Shown in pieces: positions 1 to 64,000 of a stretch of DNA of 64,000 bases. The DNA lies in the NCBI RefSeq assembly GCF_019218885.1, contig NZ_JAHUWT010000001.1, forward strand, positions 248,001 through 312,000, read 5' to 3'. The first letter of the stretch is position 1; every line of letters begins with the position of its first letter. The stretch comes from Bordetella sp. BOR01. GTDB lineage: Bacteria; Pseudomonadota; Gammaproteobacteria; Burkholderiales; Burkholderiaceae_B. Made by a program: the position numbers and the translations under genes. Below the pieces are notes generated by a model. It was not told the origin of the DNA and made no database searches. It saw nothing but the letters and a program-made list of their open reading frames with translations.

Positions 1-773
1 ACAAGGCAGGCGCGGGCGGCATCGTGGGCGCGCAGGCGGCGGCCAAGGCCGAGGCCGATGGCTACAACTATTTTTTCGCCTCGATCCACCACGCGGTGCT
101 GCCCAGCCTGCGCGGCAATCTCAGCTACGACGTCACCCAGGATTTCGTGCCGGTGGGCATGGCGGCGGTGTTTCCCATTGTGCTGGTGGTGCACGAGTCC
201 CTGCCCGTGAAAACCGTGCCGGAACTGATCGCCTATGCGAAGCAGCACCCCGGCAAGCTGTCATTCGGCTCGTCGGGCACGGGCGGCGGTACGCACTTGG
301 CAGGCGAGCTGTTCAACAGCATGACCGGCACGCGCATCCAGCACGTGCCGTATCGCGGCAGCGCGCCGGCCATGCAAGACCTGCTGGGCGGGCAGGTGCA
401 GGTGATGTTCGCCGATGGCCCGTCGGCCCGGCCGCATCTGGACGGCGGCAAGATCCGCCCGCTGGGGGTGGGCAACCCTGAACCCTCGGCACTGTTCCCG
501 GGGATTCCCACCATTGCCGCGTCGGGCGTGCCGGGATACGAGGCTTATTCCTGGAGCGGATTGCTGGCACCGGCGGGTACGCCGGTGGATGTCCTCAAGC
601 GCGTCAATGGCGACATGGTGCAGGTGCTTGGCAACCCCGATACGGCCAAGAGCATGCTGGCCGCGGGTGCCGAGCCCAGGCCGGGCACACCCCAAGAATT
701 CGGCGCCTTCCTGCAGGCCGAGATCGACAAGTGGGGCAAGGTGATCAAGGCGGCGGGGATCAAGCTGGAATAG
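1..773 (+). CDS. Bug-family (TctC-type) periplasmic solute receptor, 5' end missing
   Basis: The reading frame is open from the window edge and stops at TAG 771-773, giving about 256 visible residues of a family usually 320-330 residues long, so the signal peptide and first strands lie outside. The visible start (KAGAGGIVGAQAAAKAEADGYN) matches the N-terminal lobe motif of Bug receptors (NRAGAGG..GA..VA.A.PDGY). Later family blocks include the SFGSSGTGGGTHLAGELF stretch and HVPYRGSAPAMQDLLGGQV. Known members bind small carboxylic acids in the periplasm; most Bordetella copies are orphans without TctA/TctB membrane subunits, and none are visible here. It is followed by a convergent gene. The ligand cannot be read from the sequence. 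Confidence 0.93.
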   Translation, partial: KAGAGGIVGAQAAAKAEADGYNYFFASIHHAVLPSLRGNLSYDVTQDFVPVGMAAVFPIVLVVHESLPVKTVPELIAYAKQHPGKLSFGSSGTGGGTHLAGELFNSMTGTRIQHVPYRGSAPAMQDLLGGQVQVMFADGPSARPHLDGGKIRPLGVGNPEPSALFPGIPTIAASGVPGYEAYSWSGLLAPAGTPVDVLKRVNGDMVQVLGNPDTAKSMLAAGAEPRPGTPQEFGAFLQAEIDKWGKVIKAAGIKLE

Positions 774-803
774 GGCGGGCAGGCGATGCCTGGCTTGCGG
801 GCG

Positions 804-1772
804 TCAGGCCCGCGCCAGGTCGATGACGGCCTGTCGGGCTTCGTCGTACTCGCGCGCCAGTTGGTCCACCAGGGCCTGCGTCGACAGCAGTTCCTGCGTG
901 GCGCCCACGCCCTGTCCCGCGCTCCAGACGTCTTTCCAGGCCTTGGGGCGGTTGCGCTTGTCCAGGTCGACGGGATTGGCTGCCATGTCGTCCAGCAAGG
1001 CGGGGTCCAGCCCGGCGGCGGCAATGCTGGGCACTAGGTAGTTGGCCGGCACGCCCGAGAAGAACGGCGTGTACAGGACGTCGTCGACGCCGGCCCGCAG
1101 CACCATTTCGCGGTAGCGGTCGGGGGCCAGGGATTCATGGGTGGCGATGAAGCGCGTGCCCATGTAGGCGAAGTCGCAGCCCAGTGCCTGGGCCGCCAGC
1201 ACATCCTTGCCGTGGCTGATGCAGCCCGACAGCGCCAGCGGGCCGTCATAGAACGCGCGGATCTCGTTGACCAGGGCGATCGGGTTGACGGTGCCCGCAT
1301 GGCCGCCCGCTCCGGCGGCCACCAGGATCAAGCCGTCGACCCCGGCATCCAGCGCGCGCCGCGCATGGCGCACCGTGGTCACGTCGTGGAACACCAGGCC
1401 GCCGTAGGACCGCACGGCCTTGACCACGGCATCGGGCGCGTGCAGCGAGGTCACGATCAGCGGCACCCGGTGCGCCAGGCAGATGTCCAGGTCGCCCTGC
1501 CAGCGCGCATTGGTGGGGTGCACGATCAGGTTCACGCCGTAAGGCGCCACCACGGCGCCGGGATGGGCCTGGCGGTGTGCCGCCAGCCCTTCCTCGATAC
1601 GCCTCAACCAGTCGCCCAGCACTTCCTGCGGCCGCGCATTCAGCGACGGAAAGGTGCCGACGATGCCCGCGGCGCATTGGGCGATGACCAGGTCGGGCCC
1701 AGATACCAGGAACATGGGGGCGCCGATCACGGGCAGGCGGGTGGTCGAGCGCAGGAAGTGCAGCGCGGGCAT
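804..1772 (-). CDS. Nitronate monooxygenase (2-nitropropane dioxygenase family), FMN-dependent
   Basis: A 322-residue TIM-barrel FMN enzyme of the NMO family, which oxidises alkyl nitronates to carbonyl compounds and nitrite. Visible motifs are VIGAPMFLVSG near the N-terminus (residues 15-25), GVNLIVHPTN (79-88), the phosphate-binding and catalytic-region motif AAGAGGHAG (152-160, His158) and CDFAYMGTRFIATHES in the second half. Length is normal. It lies 16 bases downstream of the Bug receptor on the same strand, so the two are probably one transcript. That pairing could mean the receptor imports a nitro compound, but NMO-family enzymes often have unknown physiological substrates, so this is inference. 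Confidence 0.88.
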   Translation of the reverse strand: MPALHFLRSTTRLPVIGAPMFLVSGPDLVIAQCAAGIVGTFPSLNARPQEVLGDWLRRIEEGLAAHRQAHPGAVVAPYGVNLIVHPTNARWQGDLDICLAHRVPLIVTSLHAPDAVVKAVRSYGGLVFHDVTTVRHARRALDAGVDGLILVAAGAGGHAGTVNPIALVNEIRAFYDGPLALSGCISHGKDVLAAQALGCDFAYMGTRFIATHESLAPDRYREMVLRAGVDDVLYTPFFSGVPANYLVPSIAAAGLDPALLDDMAANPVDLDKRNRPKAWKDVWSAGQGVGATQELLSTQALVDQLAREYDEARQAVIDLARA

Positions 1773-1788
1773 GGATAATGTGCTCCGG

Positions 1789-2769
1789 TCAGTTGGTCTG
1801 GATATTGGCCGACTTGATCACGTCGGCCCACAGGGCGTATTCGCGTTCGATGCGCGCCTGCACGGCCTTGCCGTCGCCATCGTCGACGGTGTAGCCGCCT
1901 TCGACCATGGCCTTGCGGAACGCCGGGTCTTGCGAGACATCCGCCAGGGCCTTGGCCAGCCGCGCCTTGATCGGCGCGGGCAAGCCGGGTGGCGCCATCA
2001 GCGCATACCAGCCGACCACTTCGTAGTCTTTCAGGCCGGCTTCGATCATGGTGGGCACATCGGGCAGTTCGGGATTGCGCGTGCGCGAGGTTACCGCCAG
2101 GGCGCGTGCCTTGCCGCTCTTGATGAACGGGATGGCCGTGCTGGTGATGTCGAACATGAACGTGATCTTGCCGCTGACCACATCCATCATGGCCGGCGAG
2201 TTGCCGCGATAGGGCACGTGCAGCATGGGAGCCTGCGCCTGCAGCTTGAGCAGTTCGGCCGACAAGTGGTTCGAGGCTCCCACGCCCGCCGAGCCGAAGC
2301 TGACCGCATCGGGGTGCGCCTTGGCGTAATCGAGCAGTTCGCCCACGCTCTTGGCGGGAATCTGCGGGCCGATCAACAGCACGTTGGTGTAGTCCACCAC
2401 CATGCCTATGGGCGTGAAGTCCTTGCGCGGGTCGAACAGCTTGCTGTTCTGCACCAGCGGCGAGATCGTCAGGGACGGGCTGGCGGCGAAGCCCAGCAGG
2501 TAGCCGTCGGGCGCGGCCTTGGCGGTGGCGTCGGACGCGATCATGCCGCTGGCGCCGGCGCGGTTTTCCACCACCACGGTCTGGCCTAGCTTGTCTCCCA
2601 GGTACTTGGCGAACACGCGCGCGGTGGTGTCCACCGGGCCGCCGGGGGCGTAGCCCACCAGCAGGCGCAGCGGGCGGTCGGGGTACCTGGATTCAGCCTG
2701 GGCGGCGGTAGCGGTAGCGCATAGCGCCGTAGCCAGGGCGCAGCCCCGCAACAATGATCTGATCTGCAT
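1789..2769 (-). CDS. Bug-family (TctC-type) periplasmic solute receptor
   Basis: A complete 326-residue receptor. A Sec signal peptide (basic MQIRSLLRG, hydrophobic core, AQA end near residue 25) precedes YPDRPLRLLVGYAPGGPVDTTARVFA, the usual opening of the family, and ENRAGASGMIASDATAKAAPDGY follows. An AAAGGAG ribosome-binding site lies just upstream of the ATG at 2769, which supports this start. First gene of a likely two-gene operon with the nitronate monooxygenase downstream. The upstream 373-bp gap separates it from the divergent catabolic operon. No membrane components are adjacent; the ligand is unknown, probably a small organic acid. Confidence 0.94.
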   Translation of the reverse strand: MQIRSLLRGCALATALCATATAAQAESRYPDRPLRLLVGYAPGGPVDTTARVFAKYLGDKLGQTVVVENRAGASGMIASDATAKAAPDGYLLGFAASPSLTISPLVQNSKLFDPRKDFTPIGMVVDYTNVLLIGPQIPAKSVGELLDYAKAHPDAVSFGSAGVGASNHLSAELLKLQAQAPMLHVPYRGNSPAMMDVVSGKITFMFDITSTAIPFIKSGKARALAVTSRTRNPELPDVPTMIEAGLKDYEVVGWYALMAPPGLPAPIKARLAKALADVSQDPAFRKAMVEGGYTVDDGDGKAVQARIEREYALWADVIKSANIQTN

Positions 2770-3142
2770 GGATTGTCTCCTTTGTTATGTGTGTGCCGTG
2801 GCGCCCCGTTGCGTCTCGGGCTGCGTGGCCGATGTCGGCCGGCACCAGGCGCCGCGATGCGGCGGAAATGCGCGCGCAATGCAGCAGTTGGTGGATGCGC
2901 TCGGGCATGTCGTACCGGCAAGGGGATGATGGTGCAGGAAGTGTCCGGCGCCGCGGCACGATTGACCATTCTTCATTCCCGAAGCAGGGGTTTTGCCGGG
3001 CGGTACGCTGGGCGGGCGGGGCGCATGCGAGCGCGTGCCGTGGGGCGAACGGTGCTTCGTTTACACAAAACCCCCGCTTCCACAGAGGCAGATTGCCTCG
3101 GCGGCGCGGCCGTGGCTAGATATGGCCTGAAGGAGACCGCAC
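2770..3142. other. Divergent intergenic region (373 bp), no gene seen
   Basis: The gap lies between the divergent Bug receptor and acyl-CoA dehydrogenase genes, so it must hold both promoters. I see the AAAGGAG site of the left gene, the GAAGGAGA site of the right gene and a small GAGGCA-GAT-TGCCTC hairpin at 3085-3099. A TTGACC (2963-2968) and a TTTACA near 3060 resemble -35 boxes, but neither has a convincing -10 at 16-18 bases. No regulator gene flanks the gap, and I see no clear operator. Confidence 0.5.
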
Positions 3143-4333
3143 ATGGACTTGAGCTGGACCCCGGAAGAACGGCGCTTGCGCGAAACCGTACGCGCGTTCG
3201 CGCAAGAAAAACTGCCGCAGGATATTCGCGACAAGGTGTTGCGCCACCAGCGCCTGGTACGTGACGACTACGTCCGCTGGCATCGCATCCTGGACGACCA
3301 GGGCTGGGGCGCGCCCACCTGGCCCAGGGAATTCGGCGGCACCGGCTGGAATGCCATCGAACGCCTGATCTTCGAGGTCGAGTGTTTCAAGGCCGGCGCG
3401 CCGCGCCTGCTGCCATTCGGCCTGAGCATGATCGGCCCGGTACTGATGAAATACGGCAGTCCCGAGCAGCAGCAACGCCTGCTGCCGCGCATCATCCGCG
3501 TGGACGACTGGTGGTGCCAGGGGTATTCCGAGCCGGGCTCGGGGTCTGACCTGGCTTCGCTGAAAACGCGCGCCGAGCTCGACGGCGATCACTACGTGGT
3601 CAATGGCCAGAAAACCTGGACCACGCTGGCGCAGTACGCCGACTGGATGTTCTGCCTGGTGCGTACCGACCCCGACGCCAAGGCCCAGCGGGGCATTTCG
3701 ATGCTGCTGATCGATATGCGCACGCCCGGCGTCACGGTGCGGCCGATCCGCACCCTGGACGGCGGGCACGATGTCAACGAAGTATGGCTGGAAAACGTGC
3801 GCGTGCCCGTGGCCGACCGGGTGGGCGAAGCCGGGCAGGGCTGGACCTACGCCAAGTACCTGCTGGGCCACGAGCGTACCAGCATCGCCGGGCTGGGCCA
3901 TTGCCATCGCGAACTGGGCATCTTGAAAGACCTGGCGGCCCGCACCCGGCATCATGGCCGGCCCATCCTGGGAGACAGCCGCATGCGCGACCGCATCTCG
4001 CGCGTGGAAGTCGACATCATGGCGCTGGAAATGCTGTTGCTGCGCGTGGCGGCCGCGCGCGGCGACACTCCGGGGCCGGAGGCCTCGGTGCTGAAGATCC
4101 GCGGCTCGGAAATCCAGCAAGACCTGGCCATGTTGCAGATGGAGATCGCCGGCCCTGATGCCTGGCCGTACGACCCCGACTGGATGCAGGCCGATGCGGC
4201 TTTCCAGGGGCCGGGCCCCGAGATGGCGGCCGCGGCCGGCGCCGGCTATGCCGATATGCGCAAGACCACCATCTACGGCGGCACCACCGAGGTGCAGAAG
4301 GGCATCATCGCCCGCATGATGCTGGGCCTGTAA
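3143..4333 (+). CDS. Acyl-CoA dehydrogenase, catalytic-type subunit
   Basis: A 396-residue flavoprotein that would introduce an alpha,beta double bond into an acyl-CoA and pass electrons to ETF. The FAD/substrate block is intact: GYSEPGSGSDLASLKT followed by YVVNGQKTWTT. The C-terminal signature reads YGGTTEVQKGI, without a Glu at the place used by short/medium-chain enzymes (YEGTSQ), so a base elsewhere, for example Glu in LLGHERTSI, is likely. A GAAGGAG site precedes the ATG. First gene of a plus-strand operon running to 9351, and followed after 27 bases by a second, dissimilar dehydrogenase with a degenerate FAD motif, which suggests a mixed complex. The substrate is not known. Confidence 0.93.
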   Translation: MDLSWTPEERRLRETVRAFAQEKLPQDIRDKVLRHQRLVRDDYVRWHRILDDQGWGAPTWPREFGGTGWNAIERLIFEVECFKAGAPRLLPFGLSMIGPVLMKYGSPEQQQRLLPRIIRVDDWWCQGYSEPGSGSDLASLKTRAELDGDHYVVNGQKTWTTLAQYADWMFCLVRTDPDAKAQRGISMLLIDMRTPGVTVRPIRTLDGGHDVNEVWLENVRVPVADRVGEAGQGWTYAKYLLGHERTSIAGLGHCHRELGILKDLAARTRHHGRPILGDSRMRDRISRVEVDIMALEMLLLRVAAARGDTPGPEASVLKIRGSEIQQDLAMLQMEIAGPDAWPYDPDWMQADAAFQGPGPEMAAAAGAGYADMRKTTIYGGTTEVQKGIIARMMLGL

Positions 4334-4360
4334 GGCCAGCCACCGCAACGGAACACGATC

Positions 4361-5485
4361 ATGGATTTCGCGTATACCGAAGAACAGCGCATGTTGGCCG
4401 ATAGCCTGCGGCGCCTGGTGCAAGACCAATGGAGCTTCGCCGTGCGGCGCGCGCGCGCCGCACAGCCGGAACCGGACCCCCACGCCTGGGCGCAATTGGC
4501 CGAACTGGGCGTGCTGGGCCTGAACATCGCCGCCGAGCATGGCGGTTTCGGCGAACCGCCGGCCAGCCTCTTGCCGGTGCACCTGGAACTGGGCCGCGGC
4601 CTGGTGTCCGAGCCGGTGATTCCCAGCGCCGTGATGAGCGCCACCCTGATCGCCGCCTGCGCCGACGCGGCCACGCAGCAGCAATGGCTGCCGGCGCTGG
4701 CCGCGGGCGAAGCCATCGTGGCGCTGGCCTACCAAGAGCCCGGCCGGCGCTACGAGACCGAGCCCGAGCAATGCCGGGTGCAACCGGCGGCCGACCGCGT
4801 CCTGGAATTGTCCGGCACCAAGCACCTGGTGTGGCACGGCGCGGCGGCGCAGGCCTGGATCGTGTCGGCGCGCGATATCGACGACGAACCCCTGCTGCTG
4901 CTGGTGCCTGCCGATGCGCCGGGTGTCGCGCTGCTCGATACGCCCACGCTGGATCGCGCGCGCTGCGCGCGCATCGATTTCGATCGCACCCCCCTGCCTG
5001 CCGAGGCCATCCTGGCGCAAGGCCCGGCCGCCCGCGACGCCCTGGCCGCCGCGCTGCAATGGGGTACCGCCGCGTTGTGCGCGCATGCGGCGGGCGCCAT
5101 GGAGCGCCTGCTGGAAATCACCATCGACTACCTGAAGACGCGGCGCCAGTTCGGCCAACCCCTGGCGGCTTTCCAGGTACTGCAGCATCGCATGGCCGAC
5201 ATGCTGGTGGCCAAGGAAATGGCCTTGTCCATGGCTTACGTAGCCGCCGCGGCGCTGAGCGAGCCCGACGCGGCCCAGCGCCGCCGCATGCTGGCTGCCG
5301 CCAAGCTCGAGGCCGCGCGTGCGGGGCGTTTCGTGGCCCAGAGCGCCGTGCACTTGCATGGCGGCATGGGCATGACCGACGAACTGGAGGTAGGGGATTA
5401 TTTCAAGCGGCTGACCATGATCGACCAATTGCTGGGCGACAGCGCCGAACAACTGGCCATGCTCGAGGAACTGGAACTGGCATGA
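4361..5485 (+). CDS. Acyl-CoA dehydrogenase-like protein, probable partner subunit
   Basis: A 374-residue acyl-CoA dehydrogenase fold with a recognisable C-terminal helical domain (TRRQFGQPLAAFQVLQHRMADM, VHLHGGMGMTDEL). The region equivalent to the FAD-contacting EPGSGSD motif reads ALAYQEPGRRYETEPEQ, so the usual Gly/Ser/Asp pattern is missing, and the C-terminal E-G-T motif is absent. Together with its position right after a conventional dehydrogenase this resembles the alpha2beta2 heteromeric dehydrogenases known from steroid catabolism, where one chain is incomplete; that is inference. Its stop overlaps the next ATG (ATGA at 5482-5485), so it is translationally coupled to the enoyl-CoA hydratase. 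Confidence 0.87.
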   Translation: MDFAYTEEQRMLADSLRRLVQDQWSFAVRRARAAQPEPDPHAWAQLAELGVLGLNIAAEHGGFGEPPASLLPVHLELGRGLVSEPVIPSAVMSATLIAACADAATQQQWLPALAAGEAIVALAYQEPGRRYETEPEQCRVQPAADRVLELSGTKHLVWHGAAAQAWIVSARDIDDEPLLLLVPADAPGVALLDTPTLDRARCARIDFDRTPLPAEAILAQGPAARDALAAALQWGTAALCAHAAGAMERLLEITIDYLKTRRQFGQPLAAFQVLQHRMADMLVAKEMALSMAYVAAAALSEPDAAQRRRMLAAAKLEAARAGRFVAQSAVHLHGGMGMTDELEVGDYFKRLTMIDQLLGDSAEQLAMLEELELA

Positions 5486-6279
5486 CCCGGGCATACGAAC
5501 AGATCGACTTCACGCTGGAAGACGGCGTGGGTGTCATTATGCTGAACCGTCCCGACCGCCTGAACAGCTTCACGGCCGCCATGCATGCGGAACTGGCGCG
5601 TGCCCTGGACACGCTGGAAGCCTGCGCCGAATTGCGCGGCCTGGTGATTACCGGCGCCGGGCGGGGGTTTTGCGCGGGCCAGGACCTGGGCGAACGCAAG
5701 CCGCTGCCGGACGGCCAGCGCCGCGATCTTGGCGAAGGCCTGCGCAATTTCTACCGGCCGCTGGTGCTGCGCCTGCGTGCGCTGCCGGTGCCGGTGGTCT
5801 GCCTGGTCAACGGCGTGGCGGCCGGGGCTGGCGCCAGCCTGGTGTTCGCCTGCGACGTGGTGTATGCGGTGGAATCGGCACGCTTCATCCAGGCATTCAG
5901 CAAGATCGGCCTGCTGCCCGACGCGGGCGGCACCTGGTTCCTGCCGCGCCTGGTGGGCTCGGCGCGCGCCATGGGGGCCGCCTTGTTCGGCGACACCATA
6001 TCGGCGCGCCAGGCCGAGCAATGGGGGTTGATCTGGCGCTGTATTCCCGACGACGCGCTGGCTGCCACCCGCACGCAGATCGTCGCCACGCTGGCCGGCG
6101 GGGCTACCCGGGCTTATGGCGCCACCAAGCAGGCCCTGCAGGCGTCCGCCGGCAATACCCTGGAGCAGCAGTTCGACCTGGAATGCGAGCTGCAGCGGCA
6201 ACTGGGCCATACCGACGACTACCTGGAAGGCATGCACGCCTTTGCCGAAAAGCGGCCGCCGGCGTTCCGGGGCAAGTAG
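5482..6279 (+). CDS. Enoyl-CoA hydratase/isomerase family protein (PaaG-like)
   Basis: A 265-residue crotonase-fold protein. Visible landmarks are VGVIMLNRPDRLNSF near the N-terminus, the oxyanion-hole region VITGAGRGFCAGQDLGER, and VNGVAAGAGASLVFACDVVYA followed by FSKIGLLPDAGGTWFLPRLVG. The AGQDL variant and the overall pattern are closest to PaaG-type isomerases/hydratases. The start overlaps the previous stop by four bases. In the operon it would hydrate or isomerise the enoyl-CoA made by the two dehydrogenases. Crotonases change reaction easily, so the exact step is open. Confidence 0.9.
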   Translation: MTRAYEQIDFTLEDGVGVIMLNRPDRLNSFTAAMHAELARALDTLEACAELRGLVITGAGRGFCAGQDLGERKPLPDGQRRDLGEGLRNFYRPLVLRLRALPVPVVCLVNGVAAGAGASLVFACDVVYAVESARFIQAFSKIGLLPDAGGTWFLPRLVGSARAMGAALFGDTISARQAEQWGLIWRCIPDDALAATRTQIVATLAGGATRAYGATKQALQASAGNTLEQQFDLECELQRQLGHTDDYLEGMHAFAEKRPPAFRGK

Positions 6280-6398
6280 GGGCGGCTGCAGGGGGCGGAT
6301 TCCGGCCTCTTGAACCCGGTCTTGTAGAAATACGAATTCACAAACCCGGGTCGGGCAGGCATTCTTGCTGCTGCAACGACCTAGCCAAGGAACCCAAC

Positions 6399-7229
6399 AT
6401 GACGTCTTCCAACCCCGCAGCCTGGATCGGCCGCGGCGAGTCCGTGGCCGACAACCTCGACGCCGGCCACGCCGGGCGCATTGCCGCCACCCTGGGCGAG
6501 CCCGCGCCGGCTGCCGGCACGCCTTTGCCGCCGCTGTGGCACTGGGCCTTCTTCATCAGCCCGGTGGGCATGGATGGCGTGGGCCTGGACGGCCACCCGG
6601 CGCGCGGCGGCTTCCTGCCGCCGGCCGACGACCGCAACCGCATGTGGGCAGGCGGCCGCGTGGCCTTCCACGCGCCGCTGCGCGTGGGCGTGCCGGCCGA
6701 ACGCCGCTCTACCGTGGCCGATGTGCGCGAGAAAACCGGCCGTACCGGTGCGCTGCTGTTCGTTACCGTGCGCCATGAATACCACCAGGAGGGCGTGCTG
6801 GCCATCCAGGAAGAGCAGGACATCGTCTACCGCCAGCCGTCGCCGCCCAAGCTGGTGGGCAGCGACACGCCGCCCGCTTCGCAGTGGCGCCGGCCGGTCG
6901 ATCCGTCGCCGGTGCTGCTGTTCCGTTATTCGGCTGTTACATTCAACGGCCACCGCATCCACTACGACCACCCGTACGTTACCGGCACGGAAGGCTATCC
7001 GGGCCTGGTGGTGCATGGCCCCATGATCGCTACCCTGATGGTCGCGGCTTTCCGCGGCGCCCATCCCTCGGCACGCCTTGAACACTTGTCGTATCGCGGC
7101 TTGCGGCCGCTGATCGCACCCAAGCCGTTCGATGTGGCCGGCCGCATCGACGAACCCGGCCTGGCCGACCTGTGGGCCGAGCAGGACGGCACCCTGGCGC
7201 ACCAGGCGCAACTGAGGTTTTCGGCATGA
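6399..7229 (+). CDS. MaoC_dehydrat_N-type acyl-CoA hydratase (mesaconyl-C4-CoA/itaconyl-CoA hydratase-like)
   Basis: A 276-residue member of the family represented by COG3777 (FAS1-like dehydratase), which includes mesaconyl-C4-CoA hydratase of the 3-hydroxypropionate bicycle and itaconyl-CoA hydratase. It has the typical double hot-dog layout: an N-terminal part with WHWAFF and GHPARGGFLPP, and a C-terminal hydratase half with FNGHRIHYDHPYV and LVVHGPMIATLM, where the His/Asp pair forms the active site. AAGGAA precedes the ATG. The 119 bp before it hold no gene. Its partners downstream are a CoA-transferase and an HpcH/HpaI lyase, the same trio used for mesaconate/itaconate breakdown, so hydration to citramalyl-CoA is a reasonable guess. 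Confidence 0.85.
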   Translation: MTSSNPAAWIGRGESVADNLDAGHAGRIAATLGEPAPAAGTPLPPLWHWAFFISPVGMDGVGLDGHPARGGFLPPADDRNRMWAGGRVAFHAPLRVGVPAERRSTVADVREKTGRTGALLFVTVRHEYHQEGVLAIQEEQDIVYRQPSPPKLVGSDTPPASQWRRPVDPSPVLLFRYSAVTFNGHRIHYDHPYVTGTEGYPGLVVHGPMIATLMVAAFRGAHPSARLEHLSYRGLRPLIAPKPFDVAGRIDEPGLADLWAEQDGTLAHQAQLRFSA

Positions 7230-7330
7230 GCCCGCCGGGCCGCCCCAAGGGCGAATACCGGAGTGCGCAGCACGAAGGCAGAACGATGAGCCCGCCGGGC
7301 CGCCCCAAGGGCGAATACGAAGGTACCCCC
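7226..7330 (+). repeat. Tandem in-frame repeat, 60-bp unit plus 45-bp truncated unit (PPGRPKGEY-coding)
   Basis: Two units start at ATG 7226 and ATG 7286 and share the first 33 bases exactly; the second lacks 15 internal bases. Read in the frame of the downstream gene they encode SPPGRPKGEY twice. The first ATG overlaps the stop codon of the upstream gene (ATGA). Each unit ends with GAAGG about eight bases before the next ATG, so each ATG, including the probable true start at 7331, has its own ribosome-binding-like site. From memory, similar PPGRPKGEY peptides occur in other Burkholderiales genomes, mostly near gene ends; not checked here. Confidence 0.85.
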
Positions 7331-8527
7331 ATGAACGCCGCCACGCCTGTCCGTCCGCTGGACGGCATTACCGTCATCAGCCTGGAGCACGCCATTGCGG
7401 CGCCGTTCTGCACGCGCCAGCTTGCCGACATGGGCGCGCGCGTCATCAAGATCGAGCGCCCCGGCGCGGGCGACTTCGCCCGCGGCTACGACGAACGCGT
7501 ACGCGGCCTGTCTTCGCACTTCGTCTGGACCAACCGCTCGAAAGAAAGCCTGACGCTAGACCTGAAGCACCCCGAGGCCGCCGAGGTCATGCAGCGCCTG
7601 CTGGATTCGGCCGACGTGCTGGTGCAGAACCTGGCGCCCGGTGCCGCCGATCGCCTGGGCCTGTCGTTCGAGACCCTGCACGCCAAGCATCCGCGCCTGA
7701 TCGTCTGCGATATCTCGGGCTACGGCCAGGGCGGCCCCTACGAACGCAAGAAGGCCTACGACCTGCTCATCCAGAGCGAAAGCGGCTTCGTCTCGGTTAC
7801 CGGCTCGGGGCAAGAGCCCGCCAAGGCCGGGTGCTCCATCTCTGATATCGCCGCCGGCATGTACGCCTACTCGTCCATCCTGAACGCGCTGCTGCTGCGC
7901 CAGCGCACGGGCGAGGGCAGCCGGCTCGACGTCTCCATGCTGGAAAGCATGGTCGAATGGATGGGCTACCCGCTGTACTACGCCTTCGAGGACGCCCCGC
8001 CGCCCACGCGCGCGGGCGCGGCCCATGCCACCATTTACCCGTATGGCCCGTTCCCGGTGGGCGATGGCGCCACCATCATGCTGGGCCTGCAGAACGAACG
8101 CGAATGGCGCGTCTTCTGCGACCGCGTGCTGGGCCAGCCCGCGCTGGCCGACGACGAACGCTTCGCGTCCAATTCGCGCCGCGCCGCCAACCGCGACGCT
8201 TTGCGTGCCCTGATCGTGCAAGCCTTCGCCGGCCTGACCATCGACCAGGTCACCGAGCGCCTGGAAGCCGCCCAAATCGCCAACGCCCGCGTCAACGAAA
8301 TGAAAGACGTCTGGGCACACCCCCAGTTGCAGGCGCGCCAGCGCTGGCGCGACATCGGCAGCCCGGCGGGCACGCTGCCCGCGCTGCTGCCGCCGGCCTC
8401 CAGCAACGCCTTCACGCCGCGCATGGATCCGGTGCCGGCAGTGGGCGAGAACACCGATGCGGTGCTAGCATCATTGGGGTACGCGCCCGACGACGTGGCG
8501 CGCTTGCGTGCCGCGGAGGTCGTGTGA
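7331..8527 (+). CDS. CaiB/BaiF class III CoA-transferase (mesaconate/citramalate CoA-transferase-like)
   Basis: A 398-residue family III CoA-transferase. Near the N-terminus it has the family pattern LDGITVISLEHAIAAPFCTRQLADMGARVIKIE, then GDFARGYD and NRSKESLTLDLKHPE; the family's catalytic Asp is expected near residue 165-175, in the AYDLLIQ/SDIAAGMYAY region. The ISLEHAIAAPF type resembles transferases acting on mesaconyl- and citramalyl-CoA. I chose ATG 7331 because it begins the conserved domain and has GAAGG upstream, but in-frame starts at 7226 and 7286 inside the repeat would add 35 or 15 residues. Its stop overlaps the next start (TGATG at 8525-8529). Confidence 0.9.
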   Translation: MNAATPVRPLDGITVISLEHAIAAPFCTRQLADMGARVIKIERPGAGDFARGYDERVRGLSSHFVWTNRSKESLTLDLKHPEAAEVMQRLLDSADVLVQNLAPGAADRLGLSFETLHAKHPRLIVCDISGYGQGGPYERKKAYDLLIQSESGFVSVTGSGQEPAKAGCSISDIAAGMYAYSSILNALLLRQRTGEGSRLDVSMLESMVEWMGYPLYYAFEDAPPPTRAGAAHATIYPYGPFPVGDGATIMLGLQNEREWRVFCDRVLGQPALADDERFASNSRRAANRDALRALIVQAFAGLTIDQVTERLEAAQIANARVNEMKDVWAHPQLQARQRWRDIGSPAGTLPALLPPASSNAFTPRMDPVPAVGENTDAVLASLGYAPDDVARLRAAEVV

Positions 8528-9351
8528 TGCAAACCGTAGTCCGTACCGCCCTGTTCGTGCCGGCCAGCCGGCCCGAGCGCATTCCGAAGGCGCTGGCCAG
8601 CGGCGCCGACACCGTCATCGTCGACCTCGAAGACGCGGTCGAGCATCTGGCCAAAGACAGCGCCCGCGAAGCATTGTGCGATTTCCTGGGCACCAACCCC
8701 GGCGTACGGCTCTGGGTACGGATCAACGACGCTTCCACGGCCTGGCACGATGACGACCTGAAGGCCTGCCGCAACCATCCTGGCGTGGCGGCCATCGTGC
8801 TGCCCAAGGCCGAGACCCAGGCGCACGTACGGCATGCCGCGCAAGCCGGCATCGATATCGTGCCCATCCTGGAAACCGCCGACGGCGTGCTGAATGCCGC
8901 CGAGATCGCCGCCACGCCCGGCGTGCAGCGGCTGGCCTTCGGCAGCCTCGATTACGGGCTCGACCTGGGCCTGACTTCCGACTCCGATGGCGCAGGGGTG
9001 GTGCTGGATCATGCCCGGGTGCAGGTGCTGCTGCGCAGCCGCTCGGCGGGGTTGGCGCCGGCGCTGGACGGGGTGTTTCCGGGTGTGCAAGACACTGCCG
9101 GCATGCAGGCAGCCGCGTGCCGCGCCCGCGACATGGGTTTTGGCGGCATGCTGTGCATTCATCCCGCCCAGGTGGGCATCATCCACCGCGCCTTTGCGCC
9201 GCCGGCAGCCGACCTGGAATGGGCGCGCCGCGTCGTGGCCGTGCACCGCGACAGCGGCGCGGGCACGTTCATGCTGGAAGGCAAGATGGTCGACGCGCCG
9301 GTCATCGCGCGTGCCCGGCAACTGCTGCAGCGCGCCGGGGAACAATCCTAG
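8527..9351 (+). CDS. HpcH/HpaI aldolase / CitE-like acyl-CoA lyase
   Basis: A 274-residue TIM-barrel lyase of the CitE branch. It shows LFVPASRPERIPKAL at the N-terminus, VIVDLEDAVE (metal-binding acid), VRINDAST, IVLPKAET, and PILETADGVLNA followed by LAFGSLDYGLDLGL, plus MLCIHPAQV, the usual C-terminal CoA-site motif. Relatives split citramalyl-CoA to acetyl-CoA and pyruvate, or malyl-CoA to acetyl-CoA and glyoxylate. The one-base-shifted overlap with the transferase stop implies coupling. As last gene of the operon it would deliver the carbon to central metabolism. Residue comparison alone does not separate citramalyl- from malyl-CoA specificity. Confidence 0.9.
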   Translation: MQTVVRTALFVPASRPERIPKALASGADTVIVDLEDAVEHLAKDSAREALCDFLGTNPGVRLWVRINDASTAWHDDDLKACRNHPGVAAIVLPKAETQAHVRHAAQAGIDIVPILETADGVLNAAEIAATPGVQRLAFGSLDYGLDLGLTSDSDGAGVVLDHARVQVLLRSRSAGLAPALDGVFPGVQDTAGMQAAACRARDMGFGGMLCIHPAQVGIIHRAFAPPAADLEWARRVVAVHRDSGAGTFMLEGKMVDAPVIARARQLLQRAGEQS

Positions 9352-9381
9352 GCGGTCCAGCCAGTTGGCACGCTATCGCCA

Positions 9382-9412
9382 GGTGTCAGGCTCCCGCAGG
9401 GTGCCTGACACC
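9382..9412. repeat. Hairpin repeat, first of an inverted pair
   Basis: GGTGTCAGGC (9382-9391) pairs exactly with GCCTGACACC (9403-9412). Read on the minus strand the inside is A-CCC-TGC-GGG-A, so the stem continues past one mismatch to a TGC triloop. It lies between convergent genes and could end transcription, although no T-run follows. Its sequence is the near reverse complement of the hairpin at 9442-9470. Confidence 0.8.
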
Positions 9413-9441
9413 CTACGACTGAGACAGTCTTGGCACACGAT

Positions 9442-9470
9442 GGTGTCAGGCACCTGCGGAGCCTGACACC
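9442..9470. repeat. Hairpin repeat, second of an inverted pair
   Basis: GGTGTCAGGC (9442-9451) and GCCTGACACC (9461-9470) form a perfect 10-bp stem. The inside reads A-CC-TGC-GG-A, the same design as the hairpin at 9382-9412 with one base pair fewer, in opposite orientation. The pair lies exactly at the border between the catabolic operon and the conserved folK block. REP-like dispersed repeats have this look. Confidence 0.8.
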
Positions 9471-9481
9471 TGACGGCGATC

Positions 9482-9967
9482 TCAATCGGGCAGTCGTTCG
9501 ATCGGCTGGTCGGCCAGTCGTGCCAGCAATGTTTGCAGCGGCCCCTGCGGCAGCACCAGTGCCGGCGCCAGTTCGCCCAGCGGGGCCAGCACGAAGGCGC
9601 GCTGGTGCATGCGCGGGTGGGGCAGCGTCAGGCGCGGCGTGTCCATCGCGGTATCGCCGTACAGCAGCAGGTCGAGGTCGAGCGTGCGCGGGGCGTTCTT
9701 GTAGGGGCGCAGGCGGCCGTGGCGGTTTTCCAGCGCCTGCAGCGCATCCAACAGCGCCAGCGGGGCCAAGGTCGTGTCGATGGCCGCGACCGCGTTGATG
9801 AAGTCGGGGCCGGCGGCATCGACCGGTGCGGTGCGATAAAAGCCGGAAGGCCGGCAGGCCACGATGCCCGGCGTGGCGGCCAGTTCATGCAGCACGGTGC
9901 GCAGGGTGGCCTGCGCGTTGCCCAGGTTGGCGCCCAAGCCCACGTAGGCGCGCACGGGCGATGTCAT
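9482..9967 (-). CDS. folK: 2-amino-4-hydroxy-6-hydroxymethyldihydropteridine pyrophosphokinase
   Basis: A 161-residue HPPK, the enzyme that transfers pyrophosphate from ATP to hydroxymethyl-dihydropterin in folate synthesis. Motifs are YVGLGANLGNAQATL at the N-terminus, FYRTAPVDAAGPDFINAVAAI, and RPYKNAPRTLDLDLLLYGD carrying the Mg-binding aspartates, then LPHPRMHQRAFVLAPL. Length is normal. The ATG at 9967 overlaps the stop of pcnB by four bases, which decides the start among longer in-frame options. It is the last gene of the minus-strand hda-HAD-pcnB-folK group; in many betaproteobacteria panB follows, but here the operon ends at a pair of hairpins. Confidence 0.95.
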   Translation of the reverse strand: MTSPVRAYVGLGANLGNAQATLRTVLHELAATPGIVACRPSGFYRTAPVDAAGPDFINAVAAIDTTLAPLALLDALQALENRHGRLRPYKNAPRTLDLDLLLYGDTAMDTPRLTLPHPRMHQRAFVLAPLGELAPALVLPQGPLQTLLARLADQPIERLPD

Positions 9968-11319
9968 TCGGTGGCGCGCGGCTCGGCGGGGCGGCGCGGG
10001 CGGCGGCGGCGCTTGCGCGGCGCGCTGGGTTCGGCCGGATCGCGCGGCAGGCGGGCCAATTCTTCGATCATGTCGGCGCGGGCGGCATCGTCGCCATTGG
10101 CCAGGTCCATCCACCACTGGGCCAGCACGCTGTCGAACTCGCCGGCGGCGGCGCGCAATTGCAGGAAATCGCAGGCAGCGCGAAAGCGCGGCTGTTCGAT
10201 CATGCGATAAATGGTCTTGCCCATGCGGCGCTCGAAGCGCGGTTGCATGAACCAGATTTCCCGCATGTCGGACGAGAATCGGCGCTGGATGGCCAGTTTT
10301 TCGGTTTGCTCGTCCAGCACCGAATCGGCCGCGCGCACCAGCGCGGGTACGCTGTGCTCGCCTTCGGCGCGAAACTGCTTCCAGCGCGATTCCACTTGCT
10401 GCCACAGCAGCGCCGCAAACAGGAAGCTGGGGCTGATGCTCTTGCCGGCGCGCACGCGCGAGTCGGTGCGTTCGAGCGCCAGTTCCACGAAATGTTCGCC
10501 GCCGGGCTGCTCCAGCACCACGTCCAGCAACGGCAGCATGCCGTGGTGCAGGCCGTCGGCGCGCAACTGGCGCAGGCAGTCCATGGCGTGGCCGCAGGTC
10601 AGCAGCTTGAGCATTTCGTCGAACAGGCGCGAGGCCGGCACGTTCTCGATCAGCGCGGCCATGGTGCCGATGGGCTTGCGGGTGTCGGGATCGATGCTGC
10701 CGTTCAGCTTGGCCGCGAAACGTACCGCGCGCAGCATGCGTACCGGATCTTCGCGGTAGCGCTGGACCGGGTCGCCAATGATGCGTACCTGGCGCTTTTT
10801 CAGGTCAGGCACGCCCTGGTGGTAGTCGATGACTTCTTCGGTGTGCGGATCGTAGAACAGCGCGTTCATGGTGAAATCGCGCCGCGCGGCGTCTTCTTCC
10901 TGGCTGCCGAACACGTTGTCGCGCAGGATGCGGCCGTGTTCGTCGGTTTCCTGGTCTTGCGAGGCAGGGGCGCGGAAGGTGGACGTTTCGATGATCTCTT
11001 GGCCGAACACCACGTGCACCAGCTGGAAGCGGCGGCCGATGATGCGGGCGCGGCGAAACAGCGGGCGGATCTGTTCGGGCGTGGCGTTGGTGGCCACGTC
11101 GAAATCCTTGGGCTCCAGGCCCACGATCAGGTCGCGCACGGCGCCGCCCACGATGTAGGCCTCGTAGCCGTGCTGGCGCAGCACTTCACACACCTTGATG
11201 GCATGGCGCGAGACGTTGCGACGGTCGATGCCGTGCTTGTCGCGCGCAATGCGCTGGGGTCCCCGGGTAGCCGGCGTGAACAGCCGGCTGACGAATTTTT
11301 TTATGGTGTCGGTGATCAT
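9964..11319 (-). CDS. pcnB: Poly(A) polymerase I
   Basis: A 451-residue class II nucleotidyltransferase that adds 3' poly(A) tails to RNA and so promotes decay. The catalytic block is GGAVRDLIVGLEPKDFDVATNATP (residues 58-81) with the metal-binding DFD at 72-74, followed by the RNA-binding neck and body (DPVQRYREDPVRMLRAVRFAAKL). The C-terminus is strongly basic (PRKRRRRPRRP), typical of PcnB rather than CCA-adding enzymes. The HAD gene ends one base upstream of its start (11320), so the two are tightly packed, and it overlaps folK downstream. Confidence 0.95.
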   Translation of the reverse strand: MITDTIKKFVSRLFTPATRGPQRIARDKHGIDRRNVSRHAIKVCEVLRQHGYEAYIVGGAVRDLIVGLEPKDFDVATNATPEQIRPLFRRARIIGRRFQLVHVVFGQEIIETSTFRAPASQDQETDEHGRILRDNVFGSQEEDAARRDFTMNALFYDPHTEEVIDYHQGVPDLKKRQVRIIGDPVQRYREDPVRMLRAVRFAAKLNGSIDPDTRKPIGTMAALIENVPASRLFDEMLKLLTCGHAMDCLRQLRADGLHHGMLPLLDVVLEQPGGEHFVELALERTDSRVRAGKSISPSFLFAALLWQQVESRWKQFRAEGEHSVPALVRAADSVLDEQTEKLAIQRRFSSDMREIWFMQPRFERRMGKTIYRMIEQPRFRAACDFLQLRAAAGEFDSVLAQWWMDLANGDDAARADMIEELARLPRDPAEPSAPRKRRRRPRRPAEPRATE

Positions 11320-12018
11320 TTAGGATTTGGCATCTTCCATGTGTTCGAACAAGTCGAGCACCTGCCAGCCGCGCGTGCGAGCGATCTCGCGCAGCGACGG
11401 GCTGGGATTGGCCGCCACCGGCCGGCTGACGGCCTCGAGCAGCGGTACATCGTTGATCGAATCGCTATAAAAGAACGATTCGGAGAAATCCGCAAGTGTC
11501 AGTTCCATGCCGGCCAGCCACTGGTTCACGCGCACCACCTTGCCTTCCTTGAAGCTGGGGGTGCCGTGGATGCGGCCGGTGTAGCGGCCGTTGCGGTATT
11601 CGGGGTCGGTGGCGATCAGGTGCGGCACGCCGAAGGCGCGCGCGATGGGCGCGGTGACGAAACTGTTGGTGGCCGTGACCAGGGCGCAAAGATCGCCGGC
11701 GGCAAGGTGCTGGTCGACCAGCCGCATGGCTTGCGGGGTGATATCGGGGCGCACGACCTGCGCCATGAATTCTTCGTGCCAGGCGGCCAGGTCGAATGGC
11801 GTATGCGCGGCCAGCAGGCCCAGCATGAATTCGGCGGCTTGCTCGGCAGTGAGCTGGCCCTGGTTGTAGCGCACCATCAGGTCGTCGTTGCGGCGGCGTG
11901 CTTCGTCTGGATCGCCGGCGCGCCCGGTGCGTGCCAGGAAGTCGGCCCACTGGTAGTCGCTGTCGAGCGGCAGCAGCGTGTGGTCCAGGTCGAACAGCGC
12001 GAGTCGTCGGGGCGTCAT
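11320..12018 (-). CDS. HAD-superfamily subfamily IB hydrolase (SerB-like phosphatase)
   Basis: A 232-residue HAD phosphatase. Motif I is LFDLDHTLL with the nucleophile Asp10 and acid Asp12, motif II the VTATNSF Thr region near residue 115, motif III Lys160, and motif IV DSIND (186-190). This matches the IB subfamily, which includes phosphoserine phosphatase and related small-phosphate phosphatases. Conserved betaproteobacterial neighbour of hda and pcnB. ATG 12018 overlaps the hda stop by four bases, which sets the start. The substrate is not evident. Confidence 0.92.
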   Translation of the reverse strand: MTPRRLALFDLDHTLLPLDSDYQWADFLARTGRAGDPDEARRRNDDLMVRYNQGQLTAEQAAEFMLGLLAAHTPFDLAAWHEEFMAQVVRPDITPQAMRLVDQHLAAGDLCALVTATNSFVTAPIARAFGVPHLIATDPEYRNGRYTGRIHGTPSFKEGKVVRVNQWLAGMELTLADFSESFFYSDSINDVPLLEAVSRPVAANPSPSLREIARTRGWQVLDLFEHMEDAKS

Positions 12019-12716
12019 GGAGTTTGTGTATCGGGGTCTGCCAGCATGGCGCGCAGCAGCGGAATGGTAATGGGCCGGCCAGTGGCCAGGGAATAGCGGT
12101 CTAGGGCATCGAGCAGGGCGGCAAGCTTGCGGATATCGCGTTCGCGATGCGTCAGCATCCACTGGATGACCTCGGGCGCCAGTTGCAGGCCACGGTCGGC
12201 GGCTTGCGCCGCCAGCGCGGCAAGCTTGTCGGCGTCGGACAGCGGTTCCAGGCGGAAGACCAGGTCCCAGCCCAGGCGGGTGCGCAGGTCTTCGCGCAAC
12301 GGCATGGACAGCGGGGCGCGGTCGCCAGCAACTGCCAAGGCGAATGCGCGGCTCGTGGCCGCGCATTCGCGCCACCGATTGTACAAGGCGAACAGGCCGG
12401 CCTGCCGCGATTCGTCCATGCGGTGCACGTCATCGACGGCCACCACCGGCGGCATGGGGGCGGCCGAGTCTGCGTCGGCCAGCTGGCGCAGGGCCTGGGG
12501 GCCTTGCGCGGCATCGATATAGGCCGCGCCGGCGGCCGCGGCCAGTCCGCGCAGCAGGTGGCTGCGCCCGCAGCCGGCGGCGCCCCACAAGTACAGCGCC
12601 CGGCCTGGCGCCAGCGCGCGCGCGGCGGCCAGCGCTTCGCCATTGGGGCCGGCAAGGTAGTTCTGCAGCGTGGGAGCGGGCGCGGGAAGTACGTCGAGCA
12701 GAAGCTGGCGATTCAT
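12015..12716 (-). CDS. hda: DnaA regulatory inactivator Hda
   Basis: A 233-residue AAA+ protein without a DNA-binding domain, related to the DnaA ATPase core. It begins MNRQLLLDVLPAP, where QLLLDV matches the beta-clamp-binding motif found at the N-terminus of Hda; with the loaded clamp, Hda triggers hydrolysis of DnaA-bound ATP and prevents over-initiation. The Walker A region is WGAAGCGRSHLL (residues 44-55), with Arg in place of Lys as in other Hda proteins; Walker B is VVAVDDVHRM, and LREDLRTRLGWDLVFRL provides the arginine-finger region. Choosing ATG 12716 keeps the clamp motif at the extreme N-terminus. First gene of the minus-strand group, divergent from purM. Confidence 0.94.
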   Translation of the reverse strand: MNRQLLLDVLPAPAPTLQNYLAGPNGEALAAARALAPGRALYLWGAAGCGRSHLLRGLAAAAGAAYIDAAQGPQALRQLADADSAAPMPPVVAVDDVHRMDESRQAGLFALYNRWRECAATSRAFALAVAGDRAPLSMPLREDLRTRLGWDLVFRLEPLSDADKLAALAAQAADRGLQLAPEVIQWMLTHRERDIRKLAALLDALDRYSLATGRPITIPLLRAMLADPDTQTP

Positions 12717-12792
12717 GGGTGAAGATCTGGATATGGCGGGGTGGCAAGGCCGTTGCGGGCCGGACTGCACGATAGCAAACGCCAGGGCATCG

Positions 12793-12798
12793 TAAAAT
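12793..12798 (+). promoter_or_regulatory. Possible -10 element for purM
   Basis: TAAAAT lies 55 bases before the purM ATG in the 137-bp gap between divergent hda and purM. It matches five of six -10 positions, but no good -35 box stands 16-18 bases upstream, so this is only a candidate. Confidence 0.25.
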
Positions 12799-12853
12799 GC
12801 TGGCGCGGCACCCCGTAAACCCTGCAATTGTTACATACCCCACGGTTTTTCTC

Positions 12854-13903
12854 ATGACTACTCAACCTTCCGCCCCCCTGACGTACCGCGACGCCGGCGT
12901 CGACATCGACGCGGGCGACGCCCTGGTCGACCGCATCAAGCCCTTGGCTGCGCGCACCATGCGTCCAGGCGTGCTGGCCGGCATCGGCGGGTTCGGCGCC
13001 TTGTTCCAGGTGCCCGGGAAGTACCGCGAGCCCGTGCTGGTATCGGGCACCGACGGCGTGGGCACCAAGCTGCGCCTGGCCTTCGAATGGAACCGCCATG
13101 ACACCGTGGGTGTCGACCTGGTCGCCATGAGCGTCAACGACATCCTGGTGCAGGGGGCCGAGCCGCTGTTCTTCCTGGACTACTTCGCTTGCGGCAAGCT
13201 GTCGGTGGACACGGCCGCTGCGGTGGTGGGTGGTATCGCGCACGGCTGCGAACTATCCGGCTGCGCGCTGATCGGCGGCGAAACTGCCGAAATGCCCGGC
13301 ATGTATCCCGACGGCGAATACGACCTGGCCGGTTTCGCGGTGGGCGCGGTGGAAAAGTCGTCCATCCTGGACGGCAAGTCGATCCAGCCGGGCGACGTCG
13401 TGCTGGGCCTGGCGTCCAGCGGCGCGCATTCCAACGGCTATTCGCTGGTGCGCAAGATCCTGGAACGCGCCGGCGCGCGTCCCGACCAGGATTTCCACGG
13501 CCAGCCGCTGGTCGACGTGGTGATGGCGCCCACGCGTATCTACGTGAAGCAGGTGCTGGCCGCGCTGGCCGACCATATGGGTGGCATCAAGGGCCTGGCG
13601 CACATCACGGGCGGCGGCTTGCTGGACAACGTGCCACGTATCCTGCAACCCGGCCTGTCGGCCCGCTTGCATCGCGACGCCTGGCAAATGCCGCAATTGT
13701 TCCAATGGCTGCAGCAGCAAGGCGGCGTGGCCGACACCGAAATGCACCGCGTCTTCAACTGCGGCATCGGCATGGTGATCGTGGTGGACGCGGCCCAGGC
13801 CGACGCCATCGCCGCTACGTTGACGACGCAAGGGGAAACCGTCAGCCGGATTGGCGAGATCGTGGCGCAAGGGGATGGCGAGGCGCAGACGGTCGTCGTC
13901 TAG
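12854..13903 (+). CDS. purM: Phosphoribosylformylglycinamidine cyclo-ligase (AIR synthetase)
   Basis: A 349-residue PurM, the fifth step of purine synthesis (FGAM + ATP to AIR). Family landmarks are [21 protein letters not shown] at the N-terminus, [26 protein letters not shown], the catalytic/nucleotide region [32 protein letters not shown] and [15 protein letters not shown]. The ATG at 12854 starts the canonical N-terminus, and the extra upstream codons show no family similarity. It stands alone on the plus strand between hda and miaA, an arrangement common in the Bordetella group. Confidence 0.96.
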
Positions 13904-14009
13904 ACGCCGTCGTTGCCAGGTGGCAGACGCCTGGCATGGCTGATGCAGCCCTGGCTGGCCAGGCGCTGCTGGTGTCGGCGCCGCTGCATGCCTGCCTGTC
14001 GTCGGCGTT

Positions 14010-14954
14010 TTATTTTTCCAGCAGCGCGGCCACGGCATCGACTGTGTGTGGCACGGCGTCGCCGGACAGGCAATCTATTACCCGCCGTTCGGGCTGCGCG
14101 CGCAGCCAGGTGAGTTGCCGCTTGGCCAACTGCCGGGTTGCCGCGATGGCCTGCTCGCGTGCGGTGTCCAGATCGACCGTGCCGTCCAGGTGCGCCCACA
14201 TCTGCCGGTAGCCCACGCAGCGCACTGACGGCAGGCCGGGATGCAGGTCGCGGCGGGCGTGCAGGGCGCGGACTTCGTCCAGCAGGCCGCCGGCCAGCAT
14301 GGCATCGAAGCGCTGTTCGATGCGGGCATGCAGGGCGGCGCGGTCGCTGGGTTCCAGGCTCAAGGTGATGTAGCGGTGGCTGGTGGGCGGGTCCGAGGGG
14401 CGTTGCGCCTGCAGCAGCGCCGACATCGGCTGCCCGCTGAGCATGCAGATTTCCAGCGCGCGCTGGATGCGCTGGCTGTCGTTGGGGGCCAGCCGCGCGG
14501 CGGTGGCGGGGTCCAGTTGCGCCAGTTCGGCGTGCAGGGCGGGCCAGCCCAGGCGGGCGGCGCGGGCTTCCAGTTCGGCGCGCAGGGCAGGGTCGGCCTG
14601 CGGCAGGTCGTCCAGCCCCTCGCGCAGCGCCTTGTAGTAAAGCATGGTGCCGCCTGCCAGCAGCGGCATGCGGCCGCGTGCGCGGATGGCGTCGATCAGG
14701 CGTAGCGCATCGGTGCGGAATTCGGCGGCCGAATAAGACTGCGCGGGATCGCGGATGTCCAGCAGGTGCTGCGGCACGCGCGCCTGTTCGGCAGGCGAGG
14801 GCTTGGCCGTGCCGATGTCCATGCCCCGGTAGATCGTGGCGGAATCGACGTTGATCACTTCCAGCGGCCAGCGCTGCGCCAGGGCCAGCGTGGCGGCGCT
14901 TTTGCCGGCCGCGGTGGGGCCGGCCAGGCAGAGAATGGGCGGGGCGGAACTCAT
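14010..14954 (-). CDS. miaA: tRNA dimethylallyltransferase
   Basis: A 314-residue MiaA, which adds the dimethylallyl group to A37 of tRNAs reading UNN codons. The P-loop is GPTAAGKS (residues 12-19); further motifs are [32 protein letters not shown] and the C-terminal [13 protein letters not shown] and [16 protein letters not shown] 14954 directly precedes the P-loop strand at normal family spacing; the upstream extension in frame overlaps mutL and is not family-like. It follows mutL after a 46-base gap, the classic mutL-miaA pair. Its T-rich 3' end may double as a stop signal for purM. Confidence 0.96.
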
Positions 14955-15000
14955 GCCGGCAGGGGCGCGGCGTGCCCGCGGGGCGATACGCGCATGATGG

Positions 15001-16935
15001 CTACTGCCCGCGCAGGAAGAGCTTGTCCAGATCGGATACCGACCATTGCACCCAGGTGGGGCGGCCATGGTTGCACTGGTCGGCGCGCTCGGTGATTTCC
15101 ATCTGGCGCAGCAGCGCATTCATTTCTTCGATGTTCAGGCGCCGGTTGGCGCGTACCGAGCCATGGCAGGCCATGGTGGACAACAGCTCGTTGCGCTGCT
15201 CGGTCAGCAGGCGCGACACGCCCACCGAGCCCAGGTCGCGCAGCACGGCGCGCGCCATGGTCTCGATGTCGCCGCGCGCCAGCAATGCCGGCACCGAACG
15301 TACCGCGATCGAGCTGGGGCCGGCCGGACGCAAGTCGAAGCCCAGTCCGGCCAGTTGTTCCTGATGCTCTTCGGCCAGGGCCACGTCTTTTTCCTGGGCG
15401 TGAAAGACCACTGGCACCAGCAGGTCCTGGCGCGGCAGGTCGCGGGCGTCCAGGGCCCGCTTCAGTTGTTCGTAGACCACTCGTTCGTGCGCGGCATGCA
15501 TGTCTACCAGCACCAGGCCACGCCGGTTCTGGGCCAGGATGTAGATGCCGTGCAACTGTGCCAGCGCCATGCCCAACGGGTGTTCTTCATCGGCAGGCAG
15601 GCTGGCCGGGTAGGCGGGGCCGGGTTCGCGCAGTGTCGCGGCAGGCGCGGCTGCCGCGTTGTCCAGCGGCCGGTAAAGCGAACGCCAGTCGGCGGCGGGA
15701 ATACCGGCCGGCTCGGCGTGCAGGCGGAACGGCACCTGTGTATGAGGCCGCACGGCACGGTCGGGCGCAGAGGTTGCCGTGCCGGGCCCGGCCAGGGCAG
15801 CGCGGCCGTCGGTGGAGGCGGTGCGCACGGCGGCATCCGCCAGGGCGGGTGTTTCGCCGGCCGAGGTGCCCGGCAGCGTATCTGGCGCCACGCCGGCCGC
15901 GGCGGGCACGGCCGAGGCGCCGCCGGTCTGCGCCAGCGCTTGCCCGACCACTTGCGATACGAACCGGTGCACGGCGCCGCTGTCGCGAAAGCGCACTTCG
16001 TGCTTGGCGGGATGCACGTTGACGTCTACCGCGCCGGGGTCGATGTCCAGGTACAGCACATAGGCAGGCTGGCGGTCGCCATGCAGCACGTCGGCATAGG
16101 CGGCGCGCAGCGCGTGGCTGACGGTGCGGTCGCGCACGTAGCGGCCGTTGACGTACAGGTATTGGCGGTCGGCGCGCGCACGGGCGGCAGTGGGGCGCGT
16201 GATCATGCCCGACAGGCCGATGGCGCCTGCCGAGGCGTCTACCGGCAGGCCGTGCTCGGCGAACTCGGCGCCCAGCACGTCGCGGATGCGCTGCCCCGGA
16301 TCGGCCGGCAGCCACTGGCGCTGCGCGCGGTCGTGATGGAACAGGCGGAAGGCAATATCGGGATGGGCCAGGGCGATGCGCTCCATGGCATCCACGCAAT
16401 GGCCGAATTCGGTGGCCTCGGCGCGCAGGAACTTGCGGCGCGCGGGCACCGCATCGAACAACTGGCGCACGTCGACCGTGGTGCCCGGCGGGCCGGACGC
16501 CGGCGCCACTTGCAGGCTGCCGCCGTCGATCTGCCAGGCATGATCGCCCTGGCGGGTGCGCGATATCAGCGTGACCCGGGCCACCGATGCGATCGAGGCG
16601 AGCGCTTCGCCGCGAAACCCCATCGACGCCACCGATTCCAGCTCGCCCAGCGAGCGGATCTTGCTGGTGGCATGGCGCGCCAGGGCCAGCGGCAATTCTT
16701 CGGGCGGAATGCCCGCGCCGTCGTCGGATACGGCAATGCGCCGGATGCCGCCGCCTTCCAGGCGCACCTCGATGGCGCGGGCGCCGGCATCGATGGCGTT
16801 CTCGAGCACTTCTTTCAGCACGGATGCCGGCCGTTCGATGACCTCGCCCGCGGCGATCTGGCTGATCAGCAGGTCGGGCAGGGCGGCGATGGCGCGGCGT
16901 TCGGACATGGCAGGCGGCTGGATGGAATCTGGCAT
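15001..16935 (-). CDS. mutL: DNA mismatch repair protein MutL
   Basis: A 644-residue MutL, the ATPase linking MutS mismatch recognition to downstream nicking and excision. The GHKL ATPase domain has ENAIDAG (residues 45-51), [11 protein letters not shown] and [11 protein letters not shown] proline/alanine-rich linker spans roughly residues 335-435, and the C-terminal dimerisation domain ends with [12 protein letters not shown] and [12 protein letters not shown] do not see a clear DQHAxxExxxE endonuclease motif; the equivalent region reads [15 protein letters not shown], which is close to it and worth aligning, since many betaproteobacterial MutL proteins keep the endonuclease site. Start is either 16935 or ATG 16908 (MSERR). 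Confidence 0.96.
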
Positions 16936-16997
16936 GTGATGATTTTAGCCCCAGGCGGCATGGCCCCCGGCACCGACAGCGTGCCGCGCCGGTGCGC

Positions 16998-17003
16998 TAT
17001 AGT
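16998..17003 (+). promoter_or_regulatory. Possible -10 element for the DedA gene
   Basis: TATAGT lies 94 bases before the DedA start in the mutL-dedA divergent gap and matches five of six -10 positions. No clear -35 box precedes it. The gap otherwise holds no feature I can name. Confidence 0.25.
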
Positions 17004-17096
17004 CGAAGCCGGTTCGCGTCGGATAAACAGGGCGGCGTGCCATGCCGATCACCGCGCGCGACGCGGCGCCCGCCACGCTATTCACACGGTTATTGC

Positions 17097-17753
17097 ATGC
17101 TCGAATTTTTCCAGATGGTGTTGCATATCGACCAGACGCTGGGAGTCTGGGTCGAACAATATGGGGCATGGGTCTACCTGGTCCTGTTCTTGATCATCTT
17201 CGCCGAGACCGGGCTGGTGGTGCTGCCTTTCCTGCCGGGCGATTCGCTGCTGTTCATCGCGGGCGCTTTCGGCGCCACCGGCAGCCTGGACCCGGTACTG
17301 CTGGGCGTGCTGCTGATCGTGGCGGCCGTTACGGGCAACACCGTCAACTATGCCATCGGCCGCTACATCGGGCCGCGCGTGTTCACCATGAATGTGCGCT
17401 TCCTGGACCGTGCGGCGCTGCTGCGCACGCACATGTTCTATGAAAAGCATGGCGGCAAGACCATCGTGATGTCGCGCTTCCTGCCCATTTTCCGCACCTT
17501 TGCGCCGTTCGTGGCCGGCGTGGCCGAAATGAACGTACTGCGCTTCCAGTTGTTCAACGTCAGCGGGGCGGTGCTGTGGGTGGCCAGCCTGATCACGGCG
17601 GGTTATTTCTTCGGCAATATCCCGCTGGTGAAAGAGCACCTGAACACTATCGTGCTGCTGGGGCTGGCGGCCGCCATCGTGCCGCTGGCCGTGGCGGGGC
17701 TGGTGAAACTGGTGCGCGGGCGCCGGCGGGGCGGCAGCGGCCCGCAGCCCTGA
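17097..17753 (+). CDS. DedA-family inner-membrane protein
   Basis: A 218-residue polytopic protein of the DedA/SNARE-associated family, which includes undecaprenyl phosphate and lipid flippases and proteins needed for envelope homeostasis. Hydrophobic segments lie near residues 20-65, 65-85, 135-165 and 175-200. Family motifs are ETGLVVLPFLPGDSLLFIAGAFG, GNTVNYAIGRYIGPRVF and SRFLPIFRTFAPFVAGVAEM, the last carrying the conserved arginines. The ATG at 17097 starts the conserved N-terminus; a longer in-frame start at 16992 has no family similarity. Single gene, convergent with the VOC gene. Confidence 0.92.
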   Translation: MLEFFQMVLHIDQTLGVWVEQYGAWVYLVLFLIIFAETGLVVLPFLPGDSLLFIAGAFGATGSLDPVLLGVLLIVAAVTGNTVNYAIGRYIGPRVFTMNVRFLDRAALLRTHMFYEKHGGKTIVMSRFLPIFRTFAPFVAGVAEMNVLRFQLFNVSGAVLWVASLITAGYFFGNIPLVKEHLNTIVLLGLAAAIVPLAVAGLVKLVRGRRRGGSGPQP

Positions 17754-17769
17754 GCGCGGCCGCTGCCGG

Positions 17770-18204
17770 TCATTCCTGGCCGGGGCCGCTGCCGACCTTG
17801 GGCCAGTATGTGCCGAAGGTCCACAGGTTCATTTCCGGGTCGCGGCACGAGAACTCGCGGCTGCCGTAGCTGGTGTCGTTGGGTTCGGATTCGATCTGCG
17901 CCCCGGCTGCCTTCACCTTGTCGTACAGCGTGTCGGGGTTGTCCACGGCTACGTACAGCGAATCGGTGCGGCGGCCGTCCAGGCCGCCCACCATCTTGCC
18001 GTAGGCATCATCGCGATGCTGGCCCAGCATCAGGATCGACGATCCCATGGCCAGTTCGGCATGCTGCACCGTGCCCGCGTGCCGGTAGACGACATGTTCG
18101 GTGAAGCCGTATACCTCGATCAGCCAACGGATCATGGCCTCGGCGTCCTGGCAGCGCAGCGTGGGGAAAAGGCGCGGAGGATCGCCGGCCGTATTCGCGT
18201 TCAT
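17770..18204 (-). CDS. VOC-superfamily (glyoxalase/bleomycin-resistance type) protein
   Basis: A 144-residue VOC fold made of two beta-alpha-beta-beta-beta modules. Module one is FPTLRCQDAEAMIRWLIEVYGFTEHVVY with HAELAMGSSILML; module two has SLYVAVDNPDTLYDKVKAAGAQI and FSCRDPEMNLWTFGTYWP. The pattern is that of the bleomycin-resistance/DOXA-like group often annotated as glyoxalase, but the metal site and substrate are unclear. AAGGAG precedes the ATG. It sits between dedA and amiC, transcribed with amiC, after a 100-bp gap. Confidence 0.85.
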   Translation of the reverse strand: MNANTAGDPPRLFPTLRCQDAEAMIRWLIEVYGFTEHVVYRHAGTVQHAELAMGSSILMLGQHRDDAYGKMVGGLDGRRTDSLYVAVDNPDTLYDKVKAAGAQIESEPNDTSYGSREFSCRDPEMNLWTFGTYWPKVGSGPGQE

Positions 18205-18304
18205 GGGGATACTCCTTCCTGGCGGTTGGAGTTTCCATCATAGAAGCAGGAAAGCCGGGCAGAGCCGGACTTTGATGAATTGTTACCCCTGCCGCGCCGG
18301 CGCC

Positions 18305-19681
18305 TCAGCTGGCGTCGGCGATATGCGCCAGCGGGGGATTCGCGACGAAATACTGCTGGATGCCGGTCATCATGGCCATGGCCAGCTTTTGCTGGTGGCT
18401 GGTCGAGCGCAGCAACTCTTCTTCGCGCGGGTTGCTGATGAAGGCGGTTTCCACCAGGATCGATGGAATGTCGGGGGCCTTCAGCACGGCAAAGCCGGCC
18501 TGCTCGACATCGCGCTTGTGCAGGCGGTTTATTTTCTTGATTTCGTCCAGGAACGCGGCACCCAGGCGCAGCGAATCGTTGATCTGCGCGGTGGTGGACA
18601 GGTCGAGCAGCACCTTGGCCACTTGCTTGTCGTGGCTGCCCAGGTTGACGCCGCCGATCAGGTCGGCCGCGTTTTCCTTGTTGGCCAGCCAGCGCGCCTG
18701 CGTGCTGGAGGCACCGCGCTGCGACAGCGCGAATACCGATGAGCCGCTGGCGGTGGGCTTGATCCAGGCGTCGGCATGGATGGAAATGAACAGGTCGGCG
18801 CGTACGCGGCGCGCTTTCTGCACGCGCACGTGCAACGGCACGAAGTAGTCGTCGTCGCGCGTCAGGTAGGCGCGCATATTGGGCTGGTCATCGATCATCG
18901 CCTTCAAGCGGCGGGCGATGCGCAGCACCACGTCTTTTTCACGCAGGCCGCTCTTGCCGATAGCGCCGGGGTCTTCGCCGCCGTGGCCCGGATCGATCGC
19001 GATGGTGACCATGCGCTTGCGGCGCGAGGGCCGGGACGGCTCGGGGGCCGGCTTGGGCATGGCGATGGCGGGCGGGGGCTTCTGGCCCTGGGCTTGCGGC
19101 GCGGGGGCCGTGGGCGTGACGGGATTGCGCGCGATGTCTTCCAGGATGCGCGCCAGCGGATCGTCGACGTCGGGCCCGGCCTGCTTGTTCAGCATGGCCA
19201 TCAGCGGGTCTTGCGCCACTTTGGGGTACAGGTCGAGCACCAGGCGGTATTGGTAGTCGGCAACAGGCTTCAGCGTGAACACCTGGGGCGCCACCGCCTG
19301 CTTCAGGTCGAATACCAGGCGCACGACATTGGGGCGGTTCTGCGCCACCCGCAGGGTCTGGATGTACGGGTCGTCGGGGCGCACCTTGGAAACGAGCTGG
19401 TTCAGCGCGGTGCTGACTTGCAGGCCTTCGATATCGACCACCAGGCGGTGCGGGTTTTCCAGCGTGAAATGTTCAGCCTTGAGTTCGCTGTCGAGTTCCA
19501 GCGTGACGCGTGTGTATTCGTCGGCCGGCCAAGTACGCACCGCCAGGATCGTGGCAGCGTGCGCCAGCCGCGGAATGACCGGCAGGACGAGCAGGGTGGT
19601 GGCGACGCTGATCAGGCGTCGGCGGAGGGTGCCGCTGGCGGAGAGGGCACCTGGGGCGGAGGGACAATCGCGTTCAACCAT
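18305..19681 (-). CDS. amiC: N-acetylmuramoyl-L-alanine amidase (AmiC type)
   Basis: A 458-residue cell-separation amidase that cuts the peptide stem from MurNAc in septal peptidoglycan. The N-terminus carries RRRLISVATTLLVLPVIPRLAHA, a twin-arginine-like signal peptide as in E. coli AmiC. An AMIN domain follows (about residues 45-150), then a proline-rich linker, then the Amidase_3 domain with Zn ligands in IDPGHGGEDPGAIG (His), REKDVV (Glu) and ISIHADA (His), and the catalytic Glu in ILVETAFISN. ATG 19681 is the only in-frame start before the signal peptide, so the gene overlaps tsaE by 70 bases. Confidence 0.94.
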   Translation of the reverse strand: MVERDCPSAPGALSASGTLRRRLISVATTLLVLPVIPRLAHAATILAVRTWPADEYTRVTLELDSELKAEHFTLENPHRLVVDIEGLQVSTALNQLVSKVRPDDPYIQTLRVAQNRPNVVRLVFDLKQAVAPQVFTLKPVADYQYRLVLDLYPKVAQDPLMAMLNKQAGPDVDDPLARILEDIARNPVTPTAPAPQAQGQKPPPAIAMPKPAPEPSRPSRRKRMVTIAIDPGHGGEDPGAIGKSGLREKDVVLRIARRLKAMIDDQPNMRAYLTRDDDYFVPLHVRVQKARRVRADLFISIHADAWIKPTASGSSVFALSQRGASSTQARWLANKENAADLIGGVNLGSHDKQVAKVLLDLSTTAQINDSLRLGAAFLDEIKKINRLHKRDVEQAGFAVLKAPDIPSILVETAFISNPREEELLRSTSHQQKLAMAMMTGIQQYFVANPPLAHIADAS

Positions 19682-20148
19682 GTTTGTCCTCGTGCGGTAA
19701 AGGCAGTCAGGGTGACCTCGCGGCCCGGGTCGGCATAAACCAGGGAAATCTGCATGTCCGGAGGGGGCAGAACCCCCTCGGCACGCTCGGGCCATTCGAT
19801 CAGGACGACTGCGTCATCACGCAGTAAATCTCGGAATCCCGCGTCCAGCCATTCACGCGAATCACTAAATCTATAGAAATCAAAGTGATAGAAGTATAAG
19901 TTAAAAACTTTATAAGATTCAAGCAGCGCATAGCTGGGACTTTTGATTCGGCCCGTTATGCCGCATTCGCGCAACAAAGCCCGGGTAAAAGCCGTTTTTC
20001 CAGCGCCCAGCTCGCCTTGCAGGTGAATACGGCCGCCCGGCGGGTGGCCGTGTGCGCCGGTGACCAAAGGCGCGAATTGCCGGGCCAGCGCGTCGGTGGC
20101 GGTTTCGTCGGGCAATGACAGGGTCAGGCTGCGCAGCGGGACGGACAT
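19612..20148 (-). CDS. tsaE: tRNA threonylcarbamoyladenosine biosynthesis ATPase TsaE
   Basis: A 178-residue TsaE (YjeE), the ATPase that works with TsaB/TsaD in making t6A37 of ANN-decoding tRNAs. Walker A is GELGAGKT (residues 45-52); next comes IKSPSYALLESY and YHFDFYRF, matching the family SPTY..vEpY and YHfDlYRl motifs, and VLIEWPERAEGVLP. Codons for residues about 75-98 are extremely AT-rich (see 19861-19925), unlike the rest of the gene. It overlaps amiC by 70 bases at its 3' end, so the two are certainly cotranscribed. Confidence 0.95.
   Translation of the reverse strand: MSVPLRSLTLSLPDETATDALARQFAPLVTGAHGHPPGGRIHLQGELGAGKTAFTRALLRECGITGRIKSPSYALLESYKVFNLYFYHFDFYRFSDSREWLDAGFRDLLRDDAVVLIEWPERAEGVLPPPDMQISLVYADPGREVTLTAFTARGQTWLNAIVPPPQVPSPPAAPSADA
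19861..19925 (-). other. AT-rich, rare-codon island inside tsaE
   Basis: Only 13 of the 60 bases 19861-19920 are G or C, in DNA that is otherwise about two-thirds GC. On the coding strand it uses CTT, TCT, TAT, AAA, GTT, TTT, TTA, AGA and AGT, all avoided elsewhere in the window, yet it encodes the conserved family motif. The reading frame is intact. Confidence 0.9.
19893..19922 (-). promoter_or_regulatory. Candidate internal promoter for amiC within tsaE
   Basis: On the minus strand TTGAAT (19922-19917) and TATACT (19898-19893) are separated by 18 bases, giving four and five matches to the sigma-70 hexamers. Transcription would start near 19886, about 205 bases before the amiC ATG. AT-rich DNA produces such matches by chance, so confidence is limited. 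Confidence 0.35.
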
Positions 20149-20187
20149 GGCGGGGATCGAGTGGTAAAACAGGGTGAACGTGCCCGG

Positions 20188-20193
20188 ATTATA
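20188..20193 (-). promoter_or_regulatory. Consensus -10 box for the tsaE-amiC operon
   Basis: A perfect TATAAT reads on the minus strand 40 bases before the tsaE ATG in the tsaE-fumC divergent gap. The matching -35 region is poor. The plus strand carries TATCAT near 20213, a possible -10 for fumC, also without a good -35. Confidence 0.45.
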
Positions 20194-20292
20194 GGAAGCA
20201 GCCCGTCTGCTATCATCGTACTGATTTTTATTCTCGTTTGAGCCACGCCCGCGGCCCTTGCCGGCCCGGCTTCTGCCAGGAATATCCACGTC

Positions 20293-21684
20293 ATGAATAC
20301 GCGTACCGAAAAAGATACTTTCGGCCCCATCGAGGTACCCGCCGATCACCTGTGGGGCGCGCAGACGCAGCGCTCGCTGCAGTTCTTCGCCATTTCGACC
20401 GAACGCATGCCGGTGCCGCTGGTGGCCGCCATGGCGCGCCTGAAGCGCGCAGCCGCCAAGGTCAATGCCGAGCTGGGCGAACTGGATGGCAAGATCGCCG
20501 ACGCCATCGTGCGCGCGGCCGACGAAGTCATCGCCGGCGACTGGCCCGACGAATTCCCGCTGTCGGTCTGGCAGACGGGGTCGGGCACGCAAAGCAATAT
20601 GAACATGAACGAGGTGCTGGCCAACCGCGGCTCGGAATTGCTGGGCGGCGAACGTGGCGAAGCCCGCAAGGTGCATCCGAACGACCACGTCAATCGCGGG
20701 CAATCGTCGAACGACACGTTTCCCACGGCCATGCACGTGGCGGCGGCCCTGCAGGTCGAACATCACCTGCTGCCGGCCCTGAAGGCGCTGCGCGCCACCC
20801 TGGCGGCCAAGAGCGCGGCGTTCTACGACATCGTGAAGATCGGCCGCACCCATTTGCAGGACGCCACGCCGCTGACGCTGGGGCAGGAGCTGTCCGGCCA
20901 CGTGGCGCAGCTGGACCTGGCCGAGCAGCAGATCCGGGCCACGCTGCCGGGGCTTCATCAATTGGCCATCGGCGGCACCGCGGTGGGCACCGGGCTGAAC
21001 GCGCATCCGCAGTTCAGCGCCAAGGTGTGCGCCGAACTGGCGCACGATACGGGTTCGGCGTTCGCGTCGGCACCCAACAAGTTCCAGGCGCTGGCTTCGC
21101 ACGAAGCCCTGCTGTTCGCGCATGGGGCGCTGAAGTCGCTGGCGGCCGGCCTGATGAAGATCGCCAATGACGTGCGCTGGCTGGCCAGCGGCCCGCGTTC
21201 GGGCCTGGGCGAGATCAGCATTCCCGAGAACGAGCCGGGCAGCTCGATCATGCCGGGCAAGGTCAACCCCACGCAATGCGAAGCCATCACCATGCTGGCC
21301 GCGCAGGTCATGGGCAATGACGTGGCCATCAACATCGGGGGGGCCAGCGGCAATTTCGAGCTCAATGTGTTCAAGCCGCTGGTGATCCACAACTTCCTGC
21401 AATCGGCGCGCCTGCTGGCCGACGGCATGGCCAGCTTCGACCAGCATTGCGCGGCCGGCATCGAGCCCAACCGCGAACGCATCGCCGAACTGGTCGACCG
21501 TTCGCTGATGCTGGTGACCGCGTTGAATCCCCACATCGGCTACGACAAGGCCGCGCAGATCGCCAAGAAAGCCCACAAGGAAGGCTTGTCGCTGAAGGAT
21601 TCGGCACTGGCGTTGGGGTTTGTGACGGAGGAGCAGTTTGGCGAATGGGTGGTGCCTGGGGATATGACTAACGCTGGGCGGTGA
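20293..21684 (+). CDS. fumC: Class II fumarate hydratase
   Basis: A 463-residue iron-independent fumarase of the TCA cycle, interconverting fumarate and malate. The class signature [15 protein letters not shown] contains the catalytic Ser region; other active-site blocks are [34 protein letters not shown] and [19 protein letters not shown]. Length and motifs separate it from aspartase and argininosuccinate lyase. It stands alone on the plus strand, divergent from tsaE, and is followed by a 595-bp gene-free palindromic region. Confidence 0.96.
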
Positions 21685-21725
21685 GCGGGTTGCCTCATTG
21701 GTGGTGGAGTGGTTGGTTCTTTAGC

Positions 21726-21836
21726 GTCGGCGCGCGGGCCGGGCGGTGGCCTTGGCTTCACGGTGCCGTCCGGGCGCCCCGCGCGCCCGGGTCCGGCACC
21801 GAGGCGCCGCGGCCACCGCCCGGCCCACGCGCCGAC
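21726..21836. repeat. 111-nt near-perfect palindrome (long hairpin)
   Basis: Bases 21726-21751 and 21811-21836 are reverse complements with one mismatch over 26 bp. Inside, CGGTGCCG... pairs with ...CGGCACCG and the GGGCGC/GCGCCC arms close a CCCGC loop near 21778-21782, so the whole stretch can fold into a single long stem. It begins 42 bases after the fumC stop. No T-run follows. Confidence 0.85.
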
Positions 21837-21915
21837 TCGCGATGGTTCATCACTTGCTCATTGCTGGGACGAGCGGGGTTCTTGAGCTTCGTCGGCCTGT
21901 CCGTCTTGGAAGAAG

Positions 21916-21965
21916 AAAAAAGTGCGGGCCGCCATCGGACGCCGCCCTGCGCGGCGCCCGATGGC
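21916..21965 (-). terminator. Possible terminator for the AEC transcript (copy 1 hairpin)
   Basis: Read on the minus strand, a 15-bp stem with one mismatch and a 5-base loop (21965-21931) is followed nine bases later by TTTTTT (21921-21916). The T-run is farther from the stem than in a classic intrinsic terminator, so efficiency is uncertain. It lies about 315-365 bases past the AEC stop. Confidence 0.45.
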
Positions 21966-22105
21966 TTTCGCGCGGCGACAGGCGTGAGTTTGTCGCTAGC
22001 GCGCGTTCGTACGCCATGCGTTGTGTCAGCCGTCAGGGATGAGCGTGTCAGCAGGGTGGCCGCAGCATTACCTTCAAACACCCTTACGCACGTCACCGCC
22101 CGAAT

Positions 22106-22155
22106 GGCCATCCAAGTCGCGCAGGGCGACTTGGATGGCCGGCCCATACTTTTTT
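22106..22155 (+). terminator. Possible terminator for the fumC transcript (copy 2 hairpin)
   Basis: A perfect 15-bp stem (22106-22120 with 22126-22140) around a GCAGG loop is followed nine bases later by TTTTTT (22150-22155). It lies about 420-470 bases past the fumC stop and faces the mirror-image structure at 21916-21965. As there, the T-run is set back from the stem. Confidence 0.5.
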
Positions 22156-22279
22156 CTTCTGGAGCGATGGCGCCCCATCACCAGGCAAGAACCCCGTCCG
22201 CCTCGGGGCGCCCGGACGGCACCGTGAAGCCGAGACAGGCCCGCCCCCACGACCGGACGCCAAAAGAACTACCCTCCCA

Positions 22280-23206
22280 TTACCCAGCAACAGCCAGCCA
22301 CGCAGGTATCGTCACCACCGACATCAACGTCCCCAACGACACCAGCAACGCCACCATGCGTCCATCCCCCCCCATCCGCATGGCGAGGACGTAGGTGGCG
22401 GATGCGGTGGGCAGGGCGGCGAAGAGCAGCAGCATGCGCGATTCGGCCAGCGGCAGGCCGAACAGGCGGGCCGCGCCCAGGGCGGCCAGGGGCAGCACCA
22501 GCAGCTTGACGGCCAGGATCCAGGCGATCAGGCGGCCATGGCCCCGGCCGCCTTGCCATGACAGGCTGGCGCCCACGCACAGGATGCCCAGCGCCAGCGA
22601 TGCACCGCCCAGGCGCGCCAGCACGGTGTCGATCGGGCCGGGCAATTGCAGGCCGGCCAGGTTGCCGGCCAGGCCCAGCAGCGTGGCCATGAGCAGCGGG
22701 TTGCGCAGCAGTTCGCGCAGCAGGTTGCTGCCGCCGTGGCGTGCCAGGCTGTAGACCGCCACGATATTGGCGATGGGGACGGCAAAGCCGACGATCAGCG
22801 CCATGGTGGTCTGGCCGTGCGCGCCGCCCAGGCTGACCGCCAGCGCCAGCCCGATATATGTGTTGAAGCGGTAGCCGCACTGTGCCGCCGAGGCCAGCGC
22901 CAATGGCTGGGCGCGCAGGGCCAGGCCGCCCAGCCAGGCCAGCGCGACGCCGGCGGCCACGACCGCGGCCGTGGCCTGCAGCAGCAACAAGGCGCTGCCG
23001 GCGCTGATGGGGGTGCGCAAAATGGCCTGGAACAGCATGGCCGGGAACAGCACGAAATACACCATGCGTTCCAGGCCGGCGAAGAACTCGCGATTGAAAC
23101 CCAGTTTGTGGCGCAGCAGCCAGCCCAGGGCGACCAGCAGGAAATCCGGCAAGACCAGCAGAGCAACCGACATGAAAATTGTGAAAAGTTGGGGAAAATA
23201 CCGCAT
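22280..23206 (-). CDS. AEC-family (auxin efflux carrier type) permease
   Basis: A 308-residue integral membrane protein with about ten hydrophobic segments in two repeats. Family-type stretches are VYFVLFPAMLFQAILRTPI (helix 2 region), CGYRFNTYIGLALAVSLGG and LFAALPTASATYVLAMRMGGDG near the C-terminus, with the polar break typical of the BART fold. Bacterial members include MdcF malonate and other carboxylate carriers; the substrate here is unknown. Start is 23206 or ATG 23173 (MSVALL); neither has a clear ribosome-binding site. Divergent from the Bug receptor at 23397. Confidence 0.9.
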   Translation of the reverse strand: MRYFPQLFTIFMSVALLVLPDFLLVALGWLLRHKLGFNREFFAGLERMVYFVLFPAMLFQAILRTPISAGSALLLLQATAAVVAAGVALAWLGGLALRAQPLALASAAQCGYRFNTYIGLALAVSLGGAHGQTTMALIVGFAVPIANIVAVYSLARHGGSNLLRELLRNPLLMATLLGLAGNLAGLQLPGPIDTVLARLGGASLALGILCVGASLSWQGGRGHGRLIAWILAVKLLVLPLAALGAARLFGLPLAESRMLLLFAALPTASATYVLAMRMGGDGRMVALLVSLGTLMSVVTIPAWLAVAG

Positions 23207-23396
23207 ATTTCGGCCGCACCGGGCGGCCGTTTTGCTGCTATTCTCCCCGAATTCGGCAGAGCATGTGCGCCATAAGCACGCTGGATTTCATATACTTCGC
23301 TCGCCTGCTTTTGCAGCGATCGGCTTATCGGCGGTTCGCTGAAGCCTGCATCATCGGCTCCCATACGGGGGGCCCGCACCTGGAGGAAATACAACA

Positions 23397-24380
23397 ATGA
23401 AGATCAAAGCACGTACCTTGGCCTCGGCCATTGCGTTGGCGACCGGCCTGGCGGCCACATCCGTTGCCGCCGCTGCCGACTTTCCCAGCAAGCCGATCCG
23501 CGTGATCGTGCCGTTCGCGCCAGGCGGTTCCACTGACATCATCGCGCGCCTGGTCACCCAGCGCATGAGCCAGGAACTGGGCCAGCCCATGGTCGTCGAG
23601 AACAAGGGCGGCGCCGGCGGCGCGATCGGGGCAGCCGAAGCTGCCCGTGCCGAACCCGATGGCTATACGCTGTCGATCGCCACCGTGTCGACCATGGCCG
23701 TGAACTCGGCGTGCCGTCCCAAAGATCTGCCCTACGATCCCATCAAGGACTTCCAGCCGGTCACCAATTTCGCCAACACCGCCAACGTGGTGTCGGTGAA
23801 TCCCAAGTTCCCGGCCAAGGATTTCAAGGGCTTCCTGGAAGAACTGAAGAAGAACCCTGGCAAGTATTCGTACGGCAGCTCGGGCACGTGCGGCGTGCTG
23901 CACCTGATGGGCGAGTCGTTCAAGATCGCCACCGGTACCGATATCGTGCATGTGCCCTACAAGGGTTCGGGCCCGGCCGTGGCCGACGCTGTCGGCGGCC
24001 AGATCGAGATCCTGTTCGACAACCTGCCGTCGTCCATGCCGCAGATCCAGGCCGGCAAGCTGCGCGCCATGGCCATCGCATGGCCCGAGCGCATCGACAC
24101 CATCAAAGACGTGCCTACCTTCAAAGAGGCTGGCTACCCGCAGTTGAACCAGCCGGTGTGGTATGGCCTGTTGGCTCCCAAGGGCACGCCGATGGACATC
24201 GTGAACAAGCTGCGCGATGCCGCCGTGGTGGCCCTGAAAGACCCGAAGGTCATCAAGGTGCTCGACGAGCAGGGTTCGGCACCGTCGGGTAATACGCCGG
24301 AAGAGTTCGCCAAGGAAATTCAAGAGCAATACGACTGGGCGAAGGACATCGTCAAGAAGAGCAACATCACGCTCAACTAA
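23397..24380 (+). CDS. Bug-family (TctC-type) periplasmic solute receptor
   Basis: A complete 327-residue receptor with a signal peptide (MKIKARTLASAIALATGLAATSVAAA) and the family opening FPSKPIRVIVPFAPGGSTDIIARLVTQRMS, then ENKGGAGGAIGAAEAARAEPDGYTL. GGAGGAAA-type GGAGG stands before the ATG. It is unusual in having cysteines in two binding-site loops (NSACRPKDLPYD and GSSGTCGVLHLMGE). A strong intrinsic terminator follows at 24429, so it is monocistronic, while a LysR regulator converges from the right. Confidence 0.94.
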   Translation: MKIKARTLASAIALATGLAATSVAAAADFPSKPIRVIVPFAPGGSTDIIARLVTQRMSQELGQPMVVENKGGAGGAIGAAEAARAEPDGYTLSIATVSTMAVNSACRPKDLPYDPIKDFQPVTNFANTANVVSVNPKFPAKDFKGFLEELKKNPGKYSYGSSGTCGVLHLMGESFKIATGTDIVHVPYKGSGPAVADAVGGQIEILFDNLPSSMPQIQAGKLRAMAIAWPERIDTIKDVPTFKEAGYPQLNQPVWYGLLAPKGTPMDIVNKLRDAAVVALKDPKVIKVLDEQGSAPSGNTPEEFAKEIQEQYDWAKDIVKKSNITLN

Positions 24381-24428
24381 GCCGCGCGCGACGGCCGGGC
24401 CGATGGCCTGGCCGGGGCCGCACAGCAC

Positions 24429-24453
24429 ACGGGCGCCTGCGGCGCCCGTTTTT
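24429..24453 (+). terminator. Intrinsic terminator after the Bug receptor gene
   Basis: A perfect 9-bp stem ACGGGCGCC / GGCGCCCGT with a TGC triloop (24429-24449) runs straight into TTTTT (24449-24453). It lies 49 bases after the receptor stop. The convergent LysR gene ends 25 bases beyond. Confidence 0.9.
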
Positions 24454-24477
24454 CTGCCTGAGCGGCGGCAAACCGCG

Positions 24478-25368
24478 TCATGCCGGAAGCTGCTGGGCCA
24501 GGTCGTCGCAAGCCTGGCGCAGCCGCTCGATGAATTCCCGGTGCAAGGCCGACAACGGATCTTGGGTGCGGGTCAGGATGCTGAGCGGCACTTTCAGCGG
24601 CGGATCGAGGCGGCGCACCACCATGCCGGGCCGCAGCATGGCGCGCACCGTGATGGCATCGACAATGGCCTCGCCGCAGCCCGCTTCGGCCAGCGCGCAC
24701 GCCACATAGTGAGTCTGCACCTGGATGGCCACGTCGGGATCCAGGCCTTGCGCATCCAACGCCATTTGCAGTAAAGCGCCTGACGCGTCGCGCGAGTCCA
24801 GCACGATCAGGGTATCGTCGACCAGGTCGGCCAGCCGGGTGGCGCCGCCGCCGGGCTTGCGGCCCAGGTGCACCAGTTCGGTATGGCCCAGCGATGCGCG
24901 CGTCAGGCCAGGGTAGTCGTGCATGTCGAAGGTGACGGCCAGGTCCAGTTCGCGCGTCAGCAGGCCCTGCACCAGCTCGGCGCTATGGTAGGTATGGATG
25001 TCGAAGGTGATGCCGGGCCGCGCATCGCGGCTGGCCCGCACCACCTGGGGCAACAGGCCCAGGCCCAGGGCGGGCGCGCAGCCCAGCCGCAGGTGGCCGT
25101 GCGGGCGTTCGCGCAGGCTGGCCGCCAGCCTGCGCACGCTGTTCAAGTCCTGGTTCAGGCGCGAGACCTCGGGGGTCAGGATCTCGGCTTCGCGCGTGGC
25201 GACCAGGCGGCCTTTGACGCGCTCGAACAATTTGAAGCCAAGCTGGGCCTCGGCATGCGCCAGCAGCTTGCTGGCCGCGGGTTGCGAAATATGCAGCGCG
25301 GCCGCCGCTTCGGTCAGCGAGCCGGTCCGGCGTATGGCTTCGAAGATTTCTATGTGGCGCAGGCGCAT
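24478..25368 (-). CDS. LysR-type transcriptional regulator
   Basis: A 296-residue LTTR. The N-terminal helix-turn-helix is RLRHIEIFEAIRRTGSLTEAAAALHISQPAASKLLAHAEAQLGFKLFER (residues 2-50), followed by a linker helix and an effector-binding domain beginning near residue 90 (HGHLRLGCAPALGLGLLP). The gene is divergent from ggt with a 102-bp gap, the usual layout for an LTTR and its target; it could also act on the Bug gene on its other side. TAGAAT on the minus strand (25410-25405) is a possible -10. Inducer unknown. Confidence 0.93.
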   Translation of the reverse strand: MRLRHIEIFEAIRRTGSLTEAAAALHISQPAASKLLAHAEAQLGFKLFERVKGRLVATREAEILTPEVSRLNQDLNSVRRLAASLRERPHGHLRLGCAPALGLGLLPQVVRASRDARPGITFDIHTYHSAELVQGLLTRELDLAVTFDMHDYPGLTRASLGHTELVHLGRKPGGGATRLADLVDDTLIVLDSRDASGALLQMALDAQGLDPDVAIQVQTHYVACALAEAGCGEAIVDAITVRAMLRPGMVVRRLDPPLKVPLSILTRTQDPLSALHREFIERLRQACDDLAQQLPA

Positions 25369-25470
25369 GGCGGGGAACTGAGTGAAGGGGGTAGGGCCCT
25401 AGGCATTCTATTGCGATAATGGCCGCGTCGGTCCGCGCCTGGGGCCGCGTAACTTTGCAGGAGACCCCCG

Positions 25471-27225
25471 ATGCGTGTTCGACCCTGGGTGGGCGCATGG
25501 TGCATCGCGCTATTGTGCGGTGGCGCCGCCAGCCAGACTGTTGCCCCGGCGGCGCACGAAAACGTCAATCCGGAAGCGGCGTCGGGCTACACGGCCAGGC
25601 AGGCGGTGTCGGCGCAGCGTTTCATGGTGGCCACGGCCAACCCGCTGGCCACGCAGGCAGGCTATCGCATTTTGCAGGCGGGCGGCAGCGCGGTGGATGC
25701 CGCCATCGCCGCGCAACTGGTGCTGGGCCTGACCGAGCCGCAGTCCTCCGGCCTGGGCGGGGGCGCGTTCCTGGTGCACTACGCGGCGCCCAAGCGCCAA
25801 TTGCGCGTGTACGACGCCCGCGAGACCGCACCGGCCGCCGCCCGGCCCGACCGCTTCCTGCGAGATGGCAAGCCATTGCCATTTGCCCAGGCAGTCAACA
25901 ATGGCATGTCGGTGGGCACGCCGGGCTTGCTGCGAGGCCTGGAACTGGCGCATCGGCAGCAAGGCAAGCTGCCCTGGCGCAGCCTGTTCCAACCGGCCAT
26001 TGCGCTGGCCACGCAAGGCTTCGAGGTTTCGCCGCGCCTGCACTCCTTGCTGGTGGCTACCCAGGCCGAATTGGCCGCCCAGCCCGCCGCCGCGCGTTAT
26101 TTCTATGCCTCCGATGGCCAGCCCTGGCCGGTGGGCCATGTGCTGAAGAATCCGGAATACGCCGAGGTGCTGCGGCGGGTGGCCGACAAGGGCGCCGACG
26201 CGTTCTATCACGGCGACATCGCTCACGACATCGTGGCGGCGGTGCGCGCGCATGCCAAGCCGGGCGACCTTAGCGTGGCCGACCTGGCGGGCTACCGCGC
26301 GCATGCGCGCGATGCGGTTTGCGGCGAGTACCGTGCCTATCGCTTGTGCGGCGCTCCGCCGCCCAGCAGCGGCCCGTTGGCCGTGCTGCAGATGCTGGGC
26401 ATCATGCAGCACTTCCCCATGGACAAGCTGGGGCCGCGCAGTGTCGAGGCGGTGCACTATTTCGCCGAGGCGGGCCGGCTGGCGTTTGCCGACCGCGGCT
26501 TTTACGTGGGCGACCCCGCGTTCACCAAGGTGCCGGTGCGCCAGATGCTGGACCCCGGCTACCTGGCCCGCCGGGCCGCGCTGATCCATCCGGATCGTAG
26601 CCTGGGCACGGCGCTGCCCGGCGACCCGGCCGGCTTGCTGGCAAGCCGTGCGGCCGATGACGCGCTCGAGGTGCCATCGACCTCGCACATCGTGGTGGTC
26701 GATGCGCAAGGCGACGTGCTGTCGATGACCAGTTCCATCGAATCGGCATTCGGCAGCAAGATATTCGTGCGGGGGTTCCTGCTGAACAATGAGCTGACCG
26801 ATTTCTCGCTGTCGTTCAAAGACCCCGAAGGACGCCTGGTGGCCAATCGCGTGCAGCCCGGCAAGCGGCCGCGCAGTTCCATGGCGCCCATGATCGTGTT
26901 TCGCGATGACGAGCCTTATATGGCCGTGGGGGCGCCCGGCGGCAGCGCCATCATCAACTACGTGGCCAAGACCCTGGTGGGCGTGCTGGATTGGAACCTG
27001 GACATCCAGCAGGCGATCTCGCTGCCGAACCTGGGCAGCCGCAACCAGGCGACCGAACTCGAGCGCGGTACCTACCTGGAAGACATGATGCCGGCCTTGC
27101 AAGGCATGGAGCACGAGGTGAAGACGGTGGAGTTTCCCAGCGGCATACAGGGGATTGTCATCAAGGACGGCACGTTGATCGGCGGCACCGATCCAAGGCG
27201 CGAGGGGCTGGTGCTGGGCGAGTAG
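25471..27225 (+). CDS. ggt: Gamma-glutamyltransferase
   Basis: A 584-residue periplasmic N-terminal-nucleophile hydrolase. A signal peptide (about residues 1-20) precedes RFMVATANPLATQAGYRILQAGGSAVDAAIAAQLVLGLTEPQSSGLGGGAFLVHY. The precursor should self-cleave before Thr404 in PSTSHIVVVDAQG, which becomes the catalytic residue of the small subunit; MTSSIESAFGSKI and the PGKRPRSSMAPM stretch complete the active site. It breaks gamma-glutamyl bonds of glutathione and related peptides. An AGGAG site precedes the ATG. GATAAT at 25415-25420 is a possible -10. Its stop is one base from the stop of the convergent CoA-transferase. Confidence 0.95.
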   Translation: MRVRPWVGAWCIALLCGGAASQTVAPAAHENVNPEAASGYTARQAVSAQRFMVATANPLATQAGYRILQAGGSAVDAAIAAQLVLGLTEPQSSGLGGGAFLVHYAAPKRQLRVYDARETAPAAARPDRFLRDGKPLPFAQAVNNGMSVGTPGLLRGLELAHRQQGKLPWRSLFQPAIALATQGFEVSPRLHSLLVATQAELAAQPAAARYFYASDGQPWPVGHVLKNPEYAEVLRRVADKGADAFYHGDIAHDIVAAVRAHAKPGDLSVADLAGYRAHARDAVCGEYRAYRLCGAPPPSSGPLAVLQMLGIMQHFPMDKLGPRSVEAVHYFAEAGRLAFADRGFYVGDPAFTKVPVRQMLDPGYLARRAALIHPDRSLGTALPGDPAGLLASRAADDALEVPSTSHIVVVDAQGDVLSMTSSIESAFGSKIFVRGFLLNNELTDFSLSFKDPEGRLVANRVQPGKRPRSSMAPMIVFRDDEPYMAVGAPGGSAIINYVAKTLVGVLDWNLDIQQAISLPNLGSRNQATELERGTYLEDMMPALQGMEHEVKTVEFPSGIQGIVIKDGTLIGGTDPRREGLVLGE

Positions 27226-27226
27226 T

Positions 27227-28372
27227 TCAGTTGCCGGCTTCGGCGCGGATCTCGGCGTCGTGCTCGCCCAGCTCGGGCGGTACCCGGCGCAGGCTGGCGG
27301 GGGTGCGCGACAGCTTGATCGGCGATCCTACGCCGCGGTAGTCGCCATGTTCCAGCACCATGCCGCGGTGGCGGGTGTGCGGATGGCGCAGCACGTCTTC
27401 AACGTTTTGCACGGCCGCCGCCGGCACGCCCTGCCGCAGCAATTGTTCAGCCAGCGCGGCGGCTTCGTGCGGGGCCAGCAACGTGGCCAGTTCGCCGCGC
27501 AGTGCCTCGCGGTGCTGCAAGCGTGCGGCGTTGCTGCCAAAGCGCGCATCGCCGGCCAGGTGCGGGGCGCCCAGCGCCTGTGCCAGGGCCGCGAATTGCC
27601 GGTTGTTGCCTACGGCCAGGAAGATCGGCCCGCTGCGCGTGGGCAGGGTTTCGTACGGTGCGATGTTGGGATGGGCATTGCCGGTGCGGCCCGGCACCTT
27701 GCCGCTGTAGAAATAATTGGCCGCGTGCGGATGCAGCAGCGATACCGCGCAGTCGTACAGGGTGATGTCCAGGAACTGGCCCAGGCCGCTGCGCGTGCGT
27801 TCATTGAGCGCCAGCAGCACTGCCACTGCCGCGTTCAGGCCGGTGACCATGTCCACCACGGGCAAGCCCACGCGCGTGGCATCGCCGTCGGCCTCGCCGT
27901 TGACGCTCATCAGGCCGCACATGGCCTGGGCGCAGGCATCGTAGCCGGGCAGGCCGCCCAGCGGCCCGTCGGCGCCGAAGCCGCTGACGCGGCAATGGAC
28001 CAGGCGCGGGAACATCGCGCTCAATGCCTGGTATCCCAACCCCCATTTTTCCAGCGTGCCGGGCTTGAAGTTCTCGACCAGCACGTCGGCGTCGGCCAGC
28101 AGGCGGCGCAGCAGTTCCTGGCCGGCCGATTGCGACAGGTCGAGCGCCATGCCGCGCTTGTTGCGGTTGACGCCGATGAAGTACGACGCCGTGTCGCCCA
28201 GGAAGGGCGGCCCCCAGCCGCGTGTTTCATCGCCTGCGGGAGGCTCGATCTTGATGACGTCGGCGCCGTGATCGGCCAGCAACTGGGTGCAGTACGGGCC
28301 GCCCAGCACGCGCGACAGGTCGATGACCCGGCACCCGTCCAGGGCGCCGGCTTGCAGCATGGGAATAGGCAT
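27227..28372 (-). CDS. CaiB/BaiF class III CoA-transferase
   Basis: A 381-residue family III CoA-transferase with LDGCRVIDLSRVLGGPYCTQLLADHGADVIKIEPPAGDETRGWGPPF at the N-terminus, NRNKRGMALDLSQ, and LPGYDACAQAMCGLMSVNGEADG carrying the usual catalytic Asp. A GAGGACC site precedes the ATG. It is the last gene of a minus-strand operon: acyl-CoA dehydrogenase, Bug receptor, CoA-transferase. The operon thus imports an acid, activates it by CoA transfer and oxidises it. CoA donor and acceptor are not evident from sequence. Confidence 0.92.
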   Translation of the reverse strand: MPIPMLQAGALDGCRVIDLSRVLGGPYCTQLLADHGADVIKIEPPAGDETRGWGPPFLGDTASYFIGVNRNKRGMALDLSQSAGQELLRRLLADADVLVENFKPGTLEKWGLGYQALSAMFPRLVHCRVSGFGADGPLGGLPGYDACAQAMCGLMSVNGEADGDATRVGLPVVDMVTGLNAAVAVLLALNERTRSGLGQFLDITLYDCAVSLLHPHAANYFYSGKVPGRTGNAHPNIAPYETLPTRSGPIFLAVGNNRQFAALAQALGAPHLAGDARFGSNAARLQHREALRGELATLLAPHEAAALAEQLLRQGVPAAAVQNVEDVLRHPHTRHRGMVLEHGDYRGVGSPIKLSRTPASLRRVPPELGEHDAEIRAEAGN

Positions 28373-28385
28373 TTCGAATAGGTCC

Positions 28386-29363
28386 TCAGTCCATGGCCAC
28401 GTGGGCTTCCTGGATGACAGTGCGCCACTTGGGCACTTGTGCGTCGATGAACGATGCCAGGCCCTGCGGAGTCTGGTCGTCGGCTTCGACGATGCCCTGC
28501 TTTTGCAGGGCTTGCTTGATGCCGGGGTCGGCCATCGCGGCCACGAAGGCCTGGTTCAGCCTGGCGATCGCGCTGGCGGGCGTGCCGCGGGGTGCCACGA
28601 TGCCGAAGAACACGCTGACGTCGTAGCCGGCCAGGCCTTGTTCGGCCAGCGTGGGCAGGTCGGGCAGCGCGTCGGAACGTTCGGCGCTGGCCAGCCCGAT
28701 GGCGCGCAGCGTGCCGGCCTGCACGTGCGGCAAGGCCGTGAGAATGTCGGTGAACGACATCGATACCTGGCCGCCCAGCAGATCGTTCAAGGCCGGTCCG
28801 GTGCCTTTGTAGGGCACGTGCAGGATCTGCGTGCCTGCCATCTTGTTGAACAGGATGCCCGCCAGGTGCGACGAGGCGCCGTTGCCCGACGAGGCATAGC
28901 TGAGCTTGTCGGGGTTCTGCTTGGCGTAGGCGATGAGTTCGGGCACGTTGTGCGCCGGTACCGACGGATGCACCACCAGGATATTGGGCAGGTGCCCGAT
29001 GCGGATGACGGGCTCGAAGCTTTTTTGCGGATCGTACTGCTGGCTCTTGTACAGGCTGACGTTGATGGCCAGCGGCCCCGACGTGCCGAACAGGATGGTG
29101 TAGCCATCGGGCTGGGCGTTGGCGACGTATTCGGCGCCTATGTTGCCCCCTGCGCCGCCGCGGTTTTCCACCACGACGGTCTGCTTCAGCTGGTCTTTGA
29201 GGCCGTCGGCCAGGCGGCGTGCCAGCGCATCGGTGGGGCCGCCCGGCGGGAACGGCACCACCAGGGTCACGGGCCGCGTGGGAAAGGTGTCGGCGGCCGA
29301 TACGGCACCGCACATCAATGCGGCGGCGCCTGCCATGGCCAGGCAGAAAATACGGCGTTGCAT
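28386..29363 (-). CDS. Bug-family (TctC-type) periplasmic solute receptor
   Basis: A complete 325-residue receptor. Signal peptide MQRRIFCLAMAGAAALMCGAVSA, then FPTRPVTLVVPFPPGGPTDALARRLADGLK and ENRGGAGGNIGAEYVANAQPDGYTILFGTSG, then LSYASSGNGASSHLAGILFNKMAG and HVPYKGTGPALNDLLGGQV. GGAGAG precedes the ATG. It lies between an acyl-CoA dehydrogenase and a CoA-transferase on one strand, which makes it one of the few orphan Bug receptors here with a clear catabolic partner set. Confidence 0.94.
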   Translation of the reverse strand: MQRRIFCLAMAGAAALMCGAVSAADTFPTRPVTLVVPFPPGGPTDALARRLADGLKDQLKQTVVVENRGGAGGNIGAEYVANAQPDGYTILFGTSGPLAINVSLYKSQQYDPQKSFEPVIRIGHLPNILVVHPSVPAHNVPELIAYAKQNPDKLSYASSGNGASSHLAGILFNKMAGTQILHVPYKGTGPALNDLLGGQVSMSFTDILTALPHVQAGTLRAIGLASAERSDALPDLPTLAEQGLAGYDVSVFFGIVAPRGTPASAIARLNQAFVAAMADPGIKQALQKQGIVEADDQTPQGLASFIDAQVPKWRTVIQEAHVAMD

Positions 29364-29462
29364 GTTTGTCTCTCCAGATGTCGATGGGCGCGCTCTCGCC
29401 CGCAGGCGGGTCGGAGGGCGTTGTTGTGGAACCTGCTGGCCGAACGGCCAGCAGGCGGTGGG

Positions 29463-31163
29463 TTACAGGGTGTCGGCCAGCAAGGCGCGGCAGGCGGCGT
29501 CTTCGTCGGCGGGAATGGCGCAGGGGTCGCGCGGTGCCATGCGGTGCAGCAGTACCTGGTCGGCCAGCAATGCGCGGCTGGCCAGGCCGGGGGCACGGGC
29601 TTCCCAGCGCAGCGCGGCCAGCGATAGCGCGTGGTACAGCGCCGAAGCGGCCTGGCGGGCCAGGTCGGGCCGGTTTTCCAGGGCGGCGTGCCGGGCCAGC
29701 GCGAAGGCGCCATCCATGGCGTGCCGTTGCTGGCCGGCCAGGGCCGGGTCACAGGCCACGCCGTCCTGCAGCAAGGTATCGACGTGCCGGCGCAACACGG
29801 CCAGCGCATCGGTTTTCTGGATGGCGCGCAAGACGTCCAGCGCCACGATATTGCTGGTGCCTTCCCAGATGGACCCCAGGTGGGCGTCGCGCACCAGCCT
29901 GGATTCGACAAATTCTTCGATGTAGCCGCAGCCGCCGCGCACTTCCATGCCGTCGCCGGTCACCTTGCGCGCGTCGCGGCAGGCGCGGAACTTGATCAGC
30001 GGCGTCAGCACGCGGGTCAGGGCGGCGGCATCGGCATTGGCATCGTGGTCGGCATTGGCCTGCGCGGCAGCCGTCTGGAACATGATGCTGCGCGCCTGTT
30101 CAGCCCAGACGTTCATCTTGGCCAGTTGGCGGCGCATCAGCGGCATGTCGACCAGGCGCTTGCCGAAGGCGCGGCGATGCCGCGCGAAATAGACGGCTTC
30201 GGTGACGGCGCGGCGCATCAGGCCCGCGGCGCGCATGCCGTTGGACAAGCGCGAGTTATTGATCATGTCGGCCATGTGCTTGAAACCCTTGCCGCGTTCG
30301 CCTACCAGCCAGGCCAGCGCGCCGTCCAGGCGGATCTCGCCGCTGGCCATCGAACGCGTGCCCAGCTTGCTTTTCAGGCGCAGGATGCGGTAGGCGTTGT
30401 GGGTGCCGTCGGGCAGGTCGCGCGGCAGCAGGAACAGCGAGACGCCCTTCAGGCCGTCTACCGGTTCGCTGCGTGCCAGCACCATGGCGAAGCCCGCATC
30501 GGGATTGGAGCAGAACCATTTGTCGCCATGCAGCCGCCAGGTGCCGTCGTCGTGCAGTTCGGCGCGCGTGGTGGTGGCGCTGACATCGGACCCGGCACCC
30601 TGTTCGGTCATGAACATGGCGCCCTGGCGCAGGTCGTCGAAATCTTGCGAAGTGACCTGCGGCAACACGCGTTCGACCAATGCGGGGTCGCCGAACTTGC
30701 GCAGGGTACGGGCCAGCGAGTCGGTCATGCTGACCGGGCAGCACAAACCGAACTCGGCCTGCACGAACAGGTGGCTGAGCGCGTATTTGGCCACCGACGG
30801 CATCGGTTCGGGCCAGCCCAGCACGCCGCCGCGATGGGCCAGCGCGGCCAGGCCGAATTCGCTATACGCCAGGCGTTCGAGTTCGACGTAGGCGGGATGC
30901 TTGAGCACGCGCGATTCTTCTTGCCCGGCGCGATTGCGTACCGACAGGGTGGGCGGGTTCCGGTCGGCCACCGCGGCCAGTTCGTCGATATGGCTGCCGG
31001 CCAGGGCGCCCAGGCGGTCCAGGTGCGGCAGCAGATGGGCGTGCAGGGCGGGCGGCAGGTACAGCGCGCACAGGCTGGCAGCGTACGGGTCGGCGCTGAA
31101 CAGGTTCAGCCCGCGTGAATCGGGGATATCTGTGGTGGCGGAGACGGGCGGTGTGGTGGGCAT
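29463..31163 (-). CDS. Acyl-CoA dehydrogenase family protein (AidB-like, long form)
   Basis: A 566-residue dehydrogenase, about 170 residues longer than ordinary ones, with the architecture of AidB: an N-terminal extension, the flavin domain (FMTEQGAGSDVSATTTRAELHDDGTWRLHGDKWFCSN), the helical domain (RRAFGKRLVDMPLMRRQLAKM, GGCGYIEEFVESRLVRDAHLGSIWEGTSNIVALDVLRA) and an extra C-terminal helical region. EGTSN holds the Glu at the catalytic position. AidB protects DNA in E. coli, but here the gene heads an operon with a receptor and a CoA-transferase and faces a LysR gene across an operator-rich gap, so a catabolic role is more likely. Confidence 0.9.
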   Translation of the reverse strand: MPTTPPVSATTDIPDSRGLNLFSADPYAASLCALYLPPALHAHLLPHLDRLGALAGSHIDELAAVADRNPPTLSVRNRAGQEESRVLKHPAYVELERLAYSEFGLAALAHRGGVLGWPEPMPSVAKYALSHLFVQAEFGLCCPVSMTDSLARTLRKFGDPALVERVLPQVTSQDFDDLRQGAMFMTEQGAGSDVSATTTRAELHDDGTWRLHGDKWFCSNPDAGFAMVLARSEPVDGLKGVSLFLLPRDLPDGTHNAYRILRLKSKLGTRSMASGEIRLDGALAWLVGERGKGFKHMADMINNSRLSNGMRAAGLMRRAVTEAVYFARHRRAFGKRLVDMPLMRRQLAKMNVWAEQARSIMFQTAAAQANADHDANADAAALTRVLTPLIKFRACRDARKVTGDGMEVRGGCGYIEEFVESRLVRDAHLGSIWEGTSNIVALDVLRAIQKTDALAVLRRHVDTLLQDGVACDPALAGQQRHAMDGAFALARHAALENRPDLARQAASALYHALSLAALRWEARAPGLASRALLADQVLLHRMAPRDPCAIPADEDAACRALLADTL

Positions 31164-31207
31164 GGCGGGCGCTCGGAAGCAGGAAAATGCATGGTGGCCC
31201 AGCCCAT

Positions 31208-31261
31208 CTATCTATACAAATACTGTTTTTGTGTAGAACAATACATATAAAGTATAGATAG
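31208..31261. promoter_or_regulatory. LysR operator/promoter region between divergent genes
   Basis: A perfect 10-bp inverted repeat CTATCTATAC (31208-31217) and GTATAGATAG (31252-31261) flanks a smaller one, ACAAA-N7-TTTGT (31216-31220 and 31228-31232). The stretch is very AT-rich against its surroundings and lies between the acyl-CoA dehydrogenase operon and the LysR gene. The spacing fits a recognition site plus activation site of an LTTR dimer of dimers. Confidence 0.6.
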
Positions 31262-31278
31262 TTTGCCGGATATTGCTC

Positions 31279-32178
31279 ATGGATCTCGACCCCCGCCTGC
31301 TGCGGTACTTCATCGCCGTGGCCGAAGAACGGCATTTCAGCCGCGCCGCTGCGCGCCTGCACCTGTCGCAGCCGCCGTTGAGCTATGCCATACGCCAATT
31401 GGAATCGACGCTGGGCGTGCGCCTGCTCGAGCGCACCAGCCGGCACGTGGCGCTGACCGAAGCGGGGCGCGTGCTGTACCGCGAAGCCCAGGCGCTGCTG
31501 CGCCAGTCGGAGGCCGTCGGCACTTTGGTGCAGCGTATCGATGCGGGGTTGCGCGGCCGGCTGCGCATCGGCTTCGTGGGCTCGATGCTGTACCGTGGCC
31601 TGCCCGACCTGCTGGCCTCGATGCGCGCGGCCTTGCCGGACGTCGAGCATGTCTTGACTGAGCTGAATTCGCACGACCAGATCGAGGCCGTGCGGCGCGG
31701 CGAACAAGACCTGGGCTTCATCCACGCCAACCCGGCGCCCGCCGAGGTGCAGACGCTGGACCTGATGGCCGAACCCTTTGTACTGTGCGTGCCCGATACG
31801 CATCCGCTGGCGCGGCGCCGGCGGGTGCGGCTGGAAGCGCTGGCGCAGGAAGATTTCATTCTGTTCGCTCGCGCCGCCTCGCCCAGCTACCACGAGACCG
31901 TGCTGTCGATGTGTGTCACGGCCGGCTTTCACCCGGCCATCCGGCATGAAGTGCGGCACTGGCTGAGCGTGGCGGCACTCGTGTCGCAGGGGCTGGGAGT
32001 ATCGATCGTGCCGGCCTGCCTGGCCCGCAGCGGGTTGGCGGGCACGCGCTTCATTGCATTCGAGCACCAGGCACGCTCGGTCAGCCAGGCAATCTGGCCG
32101 CGCGACACGGATTCGCCGCTGCTGCGCAGGGCGATGGAGCTGGTGCGGCAGCAGTATGGGGCTGCATCAGGTGCCTGA
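31279..32178 (+). CDS. LysR-type transcriptional regulator
   Basis: A 299-residue LTTR. The helix-turn-helix is LDPRLLRYFIAVAEERHFSRAAARLHLSQPPLSYAIRQLESTLGVRLLER (from residue 3), with the SQPPLS pattern typical of the BenM/CatM/CbnR branch that responds to aromatic or dicarboxylic acid intermediates. Effector domain from about residue 90 (RGRLRIGFVGSMLYRGLPDLL). ATG 31279 is preferred to the in-frame TTG at 31273. It is divergent from the acyl-CoA dehydrogenase/Bug/CoA-transferase operon and probably activates it. Confidence 0.93.
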   Translation: MDLDPRLLRYFIAVAEERHFSRAAARLHLSQPPLSYAIRQLESTLGVRLLERTSRHVALTEAGRVLYREAQALLRQSEAVGTLVQRIDAGLRGRLRIGFVGSMLYRGLPDLLASMRAALPDVEHVLTELNSHDQIEAVRRGEQDLGFIHANPAPAEVQTLDLMAEPFVLCVPDTHPLARRRRVRLEALAQEDFILFARAASPSYHETVLSMCVTAGFHPAIRHEVRHWLSVAALVSQGLGVSIVPACLARSGLAGTRFIAFEHQARSVSQAIWPRDTDSPLLRRAMELVRQQYGAASGA

Positions 32179-32230
32179 CCCCTCCTGACTTGCATCGCCG
32201 GCGCTTGCTGCGCCGCACGATGAAAAGTCG

Positions 32231-32290
32231 TTGACAGCTTCCCTGCCCTTGTCCGAGTATTTGTCCAGACAAAGTGACAAACTAGACAAA
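32231..32290 (+). promoter_or_regulatory. Promoter and multi-half-site operator of the TRAP/acid catabolism operon
   Basis: A consensus TTGACA (32231-32236) is followed 18 bases later by a weak -10 (GAGTAT, 32255-32260). Overlapping it is the palindrome TTTGTCCAGACAAA (32260-32273), then two further GACAAA direct repeats (32276-32281, 32285-32290), the last touching the GGAGAG ribosome-binding site; an extra TTGTC lies at 32249. The GT...AC core fits GntR-family operators. The operon's own GntR gene (42185) is the natural candidate repressor. Confidence 0.6.
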
Positions 32291-32299
32291 GGAGAGAGC

Positions 32300-32803
32300 A
32301 TGGAAGTCCAGACCATCGGCCCCAAGCGGTATCGATTCAGTTTCGGCCGCTACCTGGAAGAGTTCGAAGTGGGAGCGGTGTACGAGCATCGGCCCGGCCG
32401 CACGCTGACAGATGCCGACAACATCCACTTCTCGCTGCTGACGATGAATTTCCATCCCATGCATTGCGACGCGGCCCATGCCAGCCAGAGCGAATTCGGC
32501 CGCTTGCTGGTCAACAGCGGGCTGACCGTGGCGGTGGTGCTGGGGATGACGGTGGGCGATGTCAGCGGCAAAGCCATTGCCAACCTGGGCTGGAAGGAAA
32601 TCAACCTGACCGCTCCCGTTTTTGCCGGCGACACCTTGTACGCCGAGTCCGAAGTGCTCGAGCTGCGCGAATCGCGCAGCCGGCCCAATCAGGGCATCGT
32701 CACCACGCTTACCCGCGCCTACAACCAGGACGGGCTCGAGGTGATGAATTTCATCCGGTCCTGCCTGGTGCCCAAGCGCGGGCACGGCGTGGGCGACCAA
32801 TAG
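32300..32803 (+). CDS. MaoC-like (R)-specific acyl-CoA hydratase
   Basis: A 167-residue single hot-dog hydratase. The active-site block reads TLTDADNIHFSLLTMNFHPMHCDAAHASQSEFGRLLVNSG, containing the conserved D....N....H pattern of MaoC proteins, then ANLGWKEINLTAPVFAGDTLYAESEVLELRESRSRPNQGIV. AAAGGAGAG stands before ATG 32300. First gene of the operon. In the itaconate/Rip pathways a MaoC-type hydratase converts itaconyl-CoA to citramalyl-CoA; the presence of a class III transferase and a CitE-like lyase in this operon makes that a good working assignment, not a proof. Confidence 0.88.
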   Translation: MEVQTIGPKRYRFSFGRYLEEFEVGAVYEHRPGRTLTDADNIHFSLLTMNFHPMHCDAAHASQSEFGRLLVNSGLTVAVVLGMTVGDVSGKAIANLGWKEINLTAPVFAGDTLYAESEVLELRESRSRPNQGIVTTLTRAYNQDGLEVMNFIRSCLVPKRGHGVGDQ

Positions 32804-32819
32804 AAAAAAAGCCCTGTCC

Positions 32820-32838
32820 GCGCGGGCGCCGCCCGCGC
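32820..32838 (+). other. Perfect intergenic hairpin before the first TRAP receptor gene
   Basis: GCGCGGGC (32820-32827) and GCCCGCGC (32831-32838) form an 8-bp GC stem with a GCC triloop, directly followed by the small palindrome CTGCATTGCAG. No T-run follows on the plus strand. Such hairpins can protect a downstream receptor mRNA after processing. Confidence 0.55.
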
Positions 32839-32871
32839 TGCATTGCAGTACTCACCAAAGGAGGTATTGCC

Positions 32872-33861
32872 ATGTTTTACCCATTGTCCCGCTGGGCGGC
32901 GCTGTTGCTCGCGCTGGCCTTCCCGCTGGGTGCCGGCGCCGTCGAGATGGTGTTGACCTCGGAGGTGGCGGCATCGCACTGGAAGACGCGCTACATGAAC
33001 GAATTCGCCCAGGATGTGGCCAAGCGCACCAACGGCGAAGTGCAGGTAAAGGTGTTTCCCGCCTCGCAGCTGTACAACGACCAGGATGGCCTGGCGGCCT
33101 TGGGCACCGGCGCGGTGCACATGGTGTGGCCGGTATCGGTGCGGCTGGAAACGCTGGATCCCGGGCTGGGCTACGTGAACCTGCCGTTCGGCCTGTCGGA
33201 CGAGAAAATGGAGAACGCCTGCTTTGCCAGCGGCCTGACCGAATTGATGTCCGACCGCCTGAAATCGCGCCAGTTGCAGGTGCTGGGCCTGCTGCGCACG
33301 GCCGACCTGTTCTTCATCTTCCGAGACCGCGATGTGAAGTCGCTGGATGACATGCGGGGCGCCAAGCTGCGTGTGACAGGTGGGCGCATTTTCCTGGACA
33401 TGGTGCGCAGCTTCGATGCCAGCCCGATCTCGATGGCGGCTTCGGAAATGAGCACGGCGCTGGCGCAAGGGGCCATCGACGGCGTGTTGACCTCGCCGGC
33501 CGGCTGGGCCGAGATGATAGGCAAGACCGGCAAATACGCCTTCCATGTGCCGGGCATGTCGCTGGCCACGTATGCGGTGGTGGCCGACCGCAACTGGATG
33601 GATGCGCTGACGCCGTCGCAGCACCAGGCGGTGGTCGACAGCCTGAACGACATCATCAAGCGCCAGTGGGACGAAGCCCGCGCGGCCGACGACAAGCTGG
33701 TCAAGCAGATGGAAGCGCAGGGGTCGGTCTACCGCGTGGCCGACGAGGCCGGCTCGGCCGAGTGGAAGGCGCGCGCGGAGTCGGCCAAGAAGGTCTATAC
33801 GGACAAGTATGGCGACGTGGTCAAGCAGGTCGACGCCATCGCCAAGCGCTGCGGAGTCTGA
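32872..33861 (+). CDS. dctP: TRAP transporter solute receptor, DctP family (first copy)
   Basis: A 329-residue periplasmic receptor: signal peptide MFYPLSRWAALLLALAFPLGAGA, then VEMVLTSEVAASHWKTRYMNEFAQDVAKRTNGEVQVKVFPASQLYNDQ, and the carboxylate-binding region GAKLRVTGGRIFLDMVRSFDASPISMAASEMSTALAQGAIDGV, with the conserved Arg of TRAP receptors in KLRV. AAAGGAGG immediately before ATG 32872 is the strongest ribosome-binding site in the operon. A paralogue with the same block order lies at 35482, on the other side of the amidase. Both would serve the single DctQM pair. Confidence 0.93.
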   Translation: MFYPLSRWAALLLALAFPLGAGAVEMVLTSEVAASHWKTRYMNEFAQDVAKRTNGEVQVKVFPASQLYNDQDGLAALGTGAVHMVWPVSVRLETLDPGLGYVNLPFGLSDEKMENACFASGLTELMSDRLKSRQLQVLGLLRTADLFFIFRDRDVKSLDDMRGAKLRVTGGRIFLDMVRSFDASPISMAASEMSTALAQGAIDGVLTSPAGWAEMIGKTGKYAFHVPGMSLATYAVVADRNWMDALTPSQHQAVVDSLNDIIKRQWDEARAADDKLVKQMEAQGSVYRVADEAGSAEWKARAESAKKVYTDKYGDVVKQVDAIAKRCGV

Positions 33862-33862
33862 C

Positions 33863-35485
33863 ATGGACGACTTGATCGAGTCTGCCAGGCACTGGGCGCT
33901 GGCACGCAAGCTGCCCGTGGATGGACAGGACCTGCCCGACCTGGCCGAGGCCGTGGCGGCGCTGGCCGCGGCCGTGGCGCAGCAGGCCGCGGAACTGGAC
34001 ATGACGCAGGCGGCGGCACCGTTCGGGCAGGTGCTGCGCGCCCTGGCACCGCAACCCTGGCCCGGCGTGCCAGGCCGGGCCGAGGCCGAGACCGAAACAG
34101 GGCAGGGCAGCGAAGCCTGGGTGCGCGCCAGCCTGGACTGCATCGAGCAGGCCGCGCCCGGCCGGCTGGCCTGGATGGATATCGATGCCGAAGGCGCGCT
34201 GGCCGAAGCGCGGCTGCGCGACCAGGAGCGCCGGCAAGGCCGGGTGCGTGGTCCGTTGCACGGCATGCCGATAGGCATCAAGGATATGTTCGACCGGCAG
34301 GGGCATGCCTCGGGCTGGGGGTCGCCCTTGCGCCAGGGCAGCGCGCCCGCCGCCGCCGATGCCGCCATCGTGGCGCGTCTGCGCGCCGCCGGCGCGGTGG
34401 TGCTGGGCACGCAGCACATGGCCGAGTTCGCCATGTCGCCCACCGGCTGGAATGCGGCCCACGGGCCGGGCCGCAATCCTTGGGATACCGACCGGGTATC
34501 GGGCGGCAGTTCCAGCGGTGCCGCCATGTCGGTGGCCGCCGGCCACGTACCACTGGCCATTGGCTCGGATACGGGCGGCTCGGTGCGCCTGCCCGCATCG
34601 CTGTGCGGGCTGACCGGCCTGAAACCCACCCAGTACCGCATCAGCATGGCCGGCGCGATGCCGCTGTCGGCCAGCCTGGACTGCATCGGCCCGCTGGCGC
34701 ATTCGGCCGAATTGTGCGGCCAGGCCTACCTGGCCATGGCGGGCGCCGATGGCGTCGACCTGGCATGCCTGGATGCCGTGGCCAGTGTCGGCAGCGTGCC
34801 GCGCCATCCGCGCGTGGCCGTGCCGCAGTGGCGCGATGACGATCCCTTGTCGGACGATATGCGGCGCGCGCTGGATGAAGCGGTGCGCGCCTTGCGCGAT
34901 GGCGGGGTCGAATGCGTGACCGTGCCGTCGCCGTATCCCTTGCTGCAGCGGGCGGGCCTGCTGGCTTCCACGCTGCTGGGGGTGGAAGCGGCGGCCTTGC
35001 ACCAGCGCTGGCTGCGCGAGCACGGCGGCCAGTACGGGCGCCAGGTGCGCCGCCGCATCACGCGCGGCCTGCTGGTGCCGGGCGTGGACTATTACGACGC
35101 ATTGCGCCTGCGCGAGCCGTTCCTGCGGCAGTACCTGCGCGAGGTGCAGGGCGAGGCCGATGCGCTGTTGCTGCCCACCACGCCCGATGTGGCGCCGCGT
35201 GTCGAGGACACGCAAGCCGGCGACCAGGCCCGCCTGGAGCGCGATTTCGCCCTGCTGTCGGTATGGACGCGCGGCATCAACTACCTGGGCCTGCCGGTGC
35301 TGAACCTGCCGGTGGGCACGGGCGCGGGCGGCATGCCGCTGGGCATGCAACTGGTGGGGCCGCCCCTGGGCGAAGACCGCGTACTGGCGCTGGGGCGCAT
35401 GTTCCAGCAAGTCACTGACTGGCACCTGCGCCGCCCGGCGGCGGGTGCGGAACCAGGCCGCAAGGCCACCAAGGAGACGACATGA
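33863..35485 (+). CDS. Amidase signature family hydrolase
   Basis: A 540-residue amidase with the Ser-cisSer-Lys triad: Lys140 in GIKDMFD, cis-Ser216 in SGGSSSGAA and nucleophile Ser240 in GSDTGGSVRLP. The spacings (76 and 24 residues) match characterised members. An extra N-terminal helical segment of about 60 residues is present. Substrates in this family range from aryl and alkyl amides to malonamate. It begins one base after the first receptor and overlaps the second (ATGA at 35482-35485), so it is firmly embedded in the transporter genes; it may free an acid from an imported amide. Confidence 0.93.
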   Translation: MDDLIESARHWALARKLPVDGQDLPDLAEAVAALAAAVAQQAAELDMTQAAAPFGQVLRALAPQPWPGVPGRAEAETETGQGSEAWVRASLDCIEQAAPGRLAWMDIDAEGALAEARLRDQERRQGRVRGPLHGMPIGIKDMFDRQGHASGWGSPLRQGSAPAAADAAIVARLRAAGAVVLGTQHMAEFAMSPTGWNAAHGPGRNPWDTDRVSGGSSSGAAMSVAAGHVPLAIGSDTGGSVRLPASLCGLTGLKPTQYRISMAGAMPLSASLDCIGPLAHSAELCGQAYLAMAGADGVDLACLDAVASVGSVPRHPRVAVPQWRDDDPLSDDMRRALDEAVRALRDGGVECVTVPSPYPLLQRAGLLASTLLGVEAAALHQRWLREHGGQYGRQVRRRITRGLLVPGVDYYDALRLREPFLRQYLREVQGEADALLLPTTPDVAPRVEDTQAGDQARLERDFALLSVWTRGINYLGLPVLNLPVGTGAGGMPLGMQLVGPPLGEDRVLALGRMFQQVTDWHLRRPAAGAEPGRKATKETT

Positions 35486-36486
35486 CTGCATTCTGGCGCA
35501 AGGCCGCGCCGTGGTGCGCCGCGATGGCCATCGGCTTGGGCGCGTCGGCGAACGCCGCGGAAATGATCATCACCAGCGAGATTCCGCTGGCCACCAATCC
35601 CAGCCCGTACATCGAGCAATTCATCGCCGAGGTCGGCAAGCGCACTGACGGCGCCATCCAGGGCAAGTATTTCCCGGCCTCGCAGCTTTACAACGACCGC
35701 GACGGCCTGGCCGCGCTGGGCACGGGTGCGGTGCACATGGTGTGGCCGGTGTCGTCCCGGCTGGAGCAGTTCGACGCGCGCATCGGCGTGGCCAGCCTGC
35801 CGTTCGCGCTGACCACCGAGGAAATGACCAACTCCTGCTTCGCCGACGGCTTCACCCGCATGATCTCGGGCTACCTGGAACCGCGCGGCATGCAGGTGCT
35901 GGGCTTCCTGCGTACTGCCGACCTGATCTTCCTGATGAAAGGCCGCGACATCCAGGCGGTGGCCGACCTGCAGGGCCAGAAGGTGCGGGTGATCGGCGGG
36001 CAGATCATGCTGGACGCAATGCGGTCGGTACAGGCCAGCCCGATCTCGATGTCGGCGTCCGAGATGTCGGCGGCGCTGTCGCAAGGCGCCATCGACGGGG
36101 CCATGACTTCGCCGGCGGGCTGGGTGGACGTGCTGGGCAATACGGCCAAGTACGCCACCCTGGCGCCGGGCATGGGCCTGGCCACTTCGGCGGTCACGGT
36201 CGACAAGCAATGGCTGGACGGCTTGCCCGAGGCGCAGCGCAAGGTCATCCACGACGTGCTGCAAGAAATCATCGCGCGGCAATGGCAGGAAACCGTGGCC
36301 AAGGACCGCACGCTGATCGACCAGATGGTGGCGCAGGGCGGCCATTACCGCGTCATGGGGCCGGCGGAAGTGGACAAGCTGAAAGAGCGGTTCGTATCGG
36401 CCGGCGAGGGTTTCCGCAACAAGCACGCCGACGCCATTTCGCAACTGGAAAAGATCCGCAAGGAGTGCATCCATGATGGCAAGTGA
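35482..36486 (+). CDS. dctP: TRAP transporter solute receptor, DctP family (second copy)
   Basis: A 334-residue receptor with signal peptide (MTAFWRKAAPWCAAMAIGLGASANA). Blocks KYFPASQLYND, DGLAALGTGAVHMVWPVSSRLE, RTADLIFLMKGRD and QASPISMSASEMSAALSQGAIDGAMTSPAGW are shared with the copy at 32872, so the two arose by duplication. The binding segment reads KVRVIGGQIMLDAMRSVQ against KLRVTGGRIFLDMVRSFD in the first, a difference right where ligands are held, so specificities may differ. Overlaps the amidase stop by four bases and dctQ by 14. Confidence 0.93.
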   Translation: MTAFWRKAAPWCAAMAIGLGASANAAEMIITSEIPLATNPSPYIEQFIAEVGKRTDGAIQGKYFPASQLYNDRDGLAALGTGAVHMVWPVSSRLEQFDARIGVASLPFALTTEEMTNSCFADGFTRMISGYLEPRGMQVLGFLRTADLIFLMKGRDIQAVADLQGQKVRVIGGQIMLDAMRSVQASPISMSASEMSAALSQGAIDGAMTSPAGWVDVLGNTAKYATLAPGMGLATSAVTVDKQWLDGLPEAQRKVIHDVLQEIIARQWQETVAKDRTLIDQMVAQGGHYRVMGPAEVDKLKERFVSAGEGFRNKHADAISQLEKIRKECIHDGK

Positions 36487-37096
36487 CCTGGAATCCGCGC
36501 CGCTGCCAAAGGGCGGTTCCGCCGACGACGGCGCCGTGCCGGTGTTCGGCCGGCTGGGCTGGGCCTCGCGCCTGGTGCTGGCGGCCGGCACGATACTGGC
36601 GCTGGCGGCGACCGCCATCATGATCCTGGAAGGCTTCAGCCGCTATGCGCTGAACGTCAGCTACTTCTGGGCCGAGGAATCGGTGCGCTTCCTGATGGTG
36701 TGGGCGTTCTTCCTGACTCTGGGGGTGGCTGGCTTTCGCCAATGCCACATCCGCACCGAACTGCTGGTGCAGCGGCTGCCGCGGGCCGTGCAGCGTGTGG
36801 TGTGGCTGGTGTCGTGCGCGGCCGGCATGCTGTTCGCATTCATCCTGGCCTACTCGTCGATTCCGCAAGTACAGCGCTTCTATTCGATGGGCATGGTGTC
36901 CGAGTCGTCGCTCGAACTGCCGATGTGGATACTGTTCCTGGCCATGCCGGTGGGGGGCGTGGCCCTGTTCCTGTACTACGCCTGCGCTGCCTGGTATGCG
37001 TGGCGCTGGGGCGATCCGTTTGCGCCCGAGCCGGTCGATGATGACCCCGATGCCGGCGTTGCCGCCGCGATGACCCGCCAGGAGCCGCTGCTATGA
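36473..37096 (+). CDS. dctQ: TRAP transporter small membrane subunit, DctQ family
   Basis: A 207-residue protein with four hydrophobic helices (about residues 30-55, 70-90, 110-130, 150-175). Family features are EGFSRYALNVSYFWAEESVRFLMVWAFFLTLGVAGFRQCHIRTELL. It forms the membrane unit with DctM and uses the Na+ gradient. The N-terminus has a polar extension of about 25 residues. Overlaps dctP by 14 bases and dctM by four. Confidence 0.92.
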   Translation: MMASDLESAPLPKGGSADDGAVPVFGRLGWASRLVLAAGTILALAATAIMILEGFSRYALNVSYFWAEESVRFLMVWAFFLTLGVAGFRQCHIRTELLVQRLPRAVQRVVWLVSCAAGMLFAFILAYSSIPQVQRFYSMGMVSESSLELPMWILFLAMPVGGVALFLYYACAAWYAWRWGDPFAPEPVDDDPDAGVAAAMTRQEPLL

Positions 37097-38364
37097 CACT
37101 CGCACTTTCCGTGATGGGCCTGCTGGTGCTGCTGGCGCTGGGGGCGCACGTGGGCACGGCCATGGGCCTGGTCTCGAGCGGCCTGGTGATGTCGGTGGAC
37201 GGCGTGCCCTTGACCGTGGTGGCCCAGACCGCCTTCAAGTCGGTCAACAGCTATCCGCTGATGGCGATCCCGATGTTCGTGCTGATGGGCAACCTGATGA
37301 TGCGCGGCAATATCGTGGCCGTGATGATCGAGCTGATCGGCAGCCTGGTGCGCTGCGTGCGCGGCGGGCTGGCGCTGACGGTCATGCTGGCTTGCGTGTT
37401 CTTTGCCGCCGTATCGGGTTCCAGCGTGGGCTCGGCCGCCGCCATCGGCGCGGCCACCGTCGATGGCCTGAAGCGCGAGAACTATCCGCCGCGCTTCTCG
37501 GCCGCGCTGGTGGCGGTGGGCGGCACGCTGGGCCTGATGATCCCGCCATCGCTGGGCTTCATCCTGATCGGTTCCATCGTGGGGTTGCCGGTGGACCGCC
37601 TGTTCGTGGCGGGAATCGTGCCCGGCTTGATGGAAGCCGCACTGTTGCTGCTGACCACCGCATGGCTGACGCGCCGCTATGGCTACGGAGCCACCACCGG
37701 CAAGCCGGATGTGGCGGGATTCGTGCGGCGCCTGCCGCGCGCGGCGGGCGCCTTGTCGATGCCGGTGCTGGTGCTGGGCAGCATCTACCTGGGCATCTTC
37801 ACACCCACCGAGGTGTCGGCGGTGGCGGCAGGCTACGCGGCCGTGCTGTGCGTGCTGGTGTATCGCACCCTGAACTGGGGCGCGGTGTGGAAGGCATCGC
37901 AGGAATCGATCCTGCAGTCCACCATGATCTTCATGGTGGTCATGGGCGGCAGCCTGATCGGCTTCATCCTGGCGCGCATGGGCGTGTCGGCTTCGCTGAT
38001 CGGCGTCATGGAACGCATGGACATGGAGGCGTGGCAGTTCCTGCTGCTGGCCAATGCCGTGCTGCTGGTGCTGGGCATGTTCCTGGACGGCGTGGCCATG
38101 ATCGTACTGACCGCGCCGCTGCTGTTCCCAATGGCCACCCACCTGGGCATCGACCCGGTGCATTTCGCCGTGATCATGGTGGCCAACGTCGAGATCGCCA
38201 CGCTGACCCCGCCCATCGGCCTGAACCTGTTCGTGATGAGCGGCATCGCGCGCATTCCCGTGGAACAGGTGGCGCGCGGCGTGGTGCCTTTCTATGCCAC
38301 GCGGCTGGTGTCGCTGGCCTTGATCACGTATGTGCCGGCGCTGTCGCTGGTGCTGCTGAGCTGA
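37093..38364 (+). CDS. dctM: TRAP transporter large membrane subunit, DctM family
   Basis: A 423-residue, twelve-helix permease subunit. Conserved stretches are VNSYPLMAIPMFVLMGNLMMRGNI, FFAAVSGSSVGSAAAIGAATVDGLKRENYP, LGLMIPPSLGFILIGSIVGLPVDRLFVAGIVPG and the second-repeat VEIATLTPPIGLNLFVMSGIA. It is the translocation subunit; together with DctQ it accepts ligand from one or both receptors of this operon. The start overlaps the dctQ stop. A 17-base gap leads to the MmgE/PrpD gene. Confidence 0.95.
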   Translation: MTLALSVMGLLVLLALGAHVGTAMGLVSSGLVMSVDGVPLTVVAQTAFKSVNSYPLMAIPMFVLMGNLMMRGNIVAVMIELIGSLVRCVRGGLALTVMLACVFFAAVSGSSVGSAAAIGAATVDGLKRENYPPRFSAALVAVGGTLGLMIPPSLGFILIGSIVGLPVDRLFVAGIVPGLMEAALLLLTTAWLTRRYGYGATTGKPDVAGFVRRLPRAAGALSMPVLVLGSIYLGIFTPTEVSAVAAGYAAVLCVLVYRTLNWGAVWKASQESILQSTMIFMVVMGGSLIGFILARMGVSASLIGVMERMDMEAWQFLLLANAVLLVLGMFLDGVAMIVLTAPLLFPMATHLGIDPVHFAVIMVANVEIATLTPPIGLNLFVMSGIARIPVEQVARGVVPFYATRLVSLALITYVPALSLVLLS

Positions 38365-38381
38365 CAAACTGGAGAAATCGC

Positions 38382-39794
38382 ATGAAAGACAATGCAGACC
38401 CGCCGCCCGCCGGGCTGGCGCTATCCGAAACCCTGGCGCAATACGCATCCGGCTTCGATGCCGCGCGCATTCCGGCCCAGGTGCGCGAACGCGCCCGCCT
38501 GCTGATGCTGGACTCGATCGGCATCGCGCTGGCCTCGCATGGCTACGATTTCTCGCGCCGGGCGCTGGCCGCCATCGGCGAGCTGGACAACGGTGGCGAC
38601 AGCGTGGTGATAGGCACCGGGCTGCGCATGGATGTGCGCAACGCGGCGCTGGCCAACGGAGTGTTGATCCACGGCCTGGATTACGACGACACCCATGCGC
38701 GTGGCGTGATCCACGCCACCGCCTCGGCCTTGCCCACGGTACTGTCGCTGGCCGCGCGTGACGACCGCTCGGGCGCCGACATGGTGGCGGCCTATGTGCT
38801 GGGCATGGAAGTGGCCACGCGCCTGGGCGCGGTGGCCAAGGGCGGCTTCCACCAAGTGGGGTTCCATCCCACCGGGCTGATCGGCACCTTCGGCTGCACC
38901 CTGGCGGCCGGTTGGCTGCTGGGCCTGGACGCGCGCCAGATGGTGGATGCCCAGGGCATTGCGCTGTCCACCGCGGCCGGCAGCCTGGAATTCTTGAACG
39001 ACGGCGCCTGGAACAAGCGCATGCACCCAGGCTGGGCCGCCTGCGCGGGCATTACCGCCGCCACTTTCGGCAAGCACGGCTATACCGGCACCCGGCTGGC
39101 CTATGAAGGCCGCTTCGGCCTGTATGCCAGCCACCTGGGCGATGCCGACTATGACCTGGCGCTGGCCACCGCCGACCTGGGCAAGCTGTGGGAAGTACAG
39201 CGCGTGTCGGTCAAGCCGCTGCCGGCCTGCCACTTCACGCATGCCGCCATCGATGCGGCGGCACGCCTGCACGCCCAGGGCGTGCGGCCCGAGCAGGTGC
39301 GCCGCATCACGGTGCTGGTGCCGGCTGAGGTGGTCAAGACGGTATGCGAACCCGAGGCCGCCAAGCGCAAGCCCGCCAACAGCTATGAGGCCCAGTTCAG
39401 TATTCCCTACCTGGTGGGCACCGCCTTGTGCAAGGGCCGCCTGACGCTGGACGACCTGGAAGACACTGCGTTGCGCGACCCCGTCGTGCTGGCCCTGGCC
39501 GCGCTTACCGATTATCGGCACGACCCCGACAGCGGCTTCCCGCGCCATTATTCCGGCGAGGTGATCATCGAACTGCAAGACGGCCGCACGCTGCGCGAGC
39601 GCGAGGCGGTGAACCGCGGCGCCGAAGACCGCCCGCTGACAGCCGATGACATACGCGCCAAGTATCGCGACAACGCGCAGCGCCAGGTTTCGCCCGCCCG
39701 CGCCGAAGCCATCGAGCAATGCGTGCTGGGCCTGGAGCAGGGCTCGGCGCGGGCCCTGGCGGCCCAGCTGGGCCAGGGCCAGCCCGAAGGGTGA
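38382..39794 (+). CDS. MmgE/PrpD family protein
   Basis: A 470-residue member of the MmgE/PrpD fold: all-helical N-terminal domain with LLMLDSIGIALASHGYDFSRRAL, ANGVLIHGLDYDDTHARGVIHATASALPTVL (active-site HGLDYDDTH) and TAAGSLEFLNDGAWNKRMHPGWAACAG, then a lid domain with YEAQFSIPYLVGTALCKGRL. The family includes 2-methylcitrate dehydratase, cis-aconitate decarboxylase (which makes itaconate) and iminodisuccinate epimerase. GGAGAAATCG precedes the ATG. In an operon with an itaconate-type trio a decarboxylase or dehydratase acting on a tri- or dicarboxylic acid is plausible. Confidence 0.92.
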   Translation: MKDNADPPPAGLALSETLAQYASGFDAARIPAQVRERARLLMLDSIGIALASHGYDFSRRALAAIGELDNGGDSVVIGTGLRMDVRNAALANGVLIHGLDYDDTHARGVIHATASALPTVLSLAARDDRSGADMVAAYVLGMEVATRLGAVAKGGFHQVGFHPTGLIGTFGCTLAAGWLLGLDARQMVDAQGIALSTAAGSLEFLNDGAWNKRMHPGWAACAGITAATFGKHGYTGTRLAYEGRFGLYASHLGDADYDLALATADLGKLWEVQRVSVKPLPACHFTHAAIDAAARLHAQGVRPEQVRRITVLVPAEVVKTVCEPEAAKRKPANSYEAQFSIPYLVGTALCKGRLTLDDLEDTALRDPVVLALAALTDYRHDPDSGFPRHYSGEVIIELQDGRTLREREAVNRGAEDRPLTADDIRAKYRDNAQRQVSPARAEAIEQCVLGLEQGSARALAAQLGQGQPEG

Positions 39795-39846
39795 ACAGGC
39801 CCCAGGCCTATCGCGGCGTGGCAACAGCATTCCAAGGAGAACATGC

Positions 39847-41001
39847 ATGACCGTACATGACGAGGGCCAGGAACGCTTGATCCTGGATATGGTGGGCCGC
39901 TTCCTGGAACAGGAGGTGCGCCCGCACGTTTGGCAGTTCGAGCACGACGACATCTATCCCGCGGAAATCGTCGAGAAAATGAAAGAGATGGGGCTGTTCG
40001 GCTGCATGATCGCGCCGGAATATGGCGGCCTGGGCCTGTCCACCGTGACCTACGCCAGGATCATCGAGCTGATCTCGGAAGAATGGATGTCGTTGTCGGG
40101 CATCCTGAATTCGCACCTGATCATGGCCGCCGCCGTGCAGCGCAACGGCACCGAAGAACAGAAGCGCGCGTTCCTGCCGCGCTTCGCCACCGGCGAGCTG
40201 CGCGGCGGCATCGGCCTGACCGAGCCCGACTGCGGCACCGACCTGCAGGCGATCCGCACCGTGGCGCGTCGCGAGGGCGATGCCTATGTGATCAATGGCA
40301 GCAAGATGTGGATCACCAACGGCTACCACGGCAATTGTTTTGCCTTGCTGGTCAAGACCGATCTGCAAGCCGAGCCGCGCCACAAGGGCATGAGCCTGTT
40401 CATCGCCGAGAAGGGGCCGGGCTTTACCGTCAGCCGCCAGTTGGAAAAGCTGGGCTACAAGGGCATTGATTCGACCGAGCTGGTATTCGAGAACTACCGC
40501 ATCCCGGCCGACCGCCTGATCGGCGGTGTCGAAGGGCGCGGGCTGCAGATGGTGTTGAATGGATTGGAACTGGGCCGCATCAATGTGGCGGCGCGCGGCG
40601 TGGGCGTGGCCCAGGCCGCGCTGCGCGAATCGGTGAAGTACGCGCAGCAGCGCAAGACTTTCGGCAAGCCCATTTGCGAGCACCAGGCCATCCAGACCAA
40701 GCTGGGCGAAATGGCGACCCGCACCGAGGCCTCGCGCCTGTTGACGCTGCGCGCAGCCGAAGCCTACGACCGCGGCGAACGCTGCGACATGGAAGCCGGC
40801 ATGGCCAAGCTGTTCGCCACCGAAACAGCGGTGGAAAACAGCCTGGAAGCCATGCGCATCCACGGCGGCTACGGATACTCGAAGGAATACCTGGTGGAAC
40901 GCTTCTATCGCGATGCGCCGCTGCTGGTGATAGGCGAAGGCACCAACGAAATGCAGCGCATCATCATTGCCAAGCAACTGGTGGAAAGGAATCGCATATG
41001 A
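39847..41001 (+). CDS. Acyl-CoA dehydrogenase
   Basis: A 384-residue, standard-length dehydrogenase with GLTEPDCGTDLQAIRTVARREGDAYVINGSKMWITNGYHG and the C-terminal IGEGTNEMQRIIIAKQLV, in which Glu364 occupies the catalytic base position of short/medium-chain enzymes. KTFGKPICEHQAIQTKLGEMAT and MRIHGGYGYSKEYLVERFYRDA complete the fold. AAGGAGAAC precedes the ATG; another ATG four bases upstream is out of frame. It overlaps the CoA-transferase start by four bases. In the proposed pathway it could oxidise methylsuccinyl-CoA-like thioesters. Confidence 0.95.
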   Translation: MTVHDEGQERLILDMVGRFLEQEVRPHVWQFEHDDIYPAEIVEKMKEMGLFGCMIAPEYGGLGLSTVTYARIIELISEEWMSLSGILNSHLIMAAAVQRNGTEEQKRAFLPRFATGELRGGIGLTEPDCGTDLQAIRTVARREGDAYVINGSKMWITNGYHGNCFALLVKTDLQAEPRHKGMSLFIAEKGPGFTVSRQLEKLGYKGIDSTELVFENYRIPADRLIGGVEGRGLQMVLNGLELGRINVAARGVGVAQAALRESVKYAQQRKTFGKPICEHQAIQTKLGEMATRTEASRLLTLRAAEAYDRGERCDMEAGMAKLFATETAVENSLEAMRIHGGYGYSKEYLVERFYRDAPLLVIGEGTNEMQRIIIAKQLVERNRI

Positions 41002-42188
41002 GCCTGCCGCTGACAGGATTGCGCATCGTCTCGGTAGAACAGTATGGGGCGGGGCCTTTCGGCACGCAGCACCTGGCCGACCTGGGCGCCGAAGTGATCA
41101 AGATAGAAAACCCCCACGACGGCGGCGACGTGGGGCGCGCCGTGGGGCCGCATTATTTCGGGCCGGGCGACAGCCATTTCTACCAGGCCTTCAACCGCAA
41201 CAAGAAAAGCGTCACGCTGAATCTGAAGCAGCCCGAGGGGCAGCAAGTGCTGCACAGCCTGTGCCGGCATGCCGACGCGGTGTTCAACAACCTGCGCGGC
41301 GATTTGCCGGCCCGCCTGGGCCTGACATATGAAAACCTGCGCGAGGTGCGGCGCGACCTGGTGTGCGTGCACCTGTCGGCTTATGGCCGCGACGGCGAAC
41401 GCGCCGGCTGGCCAGGCTACGATTACCTGATGCAGGCCGAAGCCGGCTACTTGTCGCTGACCGGCGAGCCCGACGGGCCGCCTTCGCGCTTCGGCCTGTC
41501 GATCGTCGACTTGATGACGGGTACCACGGCCGCGCTGGGCCTGGTATCGGCGGTGCTGGGCGCGCGCCAGAGCGGGGTGGGGCGCGATGTCGATGTCAGC
41601 CTGTTCGACGTGGCCCTGCACAACCTGGGCTACCTGGCCACCTGGTACCTGAACGGCGGACACAAGACCGGCCGCGCACCCCGCTCGGGGCATCCGTCGC
41701 TGGTGCCCAGCCAACTGTACCCCACCGCCGACGGCTGGATCTTCGTCATGTGCAACAAAGAGAAGTTCTGGCCGCTGCTGGCGCAAGCCATGGGCCACCC
41801 GGAATGGGCCGACGACCCCGACTACCGCACGTTCAAAGACCGCCTGCGCCATCGCGATCGCTTCAACCAGGAACTCGAGGCGGTGTTCATGACCGACACG
41901 ACGGAAAACTGGATGGCGCGCTTTGCCGGACGGGTGCCGGCCGCGCCGGTTTATGATGTAGCGCAAGCGCTGGACAACCCCTTCGTGCAGGCGCGCCATT
42001 GCCTGGTCGATGCCCACGATGCCGGCGGCCGGCCCATCAAGAACGTGGCCTCGCCGATTCGCTGCCCGGGTGAAGTACCGCTGGCGCGGGCGGCGCCAGC
42101 CATGGGCGCCGATACCGACGAGTTGCTGGCACAGGCGGGCTACACCCCGGACCAGATTGCCAGCTTGAGGAAGAATGCTGTTCTATGA
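40998..42188 (+). CDS. CaiB/BaiF class III CoA-transferase (itaconate/succinyl-CoA type possible)
   Basis: A 396-residue transferase beginning LTGLRIVSVEQYGAGPFGTQHLADLGAEVIKIENPHDGGDVGR, then FNRNKKSVTLNLKQPEG and WPGYDYLMQAEAGYLSLTGEPDGPPSRFGLSIVDLMTG, which carries the predicted catalytic Asp near residue 145. It overlaps both neighbours by four bases. Activates the imported acid to its CoA ester; its operon partners suggest itaconate, mesaconate or a relative, with succinyl-CoA as likely donor (inference from the Pseudomonas aeruginosa ict-ich-ccl system). Confidence 0.92.
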   Translation: MSLPLTGLRIVSVEQYGAGPFGTQHLADLGAEVIKIENPHDGGDVGRAVGPHYFGPGDSHFYQAFNRNKKSVTLNLKQPEGQQVLHSLCRHADAVFNNLRGDLPARLGLTYENLREVRRDLVCVHLSAYGRDGERAGWPGYDYLMQAEAGYLSLTGEPDGPPSRFGLSIVDLMTGTTAALGLVSAVLGARQSGVGRDVDVSLFDVALHNLGYLATWYLNGGHKTGRAPRSGHPSLVPSQLYPTADGWIFVMCNKEKFWPLLAQAMGHPEWADDPDYRTFKDRLRHRDRFNQELEAVFMTDTTENWMARFAGRVPAAPVYDVAQALDNPFVQARHCLVDAHDAGGRPIKNVASPIRCPGEVPLARAAPAMGADTDELLAQAGYTPDQIASLRKNAVL

Positions 42189-42943
42189 CCGTGAAGATCG
42201 AAGCGCCCGGTGGCCGTCCGCGCTATTTGCAGTTGGCCACCACGCTGGTTCAAGAGATACGTTCCGGCCGTTACCCGGTGGGCGGCCTGCTGCCCACCGA
42301 GTTCGAGCTGTGCGACCAGTTCGGCGTATCGCGCTTTACGGTTCGTGAAGCCGTCAAGCAATTGGTGCAGATGGGCATGGTGACCCGCCAGCCCGGCGTG
42401 GGCAGCCGGGTGCTGGCCGAGGCGCCCGTCACCCAGTACACGCAGACCATGTCGGGCATTACCGATCTGCGCCAGTATGCCTACGAAACCTCGCTGGAAA
42501 TCGAGGGCCAGGCGCTGCTGAAAGTGAAAGGCGAACTGGCCGACACCCTGGATGCTTCGCCCGGCGAGACCTGGCTGCATGTATGGGGGCTGCGCTACAC
42601 CGAGGCGCACGATACGCCCATCTGCATGACCGATGCCTATGTCGCGCCGGCTTTTCGCTCGGTATCCGGCGTACAGGGCCGCATGACGCGCGCCCTGTAC
42701 GCAGTCCTGGAAGAACAGTTCGACTTGCAGATCAAGACCGTGCACCAGGATATCCGCGCCGTGGTGCTGAACAAGGCCACGGCCCGCCGCCTCGAGGCCA
42801 AGCCGGGTTCCGCGGGCCTGCGGCTGGAACGCCGCTACCTGGACGCGCGCGACGCGCTGGTCGAGCTGGCGATCAGCGTGCATCCCGCCGATCGCTTCAG
42901 CTATCGCGAGTCGTTTCGCCGCGACTGGCAGGTGCCGGCGTGA
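42185..42943 (+). CDS. GntR-family regulator with UTRA domain (HutC subfamily)
   Basis: A 252-residue repressor: winged helix YLQLATTLVQEIRSGRYPVGGLLPTEFELCDQFGVSRFTVREAVKQLVQMGMVTRQPGVGSRV (residues 14-76), then a UTRA ligand-binding domain from about residue 90 to the end (SLEIEGQALLKVKGEL, RRYLDARDALVELAISVHPADRFSY). It sits inside the operon and overlaps both neighbours, so it is probably autoregulated through the operator at 32231-32290. HutC-type regulators sense a pathway intermediate. Confidence 0.94.
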   Translation: MTVKIEAPGGRPRYLQLATTLVQEIRSGRYPVGGLLPTEFELCDQFGVSRFTVREAVKQLVQMGMVTRQPGVGSRVLAEAPVTQYTQTMSGITDLRQYAYETSLEIEGQALLKVKGELADTLDASPGETWLHVWGLRYTEAHDTPICMTDAYVAPAFRSVSGVQGRMTRALYAVLEEQFDLQIKTVHQDIRAVVLNKATARRLEAKPGSAGLRLERRYLDARDALVELAISVHPADRFSYRESFRRDWQVPA

Positions 42944-44145
42944 GAGTTTCCGGGGCAGGGACGCTCGCCATTACCTTGGCAGTGCAAGCGCTGGTCTCGG
43001 CCGCGGCGCTGGTCGTGCCGGTGCTGGCGCCGGTGCTCAGCGTGTCGGCCGGGGTGGGGGCCGAGCTGGTTGGCGTGTACGTATCGCTGATGTACGTGGG
43101 GGCCATGCTGGGCAGCCTGATGGCTGGCGGCTGGGTGGCGCGCCTGGGAGCCATCCGTGCCAGCCAGGCCGGGCTGGTGCTGTGCGCGCTGGGCTTGCTG
43201 TGCAGCCTGTCGGGCCACGTGGTGTTGTTGGCCGCGGGCGCCGTGCTGCTGGGGCTGGGCTATGGGCCGATTACGCCGGCCAGTTCGCACTTGCTGATCC
43301 AGACCACACCCGCTCACCGCATGTCTTTCGTGTTCTCGGTCAAGCAGACCGGCGTGCCGCTGGGCGGCGTGCTGGCCGGGTTGCTGGCGCCCAAGATGGA
43401 AATCGCCATCGGCTGGCGCGGCACACTGCTGGTCACGGCGCTGGCCTGCGTGGCCTGCGCGCTGCTGGCGCAGGGAGTGCGTGCCGCACTCGATACCGAT
43501 CGCAAGCCGGGCCGGCGGGTCAGCCTGGGCGACCTGCGCACGCCGCTGGCCTTGATTTTCTCGCGGCGGTCGCTGGCGCTGCTGGCCGGCGCCTCGTTGT
43601 GCTTTTCGGCAGTGCAGTGGTCATTCAGCGCTTATGTGGTGACCTTCCTGCACGACAGCCTGGCCTATACGCTGGTGGCGGCCGGGATAATGCTGTCGCT
43701 GGGCCAGGTGGCGGGCGTGGCGGGGCGCCTGCTGTGGGGCTGGTGCGCCGACCGCTACCTGGGCGCGATGGCCACGCTGGCCGTGCTGGCACTCTTGATG
43801 ACCGTGGGGTCGGTCACCCTGGCACTGTTGCCCGCGGGTGCGCCGTTGCCCGCGGTGGCCCTGGCCCTGATCGTGCTGGGCGCGGCCGGGGTGGGCTGGA
43901 ATGGCGTGTACCTGGCCGAAGTGGCGCGCCAGGCGCCGGCAGGCAAGGCCGGCCTGGCCACCGGCGGCGCCCTGACATGCACATTCCTGGGCGTGGTGCT
44001 GGGCCCGCCGGCCTTCGGTGCCATCGCCTCGCTGCTCGACAGTTATCGCATTGCCTTTGTCTTGATCGTGATCCCGGCGTTGCTGTTCGGCGTGTTGCTG
44101 GCCGCCCAGCGGCATCGCTTCAAACCCCAGGAGCTCACCAAATGA
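42940..44145 (+). CDS. Major facilitator superfamily transporter
   Basis: A 401-residue protein with twelve hydrophobic segments. The loop between helices 2 and 3 reads AGGWVARLGAIRASQAG, a loose version of the MFS GxxxDRxGRR motif, and the matching second-half loop is LLWGWCADRYLGA. It starts at GTG 42940, which overlaps the GntR stop (GTGA); the frame upstream is a shadow of the GntR gene. As the operon already has a TRAP importer, this may export a product or provide a second, lower-affinity uptake route. Confidence 0.88.
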   Translation: MRVSGAGTLAITLAVQALVSAAALVVPVLAPVLSVSAGVGAELVGVYVSLMYVGAMLGSLMAGGWVARLGAIRASQAGLVLCALGLLCSLSGHVVLLAAGAVLLGLGYGPITPASSHLLIQTTPAHRMSFVFSVKQTGVPLGGVLAGLLAPKMEIAIGWRGTLLVTALACVACALLAQGVRAALDTDRKPGRRVSLGDLRTPLALIFSRRSLALLAGASLCFSAVQWSFSAYVVTFLHDSLAYTLVAAGIMLSLGQVAGVAGRLLWGWCADRYLGAMATLAVLALLMTVGSVTLALLPAGAPLPAVALALIVLGAAGVGWNGVYLAEVARQAPAGKAGLATGGALTCTFLGVVLGPPAFGAIASLLDSYRIAFVLIVIPALLFGVLLAAQRHRFKPQELTK

Positions 44146-44951
44146 ATCGTCTGCGCAGCCTGTTATTCGTGCCCGGCGACCGTCCCGAGCGTTTCGACAA
44201 GGCGGCCGATGCCGGCGCCGATGCCATCATCCTGGACCTGGAAGACGCCGTCCTGCCCGATGCCAAGCCGGCGGCGCGCCAGGCGGTGGCCGGCTGGCTG
44301 GCAGCGTCGGGCCGCGCGGCCATCGTGCGCATCAACAGCGCCGGCACTCCCTGGTTCGACGACGACCTGCGCGCGGCCCGCCAGGCCGGCTGCCGCGCCG
44401 TCATGGTGCCCAAGTCCGAAGACCCGGCTGTCCTGGCCCAGGTACGCGAACAGTTGGGCGGCACCGCGGTGCTGTTCCCGCTGATCGAGACCGCGCTGGG
44501 CGCCGAGAACGCGCGCGAACTGGCGCGTGCGCCCGGCGTCAGCCGCCTGGTATTCGGCAGCGTCGATTTCGCGCGCGATACCGGCATCCAGGACGAACGC
44601 GGCTGGCTGCCCACGCGCGTCGGCCTGGTGCTGGCCTCGCGCCTGGGCGGGCTGGCCGCGCCCATCGATGGCACCGCCTTGTCCTGGGACGACCCCGCCA
44701 CGCTGCGGGACATGGCCGCCGCGGCACGCCGGCTGGGCTTCGGCGGGCAGCTGTGCATCCATCCGCGGCAGGTACAGCCGGTGAATCAAGGGTTCTTGCC
44801 TTCCGAAGACGAACTGGATTGGGCGCGGCGCGTGGTGCAAGCGGTGGCCGAAGGCGGGCGCGGGGCGATCACCGTGGATGGGAAGCTGGTGGATAAGCCG
44901 CTGCATGATTTGGCGTTGGCCTGGTTGGCGCAGGGCGGTGGGGCTGCTTAG
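44142..44951 (+). CDS. HpcH/HpaI aldolase / CitE-like acyl-CoA lyase
   Basis: A 269-residue lyase: RSLLFVPGDRPERFDKAADAGADAIILDLEDAVLPDAKP, VRINSAGTPWFDDDL, VMVPKSED, LFPLIETALGAENA, LVFGSVDFARDTG and QLCIHPRQVQPVNQGF. Same family as the gene at 8527 but clearly diverged. Candidate (S)-citramalyl-CoA or malyl-CoA lyase giving acetyl-CoA plus pyruvate or glyoxylate. It is the last gene of the operon and overlaps the MFS gene by four bases. Confidence 0.91.
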   Translation: MNRLRSLLFVPGDRPERFDKAADAGADAIILDLEDAVLPDAKPAARQAVAGWLAASGRAAIVRINSAGTPWFDDDLRAARQAGCRAVMVPKSEDPAVLAQVREQLGGTAVLFPLIETALGAENARELARAPGVSRLVFGSVDFARDTGIQDERGWLPTRVGLVLASRLGGLAAPIDGTALSWDDPATLRDMAAAARRLGFGGQLCIHPRQVQPVNQGFLPSEDELDWARRVVQAVAEGGRGAITVDGKLVDKPLHDLALAWLAQGGGAA

Positions 44952-45117
44952 AAATGCCAGTATGGAATAGGGGGGCTACCAACTGGCCGGTGGTGTCGTG
45001 CGGCAATTGGTAAGCAGCATCGCCAAGCTGTTCGGGCTGGTCGAGAGAGGCGCGTCTCGCGCGTCCGAGGAGGCTGCCTCGCAGCCCGTGCTTCTGCGCT
45101 TGCGCCGCAATTCCTGT
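44952..45117. other. Convergent intergenic region (166 bp), no gene called
   Basis: A GTG-initiated frame at 44998 reads RQLVSSIAKLFGLVERGASRASEEAA and then runs on antisense to the LysE gene, so it may be a decayed gene end or chance. I see no terminator with a T-run for either flanking operon. Confidence 0.35.
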
Positions 45118-45726
45118 TCAGGTGCCGGGCAGCGTCAGCCCCATGGCCGCGAACAGGCCGCCGCAGGCCTTGTTGAAGCGCCGGCCGCTGCGTTCCAGGA
45201 ACGGCCGCACCCGGTGCGCGGCGCGCGCCAGGCCGTACTCGACGATGAATTCCATGGATACGAAGGTGGCCGCCATGATGGCGAACTGGATGCCCAGGCT
45301 GCGTGCCGGGTCGATGAATTGCGGCAGGAAGGCGCCAAAGAACAGCAGGGCCTTGGGGTTGGAAACGGCCGATAGCAGGCCTTGCCCGAACAGCCGCGCG
45401 GGGCGCGCGGCCGGCGCGGCCGGACTGGCCTGCAGCTGCACGGCCGGCGCGCGCCAGAGCTGGATGCCCAGATAGACCAAATAGGCGCCGCCCACCCATT
45501 TCAGCAGGATCAGCGCCGGCGACCAGGCTTTCAGCAGCGCGCTGATGCCCAGCATCGACAGGCCGATCACCAGGGTGAAGCCCAGGGTGCCGCCGGCGAT
45601 CGTGCATACCGCCTTGCGGTGGCCATGCAGCGCGCCGTGCGTCAGGGCCAGCAGGGTGTTGGGGCCGGGCGTAAGAGACAGCCCGGTGATGGCAACAAGG
45701 TAGAGCAGCCAGGTGTGCGGGGTCAT
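45118..45726 (-). CDS. LysE/RhtB-family amino-acid exporter
   Basis: A 202-residue, six-helix membrane protein. The family signature is at the N-terminus: TGLSLTPGPNTLLALTHGALHGHRKAVCTIAGGTLGF; later WVGGAYLVYLGIQLWR and FGQGLLSAVSNPKALLFFGAFLPQFID. ATG 45726 places the signature at normal spacing; the in-frame TTG at 45780 would add 18 hydrophilic residues. Exports amino acids or related compounds; the substrate is not predictable. Lies just downstream of the IclR gene on the same strand. Confidence 0.93.
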   Translation of the reverse strand: MTPHTWLLYLVAITGLSLTPGPNTLLALTHGALHGHRKAVCTIAGGTLGFTLVIGLSMLGISALLKAWSPALILLKWVGGAYLVYLGIQLWRAPAVQLQASPAAPAARPARLFGQGLLSAVSNPKALLFFGAFLPQFIDPARSLGIQFAIMAATFVSMEFIVEYGLARAAHRVRPFLERSGRRFNKACGGLFAAMGLTLPGT

Positions 45727-45776
45727 GCTGTTTTGCCGTAGTGCTTCCAGGTGATTCAGTGCGTTCGATGCCGGAT

Positions 45777-46568
45777 TCAAGCCGCGCGGACGTGCGGCTG
45801 GCGTACGTAGCCGGCTGCCAGGGCATCGGATACGCGCTCGGCGTAACGCTGCATGATATGCGCAATCGTCTCCAGGTTCTTGGTCTTGAGCCGCTGCATC
45901 GGTCCCGTCACGCCCAGGCTGTAGATCACGCCCAGATGAGGCACGCGCACCGGCACGCCCAGTGCGGCCAGGCCTTCGTCGATTTCACCTATGCAGGTGG
46001 CATAGCCGCGTTGCCGCACCTCTTCGTATTCGCGGAGGATCTGTGCGGGATCGGTGCACGTATTCGCGGTCAGCAAGGGTAGCGGCTCGGCCAGCGCCGC
46101 CTGGATCAGCGTGTCGGACTGGAACGCAAGAATGGCCTTGGCCGACGCGGCGGCATGCGGCGCCATGCCCTTGCCAGGCAGCACGAATCCGCGCCAAGGC
46201 GTGTCCGGCGCTTCCATCAGGACGGATGACACGCGATGCCCGGCGTGCAGCTTGGCCAGATAGCAGGTCTCTTCCGTTTCCGCCGCCAGATCGGCCAGGT
46301 GCGGCTTGACGACGGCGGCGACCCATTCGGTGTCGGCGCCCGTGTAGGCCAGGCGACGCACGCGATCGCCCAGCATATAGGTGCCGCTGGAGGCCAGGTC
46401 GACAAGTTGCGAATCCTGCATGGTGCCCAGCAGCCGGTGGGTGCTGGTCTTGGGCAGCGCCAGCATGCGGGCGACGTCGGTCAGCCCCAGTCCGTCAGGA
46501 AAGGAAGCCAACAGCTCGAGGATGCGTATGTAGCGCTCGAGAGGGGGAAGTTTGGGGGCGTGGTTCAT
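45777..46568 (-). CDS. IclR-family transcriptional regulator
   Basis: A 263-residue regulator. The N-terminal winged helix is RYIRILELLASFPDGLGLTDVARMLALPKTSTHRLLGTMQDSQLV (residues 12-56), and the effector domain contains CYLAKLHAGHRVSSVLMEAP, AAAKAILAF-like AASAKAILAFQ, and RQRGYATCIGEIDEGLAALGVPVR, the typical IclR C-terminal signature. AAGGATCC stands before ATG 46568; longer in-frame starts would overlap its own operators. Divergent from the ABC transporter operon and the obvious regulator of it. Confidence 0.94.
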   Translation of the reverse strand: MNHAPKLPPLERYIRILELLASFPDGLGLTDVARMLALPKTSTHRLLGTMQDSQLVDLASSGTYMLGDRVRRLAYTGADTEWVAAVVKPHLADLAAETEETCYLAKLHAGHRVSSVLMEAPDTPWRGFVLPGKGMAPHAAASAKAILAFQSDTLIQAALAEPLPLLTANTCTDPAQILREYEEVRQRGYATCIGEIDEGLAALGVPVRVPHLGVIYSLGVTGPMQRLKTKNLETIAHIMQRYAERVSDALAAGYVRQPHVRAA

Positions 46569-46628
46569 GGTGGATCCTTGCTGGCGCATTGTAGGGCTGC
46601 GGATTCGGTTTCCCGGGAAAACCCGGTC

Positions 46629-46693
46629 TTGCTCGCCGCGCGAGTCCATCGCTATCATACCGAAAATCAGTACTATGTTCCGAAAATCGGAAC
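46629..46693 (+). promoter_or_regulatory. Promoter with two IclR-type operators
   Basis: TTGCTC (46629-46634) and TATCAT (46653-46658) are separated by 18 bases. Directly after come TACCGAAAATCAGTA (46658-46672) and the palindrome GTTCCGAAAATCGGAAC (46677-46693), sharing the core CCGAAAATC and centred 20 bases apart, two helical turns. The layout fits two IclR dimers bound side by side, blocking the transporter promoter and also the divergent iclR gene. Confidence 0.65.
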
Positions 46694-46750
46694 AACCCCA
46701 GGGGGATGTTGCCCCGTCTTCGCCGTGATTCGCCACAGGAGCGCCGCAAT

Positions 46751-47893
46751 ATGTCAGTTCATACTTTCCGCCTTTACGCTGGCCGCCGCCTGGCGGCCGT
46801 GATGCTGGCTGGCCTGGCCGGAGCAGCTTGTGCCCAGGATGTGCTGGTGGGCGCCACCGTACCCATGACCGGTCCGCTGTCCTTGACCGGCAAGCAGTAC
46901 TACAACTCGCTCAAGCTGGCCGAGGAAGACATCAACAAGGCTGGCGGCCTGCAAGGCAAGCCGGTGAAGTTCATATTCGAGGACGCCCAGGCGTCCAATG
47001 GCACGGCAGTCAATGCCTACGTGAAGCTGGTGCAGGAAAACAAGCCGGCCTTCACCTTCCTGACCAGCTACAGCACCCAGAACATCGCGGTGGCACCCGA
47101 AGTGGCCAAGGCGGGTATTCCCGCCATGTACGCCGGTGGCGCCGGCGCGGTGGCCGAGCTGGGCAACCCATGGATGTTCCGCATCCGTCCTGAAGACAGC
47201 ACCGCCGCTGTGGCCATGGCGCGTTTCGTCAAGGACCAGCTCAAGCTGGCAAAACCCGGCATCATCTACATCCAGAACGATTTCGGCCAGGGCGGGGCCA
47301 ATGCCGCGGCCGCCTTCCTGAAAGAGCAGGGTATCGCCGCCGTGGGCATGGAAGCCTATGGCCAGAACGACAAAGACATGTCGGCGCAGATTCTCAGCCT
47401 GAAGAACAAGGGCGCCGATGTGATCCTGGCCTTCGTTTACCCGCAGGACGGCGCCATGCTGCTGCGCCAGGTCAAGATGCTGGGCGTGAAACAGCCGGTG
47501 GTGGCCTCTTCCGCGGCTTTCGTGCCGGCCGCCATGCAACTGCTGTCGCCGCGCGACCTGGAAAATGTGTGGGGCGTGATCGACACCTATCTGCCCGCCA
47601 CCGAGAAAGGCAAGGCCTACTCCGAACGCTACAAGCAGCAGTTCTCGATGGATGCCGACCCCTACGGCGCGGCCTATTACGACGGCGCCATGCTCATGGC
47701 CCAGGCGATCAATGCCGTGGGAACCGAGGCGCAGAAGCTGCAGGCCTACCTGAAGGACGTGAAAGACTACCAGGGCGTGTCGCACACGTACGGCTTCGAT
47801 GCACAGGGCAATGGGGTGCATGATGTGGCCGTGGTGAAGTTCGCCGATGGCACCAAGGATATGCAGTTCATCGAAGCCATTACGGTGAAATGA
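46751..47893 (+). CDS. ABC transporter substrate-binding protein, Liv (HAAT) family
   Basis: A 380-residue periplasmic receptor: signal peptide (RRLAAVMLAGLAGAACA), then QDVLVGATVPMTGPLSLTGKQYYNSLKLAEEDINKAGGLQGKPVKFIFEDAQASNGTAVNAYVKLV and later blocks FTFLTSYSTQNIAVAPEVAK, FRIRPEDSTAAVAMARFVKDQ and YDGAMLMAQAINAVG. AGGAG precedes ATG 46751. It opens the operon SBP-livH-livM-livG-livF-aminotransferase-hyuA-hyuB under IclR control. The substrate may be an amino acid, an amide or a hydantoin-like ring compound, judged only from the downstream enzymes. Confidence 0.93.
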   Translation: MSVHTFRLYAGRRLAAVMLAGLAGAACAQDVLVGATVPMTGPLSLTGKQYYNSLKLAEEDINKAGGLQGKPVKFIFEDAQASNGTAVNAYVKLVQENKPAFTFLTSYSTQNIAVAPEVAKAGIPAMYAGGAGAVAELGNPWMFRIRPEDSTAAVAMARFVKDQLKLAKPGIIYIQNDFGQGGANAAAAFLKEQGIAAVGMEAYGQNDKDMSAQILSLKNKGADVILAFVYPQDGAMLLRQVKMLGVKQPVVASSAAFVPAAMQLLSPRDLENVWGVIDTYLPATEKGKAYSERYKQQFSMDADPYGAAYYDGAMLMAQAINAVGTEAQKLQAYLKDVKDYQGVSHTYGFDAQGNGVHDVAVVKFADGTKDMQFIEAITVK

Positions 47894-47921
47894 GCATGGC
47901 GGTCGCGATCAGGGGACTGCC

Positions 47922-48797
47922 ATGCAGGAATTGATACAGCTGCTCGTCAACGGGGTGGCACTGGGCAGCGTCTACGCGCTGGCCGCGCTGGGCTTCGTGA
48001 TTGTGTATTCGGCCACCAGCGTCGTGAACTTCGCCGCCGGCCAGTTCGTGATGCTGGGTACGTTTTTTGGCGTCACCACCATCATCCAGGCGCAATGGCC
48101 GGCTGCTGCCGCCTATCCGATGGCCATCGCCATGATGGCCGCGTTCGGCCTGCTGTTCTATGCATTGGTGCACTTGCCGCTGCAGAACCGCCCCGTGGTG
48201 TCCGTGATCATCGGCACCGTGGCGGCCGGCATCGCCATGCAGAACGGCGCACTGCTGATCTGGGACGCCTGGCCGTTTCGCGTGCCTTCACCGTTTGGCG
48301 ACGGGACGGTCAGCATCGCCGGGGGGGTGATCACCGTGCATGCGCTGGCCACCATAGGCATCACGCTGCTGCTGATCGCCGGCCTGTACGCGCTGCTGCA
48401 CCGCACCGCCATCGGCCGTTCCATGCGGGCGGTGGCACAGGACGTGGAAACCGCAAGGCTGATGGGGCTGCGCGTGCGGTTGCTGCTGGGTTTCGCCTGG
48501 GTGCTGGCCGCGGTCTTCGCCGGCTTTGCCGGCCTGCTGGTCGGCCCGATGTGGTTCGCCGACGTCAACATGGGCGATGCCGTGGCACTGAAGGCGTTCG
48601 CGGCCACCATCATCGGCGGCTTCGGCAGCGTGCCGGGCGCGATTGCCGGCGGCTTGACGGTCGGGCTGATCGAGATACTGGGCGCGGCTTACCTGTCTTC
48701 CACTTACAAAGACCTGCTGGCTTTCGGGATCATGATTCTGTTCCTGCTGGTCAGGCCGCAGGGCATCTTCGGCGAACGCATCGCCGATCGGGGCTGA
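47922..48797 (+). CDS. livH: ABC transporter permease, LivH family
   Basis: A 291-residue permease with eight hydrophobic helices. Family blocks: LLVNGVALGSVYALAALGFVIVYSATSVVNFAAGQFVMLG at the N-terminus, RSMRAVAQDVETARLMGLRVRLLLGFAWVLAA (cytoplasmic EAA-like loop) and AFAATIIGGFGSVPGAIAGGLTVGLIEI. AGGGGAC precedes the ATG. Pairs with the LivM permease two bases downstream. Confidence 0.95.
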   Translation: MQELIQLLVNGVALGSVYALAALGFVIVYSATSVVNFAAGQFVMLGTFFGVTTIIQAQWPAAAAYPMAIAMMAAFGLLFYALVHLPLQNRPVVSVIIGTVAAGIAMQNGALLIWDAWPFRVPSPFGDGTVSIAGGVITVHALATIGITLLLIAGLYALLHRTAIGRSMRAVAQDVETARLMGLRVRLLLGFAWVLAAVFAGFAGLLVGPMWFADVNMGDAVALKAFAATIIGGFGSVPGAIAGGLTVGLIEILGAAYLSSTYKDLLAFGIMILFLLVRPQGIFGERIADRG

Positions 48798-48799
48798 GC

Positions 48800-49780
48800 A
48801 TGAAGAGATCCCACCTGCTGTATGGCCTGGCCGTACTGGTGCTGGCCGCGCTGCTGCCGCTGGTCATGCAGGGCTACGGCAATCGCCTGATGAATACCGC
48901 GCTGATTTCGGCCATCGCGGTCATCGGCCTGAACTTCGTGTTCGGCTATGCCGGGCTGATCTCGCTCGCGCATGCGGCGTTCGTGGGCGTGGCAGCCTAC
49001 CTGGTGGCCATCCTGACAACCACGCACGGCTGGAACCCCTGGCTGGCGGCGTTGCTGGCCATTGCGGCCACCTGCCTGTGCGCGTATGTCACCGGGTGCA
49101 TTCTGTTGCGGCTGAAGGGCCACTATCTGGCGCTGGCGACCTTGGGGCTGAACGTCAGTTTCACTATCGTGGTGTCGAACTGGCTGGACGTCACCGGCGG
49201 CTCCAATGGAATTTCCGGTATTCCGGCCCTGAGCCTGGCCGGGATCGCGCTGGACGACGAGCGGGGGTTTTACTGGTTTTCGCTGGCGGTGTTGGCGCTG
49301 CTGGCGGCATTGGCCGCGTGCGTGCGCCATTCACATGCGGGGCGGGCATTGATGGCGGTGCGCGACGATGAGCTGGCCACTGCCATGACAGGCCTGCCCG
49401 TCACGCGCATCAAGGTGGCGGCGTTCACGCTGGGCGCGGCCTATGCCGCCGTGGCGGGATGCCTGTTCGCGTTCCACATTCGTTTCGTCTCGCCGGAAGA
49501 CTTCAATTTTTCGCATTCCATCATCTATCTGGCCATGCTGATCGTCGGCGGCGAAGGCAGCATCGTCGGCGCCATGCTGGGTGCGGTGGGCGTGACCTTG
49601 TTGCCCGAACTGCTACGCGGCGTGGGCAACGCCTACCTGCTGGTGTTCGGCCTGCTGGTGCTGGTCATCCTGGTGGTGCTGCCGCGTGGACTGATCAGCC
49701 TGGTGGACCCAGCCACTTATCGCCGGCGTGGCCGGCCTGGCGTGGTGGCCCCGGCTGCTCATGGAGGCCGTCCATCATGA
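48800..49780 (+). CDS. livM: ABC transporter permease, LivM family
   Basis: A 326-residue permease with about nine helices. Family blocks: NTALISAIAVIGLNFVFGYAGLISLAHAAFVGVAAYL, LRLKGHYLALATLGLNVSFTIVVSNWLDVTGGSNGISGIP, AGRALMAVRDDELATAMTGLPVTRIKVAAFTLGAAYAAVAG and LIVGGEGSIVGAMLGAVGVTLLPE. The start follows the livH stop by two bases and the stop overlaps livG by four. A short hydrophilic tail rich in Arg and Gly extends the C-terminus. Confidence 0.95.
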   Translation: MKRSHLLYGLAVLVLAALLPLVMQGYGNRLMNTALISAIAVIGLNFVFGYAGLISLAHAAFVGVAAYLVAILTTTHGWNPWLAALLAIAATCLCAYVTGCILLRLKGHYLALATLGLNVSFTIVVSNWLDVTGGSNGISGIPALSLAGIALDDERGFYWFSLAVLALLAALAACVRHSHAGRALMAVRDDELATAMTGLPVTRIKVAAFTLGAAYAAVAGCLFAFHIRFVSPEDFNFSHSIIYLAMLIVGGEGSIVGAMLGAVGVTLLPELLRGVGNAYLLVFGLLVLVILVVLPRGLISLVDPATYRRRGRPGVVAPAAHGGRPS

Positions 49781-50542
49781 CACTCATGCGCGTACAAGGC
49801 GTCAGCAAGCGTTATGGCGGCGTGCAGGCGCTGTCCGATGTCAGCCTGGATATCGACGCCAATCAGTTCTATGCCATCATCGGGCCCAACGGCGCCGGCA
49901 AGAGCACCTTGCTGAACGTCATGACCGGGCTGGTGCCGCCCTCTGCGGGCCAGGTAAGTTTCAACGGGCACCAGCTGACCGGGCAGGCCACTCACGACAT
50001 CGTGCGTGCCGGGATCGGGCGCATCTTCCAGAGTGGCCGCCTGTTCAGCCGCCTGAGCGTACTCGAGAACGTCATGCTGGGCGCGGCCATGCGCGATTCG
50101 CGCTCGCTGGCCGGCATGCTGCTGCGGCCGGCGGCCGCGCGCGCCCGCGAGCGCGCCGCCCGGGATGCGGCTTACGAGACGCTGCGCCACTTCGACCTGC
50201 ATGAACTGGCCGACCGCAGCATAGGCTCGCTGTCGTACGGCAATCGACGCATGGTCGAGATGGCCCGTGTCATGGTGGCCCAGCCGCGCATGCTGCTGCT
50301 GGACGAACCGGCCGCCGGCCTGAATTCCGGCGAGGTCGAGCAATTGATGGCCTTGCTGCGCCAGCTGCGCGAGACACATCGGCTGTCGGTGGTGCTGATC
50401 GAACACAACATGGGCATGGTGATGCGCCTGGCCGAACGTGTGGCGGTACTGAACTTCGGGGCCAAGCTGGCCGAAGGCTCGCCGGTGCAGGTGCAGTCGG
50501 ATCCCGCCGTGCTCGAGGCCTACCTGGGAGGAGGCTACCAGC

Positions 50543-50556
<14 letters not shown>
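49777..50556 (+). CDS. livG: ABC transporter ATP-binding protein, LivG family
   Basis: A 259-residue ATPase: Walker A GPNGAGKST (residues 36-44), Q-loop region IGRIFQSGRLFSRLSVLENV, signature SLSYGNRRMVEMARVMVAQP and Walker B MLLLDEPAAGL, then the switch His in LIEHNMGMVM. The signature starts LSYGN rather than LSGGQ, as is common in LivG proteins. Overlaps livM by four and livF by 14 bases. Confidence 0.95.
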
Positions 50557-51244
<688 letters not shown>

Positions 51245-51262
51245 CCCTGTCAACGAGAAATC

Positions 51263-52585
51263 ATGTATCCCGATTCATCTTCCCGATCACAGGCGCTGCA
51301 TACGCGCGCCAGGCGCAGTCTGCCGGGCGGCAACACGCGCACTACGGTTTATCTGTCACCTTACCCTGTCTATGCGGCGCGGGGCCAGGGGTGCCGCGTG
51401 CATGATGTCGACGGCAATGTGCTGATCGATTGCATCAACAACTTCACCGCGCTGATTCACGGCCATGCGCATCCGGCACTGGCCGCGGCGGCGCATCGCC
51501 AGATCGACCTGGGCACTTCGTTCGGAATGCCCACCGAAAGCGAGATCGTGCTGGCCGAATTGCTGGCCGAGCGCGTGCCCGGCATCGAGCAGATCCGCTT
51601 CACCAATTCGGGCACCGAAGCAGTCATGATGGCGCTGAAAGCAGCGCGTGCCTATACAGGCCGGCCCAAGATCGCCAAGGTCGAGGGAGCCTACCATGGC
51701 TCGTACGACTACGCCGAGATCAGCCTGGATTCGGGGCCCGAAAACTGGGGCGAGGCCGCGCCGGCCTCGGTGCCGTATGCCCAGGGAACGCCGCCCGCGG
51801 TGCTGGCCGATGTGGTGGTGCTGCCCTTCAATGATTGCGCGGCCACCGAGGCGTTGCTGCGCGAGCACGGCGCCAGCCTGGCCGGCGCACTGGTTGATCT
51901 GCTGCCCAACCGCGTTGGCCTGATTCCGGCCAGTCCGGCCTATCTGGAAATGCTGCGTCGCGTAACGCGCGAACTGGGCATTCTCTTGATTGTCGACGAA
52001 GTCATCACCTTGCGGCTGGGGCCGGGTGGCGCACAGGCACGCCTGGGGGTGCAGCCGGACCTGACCACGGTGGGCAAGATCATGGGCGGCGGGTTCCCCG
52101 TGGGCGGGATCGGGGGGCGCGCCGATGTCATGGCGGTGTTCGACCCGTCCGGCGGACGGCCGGCGGTGCCCCATGGCGGTACTTTTTCAGCCAACCCGGT
52201 GTCGATGGTGGCGGGGCTGGCAGCGATGCAGTTGCTCGATGCCGAGGCCTATGCACAGCTCGATCGTCACGGCGACAGGCTGCGCCGGGACCTGAACCGG
52301 GCCTTCGCCGATTTCGCCGTGGCGGGCCAGGCCACAGGGCTGGGCTCGCTGATCAAGCTGCATTTGAAGGCGGATCCGATCGCCAGCTATCGCGACGCGT
52401 ATCCCACGCCCCGGCAGGGGCAGGCCATGGCCCGCTTCAATCGCGAAATGCTCAACCGCGGCATCCTGATGGCCGGCTATGGCCTGATCGCATTGTCCAC
52501 GCCCATGCGGGACGCCGACATTGCAATGATCGCCGAAGCCGCCCATGATGCGTTGGCCGCGCTGCGCCGTGCAGAGGTGCTGTAA
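51263..52585 (+). CDS. Class III aminotransferase, glutamate-1-semialdehyde aminomutase-like
   Basis: A 440-residue PLP enzyme. The N-terminus RARRSLPGGNTRTTVYLSPYPVYAARGQGCRVHDVDGNVLIDCINNFTALIHGHAHP and RFTNSGTEAVMMALKAARAYTGRPKIAKVEGAYHGSYDYAEI are GSAM-like; PLP is held by Lys272 in GKIMGGGFPVGG with LIVDEVITLR upstream. It is not the haem-pathway HemL in context: it lies in a transporter/hydantoinase operon, so a catabolic aminotransferase or mutase acting on an imported amino acid is more likely. The stop shares a base with hyuA. Confidence 0.92.
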   Translation: MYPDSSSRSQALHTRARRSLPGGNTRTTVYLSPYPVYAARGQGCRVHDVDGNVLIDCINNFTALIHGHAHPALAAAAHRQIDLGTSFGMPTESEIVLAELLAERVPGIEQIRFTNSGTEAVMMALKAARAYTGRPKIAKVEGAYHGSYDYAEISLDSGPENWGEAAPASVPYAQGTPPAVLADVVVLPFNDCAATEALLREHGASLAGALVDLLPNRVGLIPASPAYLEMLRRVTRELGILLIVDEVITLRLGPGGAQARLGVQPDLTTVGKIMGGGFPVGGIGGRADVMAVFDPSGGRPAVPHGGTFSANPVSMVAGLAAMQLLDAEAYAQLDRHGDRLRRDLNRAFADFAVAGQATGLGSLIKLHLKADPIASYRDAYPTPRQGQAMARFNREMLNRGILMAGYGLIALSTPMRDADIAMIAEAAHDALAALRRAEVL

Positions 52586-54603
52586 TGGCCGTCACCGTTG
52601 GTATCGATGTAGGCGGCACATTCACCGACCTGATCCTGGTCGATGACGTGGCGGGTACCGTCAAGATTTCAAAGGTGCCCAGCACCGTGGACAACCAGGC
52701 CTATGGCGTGCTGGAAGCGCTGCGGCGCACCGAGGTGCCGCTATCGCGCGTGAGCAGCATCGTGCATGGCACGACCACCACGACTAACGCGGTGCTCGAA
52801 CGCAAGCTGGCAAAGGTGGGGCTGATCACCACCGAGGGGTTTCGCGACATACTGGAACTGGGCCGCCGCACCCGTCCGCATGCATACGGGTTGACCGGCA
52901 GCTTCGTGCCGCTGATTCCGCGCGAACTGCGCCGCGAAGTGACAGAACGCATGGACGCGCAGGGCCGCGCGCTGGTGCCGCTGGATGAAGCGGCTTTCGT
53001 GGCGGTCGTGCGCGAACTGGCCGGCTTGGGCGTGGAAGCGCTGGTGATCCACTTCCTGCACAGCTACGCCAACCCGGCCCACGAGCAGCGGGCCCTGGAA
53101 CTGGCGCGTGAGCATTGGCCGAACCAGTACATAACCGCGGGGCACGCCATTATTTCGGAGTTCCGCGAGTTCGAGCGCGGCACCGCGGCTGCCGTGAACG
53201 CATCGGTGCAGCCGATCCTGGACCGCTATATCGACCACCTGCAAGAGAGCCTGTCGCAAGCCGGTTTTGGCAATGACCTGCTGGTCATGCAGGGCAACGG
53301 CGGCACCGTGTCGGCGCGCACCATCTCGCGCTTGGCCATCAATACCGTCATGTCCGGTCCGGCGTCCGGCGTGATGGCCGCCGCCTATTCGGGGCGCTTG
53401 TCCGGCTATCCCAACCTGGTCACTTACGACATGGGCGGAACCTCGTCCGACGTTGCCCTGATCGAGAACGGCGTGCCCAAAGTCTCGAGTGAACTCGAGC
53501 TGGAATACGGCATGCCGCTGCATGTGCCGATGGTGGACGTTCATACCGTGGGAGCCGGCGGCGGTTCGATCGCGCGCGTACAGGCCGGCGGTTTGTTGCG
53601 TGTGGGCCCGGACAGCGCGGGCGCGCACCCGGGGCCGATCTGCTATGGGCGCGGCGGCGAGCTGCCTACGCTGACCGATGCCAACCTGGTGCTGGGACGG
53701 CTGGACCCGCAGCGCTTGCTGGCCGTAGACCGCGCCGTTAGCGTGGATGAGGTGGCCGCCCGTATCGAGGCCACCATAGGCAAGCCGCTGGGGCTGGACG
53801 CCGTGCAGGCCGCCGCTGCCATCCTGCAGATCGGCAACAACAACATGGCCGGCGCCGTGCGCCTGGTCAGCCTGGCGCGCGGCTACGATCCGCGTGACTT
53901 TGCCCTGTTCGCCTTCGGTGGTGCGGGGCCGCTGCACGCGGTGGCCCTGGCTCGCGAGCTTGCCATACCCACGGTGCTGATTCCGGTGCGCCCGGGGCTG
54001 ACCAACGCGCTGGGCTGCCTGGTGGCCGACGTGCGCCACGATTTCGTCAAGTCGTTCAATCGTCCGCTCAAAGACCTGAGCGACGCGGCCTTGGCGGCAT
54101 GCCTGCGCGAGCAAGTTTCCCAGGGCCATGAGGCCATCATGCGCGACGGCATTGCGGTCTCGGAGGTGCAGGTGTTCCATCATGCGCAAATGCAGTTCCA
54201 GGGCCAGAGCCATTTACTGACCGTGCCGCTGGACCCCGGCAACGCAACGGTGGCGCAACTGCAGGAAGCTTTTGCCCGGGCCTATTGGCAACGCTTCCAG
54301 GTCGAGCTGTCCGAGTTGCGGCCGGTGCTGGTCACGCTGGATACCAGCCTGGTGGGCAAGCGCCAGGGGGTGGCCCTGGACAGCCTGCGCAGCACCGGCT
54401 CGGGACACCTCGCTCCGCGCTACCGAAGCGTGTGGTTTGCCGGCTCGGGCTGGGTCGATACGCCGATTTATGCACGAGAAAACGTTCCCCCCGAAGGTCT
54501 GGCGGGGCCCGCCATTGTCGAGCAGCTGGACGCAACCATCGTCATCGAGCCCGGCACGCGGGCGCGCGGCGACGACCACGGCAATCTGATCATCTCTCTT
54601 TAG
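52585..54603 (+). CDS. hyuA: Hydantoinase/oxoprolinase subunit A (HyuA family)
   Basis: A 672-residue ASKHA-fold ATP-dependent amidohydrolase subunit. It opens VGIDVGGTFTDLILVDD (phosphate-binding loop), continues with SSIVHGTTTTTNAVLERKLAKVGLITTEGFRD and LVTYDMGGTSSDVALIENG, and the C-terminal third has FGGAGPLHAVALARELAIPTVLIPVRPGLTNALG. Family members with HyuB open 5-oxoproline or N-methylhydantoin rings at the expense of ATP, or carboxylate acetone/acetophenone. The start overlaps the aminotransferase stop by one base (TAATG). Confidence 0.95.
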   Translation: MAVTVGIDVGGTFTDLILVDDVAGTVKISKVPSTVDNQAYGVLEALRRTEVPLSRVSSIVHGTTTTTNAVLERKLAKVGLITTEGFRDILELGRRTRPHAYGLTGSFVPLIPRELRREVTERMDAQGRALVPLDEAAFVAVVRELAGLGVEALVIHFLHSYANPAHEQRALELAREHWPNQYITAGHAIISEFREFERGTAAAVNASVQPILDRYIDHLQESLSQAGFGNDLLVMQGNGGTVSARTISRLAINTVMSGPASGVMAAAYSGRLSGYPNLVTYDMGGTSSDVALIENGVPKVSSELELEYGMPLHVPMVDVHTVGAGGGSIARVQAGGLLRVGPDSAGAHPGPICYGRGGELPTLTDANLVLGRLDPQRLLAVDRAVSVDEVAARIEATIGKPLGLDAVQAAAAILQIGNNNMAGAVRLVSLARGYDPRDFALFAFGGAGPLHAVALARELAIPTVLIPVRPGLTNALGCLVADVRHDFVKSFNRPLKDLSDAALAACLREQVSQGHEAIMRDGIAVSEVQVFHHAQMQFQGQSHLLTVPLDPGNATVAQLQEAFARAYWQRFQVELSELRPVLVTLDTSLVGKRQGVALDSLRSTGSGHLAPRYRSVWFAGSGWVDTPIYARENVPPEGLAGPAIVEQLDATIVIEPGTRARGDDHGNLIISL

Positions 54604-54618
54604 GGCTGCAACATTCCC

Positions 54619-56262
54619 ATGGCAAGCATCGATCCGGTCACGCTTACCGTCATACAGAGCGGACTGCACCAGGTGTGCAACGAAATGGACCTGGCGCATT
54701 GCCGCGCCGCGTTTTCTCCCATTATTTCCGAGTCGCAGGACCGGTCCAACGGCATCTACCATCGAGACTCGGGCGAATTGATTGCCCAAGGCGAGCTGGG
54801 TTTGCCGATCTTCGTTGGCACCATGCAGTTTTCCACGCAGGCGGTCATTGCCCGCGCCAAGAACATCGCGCCTGGCGATATCTTCATGGTCAACGACCCG
54901 TATATGGGCGGCACGCACTTGATGGACGTGCGCTTCGTCAAGCCGTTCTTCTATCGCGGCAAGCTGTACGCCTGGCTGGCCAATACCGGCCACTGGCCCG
55001 ATATGGGAGGCATGGTGCCGGGCGGTTTTTCGGCCCATGCTACCGAGATCGAGCAAGAGGGATTGCGGCTGCCGCCTGTGAAGCTCTACAAGCAGGGTGA
55101 ACTCGATCCCGAGATCCTGTCCATCCTGATGTCGAACATCCGTATCGCCGAGCAGCGCATCGGCGACGTCAAGGCCCAGGCTGCCGCCCTGGCCATCGGT
55201 GAGCGGCGCCTGACGCAGCTGCTGGACCGATATGGGCAGGATACCGTCGACGCGGCAATCGAAGAACTCAAGCGCCAGGCATCGCTGCAGACACGCGCCG
55301 TGATCGCTTCGATTCCGGACGGCGACTACCATGGCGAGGCATACCTGGACTCGGACGGTGTCGAGGACCGCCCCCTGAAAGTATCGGTGAAAATCCGCAA
55401 GGCGGGCGAACTGATGCACTTCGACCTGGCGGACTCGAGCCCGCCGTGCGCGGGCCCCATGAACAGCGTCATCGCCACCACGCGCTCGTCGATTTACCTG
55501 GCCATCAAGCACGTCTTTCCCGAACTGCCCATCAACGCCGGCATGTTCGAGCCGCTGCGCATTGATGACCCGGAAGGCACTTTTCTTTACGCCCGCTATC
55601 CCCGGCCAGTGTCCGGCTGCGCGGCAGAGGTCAGCCAGCGCATTGCCGAAGCCGTGTTCGATGCGCTGCAAAAGGCGATCCCGCAACGCTTGTTCGCCGC
55701 GCCCGCGGGCACCACGGCCAATCTGGCCATAGGCGGCGACGATCCGACCCGGGACCGGTCTTATGTGATGTATGTGATCTCGGGCGGCGGCTACGGCGGC
55801 CATCCCGGGGGCGACGGCTTGACCAACGGGTGTTCGACCATCGGCATCTCCAAGGCAGCCCCCATAGAGGTACAGGAACAGTTGTACCCCGTGCTGTTCG
55901 AGCGCTATGCGATACACGAAGGATCAGGCGGAAAAGGCCAGTTCCGGGGCGGCATGGGCATTCATTATCGAATCCGCCTGCGGGCTGGGTCGGCAAAGGC
56001 TTCCATGGTGATGGACCATGGAAAATTCGGGCCTCCTGGTGCAGCGGGTGGCGAAGAAGGCGGACGCACGCGCGTCACCTTCTACCGCAATGGCGAAACC
56101 TATGTGCCGCCGCATGTATCGAAGGATCAGGGTATCGTGATGCAGGCCGGCGATGTGATCGAAGTCTATACCCCCGGCGGCGGCGGCTATGGGGATCCCG
56201 CCAAACGTACGCCCGAGGCCCTGGAATACGATCGGCGCCAGGGTTATTACCCCGTTACCTGA
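54619..56262 (+). CDS. hyuB: Hydantoinase/oxoprolinase subunit B (HyuB family)
   Basis: A 547-residue partner of HyuA. Landmarks are IDPVTLTVIQSGLHQVCNEMDLAHCRAAFSPIISESQDRSNGIYHRDSGELIAQGELGLP, IAPGDIFMVNDPYMGGTHLMDVRF with metal-ligand-like Asp/His residues, GHWPDMGGMVPGGFSAHATEI and the C-terminal VYTPGGGGYGDPAKRTPEALEYD, the near-invariant glycine-rich end of the family. Last gene of the IclR-controlled operon. Its stop overlaps the convergent purU stop by eight bases. Confidence 0.95.
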   Translation: MASIDPVTLTVIQSGLHQVCNEMDLAHCRAAFSPIISESQDRSNGIYHRDSGELIAQGELGLPIFVGTMQFSTQAVIARAKNIAPGDIFMVNDPYMGGTHLMDVRFVKPFFYRGKLYAWLANTGHWPDMGGMVPGGFSAHATEIEQEGLRLPPVKLYKQGELDPEILSILMSNIRIAEQRIGDVKAQAAALAIGERRLTQLLDRYGQDTVDAAIEELKRQASLQTRAVIASIPDGDYHGEAYLDSDGVEDRPLKVSVKIRKAGELMHFDLADSSPPCAGPMNSVIATTRSSIYLAIKHVFPELPINAGMFEPLRIDDPEGTFLYARYPRPVSGCAAEVSQRIAEAVFDALQKAIPQRLFAAPAGTTANLAIGGDDPTRDRSYVMYVISGGGYGGHPGGDGLTNGCSTIGISKAAPIEVQEQLYPVLFERYAIHEGSGGKGQFRGGMGIHYRIRLRAGSAKASMVMDHGKFGPPGAAGGEEGGRTRVTFYRNGETYVPPHVSKDQGIVMQAGDVIEVYTPGGGGYGDPAKRTPEALEYDRRQGYYPVT

Positions 56263-57109
56263 ACACCACCGTCTTGTTGCGGTTGATCAGGATGCGATGC
56301 TCGACGTGGCTGCGCACCGCGCGCGCCAATACCAGCGATTCGACATCGCTGCCCACTTGGGTCAGGCCCTGCGCCGTCATGGCGTGATCGACGCGCTCGA
56401 TGTCCTGCTCGATGATGGGGCCTTCGTCCAGGTCGGACGTCACATAGTGGGCCGTGGCGCCGATGATCTTCACGCCGCGCGCATGCGCCTGGTGATAGGG
56501 GCGCGCGCCCTTGAAGCTGGGCAGGAAGCTGTGGTGGATATTGATCGCGCGGCCAGTCAGGGCGACGCACATTTCCGGCGACAGGATCTGCATGTAGCGG
56601 GCCAGTACCACCAGGTCGACCTGGTGGCTGTCCACCAGCGCCAGCACCTGCTGTTCCTGCTGGGCCTTGGTGTCGGCACTGACCGGCAAGTGATGGAACG
56701 GGATATCGTAAGACGCTGCCAGTCCGGCGTAGTCGTTGTGATTGGACACAATGGCCGCGATCTCGGCCTGCAGTTGACCGCTTCGAACGCGGAACAGCAG
56801 GTCGTTAAGGCAATGGCCCTGCTTGCTGACCATGATCAGCAGGCGCGCCTTGCGATGGGCGTCGTGTATCTGCCAATCCATGCCGTAGCCGCTGGCCAGC
56901 GCGGTGAACTGTTCGCGCAAGGCGCTTTCGGCCGCTGCCGTGGGCAGGTCGAAATGCACGCGCAGAAAGAAACGGCCGGTCTCGTCGTCGCCGAACTGCT
57001 GCGAATCCAGGATGTTGCAGCCCAGTTCGAACAGCAGGCCGCTGACGCGGTACACGATACCGGTGCGGTCGGGGCAGGACAGGGTCAGGATGTAGTCGTT
57101 GTGCGGCAT
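56255..57109 (-). CDS. purU: Formyltetrahydrofolate deformylase
   Basis: A 284-residue PurU, which hydrolyses 10-formyl-THF to formate and THF and balances one-carbon pools. An N-terminal ACT domain (NDYILTLSCPDRTGIVYRVSGLLFELGCNILDSQQF) precedes the formyltransferase-type catalytic domain: IVSNHNDYAGLAASYDIPFHHLPV, VVLARYMQILSPEMCVALTGRAINIHHSFLPSFKGARPYHQAHARGVKIIGATAHYVTSDLDEGPIIEQD with the Asn-His-Asp catalytic set. ATG 57109 matches the usual N-terminus; a longer in-frame start adds an unrelated 19 residues. Confidence 0.96.
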   Translation of the reverse strand: MPHNDYILTLSCPDRTGIVYRVSGLLFELGCNILDSQQFGDDETGRFFLRVHFDLPTAAAESALREQFTALASGYGMDWQIHDAHRKARLLIMVSKQGHCLNDLLFRVRSGQLQAEIAAIVSNHNDYAGLAASYDIPFHHLPVSADTKAQQEQQVLALVDSHQVDLVVLARYMQILSPEMCVALTGRAINIHHSFLPSFKGARPYHQAHARGVKIIGATAHYVTSDLDEGPIIEQDIERVDHAMTAQGLTQVGSDVESLVLARAVRSHVEHRILINRNKTVVFR

Positions 57110-57131
57110 GGTGTGCAAAAAGGCGGGGCAG

Positions 57132-58241
57132 CTAGGGCGCCAGGCGCGCCAGGGTTTCTTCGGCAATGGCCAGGCTGGCGGTCAGGCCGGGGGACTCGAT
57201 GCCGAACAGGTTCACCAGGCCGGGCACCCGGTGCGCCGCCGCGCCGGCGATGACGAAATCGGCCGCCGGTTCGTGCGGACCCGAGATTTTCGGGCGGATG
57301 CCGGTGTAGCCCGGCGCCAGCGCGCCATCGGGCAGGCCGGGCCAGTACGTGCGTACCGCATCATAGAACACGTCGGCCCGCGTCGGGTCCAGCGTGTAGT
57401 CTTCCGTGGCGATCCATTCGGTATCGGGGCCGAACTTGGCCTGGCCACCCAGGTCCAGTGTCAGGTGCACGCCCAGGCCGGCGTGCTGCGGCACCGGGTA
57501 GACCAGGTGCGCGAACGGTGCCCGGCCCGCCAGGGTGAAATAGCTGCCCTTGCACAGGTATTCGGCCGGGATGCTGTCCGGCGGCACGCCCTGGATGTGG
57601 TGCGCCAGCGTGGGCGCATGGATGCCCGAGGCATTGACCAGCACATTGCACGACAGGTGCATGGCCTCGTCGCCGCCGAACTGTACTTCGAAGCCGCCTT
57701 CGGGGCGCACCCGCGCGCTCAGCATGGGGGTGTGGAACACGCATTGCGCGCCGGCATTTTCGGCGTCGCCCTGGTAGGCCAGCATCAAGGCGTGGCTGTC
57801 GACGATGCCGGTAGAAGGCGACAGCAGCGCCGCCGTGCAGCGCAGCGCCGGTTCGAGCGCGCCGGCCTCGCCGGCATCGAGCCTGCGCATGTCGTCCACG
57901 CCGTTGGCGCGGGCGCGCGCCGCGATGCCGTCGAGTTGGCGCGCCTCGGCTTCGGTGGTGGCGACGATCAGCTTGCCCAGCCGCTGGTGCGCAATGCCGC
58001 GCGTGCCGCAGTAGTCATACAGCAAGCGCTTGCCGCGCACGCACAAGCGGGCCTTCAGGCTGCCGGCCGGGTAATAGATGCCGGCGTGGATGACTTCGGA
58101 ATTGCGCGAACTGGTGCCGGTGCCGATGGCTTCGCTGGCTTCGGCCACCAGCACCTCGCGGCCGGCCAATGCCAGCGCGCGCGCCACGGCCAGGCCGACC
58201 ACGCCGGCGCCGACGACGATGCAGTCGATATCAGTACTCAT
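57132..58241 (-). CDS. lhgO: FAD-dependent oxidoreductase, L-2-hydroxyglutarate oxidase/dehydrogenase-like
   Basis: A 369-residue DAO-type flavoprotein. The dinucleotide fold is [29 protein letters not shown] (residues 7-35); [35 protein letters not shown] is the flavin/substrate motif of the LhgO/L2HGDH group, and [11 protein letters not shown] plus [19 protein letters not shown] close the domain. Relatives oxidise L-2-hydroxyglutarate to 2-oxoglutarate. It lies 22 bases upstream of nothing but purU's start region, sharing strand and probably transcript with purU downstream. Confidence 0.88.
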
Positions 58242-58254
58242 GAGGAAATCGGAT

Positions 58255-58767
58255 TCATTCGGAATGCTTGTGGGCGGGCGTCAGGTCGAACCCGCCGGCG
58301 TGGAACACCAGCGGCGCCTGGGCGCTGTGGCCGCAGCGTTCCACCTGGCCCACCATGATGATGTGGTCGCCCTCGACATAGCGGCTGCGGTTGCTGCATT
58401 CGAACCATGCGGCGCAGTGCGCATCCAGCATGGGCGTGCCGCCTGGCGCCCGCGCGCGCGGTACGCCATTGAAGCGTTCGCGGGTATGGCCTTGCGCGAA
58501 GCGGCGCGCCAGCGCGATCTGTTCGGCGGACAGCACGTTGACGACATAGCGTTCGCAGTGTTCGAAGATATCGAGCGAGGCCGAGCCGCGCGACAGGCTC
58601 CAGAGCACCAGCGGCGGATCCAGCGACACGGAATTGAACGAGCTGACCGTCAGGCCGATGGGGGCGCCGTCAGGCGCGGCCGTGGTAACGACGGTGACAC
58701 CGGTGGCGAAGCGGCCCAATGCGGTACGGAAAAAACGCGCGTCGAAGTCGGGGGCAGTATCGGGCAT
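58255..58767 (-). CDS. Flavin reductase-like FMN-binding protein
   Basis: A 170-residue flavin reductase domain: [57 protein letters not shown], then [20 protein letters not shown] and [29 protein letters not shown]. Such proteins supply reduced FMN or FAD to a separate monooxygenase. No two-component monooxygenase partner is adjacent. It starts at ATG 58767, 21 bases after the pdxH stop, and is followed by the lhgO-like gene after 13 bases. Confidence 0.9.
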
Positions 58768-58787
58768 GTAGGCGGGCAGGGGGCGGC

Positions 58788-59420
58788 TCAGGGCGAGAGC
58801 CGGTCGATGGCCCAGCCGCCGTGGCCGTCGGGCAGGTAGCGCAAGCGGTCGTGCAAGCGCGACGGGCGGCCTTGCCAGAACTCGAACAGGGTGGGCACCA
58901 GCCGGTAGCCGCCCCAGTGCGGCGGGCGCGGCGGTTGTTCGCCATATTGGGCGCGGGCCGCCTGTTCGCGTGCCTCGAGTTCGGTGCGGGTCACCGGCTG
59001 GCTCTGGTGCGAGGCCCAGGCGCCGATGCGCGAACCCAGCGGGCGGCTGTGGTAGTAAGCGTCCGACTCTTCGTTCGAGGCTTTTTCCACCCGCCCCTCG
59101 ATGCGTATCTGCCGTTCGAGCGGCTGCCAGAAAAACAGCAGGCCCGCGCGCGGATTGGCGAGCAGGTCGTGGCCTTTGCGCGACTCGTAGTTGGTGTAGA
59201 ACACGAAGCCTTGCTCGTCGTAGCCCTTGATCAGCACGATACGGGCCGAGGGCTGGCCGGCGGCGTCCACCGTGGCCAGCGTCATGGCATTGGGCTCGGG
59301 CACCTGCGCGGCCAGGGCCTGCTCGAACCACAGGCGGAACTGGTCGAACGGCGACGCGGCTGCCGTGTCTTCGAGCAGGGTGCTTTTTTCGTAGCTTTGG
59401 CGCAGATCGGAAACGGACAT
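58788..59420 (-). CDS. pdxH: Pyridoxamine 5'-phosphate oxidase
   Basis: A 210-residue PNPOx that oxidises PNP/PMP to PLP using FMN. It has [56 protein letters not shown], then [55 protein letters not shown] and the C-terminal W.I.RLSP end typical of PdxH. Length is normal. The flavin reductase lies close downstream on the same strand. Confidence 0.96.
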
Positions 59421-59519
59421 GGAAGGCTTGGAATACAGGTGCGAAGTGGAAGACGGATCACCCGGGAGTTTACCGCCATCGCCCGCTATTGCCCGTGGTT
59501 GCTGCCATGGGGGCCGGCC

Positions 59520-60161
59520 CTAGTTGTCGGGCACGGGGTCGGCCTGCTCTTCCAGGCGGCGGGCAATGCGGTCGAGGCGGGCGTCGTGGATGCCCGCGGC
59601 GCGTAGCGCACGCGCCGTCTGCATGACATATTCGGTGCAGCGCCCGTAGCGCCCCGAGGCGCGGCGCACGATGGCCAGCAGTTCGGCTTCGGGCAAGGCG
59701 CGGATGTACGCGGGATTGTCGCGGTTCATGATGAACACCAGCGCGTTCACGGGGCCGTCGTCGGTAACGCAGGTAATCCAGCGCGGCAGATAGGCGCCGG
59801 TGGACATCTCGCGTTCCCACAGCGCGGGAAAATAGTCGGGCACGGCATGGCCGGCCAGCCGGTACACCACGCCGCGGCACGAGCCCCCGCGGTCCAGGCC
59901 GAACACCAGCCCCGGGCATTCCGGCGTGCCGCGGTTCACCCGCGACCACAGGCACAGGGCGCGATGGTGCCCGCGCAGGGTGGCCAGGCGGCGTTCCCGG
60001 TAGTCGAAATCGGGCCGCCAGATCAGCGAACCGTAGCCGTAGACCCAGACATCCTCGCCCTGGCGCCAGTGTTTCAGGGCGTCATCGAGCGAGGCGCGCC
60101 GTTCTTCGGGCGTCCAGAGACGAAAAGGAATGACGGGGGAGGCGGAGGACAGCGGATTCAC
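59520..60161 (-). CDS. ChaC-type gamma-glutamylcyclotransferase
   Basis: A 213-residue protein of the ChaC family, which cleaves glutathione to 5-oxoproline and Cys-Gly. The substrate motif VYGYGSLIWRPDF lies near residues 39-51; CLWSRVNRGTPECPGLVFGLDRGGSCRGVVYRLAG and a Glu in FPALWEREMSTGAYLPRWI, at the expected catalytic position, follow. Start is GTG 60161, which overlaps the MFS stop (GTGA); the open frame upstream is a shadow of the MFS gene. With ggt and HyuAB elsewhere in the window it is one of several gamma-glutamyl/oxoproline-linked enzymes. Confidence 0.9.
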   Translation of the reverse strand: MNPLSSASPVIPFRLWTPEERRASLDDALKHWRQGEDVWVYGYGSLIWRPDFDYRERRLATLRGHHRALCLWSRVNRGTPECPGLVFGLDRGGSCRGVVYRLAGHAVPDYFPALWEREMSTGAYLPRWITCVTDDGPVNALVFIMNRDNPAYIRALPEAELLAIVRRASGRYGRCTEYVMQTARALRAAGIHDARLDRIARRLEEQADPVPDN

Positions 60162-61390
60162 GGCGCGGGCGGCTCGGCTTCTTTCGGGGGATGACGGTTG
60201 GCCCAGCCGCCGGCGCCGAGCGCCAGGGCATAGGCCCAGAACAGAGGGGCGACACCAATTACCGCACCCAGCGCGCCGAAGGTCAACGGCAGCGATACCT
60301 GCGAGGCGTTGATGAACGCCATGCGCAGCCCCACCGCTTCGGCGGCGCGGCCGGGGGGCGTGTGCTGGTGCAGCAGCGACAGCATGCTGGGCTGGCAGCA
60401 GCCCAGTGCCAGGCCCAGGACAAAAGACAACCCGACAAGAACCGTAACTTCGACGAACAGCGGGTAAATCATGAAATCGACGGCGGTGATCACCATGGCC
60501 GTGCGCACCAGCGACCAGGACCGCACCCGCGCCTGGATAAAGGGCAATGCCAGGCGGATAAGGAATGTTCCCAGCGCGAAGGCAGCCAATATGCTGCCGA
60601 TCGTGGTGGCCGACAGGCCGATGGCCACGCCGAACAGGGGGACCACGAACAAATGCGTGTCCCAGGCGCCCGACAGGATGGTGTTGACCATCAGGATGCG
60701 CCGCAGCGGCGGCAGTTTCAGCAGTTCGGTCACGCGGCGGCGCTGTACTTGGCGCGCGGCGGGTTCGATGCTGTGGTCCATGGCGCGCAGCGCGGGCTGC
60801 AGGCGGCGCAGCCCGGCCAGTGCGACCAGCGGACCCACCGCCAGGATGCCGAAGGCCATGCGCGCGCCCAGATGGTCGATGGCCAGGCCGGCGATCAGCG
60901 GGCCGCTGAAACCCGAACCGGCCATGGACAGCGACAGCCACGAGAAATTGCGCAGCCGGCGCTGGGGTTCGGCGTGGCCCAGTACGTCCTGGGTGGCCAC
61001 CTGGTGCAGCATGAAGCCGACGCCGATGCTGCAGGCGGCCACCAGCAGGGCCCATTGTGTCTGGAATGCGAAGGGCAGCAGGGTGCCCAGCACCACCAGC
61101 GCATTACCCAGCGTGACGGGGCGCCGCACGCCCACGCGGTCGATCCATTGGCCAGCGCGCACCGACATCAGCATGGGGATCACGGCGAAGACGGCCACCA
61201 GGCCGCCCACCGCCAGCGTGGACAGGCCCAATTGCAGGGCGGTCAGCGATACGGTGATGCGCCCGCCTGTCAGCGCCACGTGATTCAGCATCGCGACCAC
61301 GCACAGCATGCCCGCGCCGGAAAATTCCGTCGCGGCGAGGGGGGGCGAAGGGGAAGGAGAAGGGGCGGACACGGCGTTAACTTCAGCCAT
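60158..61390 (-). CDS. Major facilitator superfamily transporter
   Basis: A 410-residue, twelve-helix MFS protein. The first cytoplasmic loop reads MSVRAGQWIDRVGVRRPVTLGNALVVLG, a good match to the MFS G-x-x-x-D-R-x-G-R-R signature. A central basic loop (PAARQVQRRRVTELLKLPPLRRI) joins the halves. ATG 61390 is preferred; an earlier in-frame stretch to 62011 is antisense to tcdA. The N-terminus has a Ser/Pro repeat (SAPSPSPSPPL). Divergent from tcdA; substrate unknown. Confidence 0.88.
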   Translation of the reverse strand: MAEVNAVSAPSPSPSPPLAATEFSGAGMLCVVAMLNHVALTGGRITVSLTALQLGLSTLAVGGLVAVFAVIPMLMSVRAGQWIDRVGVRRPVTLGNALVVLGTLLPFAFQTQWALLVAACSIGVGFMLHQVATQDVLGHAEPQRRLRNFSWLSLSMAGSGFSGPLIAGLAIDHLGARMAFGILAVGPLVALAGLRRLQPALRAMDHSIEPAARQVQRRRVTELLKLPPLRRILMVNTILSGAWDTHLFVVPLFGVAIGLSATTIGSILAAFALGTFLIRLALPFIQARVRSWSLVRTAMVITAVDFMIYPLFVEVTVLVGLSFVLGLALGCCQPSMLSLLHQHTPPGRAAEAVGLRMAFINASQVSLPLTFGALGAVIGVAPLFWAYALALGAGGWANRHPPKEAEPPAP

Positions 61391-61637
61391 TCTGACCCCA
61401 TCTTCGCGTAGTGTCGAGCCGTGCGCCGGGTGGGCCGCCTGCCCTGCCACCCTTGCGCGCCGGTAACGTACCGAACGCGTTGGCGGACGACCGGCGCCAG
61501 TTACATGGCAAATGGCGGTAAATGGGCGCATGGCTTGGCGGCAAAATAAATGTTCGATCAATGAATTGACCTGTGTCGTTCTTGCAACGCCCGGTAGGCG
61601 GCGGCGGTTTTCCCGGCGTCGTGGGAAAATACGCGCC
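61391..61637. other. Divergent intergenic region (247 bp)
   Basis: It separates the MFS gene and tcdA. An AT-rich stretch lies at about 61530-61570 (CAAAATAAATG, then AATGAATTGACC); TTGACC at 61565 has no good -10 at the right distance. No operator or gene is apparent. Confidence 0.4.
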
Positions 61638-62525
61638 ATGGCTCTCTTACCCGTCCCCGAATCCACCGATGCGCCCGTTCCGCTCTGCGAAATCGACGCC
61701 GAACGCCGCTTCGGCGGCCTGGCCCGCCTGTACGGCCCCGATGCGCCGGCCCGGCTGCGCGAGGCCCATGTGGCCGTGGCGGGCCTGGGCGGCGTGGGGT
61801 CATGGGCGGCCGAGGCCCTGGCGCGCTGCGGCGTGGGGGCGCTGACGCTGATCGACCTGGACCACATTGCCGAGTCGAACATCAACCGCCAGGTGCACGC
61901 CCTGACGCCCACTTTGGGCCAGTCCAAGGTGGACGCCATGGCCGAGCGCATCCTGGCGATCAACCCCGACTGCGTGCTGACCCGGGTCGACGATTTTGTC
62001 GAGCCCGGCAATATCCAGCGGGTGCTGCCCGGCTACTACACGGCGCTGGCCGATTGCACCGACCAGGCAGCCGCCAAGATCGCCATGGTGCTGCATGCCC
62101 GCCAGCACGGTATTCCTTTGTTGTTGTGTGGGGGCGCCGGTGGCAAGACCGATCCGCTGGCCCTGCGGGCGGGCGACCTGTCGCAGGCGCTCAACGATGC
62201 CTTGCTGGCCAAGCTGCGCAACACCCTGCGCCGCCAGCACGGCTTTCCCAAGGCCAGCGATGCGCGCGGCAAGCCGTTGAAGCGCGTGCCGCGCATGGGC
62301 GTGCGGGCGCTGTGGTTCGACCAGCCCGCCATCCTGCCGGCGGCCTGGGCGCGCGCCGCCGAAGCCGACGACGACATGGGCGCGGCGGCGCAGGCGGCCG
62401 CGCCTCAGGGCCTGTCGTGCGCGGGATACGGTTCGGTGGTGATGGTGACGGCGGCCATGGGCCTGGCCGTGGCCAATGAGGCCGTGCGCCTTGCCCTGGC
62501 TCCGCCGGCGCGGCCGGCTGCCTGA
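61638..62525 (+). CDS. tcdA: tRNA threonylcarbamoyladenosine dehydratase (CsdL/TcdA)
   Basis: A 295-residue E1-like enzyme that cyclises t6A37 of tRNA to ct6A using ATP. The nucleotide fold is VAVAGLGGVGSWAAEALARCGVGALTLIDLDHIAESNINRQVHALTPTLGQSKVDAMAERI, then TALADCTDQAAAKIAMVLHARQHGIPLLLCGGAGGKTDP and the C-terminal GYGSVVMVTAAMGLAVANEAVR hydrophobic segment. It complements tsaE and miaA, so three tRNA A37 modification genes lie in this window. Confidence 0.95.
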   Translation: MALLPVPESTDAPVPLCEIDAERRFGGLARLYGPDAPARLREAHVAVAGLGGVGSWAAEALARCGVGALTLIDLDHIAESNINRQVHALTPTLGQSKVDAMAERILAINPDCVLTRVDDFVEPGNIQRVLPGYYTALADCTDQAAAKIAMVLHARQHGIPLLLCGGAGGKTDPLALRAGDLSQALNDALLAKLRNTLRRQHGFPKASDARGKPLKRVPRMGVRALWFDQPAILPAAWARAAEADDDMGAAAQAAAPQGLSCAGYGSVVMVTAAMGLAVANEAVRLALAPPARPAA

Positions 62526-63269
62526 TCAGCCGGCGGCCAGCAGGTCGAATTCCATGCGGATTTTCTGGAACGGGAATTCCAGCCGCGCGAAATAAACGAC
62601 CCGGCCATCGAGGCAGGCATAGCGGCGTAATTCCGCCACCGGCGCCGACACCGGGATCTGCAGCGCTTCGGCCGATTCGCGCCCGGCCTCGATCACGTTC
62701 AACACCTGGCGCGCCTGCGTGATGCGGCTGCCGTAGAACTGGTCCAGCACCGGCGCCACCGTGCTGGTGCGGATGCGCGAGCGGTGCTTGCGGAACAGGC
62801 TGCTGTCCAGATAGACCTCGCTATAGCAGAACGGCCCGGCCTGGGTGACGTGGACCCGGCGCAGATACTGGAAGCCGCCATCGCGGGCCTGGTCGCAGGG
62901 CATGCCCAGGTTGTCCGGCAGCGCCATGCCGGCATTCGATTCCATCAGCGACACGGTGCCCAATTGGTTGCTCAGCGCCACGGTTTCGTCCCAGCTCTTG
63001 GGGATCAGCAGGGTGGGCGTTTGCGGCAAGGCCTCGTTCACGAACGTGCCCAAGCCGCGCGAACGCCGGATCAGGCCTTCGGTTTCCAGCAGGCCGAACG
63101 CCTGGCGCACCGTGGAGCGCGCCACGCCATATTGCTCGACCAGCGCTTCCAGCGGCGGAACTTGCTGGCCCGGCCGCCAACTGCGGCTGTGGATATTGCT
63201 GCGGAACACCGCGGCTATCTGCAGGTACAGCGGCTGGGGGCTGCGCGCATAGAGTTTTGCGGCGGGCAT
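62526..63269 (-). CDS. GntR-family regulator with UTRA domain (HutC subfamily)
   Basis: A 247-residue regulator: winged helix PLYLQIAAVFRSNIHSRSWRPGQQVPPLEALVEQYGVARSTVRQAFGLLETEGLIRRSRGLGTFV (residues 13-77), then a UTRA domain from about residue 90 (FQYLRRVHVTQAGPFCYSEVYLDSSLF; AELRRYACLDGRVVYFARLEFPFQK). Its start is two bases past the stop of the acyl-CoA ligase, so it is the promoter-distal gene of an operon entering from beyond the right edge, and probably controls it. Confidence 0.93.
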   Translation of the reverse strand: MPAAKLYARSPQPLYLQIAAVFRSNIHSRSWRPGQQVPPLEALVEQYGVARSTVRQAFGLLETEGLIRRSRGLGTFVNEALPQTPTLLIPKSWDETVALSNQLGTVSLMESNAGMALPDNLGMPCDQARDGGFQYLRRVHVTQAGPFCYSEVYLDSSLFRKHRSRIRTSTVAPVLDQFYGSRITQARQVLNVIEAGRESAEALQIPVSAPVAELRRYACLDGRVVYFARLEFPFQKIRMEFDLLAAG

Positions 63270-63271
63270 GA

Positions 63272-64000
63272 TCAGGGCCTGGTGCCTGCCGGCGCGGCCG
63301 CCAGCAGCGCGATGGCCATGTCGCGCAGCTTGTGCTTCTGGATCTTGACCGAATTGGCGCTTTCCACCGACGGAAACGACTGCAGCACATGAAAGCCCGC
63401 GGGTACCTTGAAGCCCGCCAGCGCGCGCCGGCAGGCCGCATGCCAGGCGTGCGGGTCGGCCTGGGCACCGGGGTGCAGCAGCACGAAGGCGTAGGGCACG
63501 GTCTTGCCCTGGCGGGTGGCGCCCACCACCTGGCAGGCGCGCACGCCGGGCAGCGATTCCACCAGTTGTTCGATTTCGGCCGGGTTCACCAGGAAACCCG
63601 CCAGGCGCAGAGAATCGCCCAGGCGCGCCTGGAACACGAATTGCCGTGGTCCGACGCTATAGCCCAGGTCGCCCGTCTTGAAATAGCCATCGGGTGTCAA
63701 GGCATCGGCGGTGGCCTGGGGGTTATCGAGATAGCCGCGCATCAGGCTGGGCGTATGGATCTGCAATTCGCCCGATTGCCCGTGCGGCAGCACGGCACCG
63801 CTTTGCGGATCGCAGGCGCGTGCCCGTGCCTGCGGATAGATCAGCAGGCCGCCGGCCAGGTAGCGCACCGACACATCGCCTTGCGCGGCATCCAGCGGCT
63901 GGGCCGCCACCAGCGCAATCAGTTCGCTGGACCCGTACAGGCCGGTCAGCGGCACGCCATGCGAGGCCGCCAGTTCGAGCAGATTGTCCAGGGCCGGCGC
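63272..64000 (-). CDS. AMP-binding acyl-CoA synthetase/ligase, N-terminal part outside the window
   Basis: The frame is open to the window edge, leaving about 242 C-terminal residues of an adenylating enzyme. Visible core motifs are GLYGSSELIA (Y-G-x-[ST]-E), DGYFKTGDLGY with the ribose-binding Asp, the hinge RLGDSLRLAGFLVNPAEIEQLVESLPGVRACQVVGA, and the C-terminal catalytic Lys region NSVKIQKHKLRDMA. Activates a carboxylic acid to its CoA thioester via acyl-AMP. Coupled to the GntR gene downstream. The substrate pocket is in the missing part. Confidence 0.92.
   Translation of the reverse strand, partial: APALDNLLELAASHGVPLTGLYGSSELIALVAAQPLDAAQGDVSVRYLAGGLLIYPQARARACDPQSGAVLPHGQSGELQIHTPSLMRGYLDNPQATADALTPDGYFKTGDLGYSVGPRQFVFQARLGDSLRLAGFLVNPAEIEQLVESLPGVRACQVVGATRQGKTVPYAFVLLHPGAQADPHAWHAACRRALAGFKVPAGFHVLQSFPSVESANSVKIQKHKLRDMAIALLAAAPAGTRP

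Follow-up and report, generated by a model that had tools for sequence, protein, structure and literature searches.

A dispersed palindromic repeat family in Bordetella that docks behind stop codons

The gap between the fumarase C gene (fumC) and an AEC-type membrane transporter gene of Bordetella sp. BOR01 holds one copy of a dispersed palindromic family that multiplies and does not code for protein. Each half of the element forms a unit, with its end repeat docked about 27 nt past a stop codon, and two units placed back to back occupy the gap between converging genes. We describe the spread of this family, its architecture, its docking, the covariation of its hairpins, and its gain and loss among related genomes. 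Tentatively, we prefer to read the element as a mobile barrier to transcription from both sides; the alternative of a passenger that prefers 3' ends is nearly as likely and explains the spread and the docking almost as well.

Structure of the copy between fumC and the AEC-type gene

The window is a stretch of 64,000 nucleotides (contig NZ_JAHUWT010000001.1, positions 248,001 to 312,000), in which fumC (20293..21684, + strand; Pfam Lyase_1 and FumaraseC_C) lies to the left of the element and the transporter gene (22280..23206, - strand; Pfam Mem_trans) to the right, both with their 3' ends toward it. Hairpin C is represented by covariance model R1 (36 sequences) and hairpin A by model R2 (27 sequences). 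The left half begins with the end repeat GGTTCTTTAGCGTCG (21715..21729, +; family consensus GGTTCTTCTGGCGTCG), followed by an intact hairpin A of 110 nt (21726..21836, +; 115.8 bits with R2), which consists of a variable, covarying outer stem and a conserved imperfect core, GGCTTCACGG...GAGGCGCC. Motif B (CGGGGTTCTTG, 21874..21884, +), an A-rich tract that reads as a T tract on the - strand (21910..21922, +), and hairpin C (21931..21965, 75.9 bits with R1 on the - strand) complete this half. Across a variable centre (21966..22105), the right half presents hairpin C with a perfect 15-bp stem and the loop GCAGG (22106..22140, +; 74.8 bits with R1), a T tract (TTTTTTCTTCT, 22150..22160, +), motif B (CAAGAACCCCG, 22186..22196, -), a remnant of hairpin A comprising a single core arm (22204..22234, -; only 18.1 bits), and an end repeat that is an imperfect inverse of the left one (22255..22270, -; contig place C11:270255-270270, 3 mismatches). 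The copy as a whole has the signature AS+ C- C+, or A C C with the right A broken.

The original prediction, which described two facing copies of four modules (A to D) between 21754 and 22231, is borne out for every module. Its A arms (21751-21781 and 22204-22234) match over 31 nt with 97% complementarity and form part of the 110-nt hairpin A, and its B motifs pair over 11 nt at 100%. Its module C falls within a longer inverted pair (21911-21953/22118-22160, 77%), and its D hairpins, at 21931-21965 (93%) and 22106-22140 (100%), each have a loop of 5. By coordinates, B and C stand 26 nt apart in one copy and 25 nt in the other, and C adjoins D in both. The element itself is real, but its full span is larger than predicted, about 21715-22270 with the end repeats. 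The roughly 85 extra bases noted in the first copy are mostly the second arm of hairpin A, and appear as an excess because the right half lost one hairpin A arm. Exact inverted matches in the 595-nt gap extend to 28 nt, whereas none of 500 dinucleotide shuffles exceeds 22. Folded as RNA, the whole gap reaches z = -9.3; for hairpin A alone, the values are z = -8.8 on one strand and -9.3 on the other.

The gap is non-coding, as had been proposed. A 237-aa open reading frame over it has no Pfam match, which led us to reject a decayed protein gene; in the consensus of the copies of genome G005, the longest open stretch is 122 codons. A known RNA family was rejected on Rfam scans, which gave no match at E<=1 at window positions 20500-23500 and, at six loci, two weak miRNA-model matches below the gathering score and outside the element. 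Plasmid or phage cargo was rejected as well, the window copy having no match in plasmid and phage collections at the sensitivities used. A canonical terminator, in which a GC hairpin is directly followed by a U run, was rejected on a scan of window positions 21600-22400 that found 0. The literature matches listed contain no description of the element family.

Spread of the family

Other copies exist in the same genome (G000), where a DNA search returned 25 matching pieces, counting the query and both strands of the palindrome. Window aside, 16 of 21 fetched stretches carry A or C hairpins, and the other five have end-repeat matches with no A or C match. The family also extends beyond this genome: R1 matches all nine genomes of the genus, with 13, 20, 20, 42, 9, 73, 6, 12 and 6 matches in G000 to G008, respectively (150 candidates scored per genome), and R2 likewise matches all nine. 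Within the taxonomic family, R1 matches 21 of 200 genomes: besides the nine, these are two from g6, nine from g4 and one from g28; in the order sample, it matches 2 of 300, the genome studied here and G013 of the same family. R2 matches 6 of 121 genomes in the family sample, five of the genus and, weakly, G010. Three stretches from outside Bordetella among 16 (Streptantibioticus, a Rhodocyclaceae MAG and a Planctomycetaceae MAG) were taken as chance matches.

Several C hairpins of G005 lie at contig ends (e.g. C4:354, C10:19, C11:257 and C15:62), and the breaks in that assembly are probably due to the expanded family. On the single contig of G001, the 11 fetched element loci leave 2.24-3.84 Mb empty, and a chromosomal bias is possible.

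Architecture across loci

In its full form, the element joins two inverted copies of a two-hairpin unit into a dimer. The unit runs from the end repeat through hairpin A, motif B, an A/T tract and hairpin C to the variable centre, beyond which the mirror image follows. Across the 78 loci with matches, the order A+ C- C+ A- holds without exception. The inverted dimer, which had been taken as a local event in this gap, is instead the normal form of the family; the related proposal of a discrete, duplicated and inverted unit, perhaps a non-autonomous mobile or regulatory one, fits the dispersed copies and empty sites. Both A and both C hairpins occur in 29 of the 78 loci, including L178, and the others show a half or a single module, in part because the alignment excluded weak A matches (the best 150 of 162 were aligned, and 97 were kept after removal of the lower-scoring opposite-strand match per hairpin), so that some of the weaker A copies are absent from the 78 signatures. 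Two adjacent elements lie at L218. At L178 (G001:C1:895500-902300), extra C- hairpins sit in the centre, two of them 327 bp apart (3352, 3679).

The core of hairpin A occurs in a short type (135-nt model) and a long type (about 180). In two species pairs (L184/L221 and L193/L211), the core type agrees between copies of matching place and side, which indicates that copies can persist long. Concerted evolution was considered and dropped, as core type tracks locus and side in these pairs. At the right side of L185/L206 the core type differs, and at two loci G007 has a long core where others have a short one; core replacement thus also occurs.

Position relative to genes

In G000-G003, G006 and G007, a gene 3' end lies beside the end repeat of 59 of 78 A hairpins and a 5' end beside nine, while ten have neither, that is, no gene end within 250 nt. 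The 3' ends lie -2 to 119 nt from the first position of the A model (median 27), and the 5' ends 49 to 238 nt. Against the window background, where 19 of 40 gap-facing gene ends are 3', the docking rate of 59/68 gives p = 2e-11, with the qualification that orthologous loci are not independent. The G005 hairpins are divided among eight at a 3' end, one at a 5' end and ten with neither (n = 19); the home-made gene caller was trained without G005, and it found no gene for 10 of these 19 ends. As a first pass of the caller miscalled some neighbours (e.g. at L179), the docking count used a second rule. Both neighbours were called for 73 of 76 clusters, giving 40 convergent, 15 ++, 11 -+ and 7 -- arrangements, compared with 9 convergent among 44 neighbour pairs in the window. 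The tails between stop codon and element (n = 50) contain 47% G and 17% C when the sense strand is read, against 33% G and 30% C in 59 convergent control tails and 31% G and 37% C in 62 others. A short copy with both end repeats at L158 (G000:C22:1218454-1218599) lies between divergently called genes and is an exception to 3'-end docking.

These positions bear on a role in mRNA stability, by which hairpin A behind the stop codon would block 3' exonucleases. Hairpin A is the first structure past the stop codon, at a median distance of 27 nt, and that of the window copy folds at -112.6 kcal/mol; such a stabiliser would leave hairpin C, the T tract, the mirror pairing and the strand of the outer-stem G.U pairs unexplained, and we regard it as quite unlikely.

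Covariation and strand of the hairpins

The stems of hairpin C differ in sequence between copies yet remain paired. In 118 matches (111 distinct rows, aligned by fitting to the model itself), 97.2% of cells are paired, as opposed to 66.6% when shuffled and 31-41% when slid, and the covariation is 0.749 versus 0.178. Plain MAFFT alignments give the same picture for hairpin C, with double changes in 11 of 16 pairs, and double changes in 21 of 45 pairs of hairpin A. Among orthologous copies, from the closest to the most distant bin, hairpin A has 14, 65 and 13 double paired changes where 1.9, 15.2 and 3.1 are expected if both sides change independently (A pairs below 0.70 identity left out), and hairpin C has 2, 8 and 132 where 0.3, 1.0 and 50.9 are expected; in another tally, pairs below 0.72 are shown but kept out of the totals.

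Template switching between the inverted arms at replication, a mutational process rather than selection, would also keep the variable stems perfect. According to PMC8794818, it can create and maintain hairpins, and both the excess of orthologous double changes over independence and the scarcity of G.U intermediates are in its favour. Against it, the ratio of double to single changes in hairpin A is 14:13 at identity >=0.85 and 65:38 at 0.75-0.85, and in hairpin C 2:4, then 8:3. The smaller share of doubles in the closest pairs is as stepwise compensation predicts, although the numbers are small. Furthermore, correction between arms would erase the T.C and A.A mismatches of the A core, which are retained in 27 of 27 aligned short-core copies. 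We therefore consider template switching improbable.

The choice between G.U and A.C favours the strand running from centre to end, by 67 to 21 in the outer stems of A and by 33 to 11 in C. Identical pair rows were counted once and the first C pair, mostly U.G in model direction, was omitted; for C, the alignment is fitted to its model. The rows are related to one another. In the A core, one wobble pair on the opposite strand is invariant (27/27) and another nearly so (23/27), which weakens the single-strand argument, and the centre-to-end direction as the relevant strand is suggestive only. A TTT run begins 8-19 nt past hairpin C in 101 of 118 copies, and 17 have no such run. Support is weak at best for an alternative hairpin, GCNGGGC/GCCCNGC, immediately ahead of the T tract: the motif occurs in 63 of 118 C copies, the combinations are A-T 26, A-C 17, T-C 10, T-T 4, A-G 3, T-G 2 and G-C 1, and the A/T by T/C table gives a Fisher p of 0.06.

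Gain, loss and possible mobility

Copies sit between the same flanking genes in two to five species. In the fumC gap, compared in 13 genomes, the element is present whole or half in five of the nine species of the genus: both halves in G000, G001 and G007, the fumC-side half in G003, and the AEC-side half in G006. There is no model match in the gap of G002, G004, G005, G008, G011, G013, G016 and G017; by eye, G011 and G017 show a plain hairpin+T terminator there, and G002 shows REP-like GGTGTC palindromes. The G005 copy at L134 occupies about 970 bp. Seven relatives have 59-99 bp between the matched flanks, which in G008 are on different contigs. The G003 copy at L201 takes up about 680 bp, as against 57 bp in G001 and 49 bp in G004, where neither the element nor a terminator is visible by eye, indicating that the element is not needed at that locus. 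In G000, L201 carries a decayed remnant of the element, G002 (161 bp) and G006 have GGTGTC palindromes there, G005 has 320 bp, and G007 and G008 do not have the flanks side by side. One of the G005 insertions precedes a gene start.

The empty sites that the original prediction had proposed to look for are thus found in relatives, at the fumC gap, L134 and L201. Target duplications, sought alongside, did not appear: the junctions of the eight full G005 copies have no direct match longer than 3 nt. These copies are 5-10% divergent, so old insertions could have lost the duplication.

Such gains and losses are what would be expected of a non-autonomous mobile element, MITE-like or REP-like, with no host function, whose machinery prefers the G-rich 3' flanks of genes and whose hairpins would serve its own mobilisation as single-stranded or cruciform DNA. 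We hold this to be a serious, if uncertain, possibility. G005 has 73 C hairpins and 882-bp forms, its eight full copies being 89.5-94.9% identical; seven relatives have short element-free gaps; presence, absence and half copies occur in one and the same gap; the G000 remnant has decayed, and five of 21 G000 stretches retain end-repeat matches only; and the strongly G-rich tail could be a target. Terminal inverted repeats and empty sites in relatives are both found, as in MITEs, but the eight G005 copies have no target-site duplication, and the loci examined revealed no linked transposase or autonomous copy (PF01797 was the only family searched). The core type common to L184/L221 and to L193/L211 also speaks against a mere passenger, and the 3'-end docking and mirror symmetry exceed random insertion.

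It is very improbable that the element is the REP or REPIN of a resident RAYT (Y1_Tnp). Six of the nine genomes have one Y1_Tnp gene each, but there is no match in G003 and G005, which have the most C hairpins, or in G008. All six Y1_Tnp loci carry GGTGTCTGACACC-type (GGTGTC) palindromes on both flanks, with no hairpin A match and one weak partial C match (E 0.05). We rejected RAYT REP identity on these grounds, the flanks being without A and the gene missing where copies abound. At these loci (L234-L239), GGTGTCTGACACC and GGTGTCAGGCACC palindromes flank the single RAYT-like gene on both sides and are likely its REPs; at L236 (G000), they form a tandem array with a period of about 117 bp. Of 80 stretches fetched from around elements, 30 likewise contain palindromes of the GGTGTCTGACACC type.

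Discussion

From the order, strand and composition of the modules, we infer that the pair may act as a two-way barrier. A polymerase coming from the opposite gene would meet hairpin C and its U-rich tract, then hairpin A, and after that a C-rich, G-poor tail; it would terminate or stall before antisense RNA over the guarded gene is made. Each unit would guard the gene to which it docks against polymerase from the other side. The unit may spread through some trans-acting activity, and would be tolerated or kept where it insulates gene ends.

Several observations are consistent with such a barrier. The units dock at 3' ends (59/78), their clusters are convergent in 40 of 73 cases against 9 of 44 in the window, and the order A+ C- C+ A- is invariable in 78 loci. 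Hairpin C remains paired (97.2% vs 66.6%), double paired changes exceed independence (in A, 14 vs 1.9 and 65 vs 15.2), and a TTT run follows hairpin C at 8-19 nt in 101 of 118 copies. On the incoming strand, the tail is 47% C and 17% G (controls 33% C and 30% G; 31% C and 37% G), and the variable outer stems tolerate G.U on that strand (67 vs 21 in A, 33 vs 11 in C). At fumC, genomes without the element have the hairpin+T terminator (G011, G017) or the REP-like palindromes (G002) seen by eye. Against the barrier, the scan for terminators came up empty for the window copy and the T tract stands 8-19 nt off the stem, a TTT run is missing from 17 of 118 C copies, and G001 and G004 at L201 have neither element nor visible terminator. 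Nine A hairpins lie at 5' ends, 33 of 73 clusters were called non-convergent, and one G005 insertion is upstream of a gene start. The A core wobbles are on the opposite strand (27/27, 23/27), and G.U intermediates are few.

When palindromes are dispersed at the ends of genes, they are generally described as small REPs. REP, BIME and REPIN sequences are RAYT-linked intergenic palindromes near 3' ends, present in many copies and in inverted pairs; the element resembles them in position, copy number and pairing, but is much larger, has two unlike hairpins, end repeats and a docking distance, and has no RAYT link. Correia elements (CREE/NEMIS) and other MITEs have end inverted repeats, are non-coding, fold into hairpins and are dispersed, as is the case here. 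The element differs from them in that no target duplication was found, in the mirror order of two hairpin types, and in its highly variable stems. Like intrinsic (bidirectional) terminators, it combines a hairpin with a U-rich tract between converging genes; unlike them, its T tract is set off by 8-19 nt, and it belongs to a dispersed homologous family with a second conserved hairpin. PMC1590033 and PMC2267715 describe, in classical Bordetella, Bor repeats of 26-30 bp and a Bor-1 that measures 117 bp in B. bronchiseptica; both Bor-1 and Bor-2 are given there as intergenic. By description only, these repeats share the bacterial group with the element and are predicted to fold.

At its fullest, the barrier reading would make the element a self-spreading two-way insulator: a mobile palindromic dimer with one unit behind each stop codon of the converging genes that keeps antisense transcription from running in. 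It would be a selfish element that has been domesticated to form the boundary at gene ends. This extended version is possible, though doubtful. The family is suited to asking whether bacterial genes obtain their boundaries from mobile repeats, and its useful traits are a large ordered unit, covariation, a narrow distance to the stop codon, mirrored pairs, expansion in one species, and empty sites elsewhere. Its many copies also serve as natural replicates with which the contributions of selection and template switching to the evolution of hairpins can be told apart.
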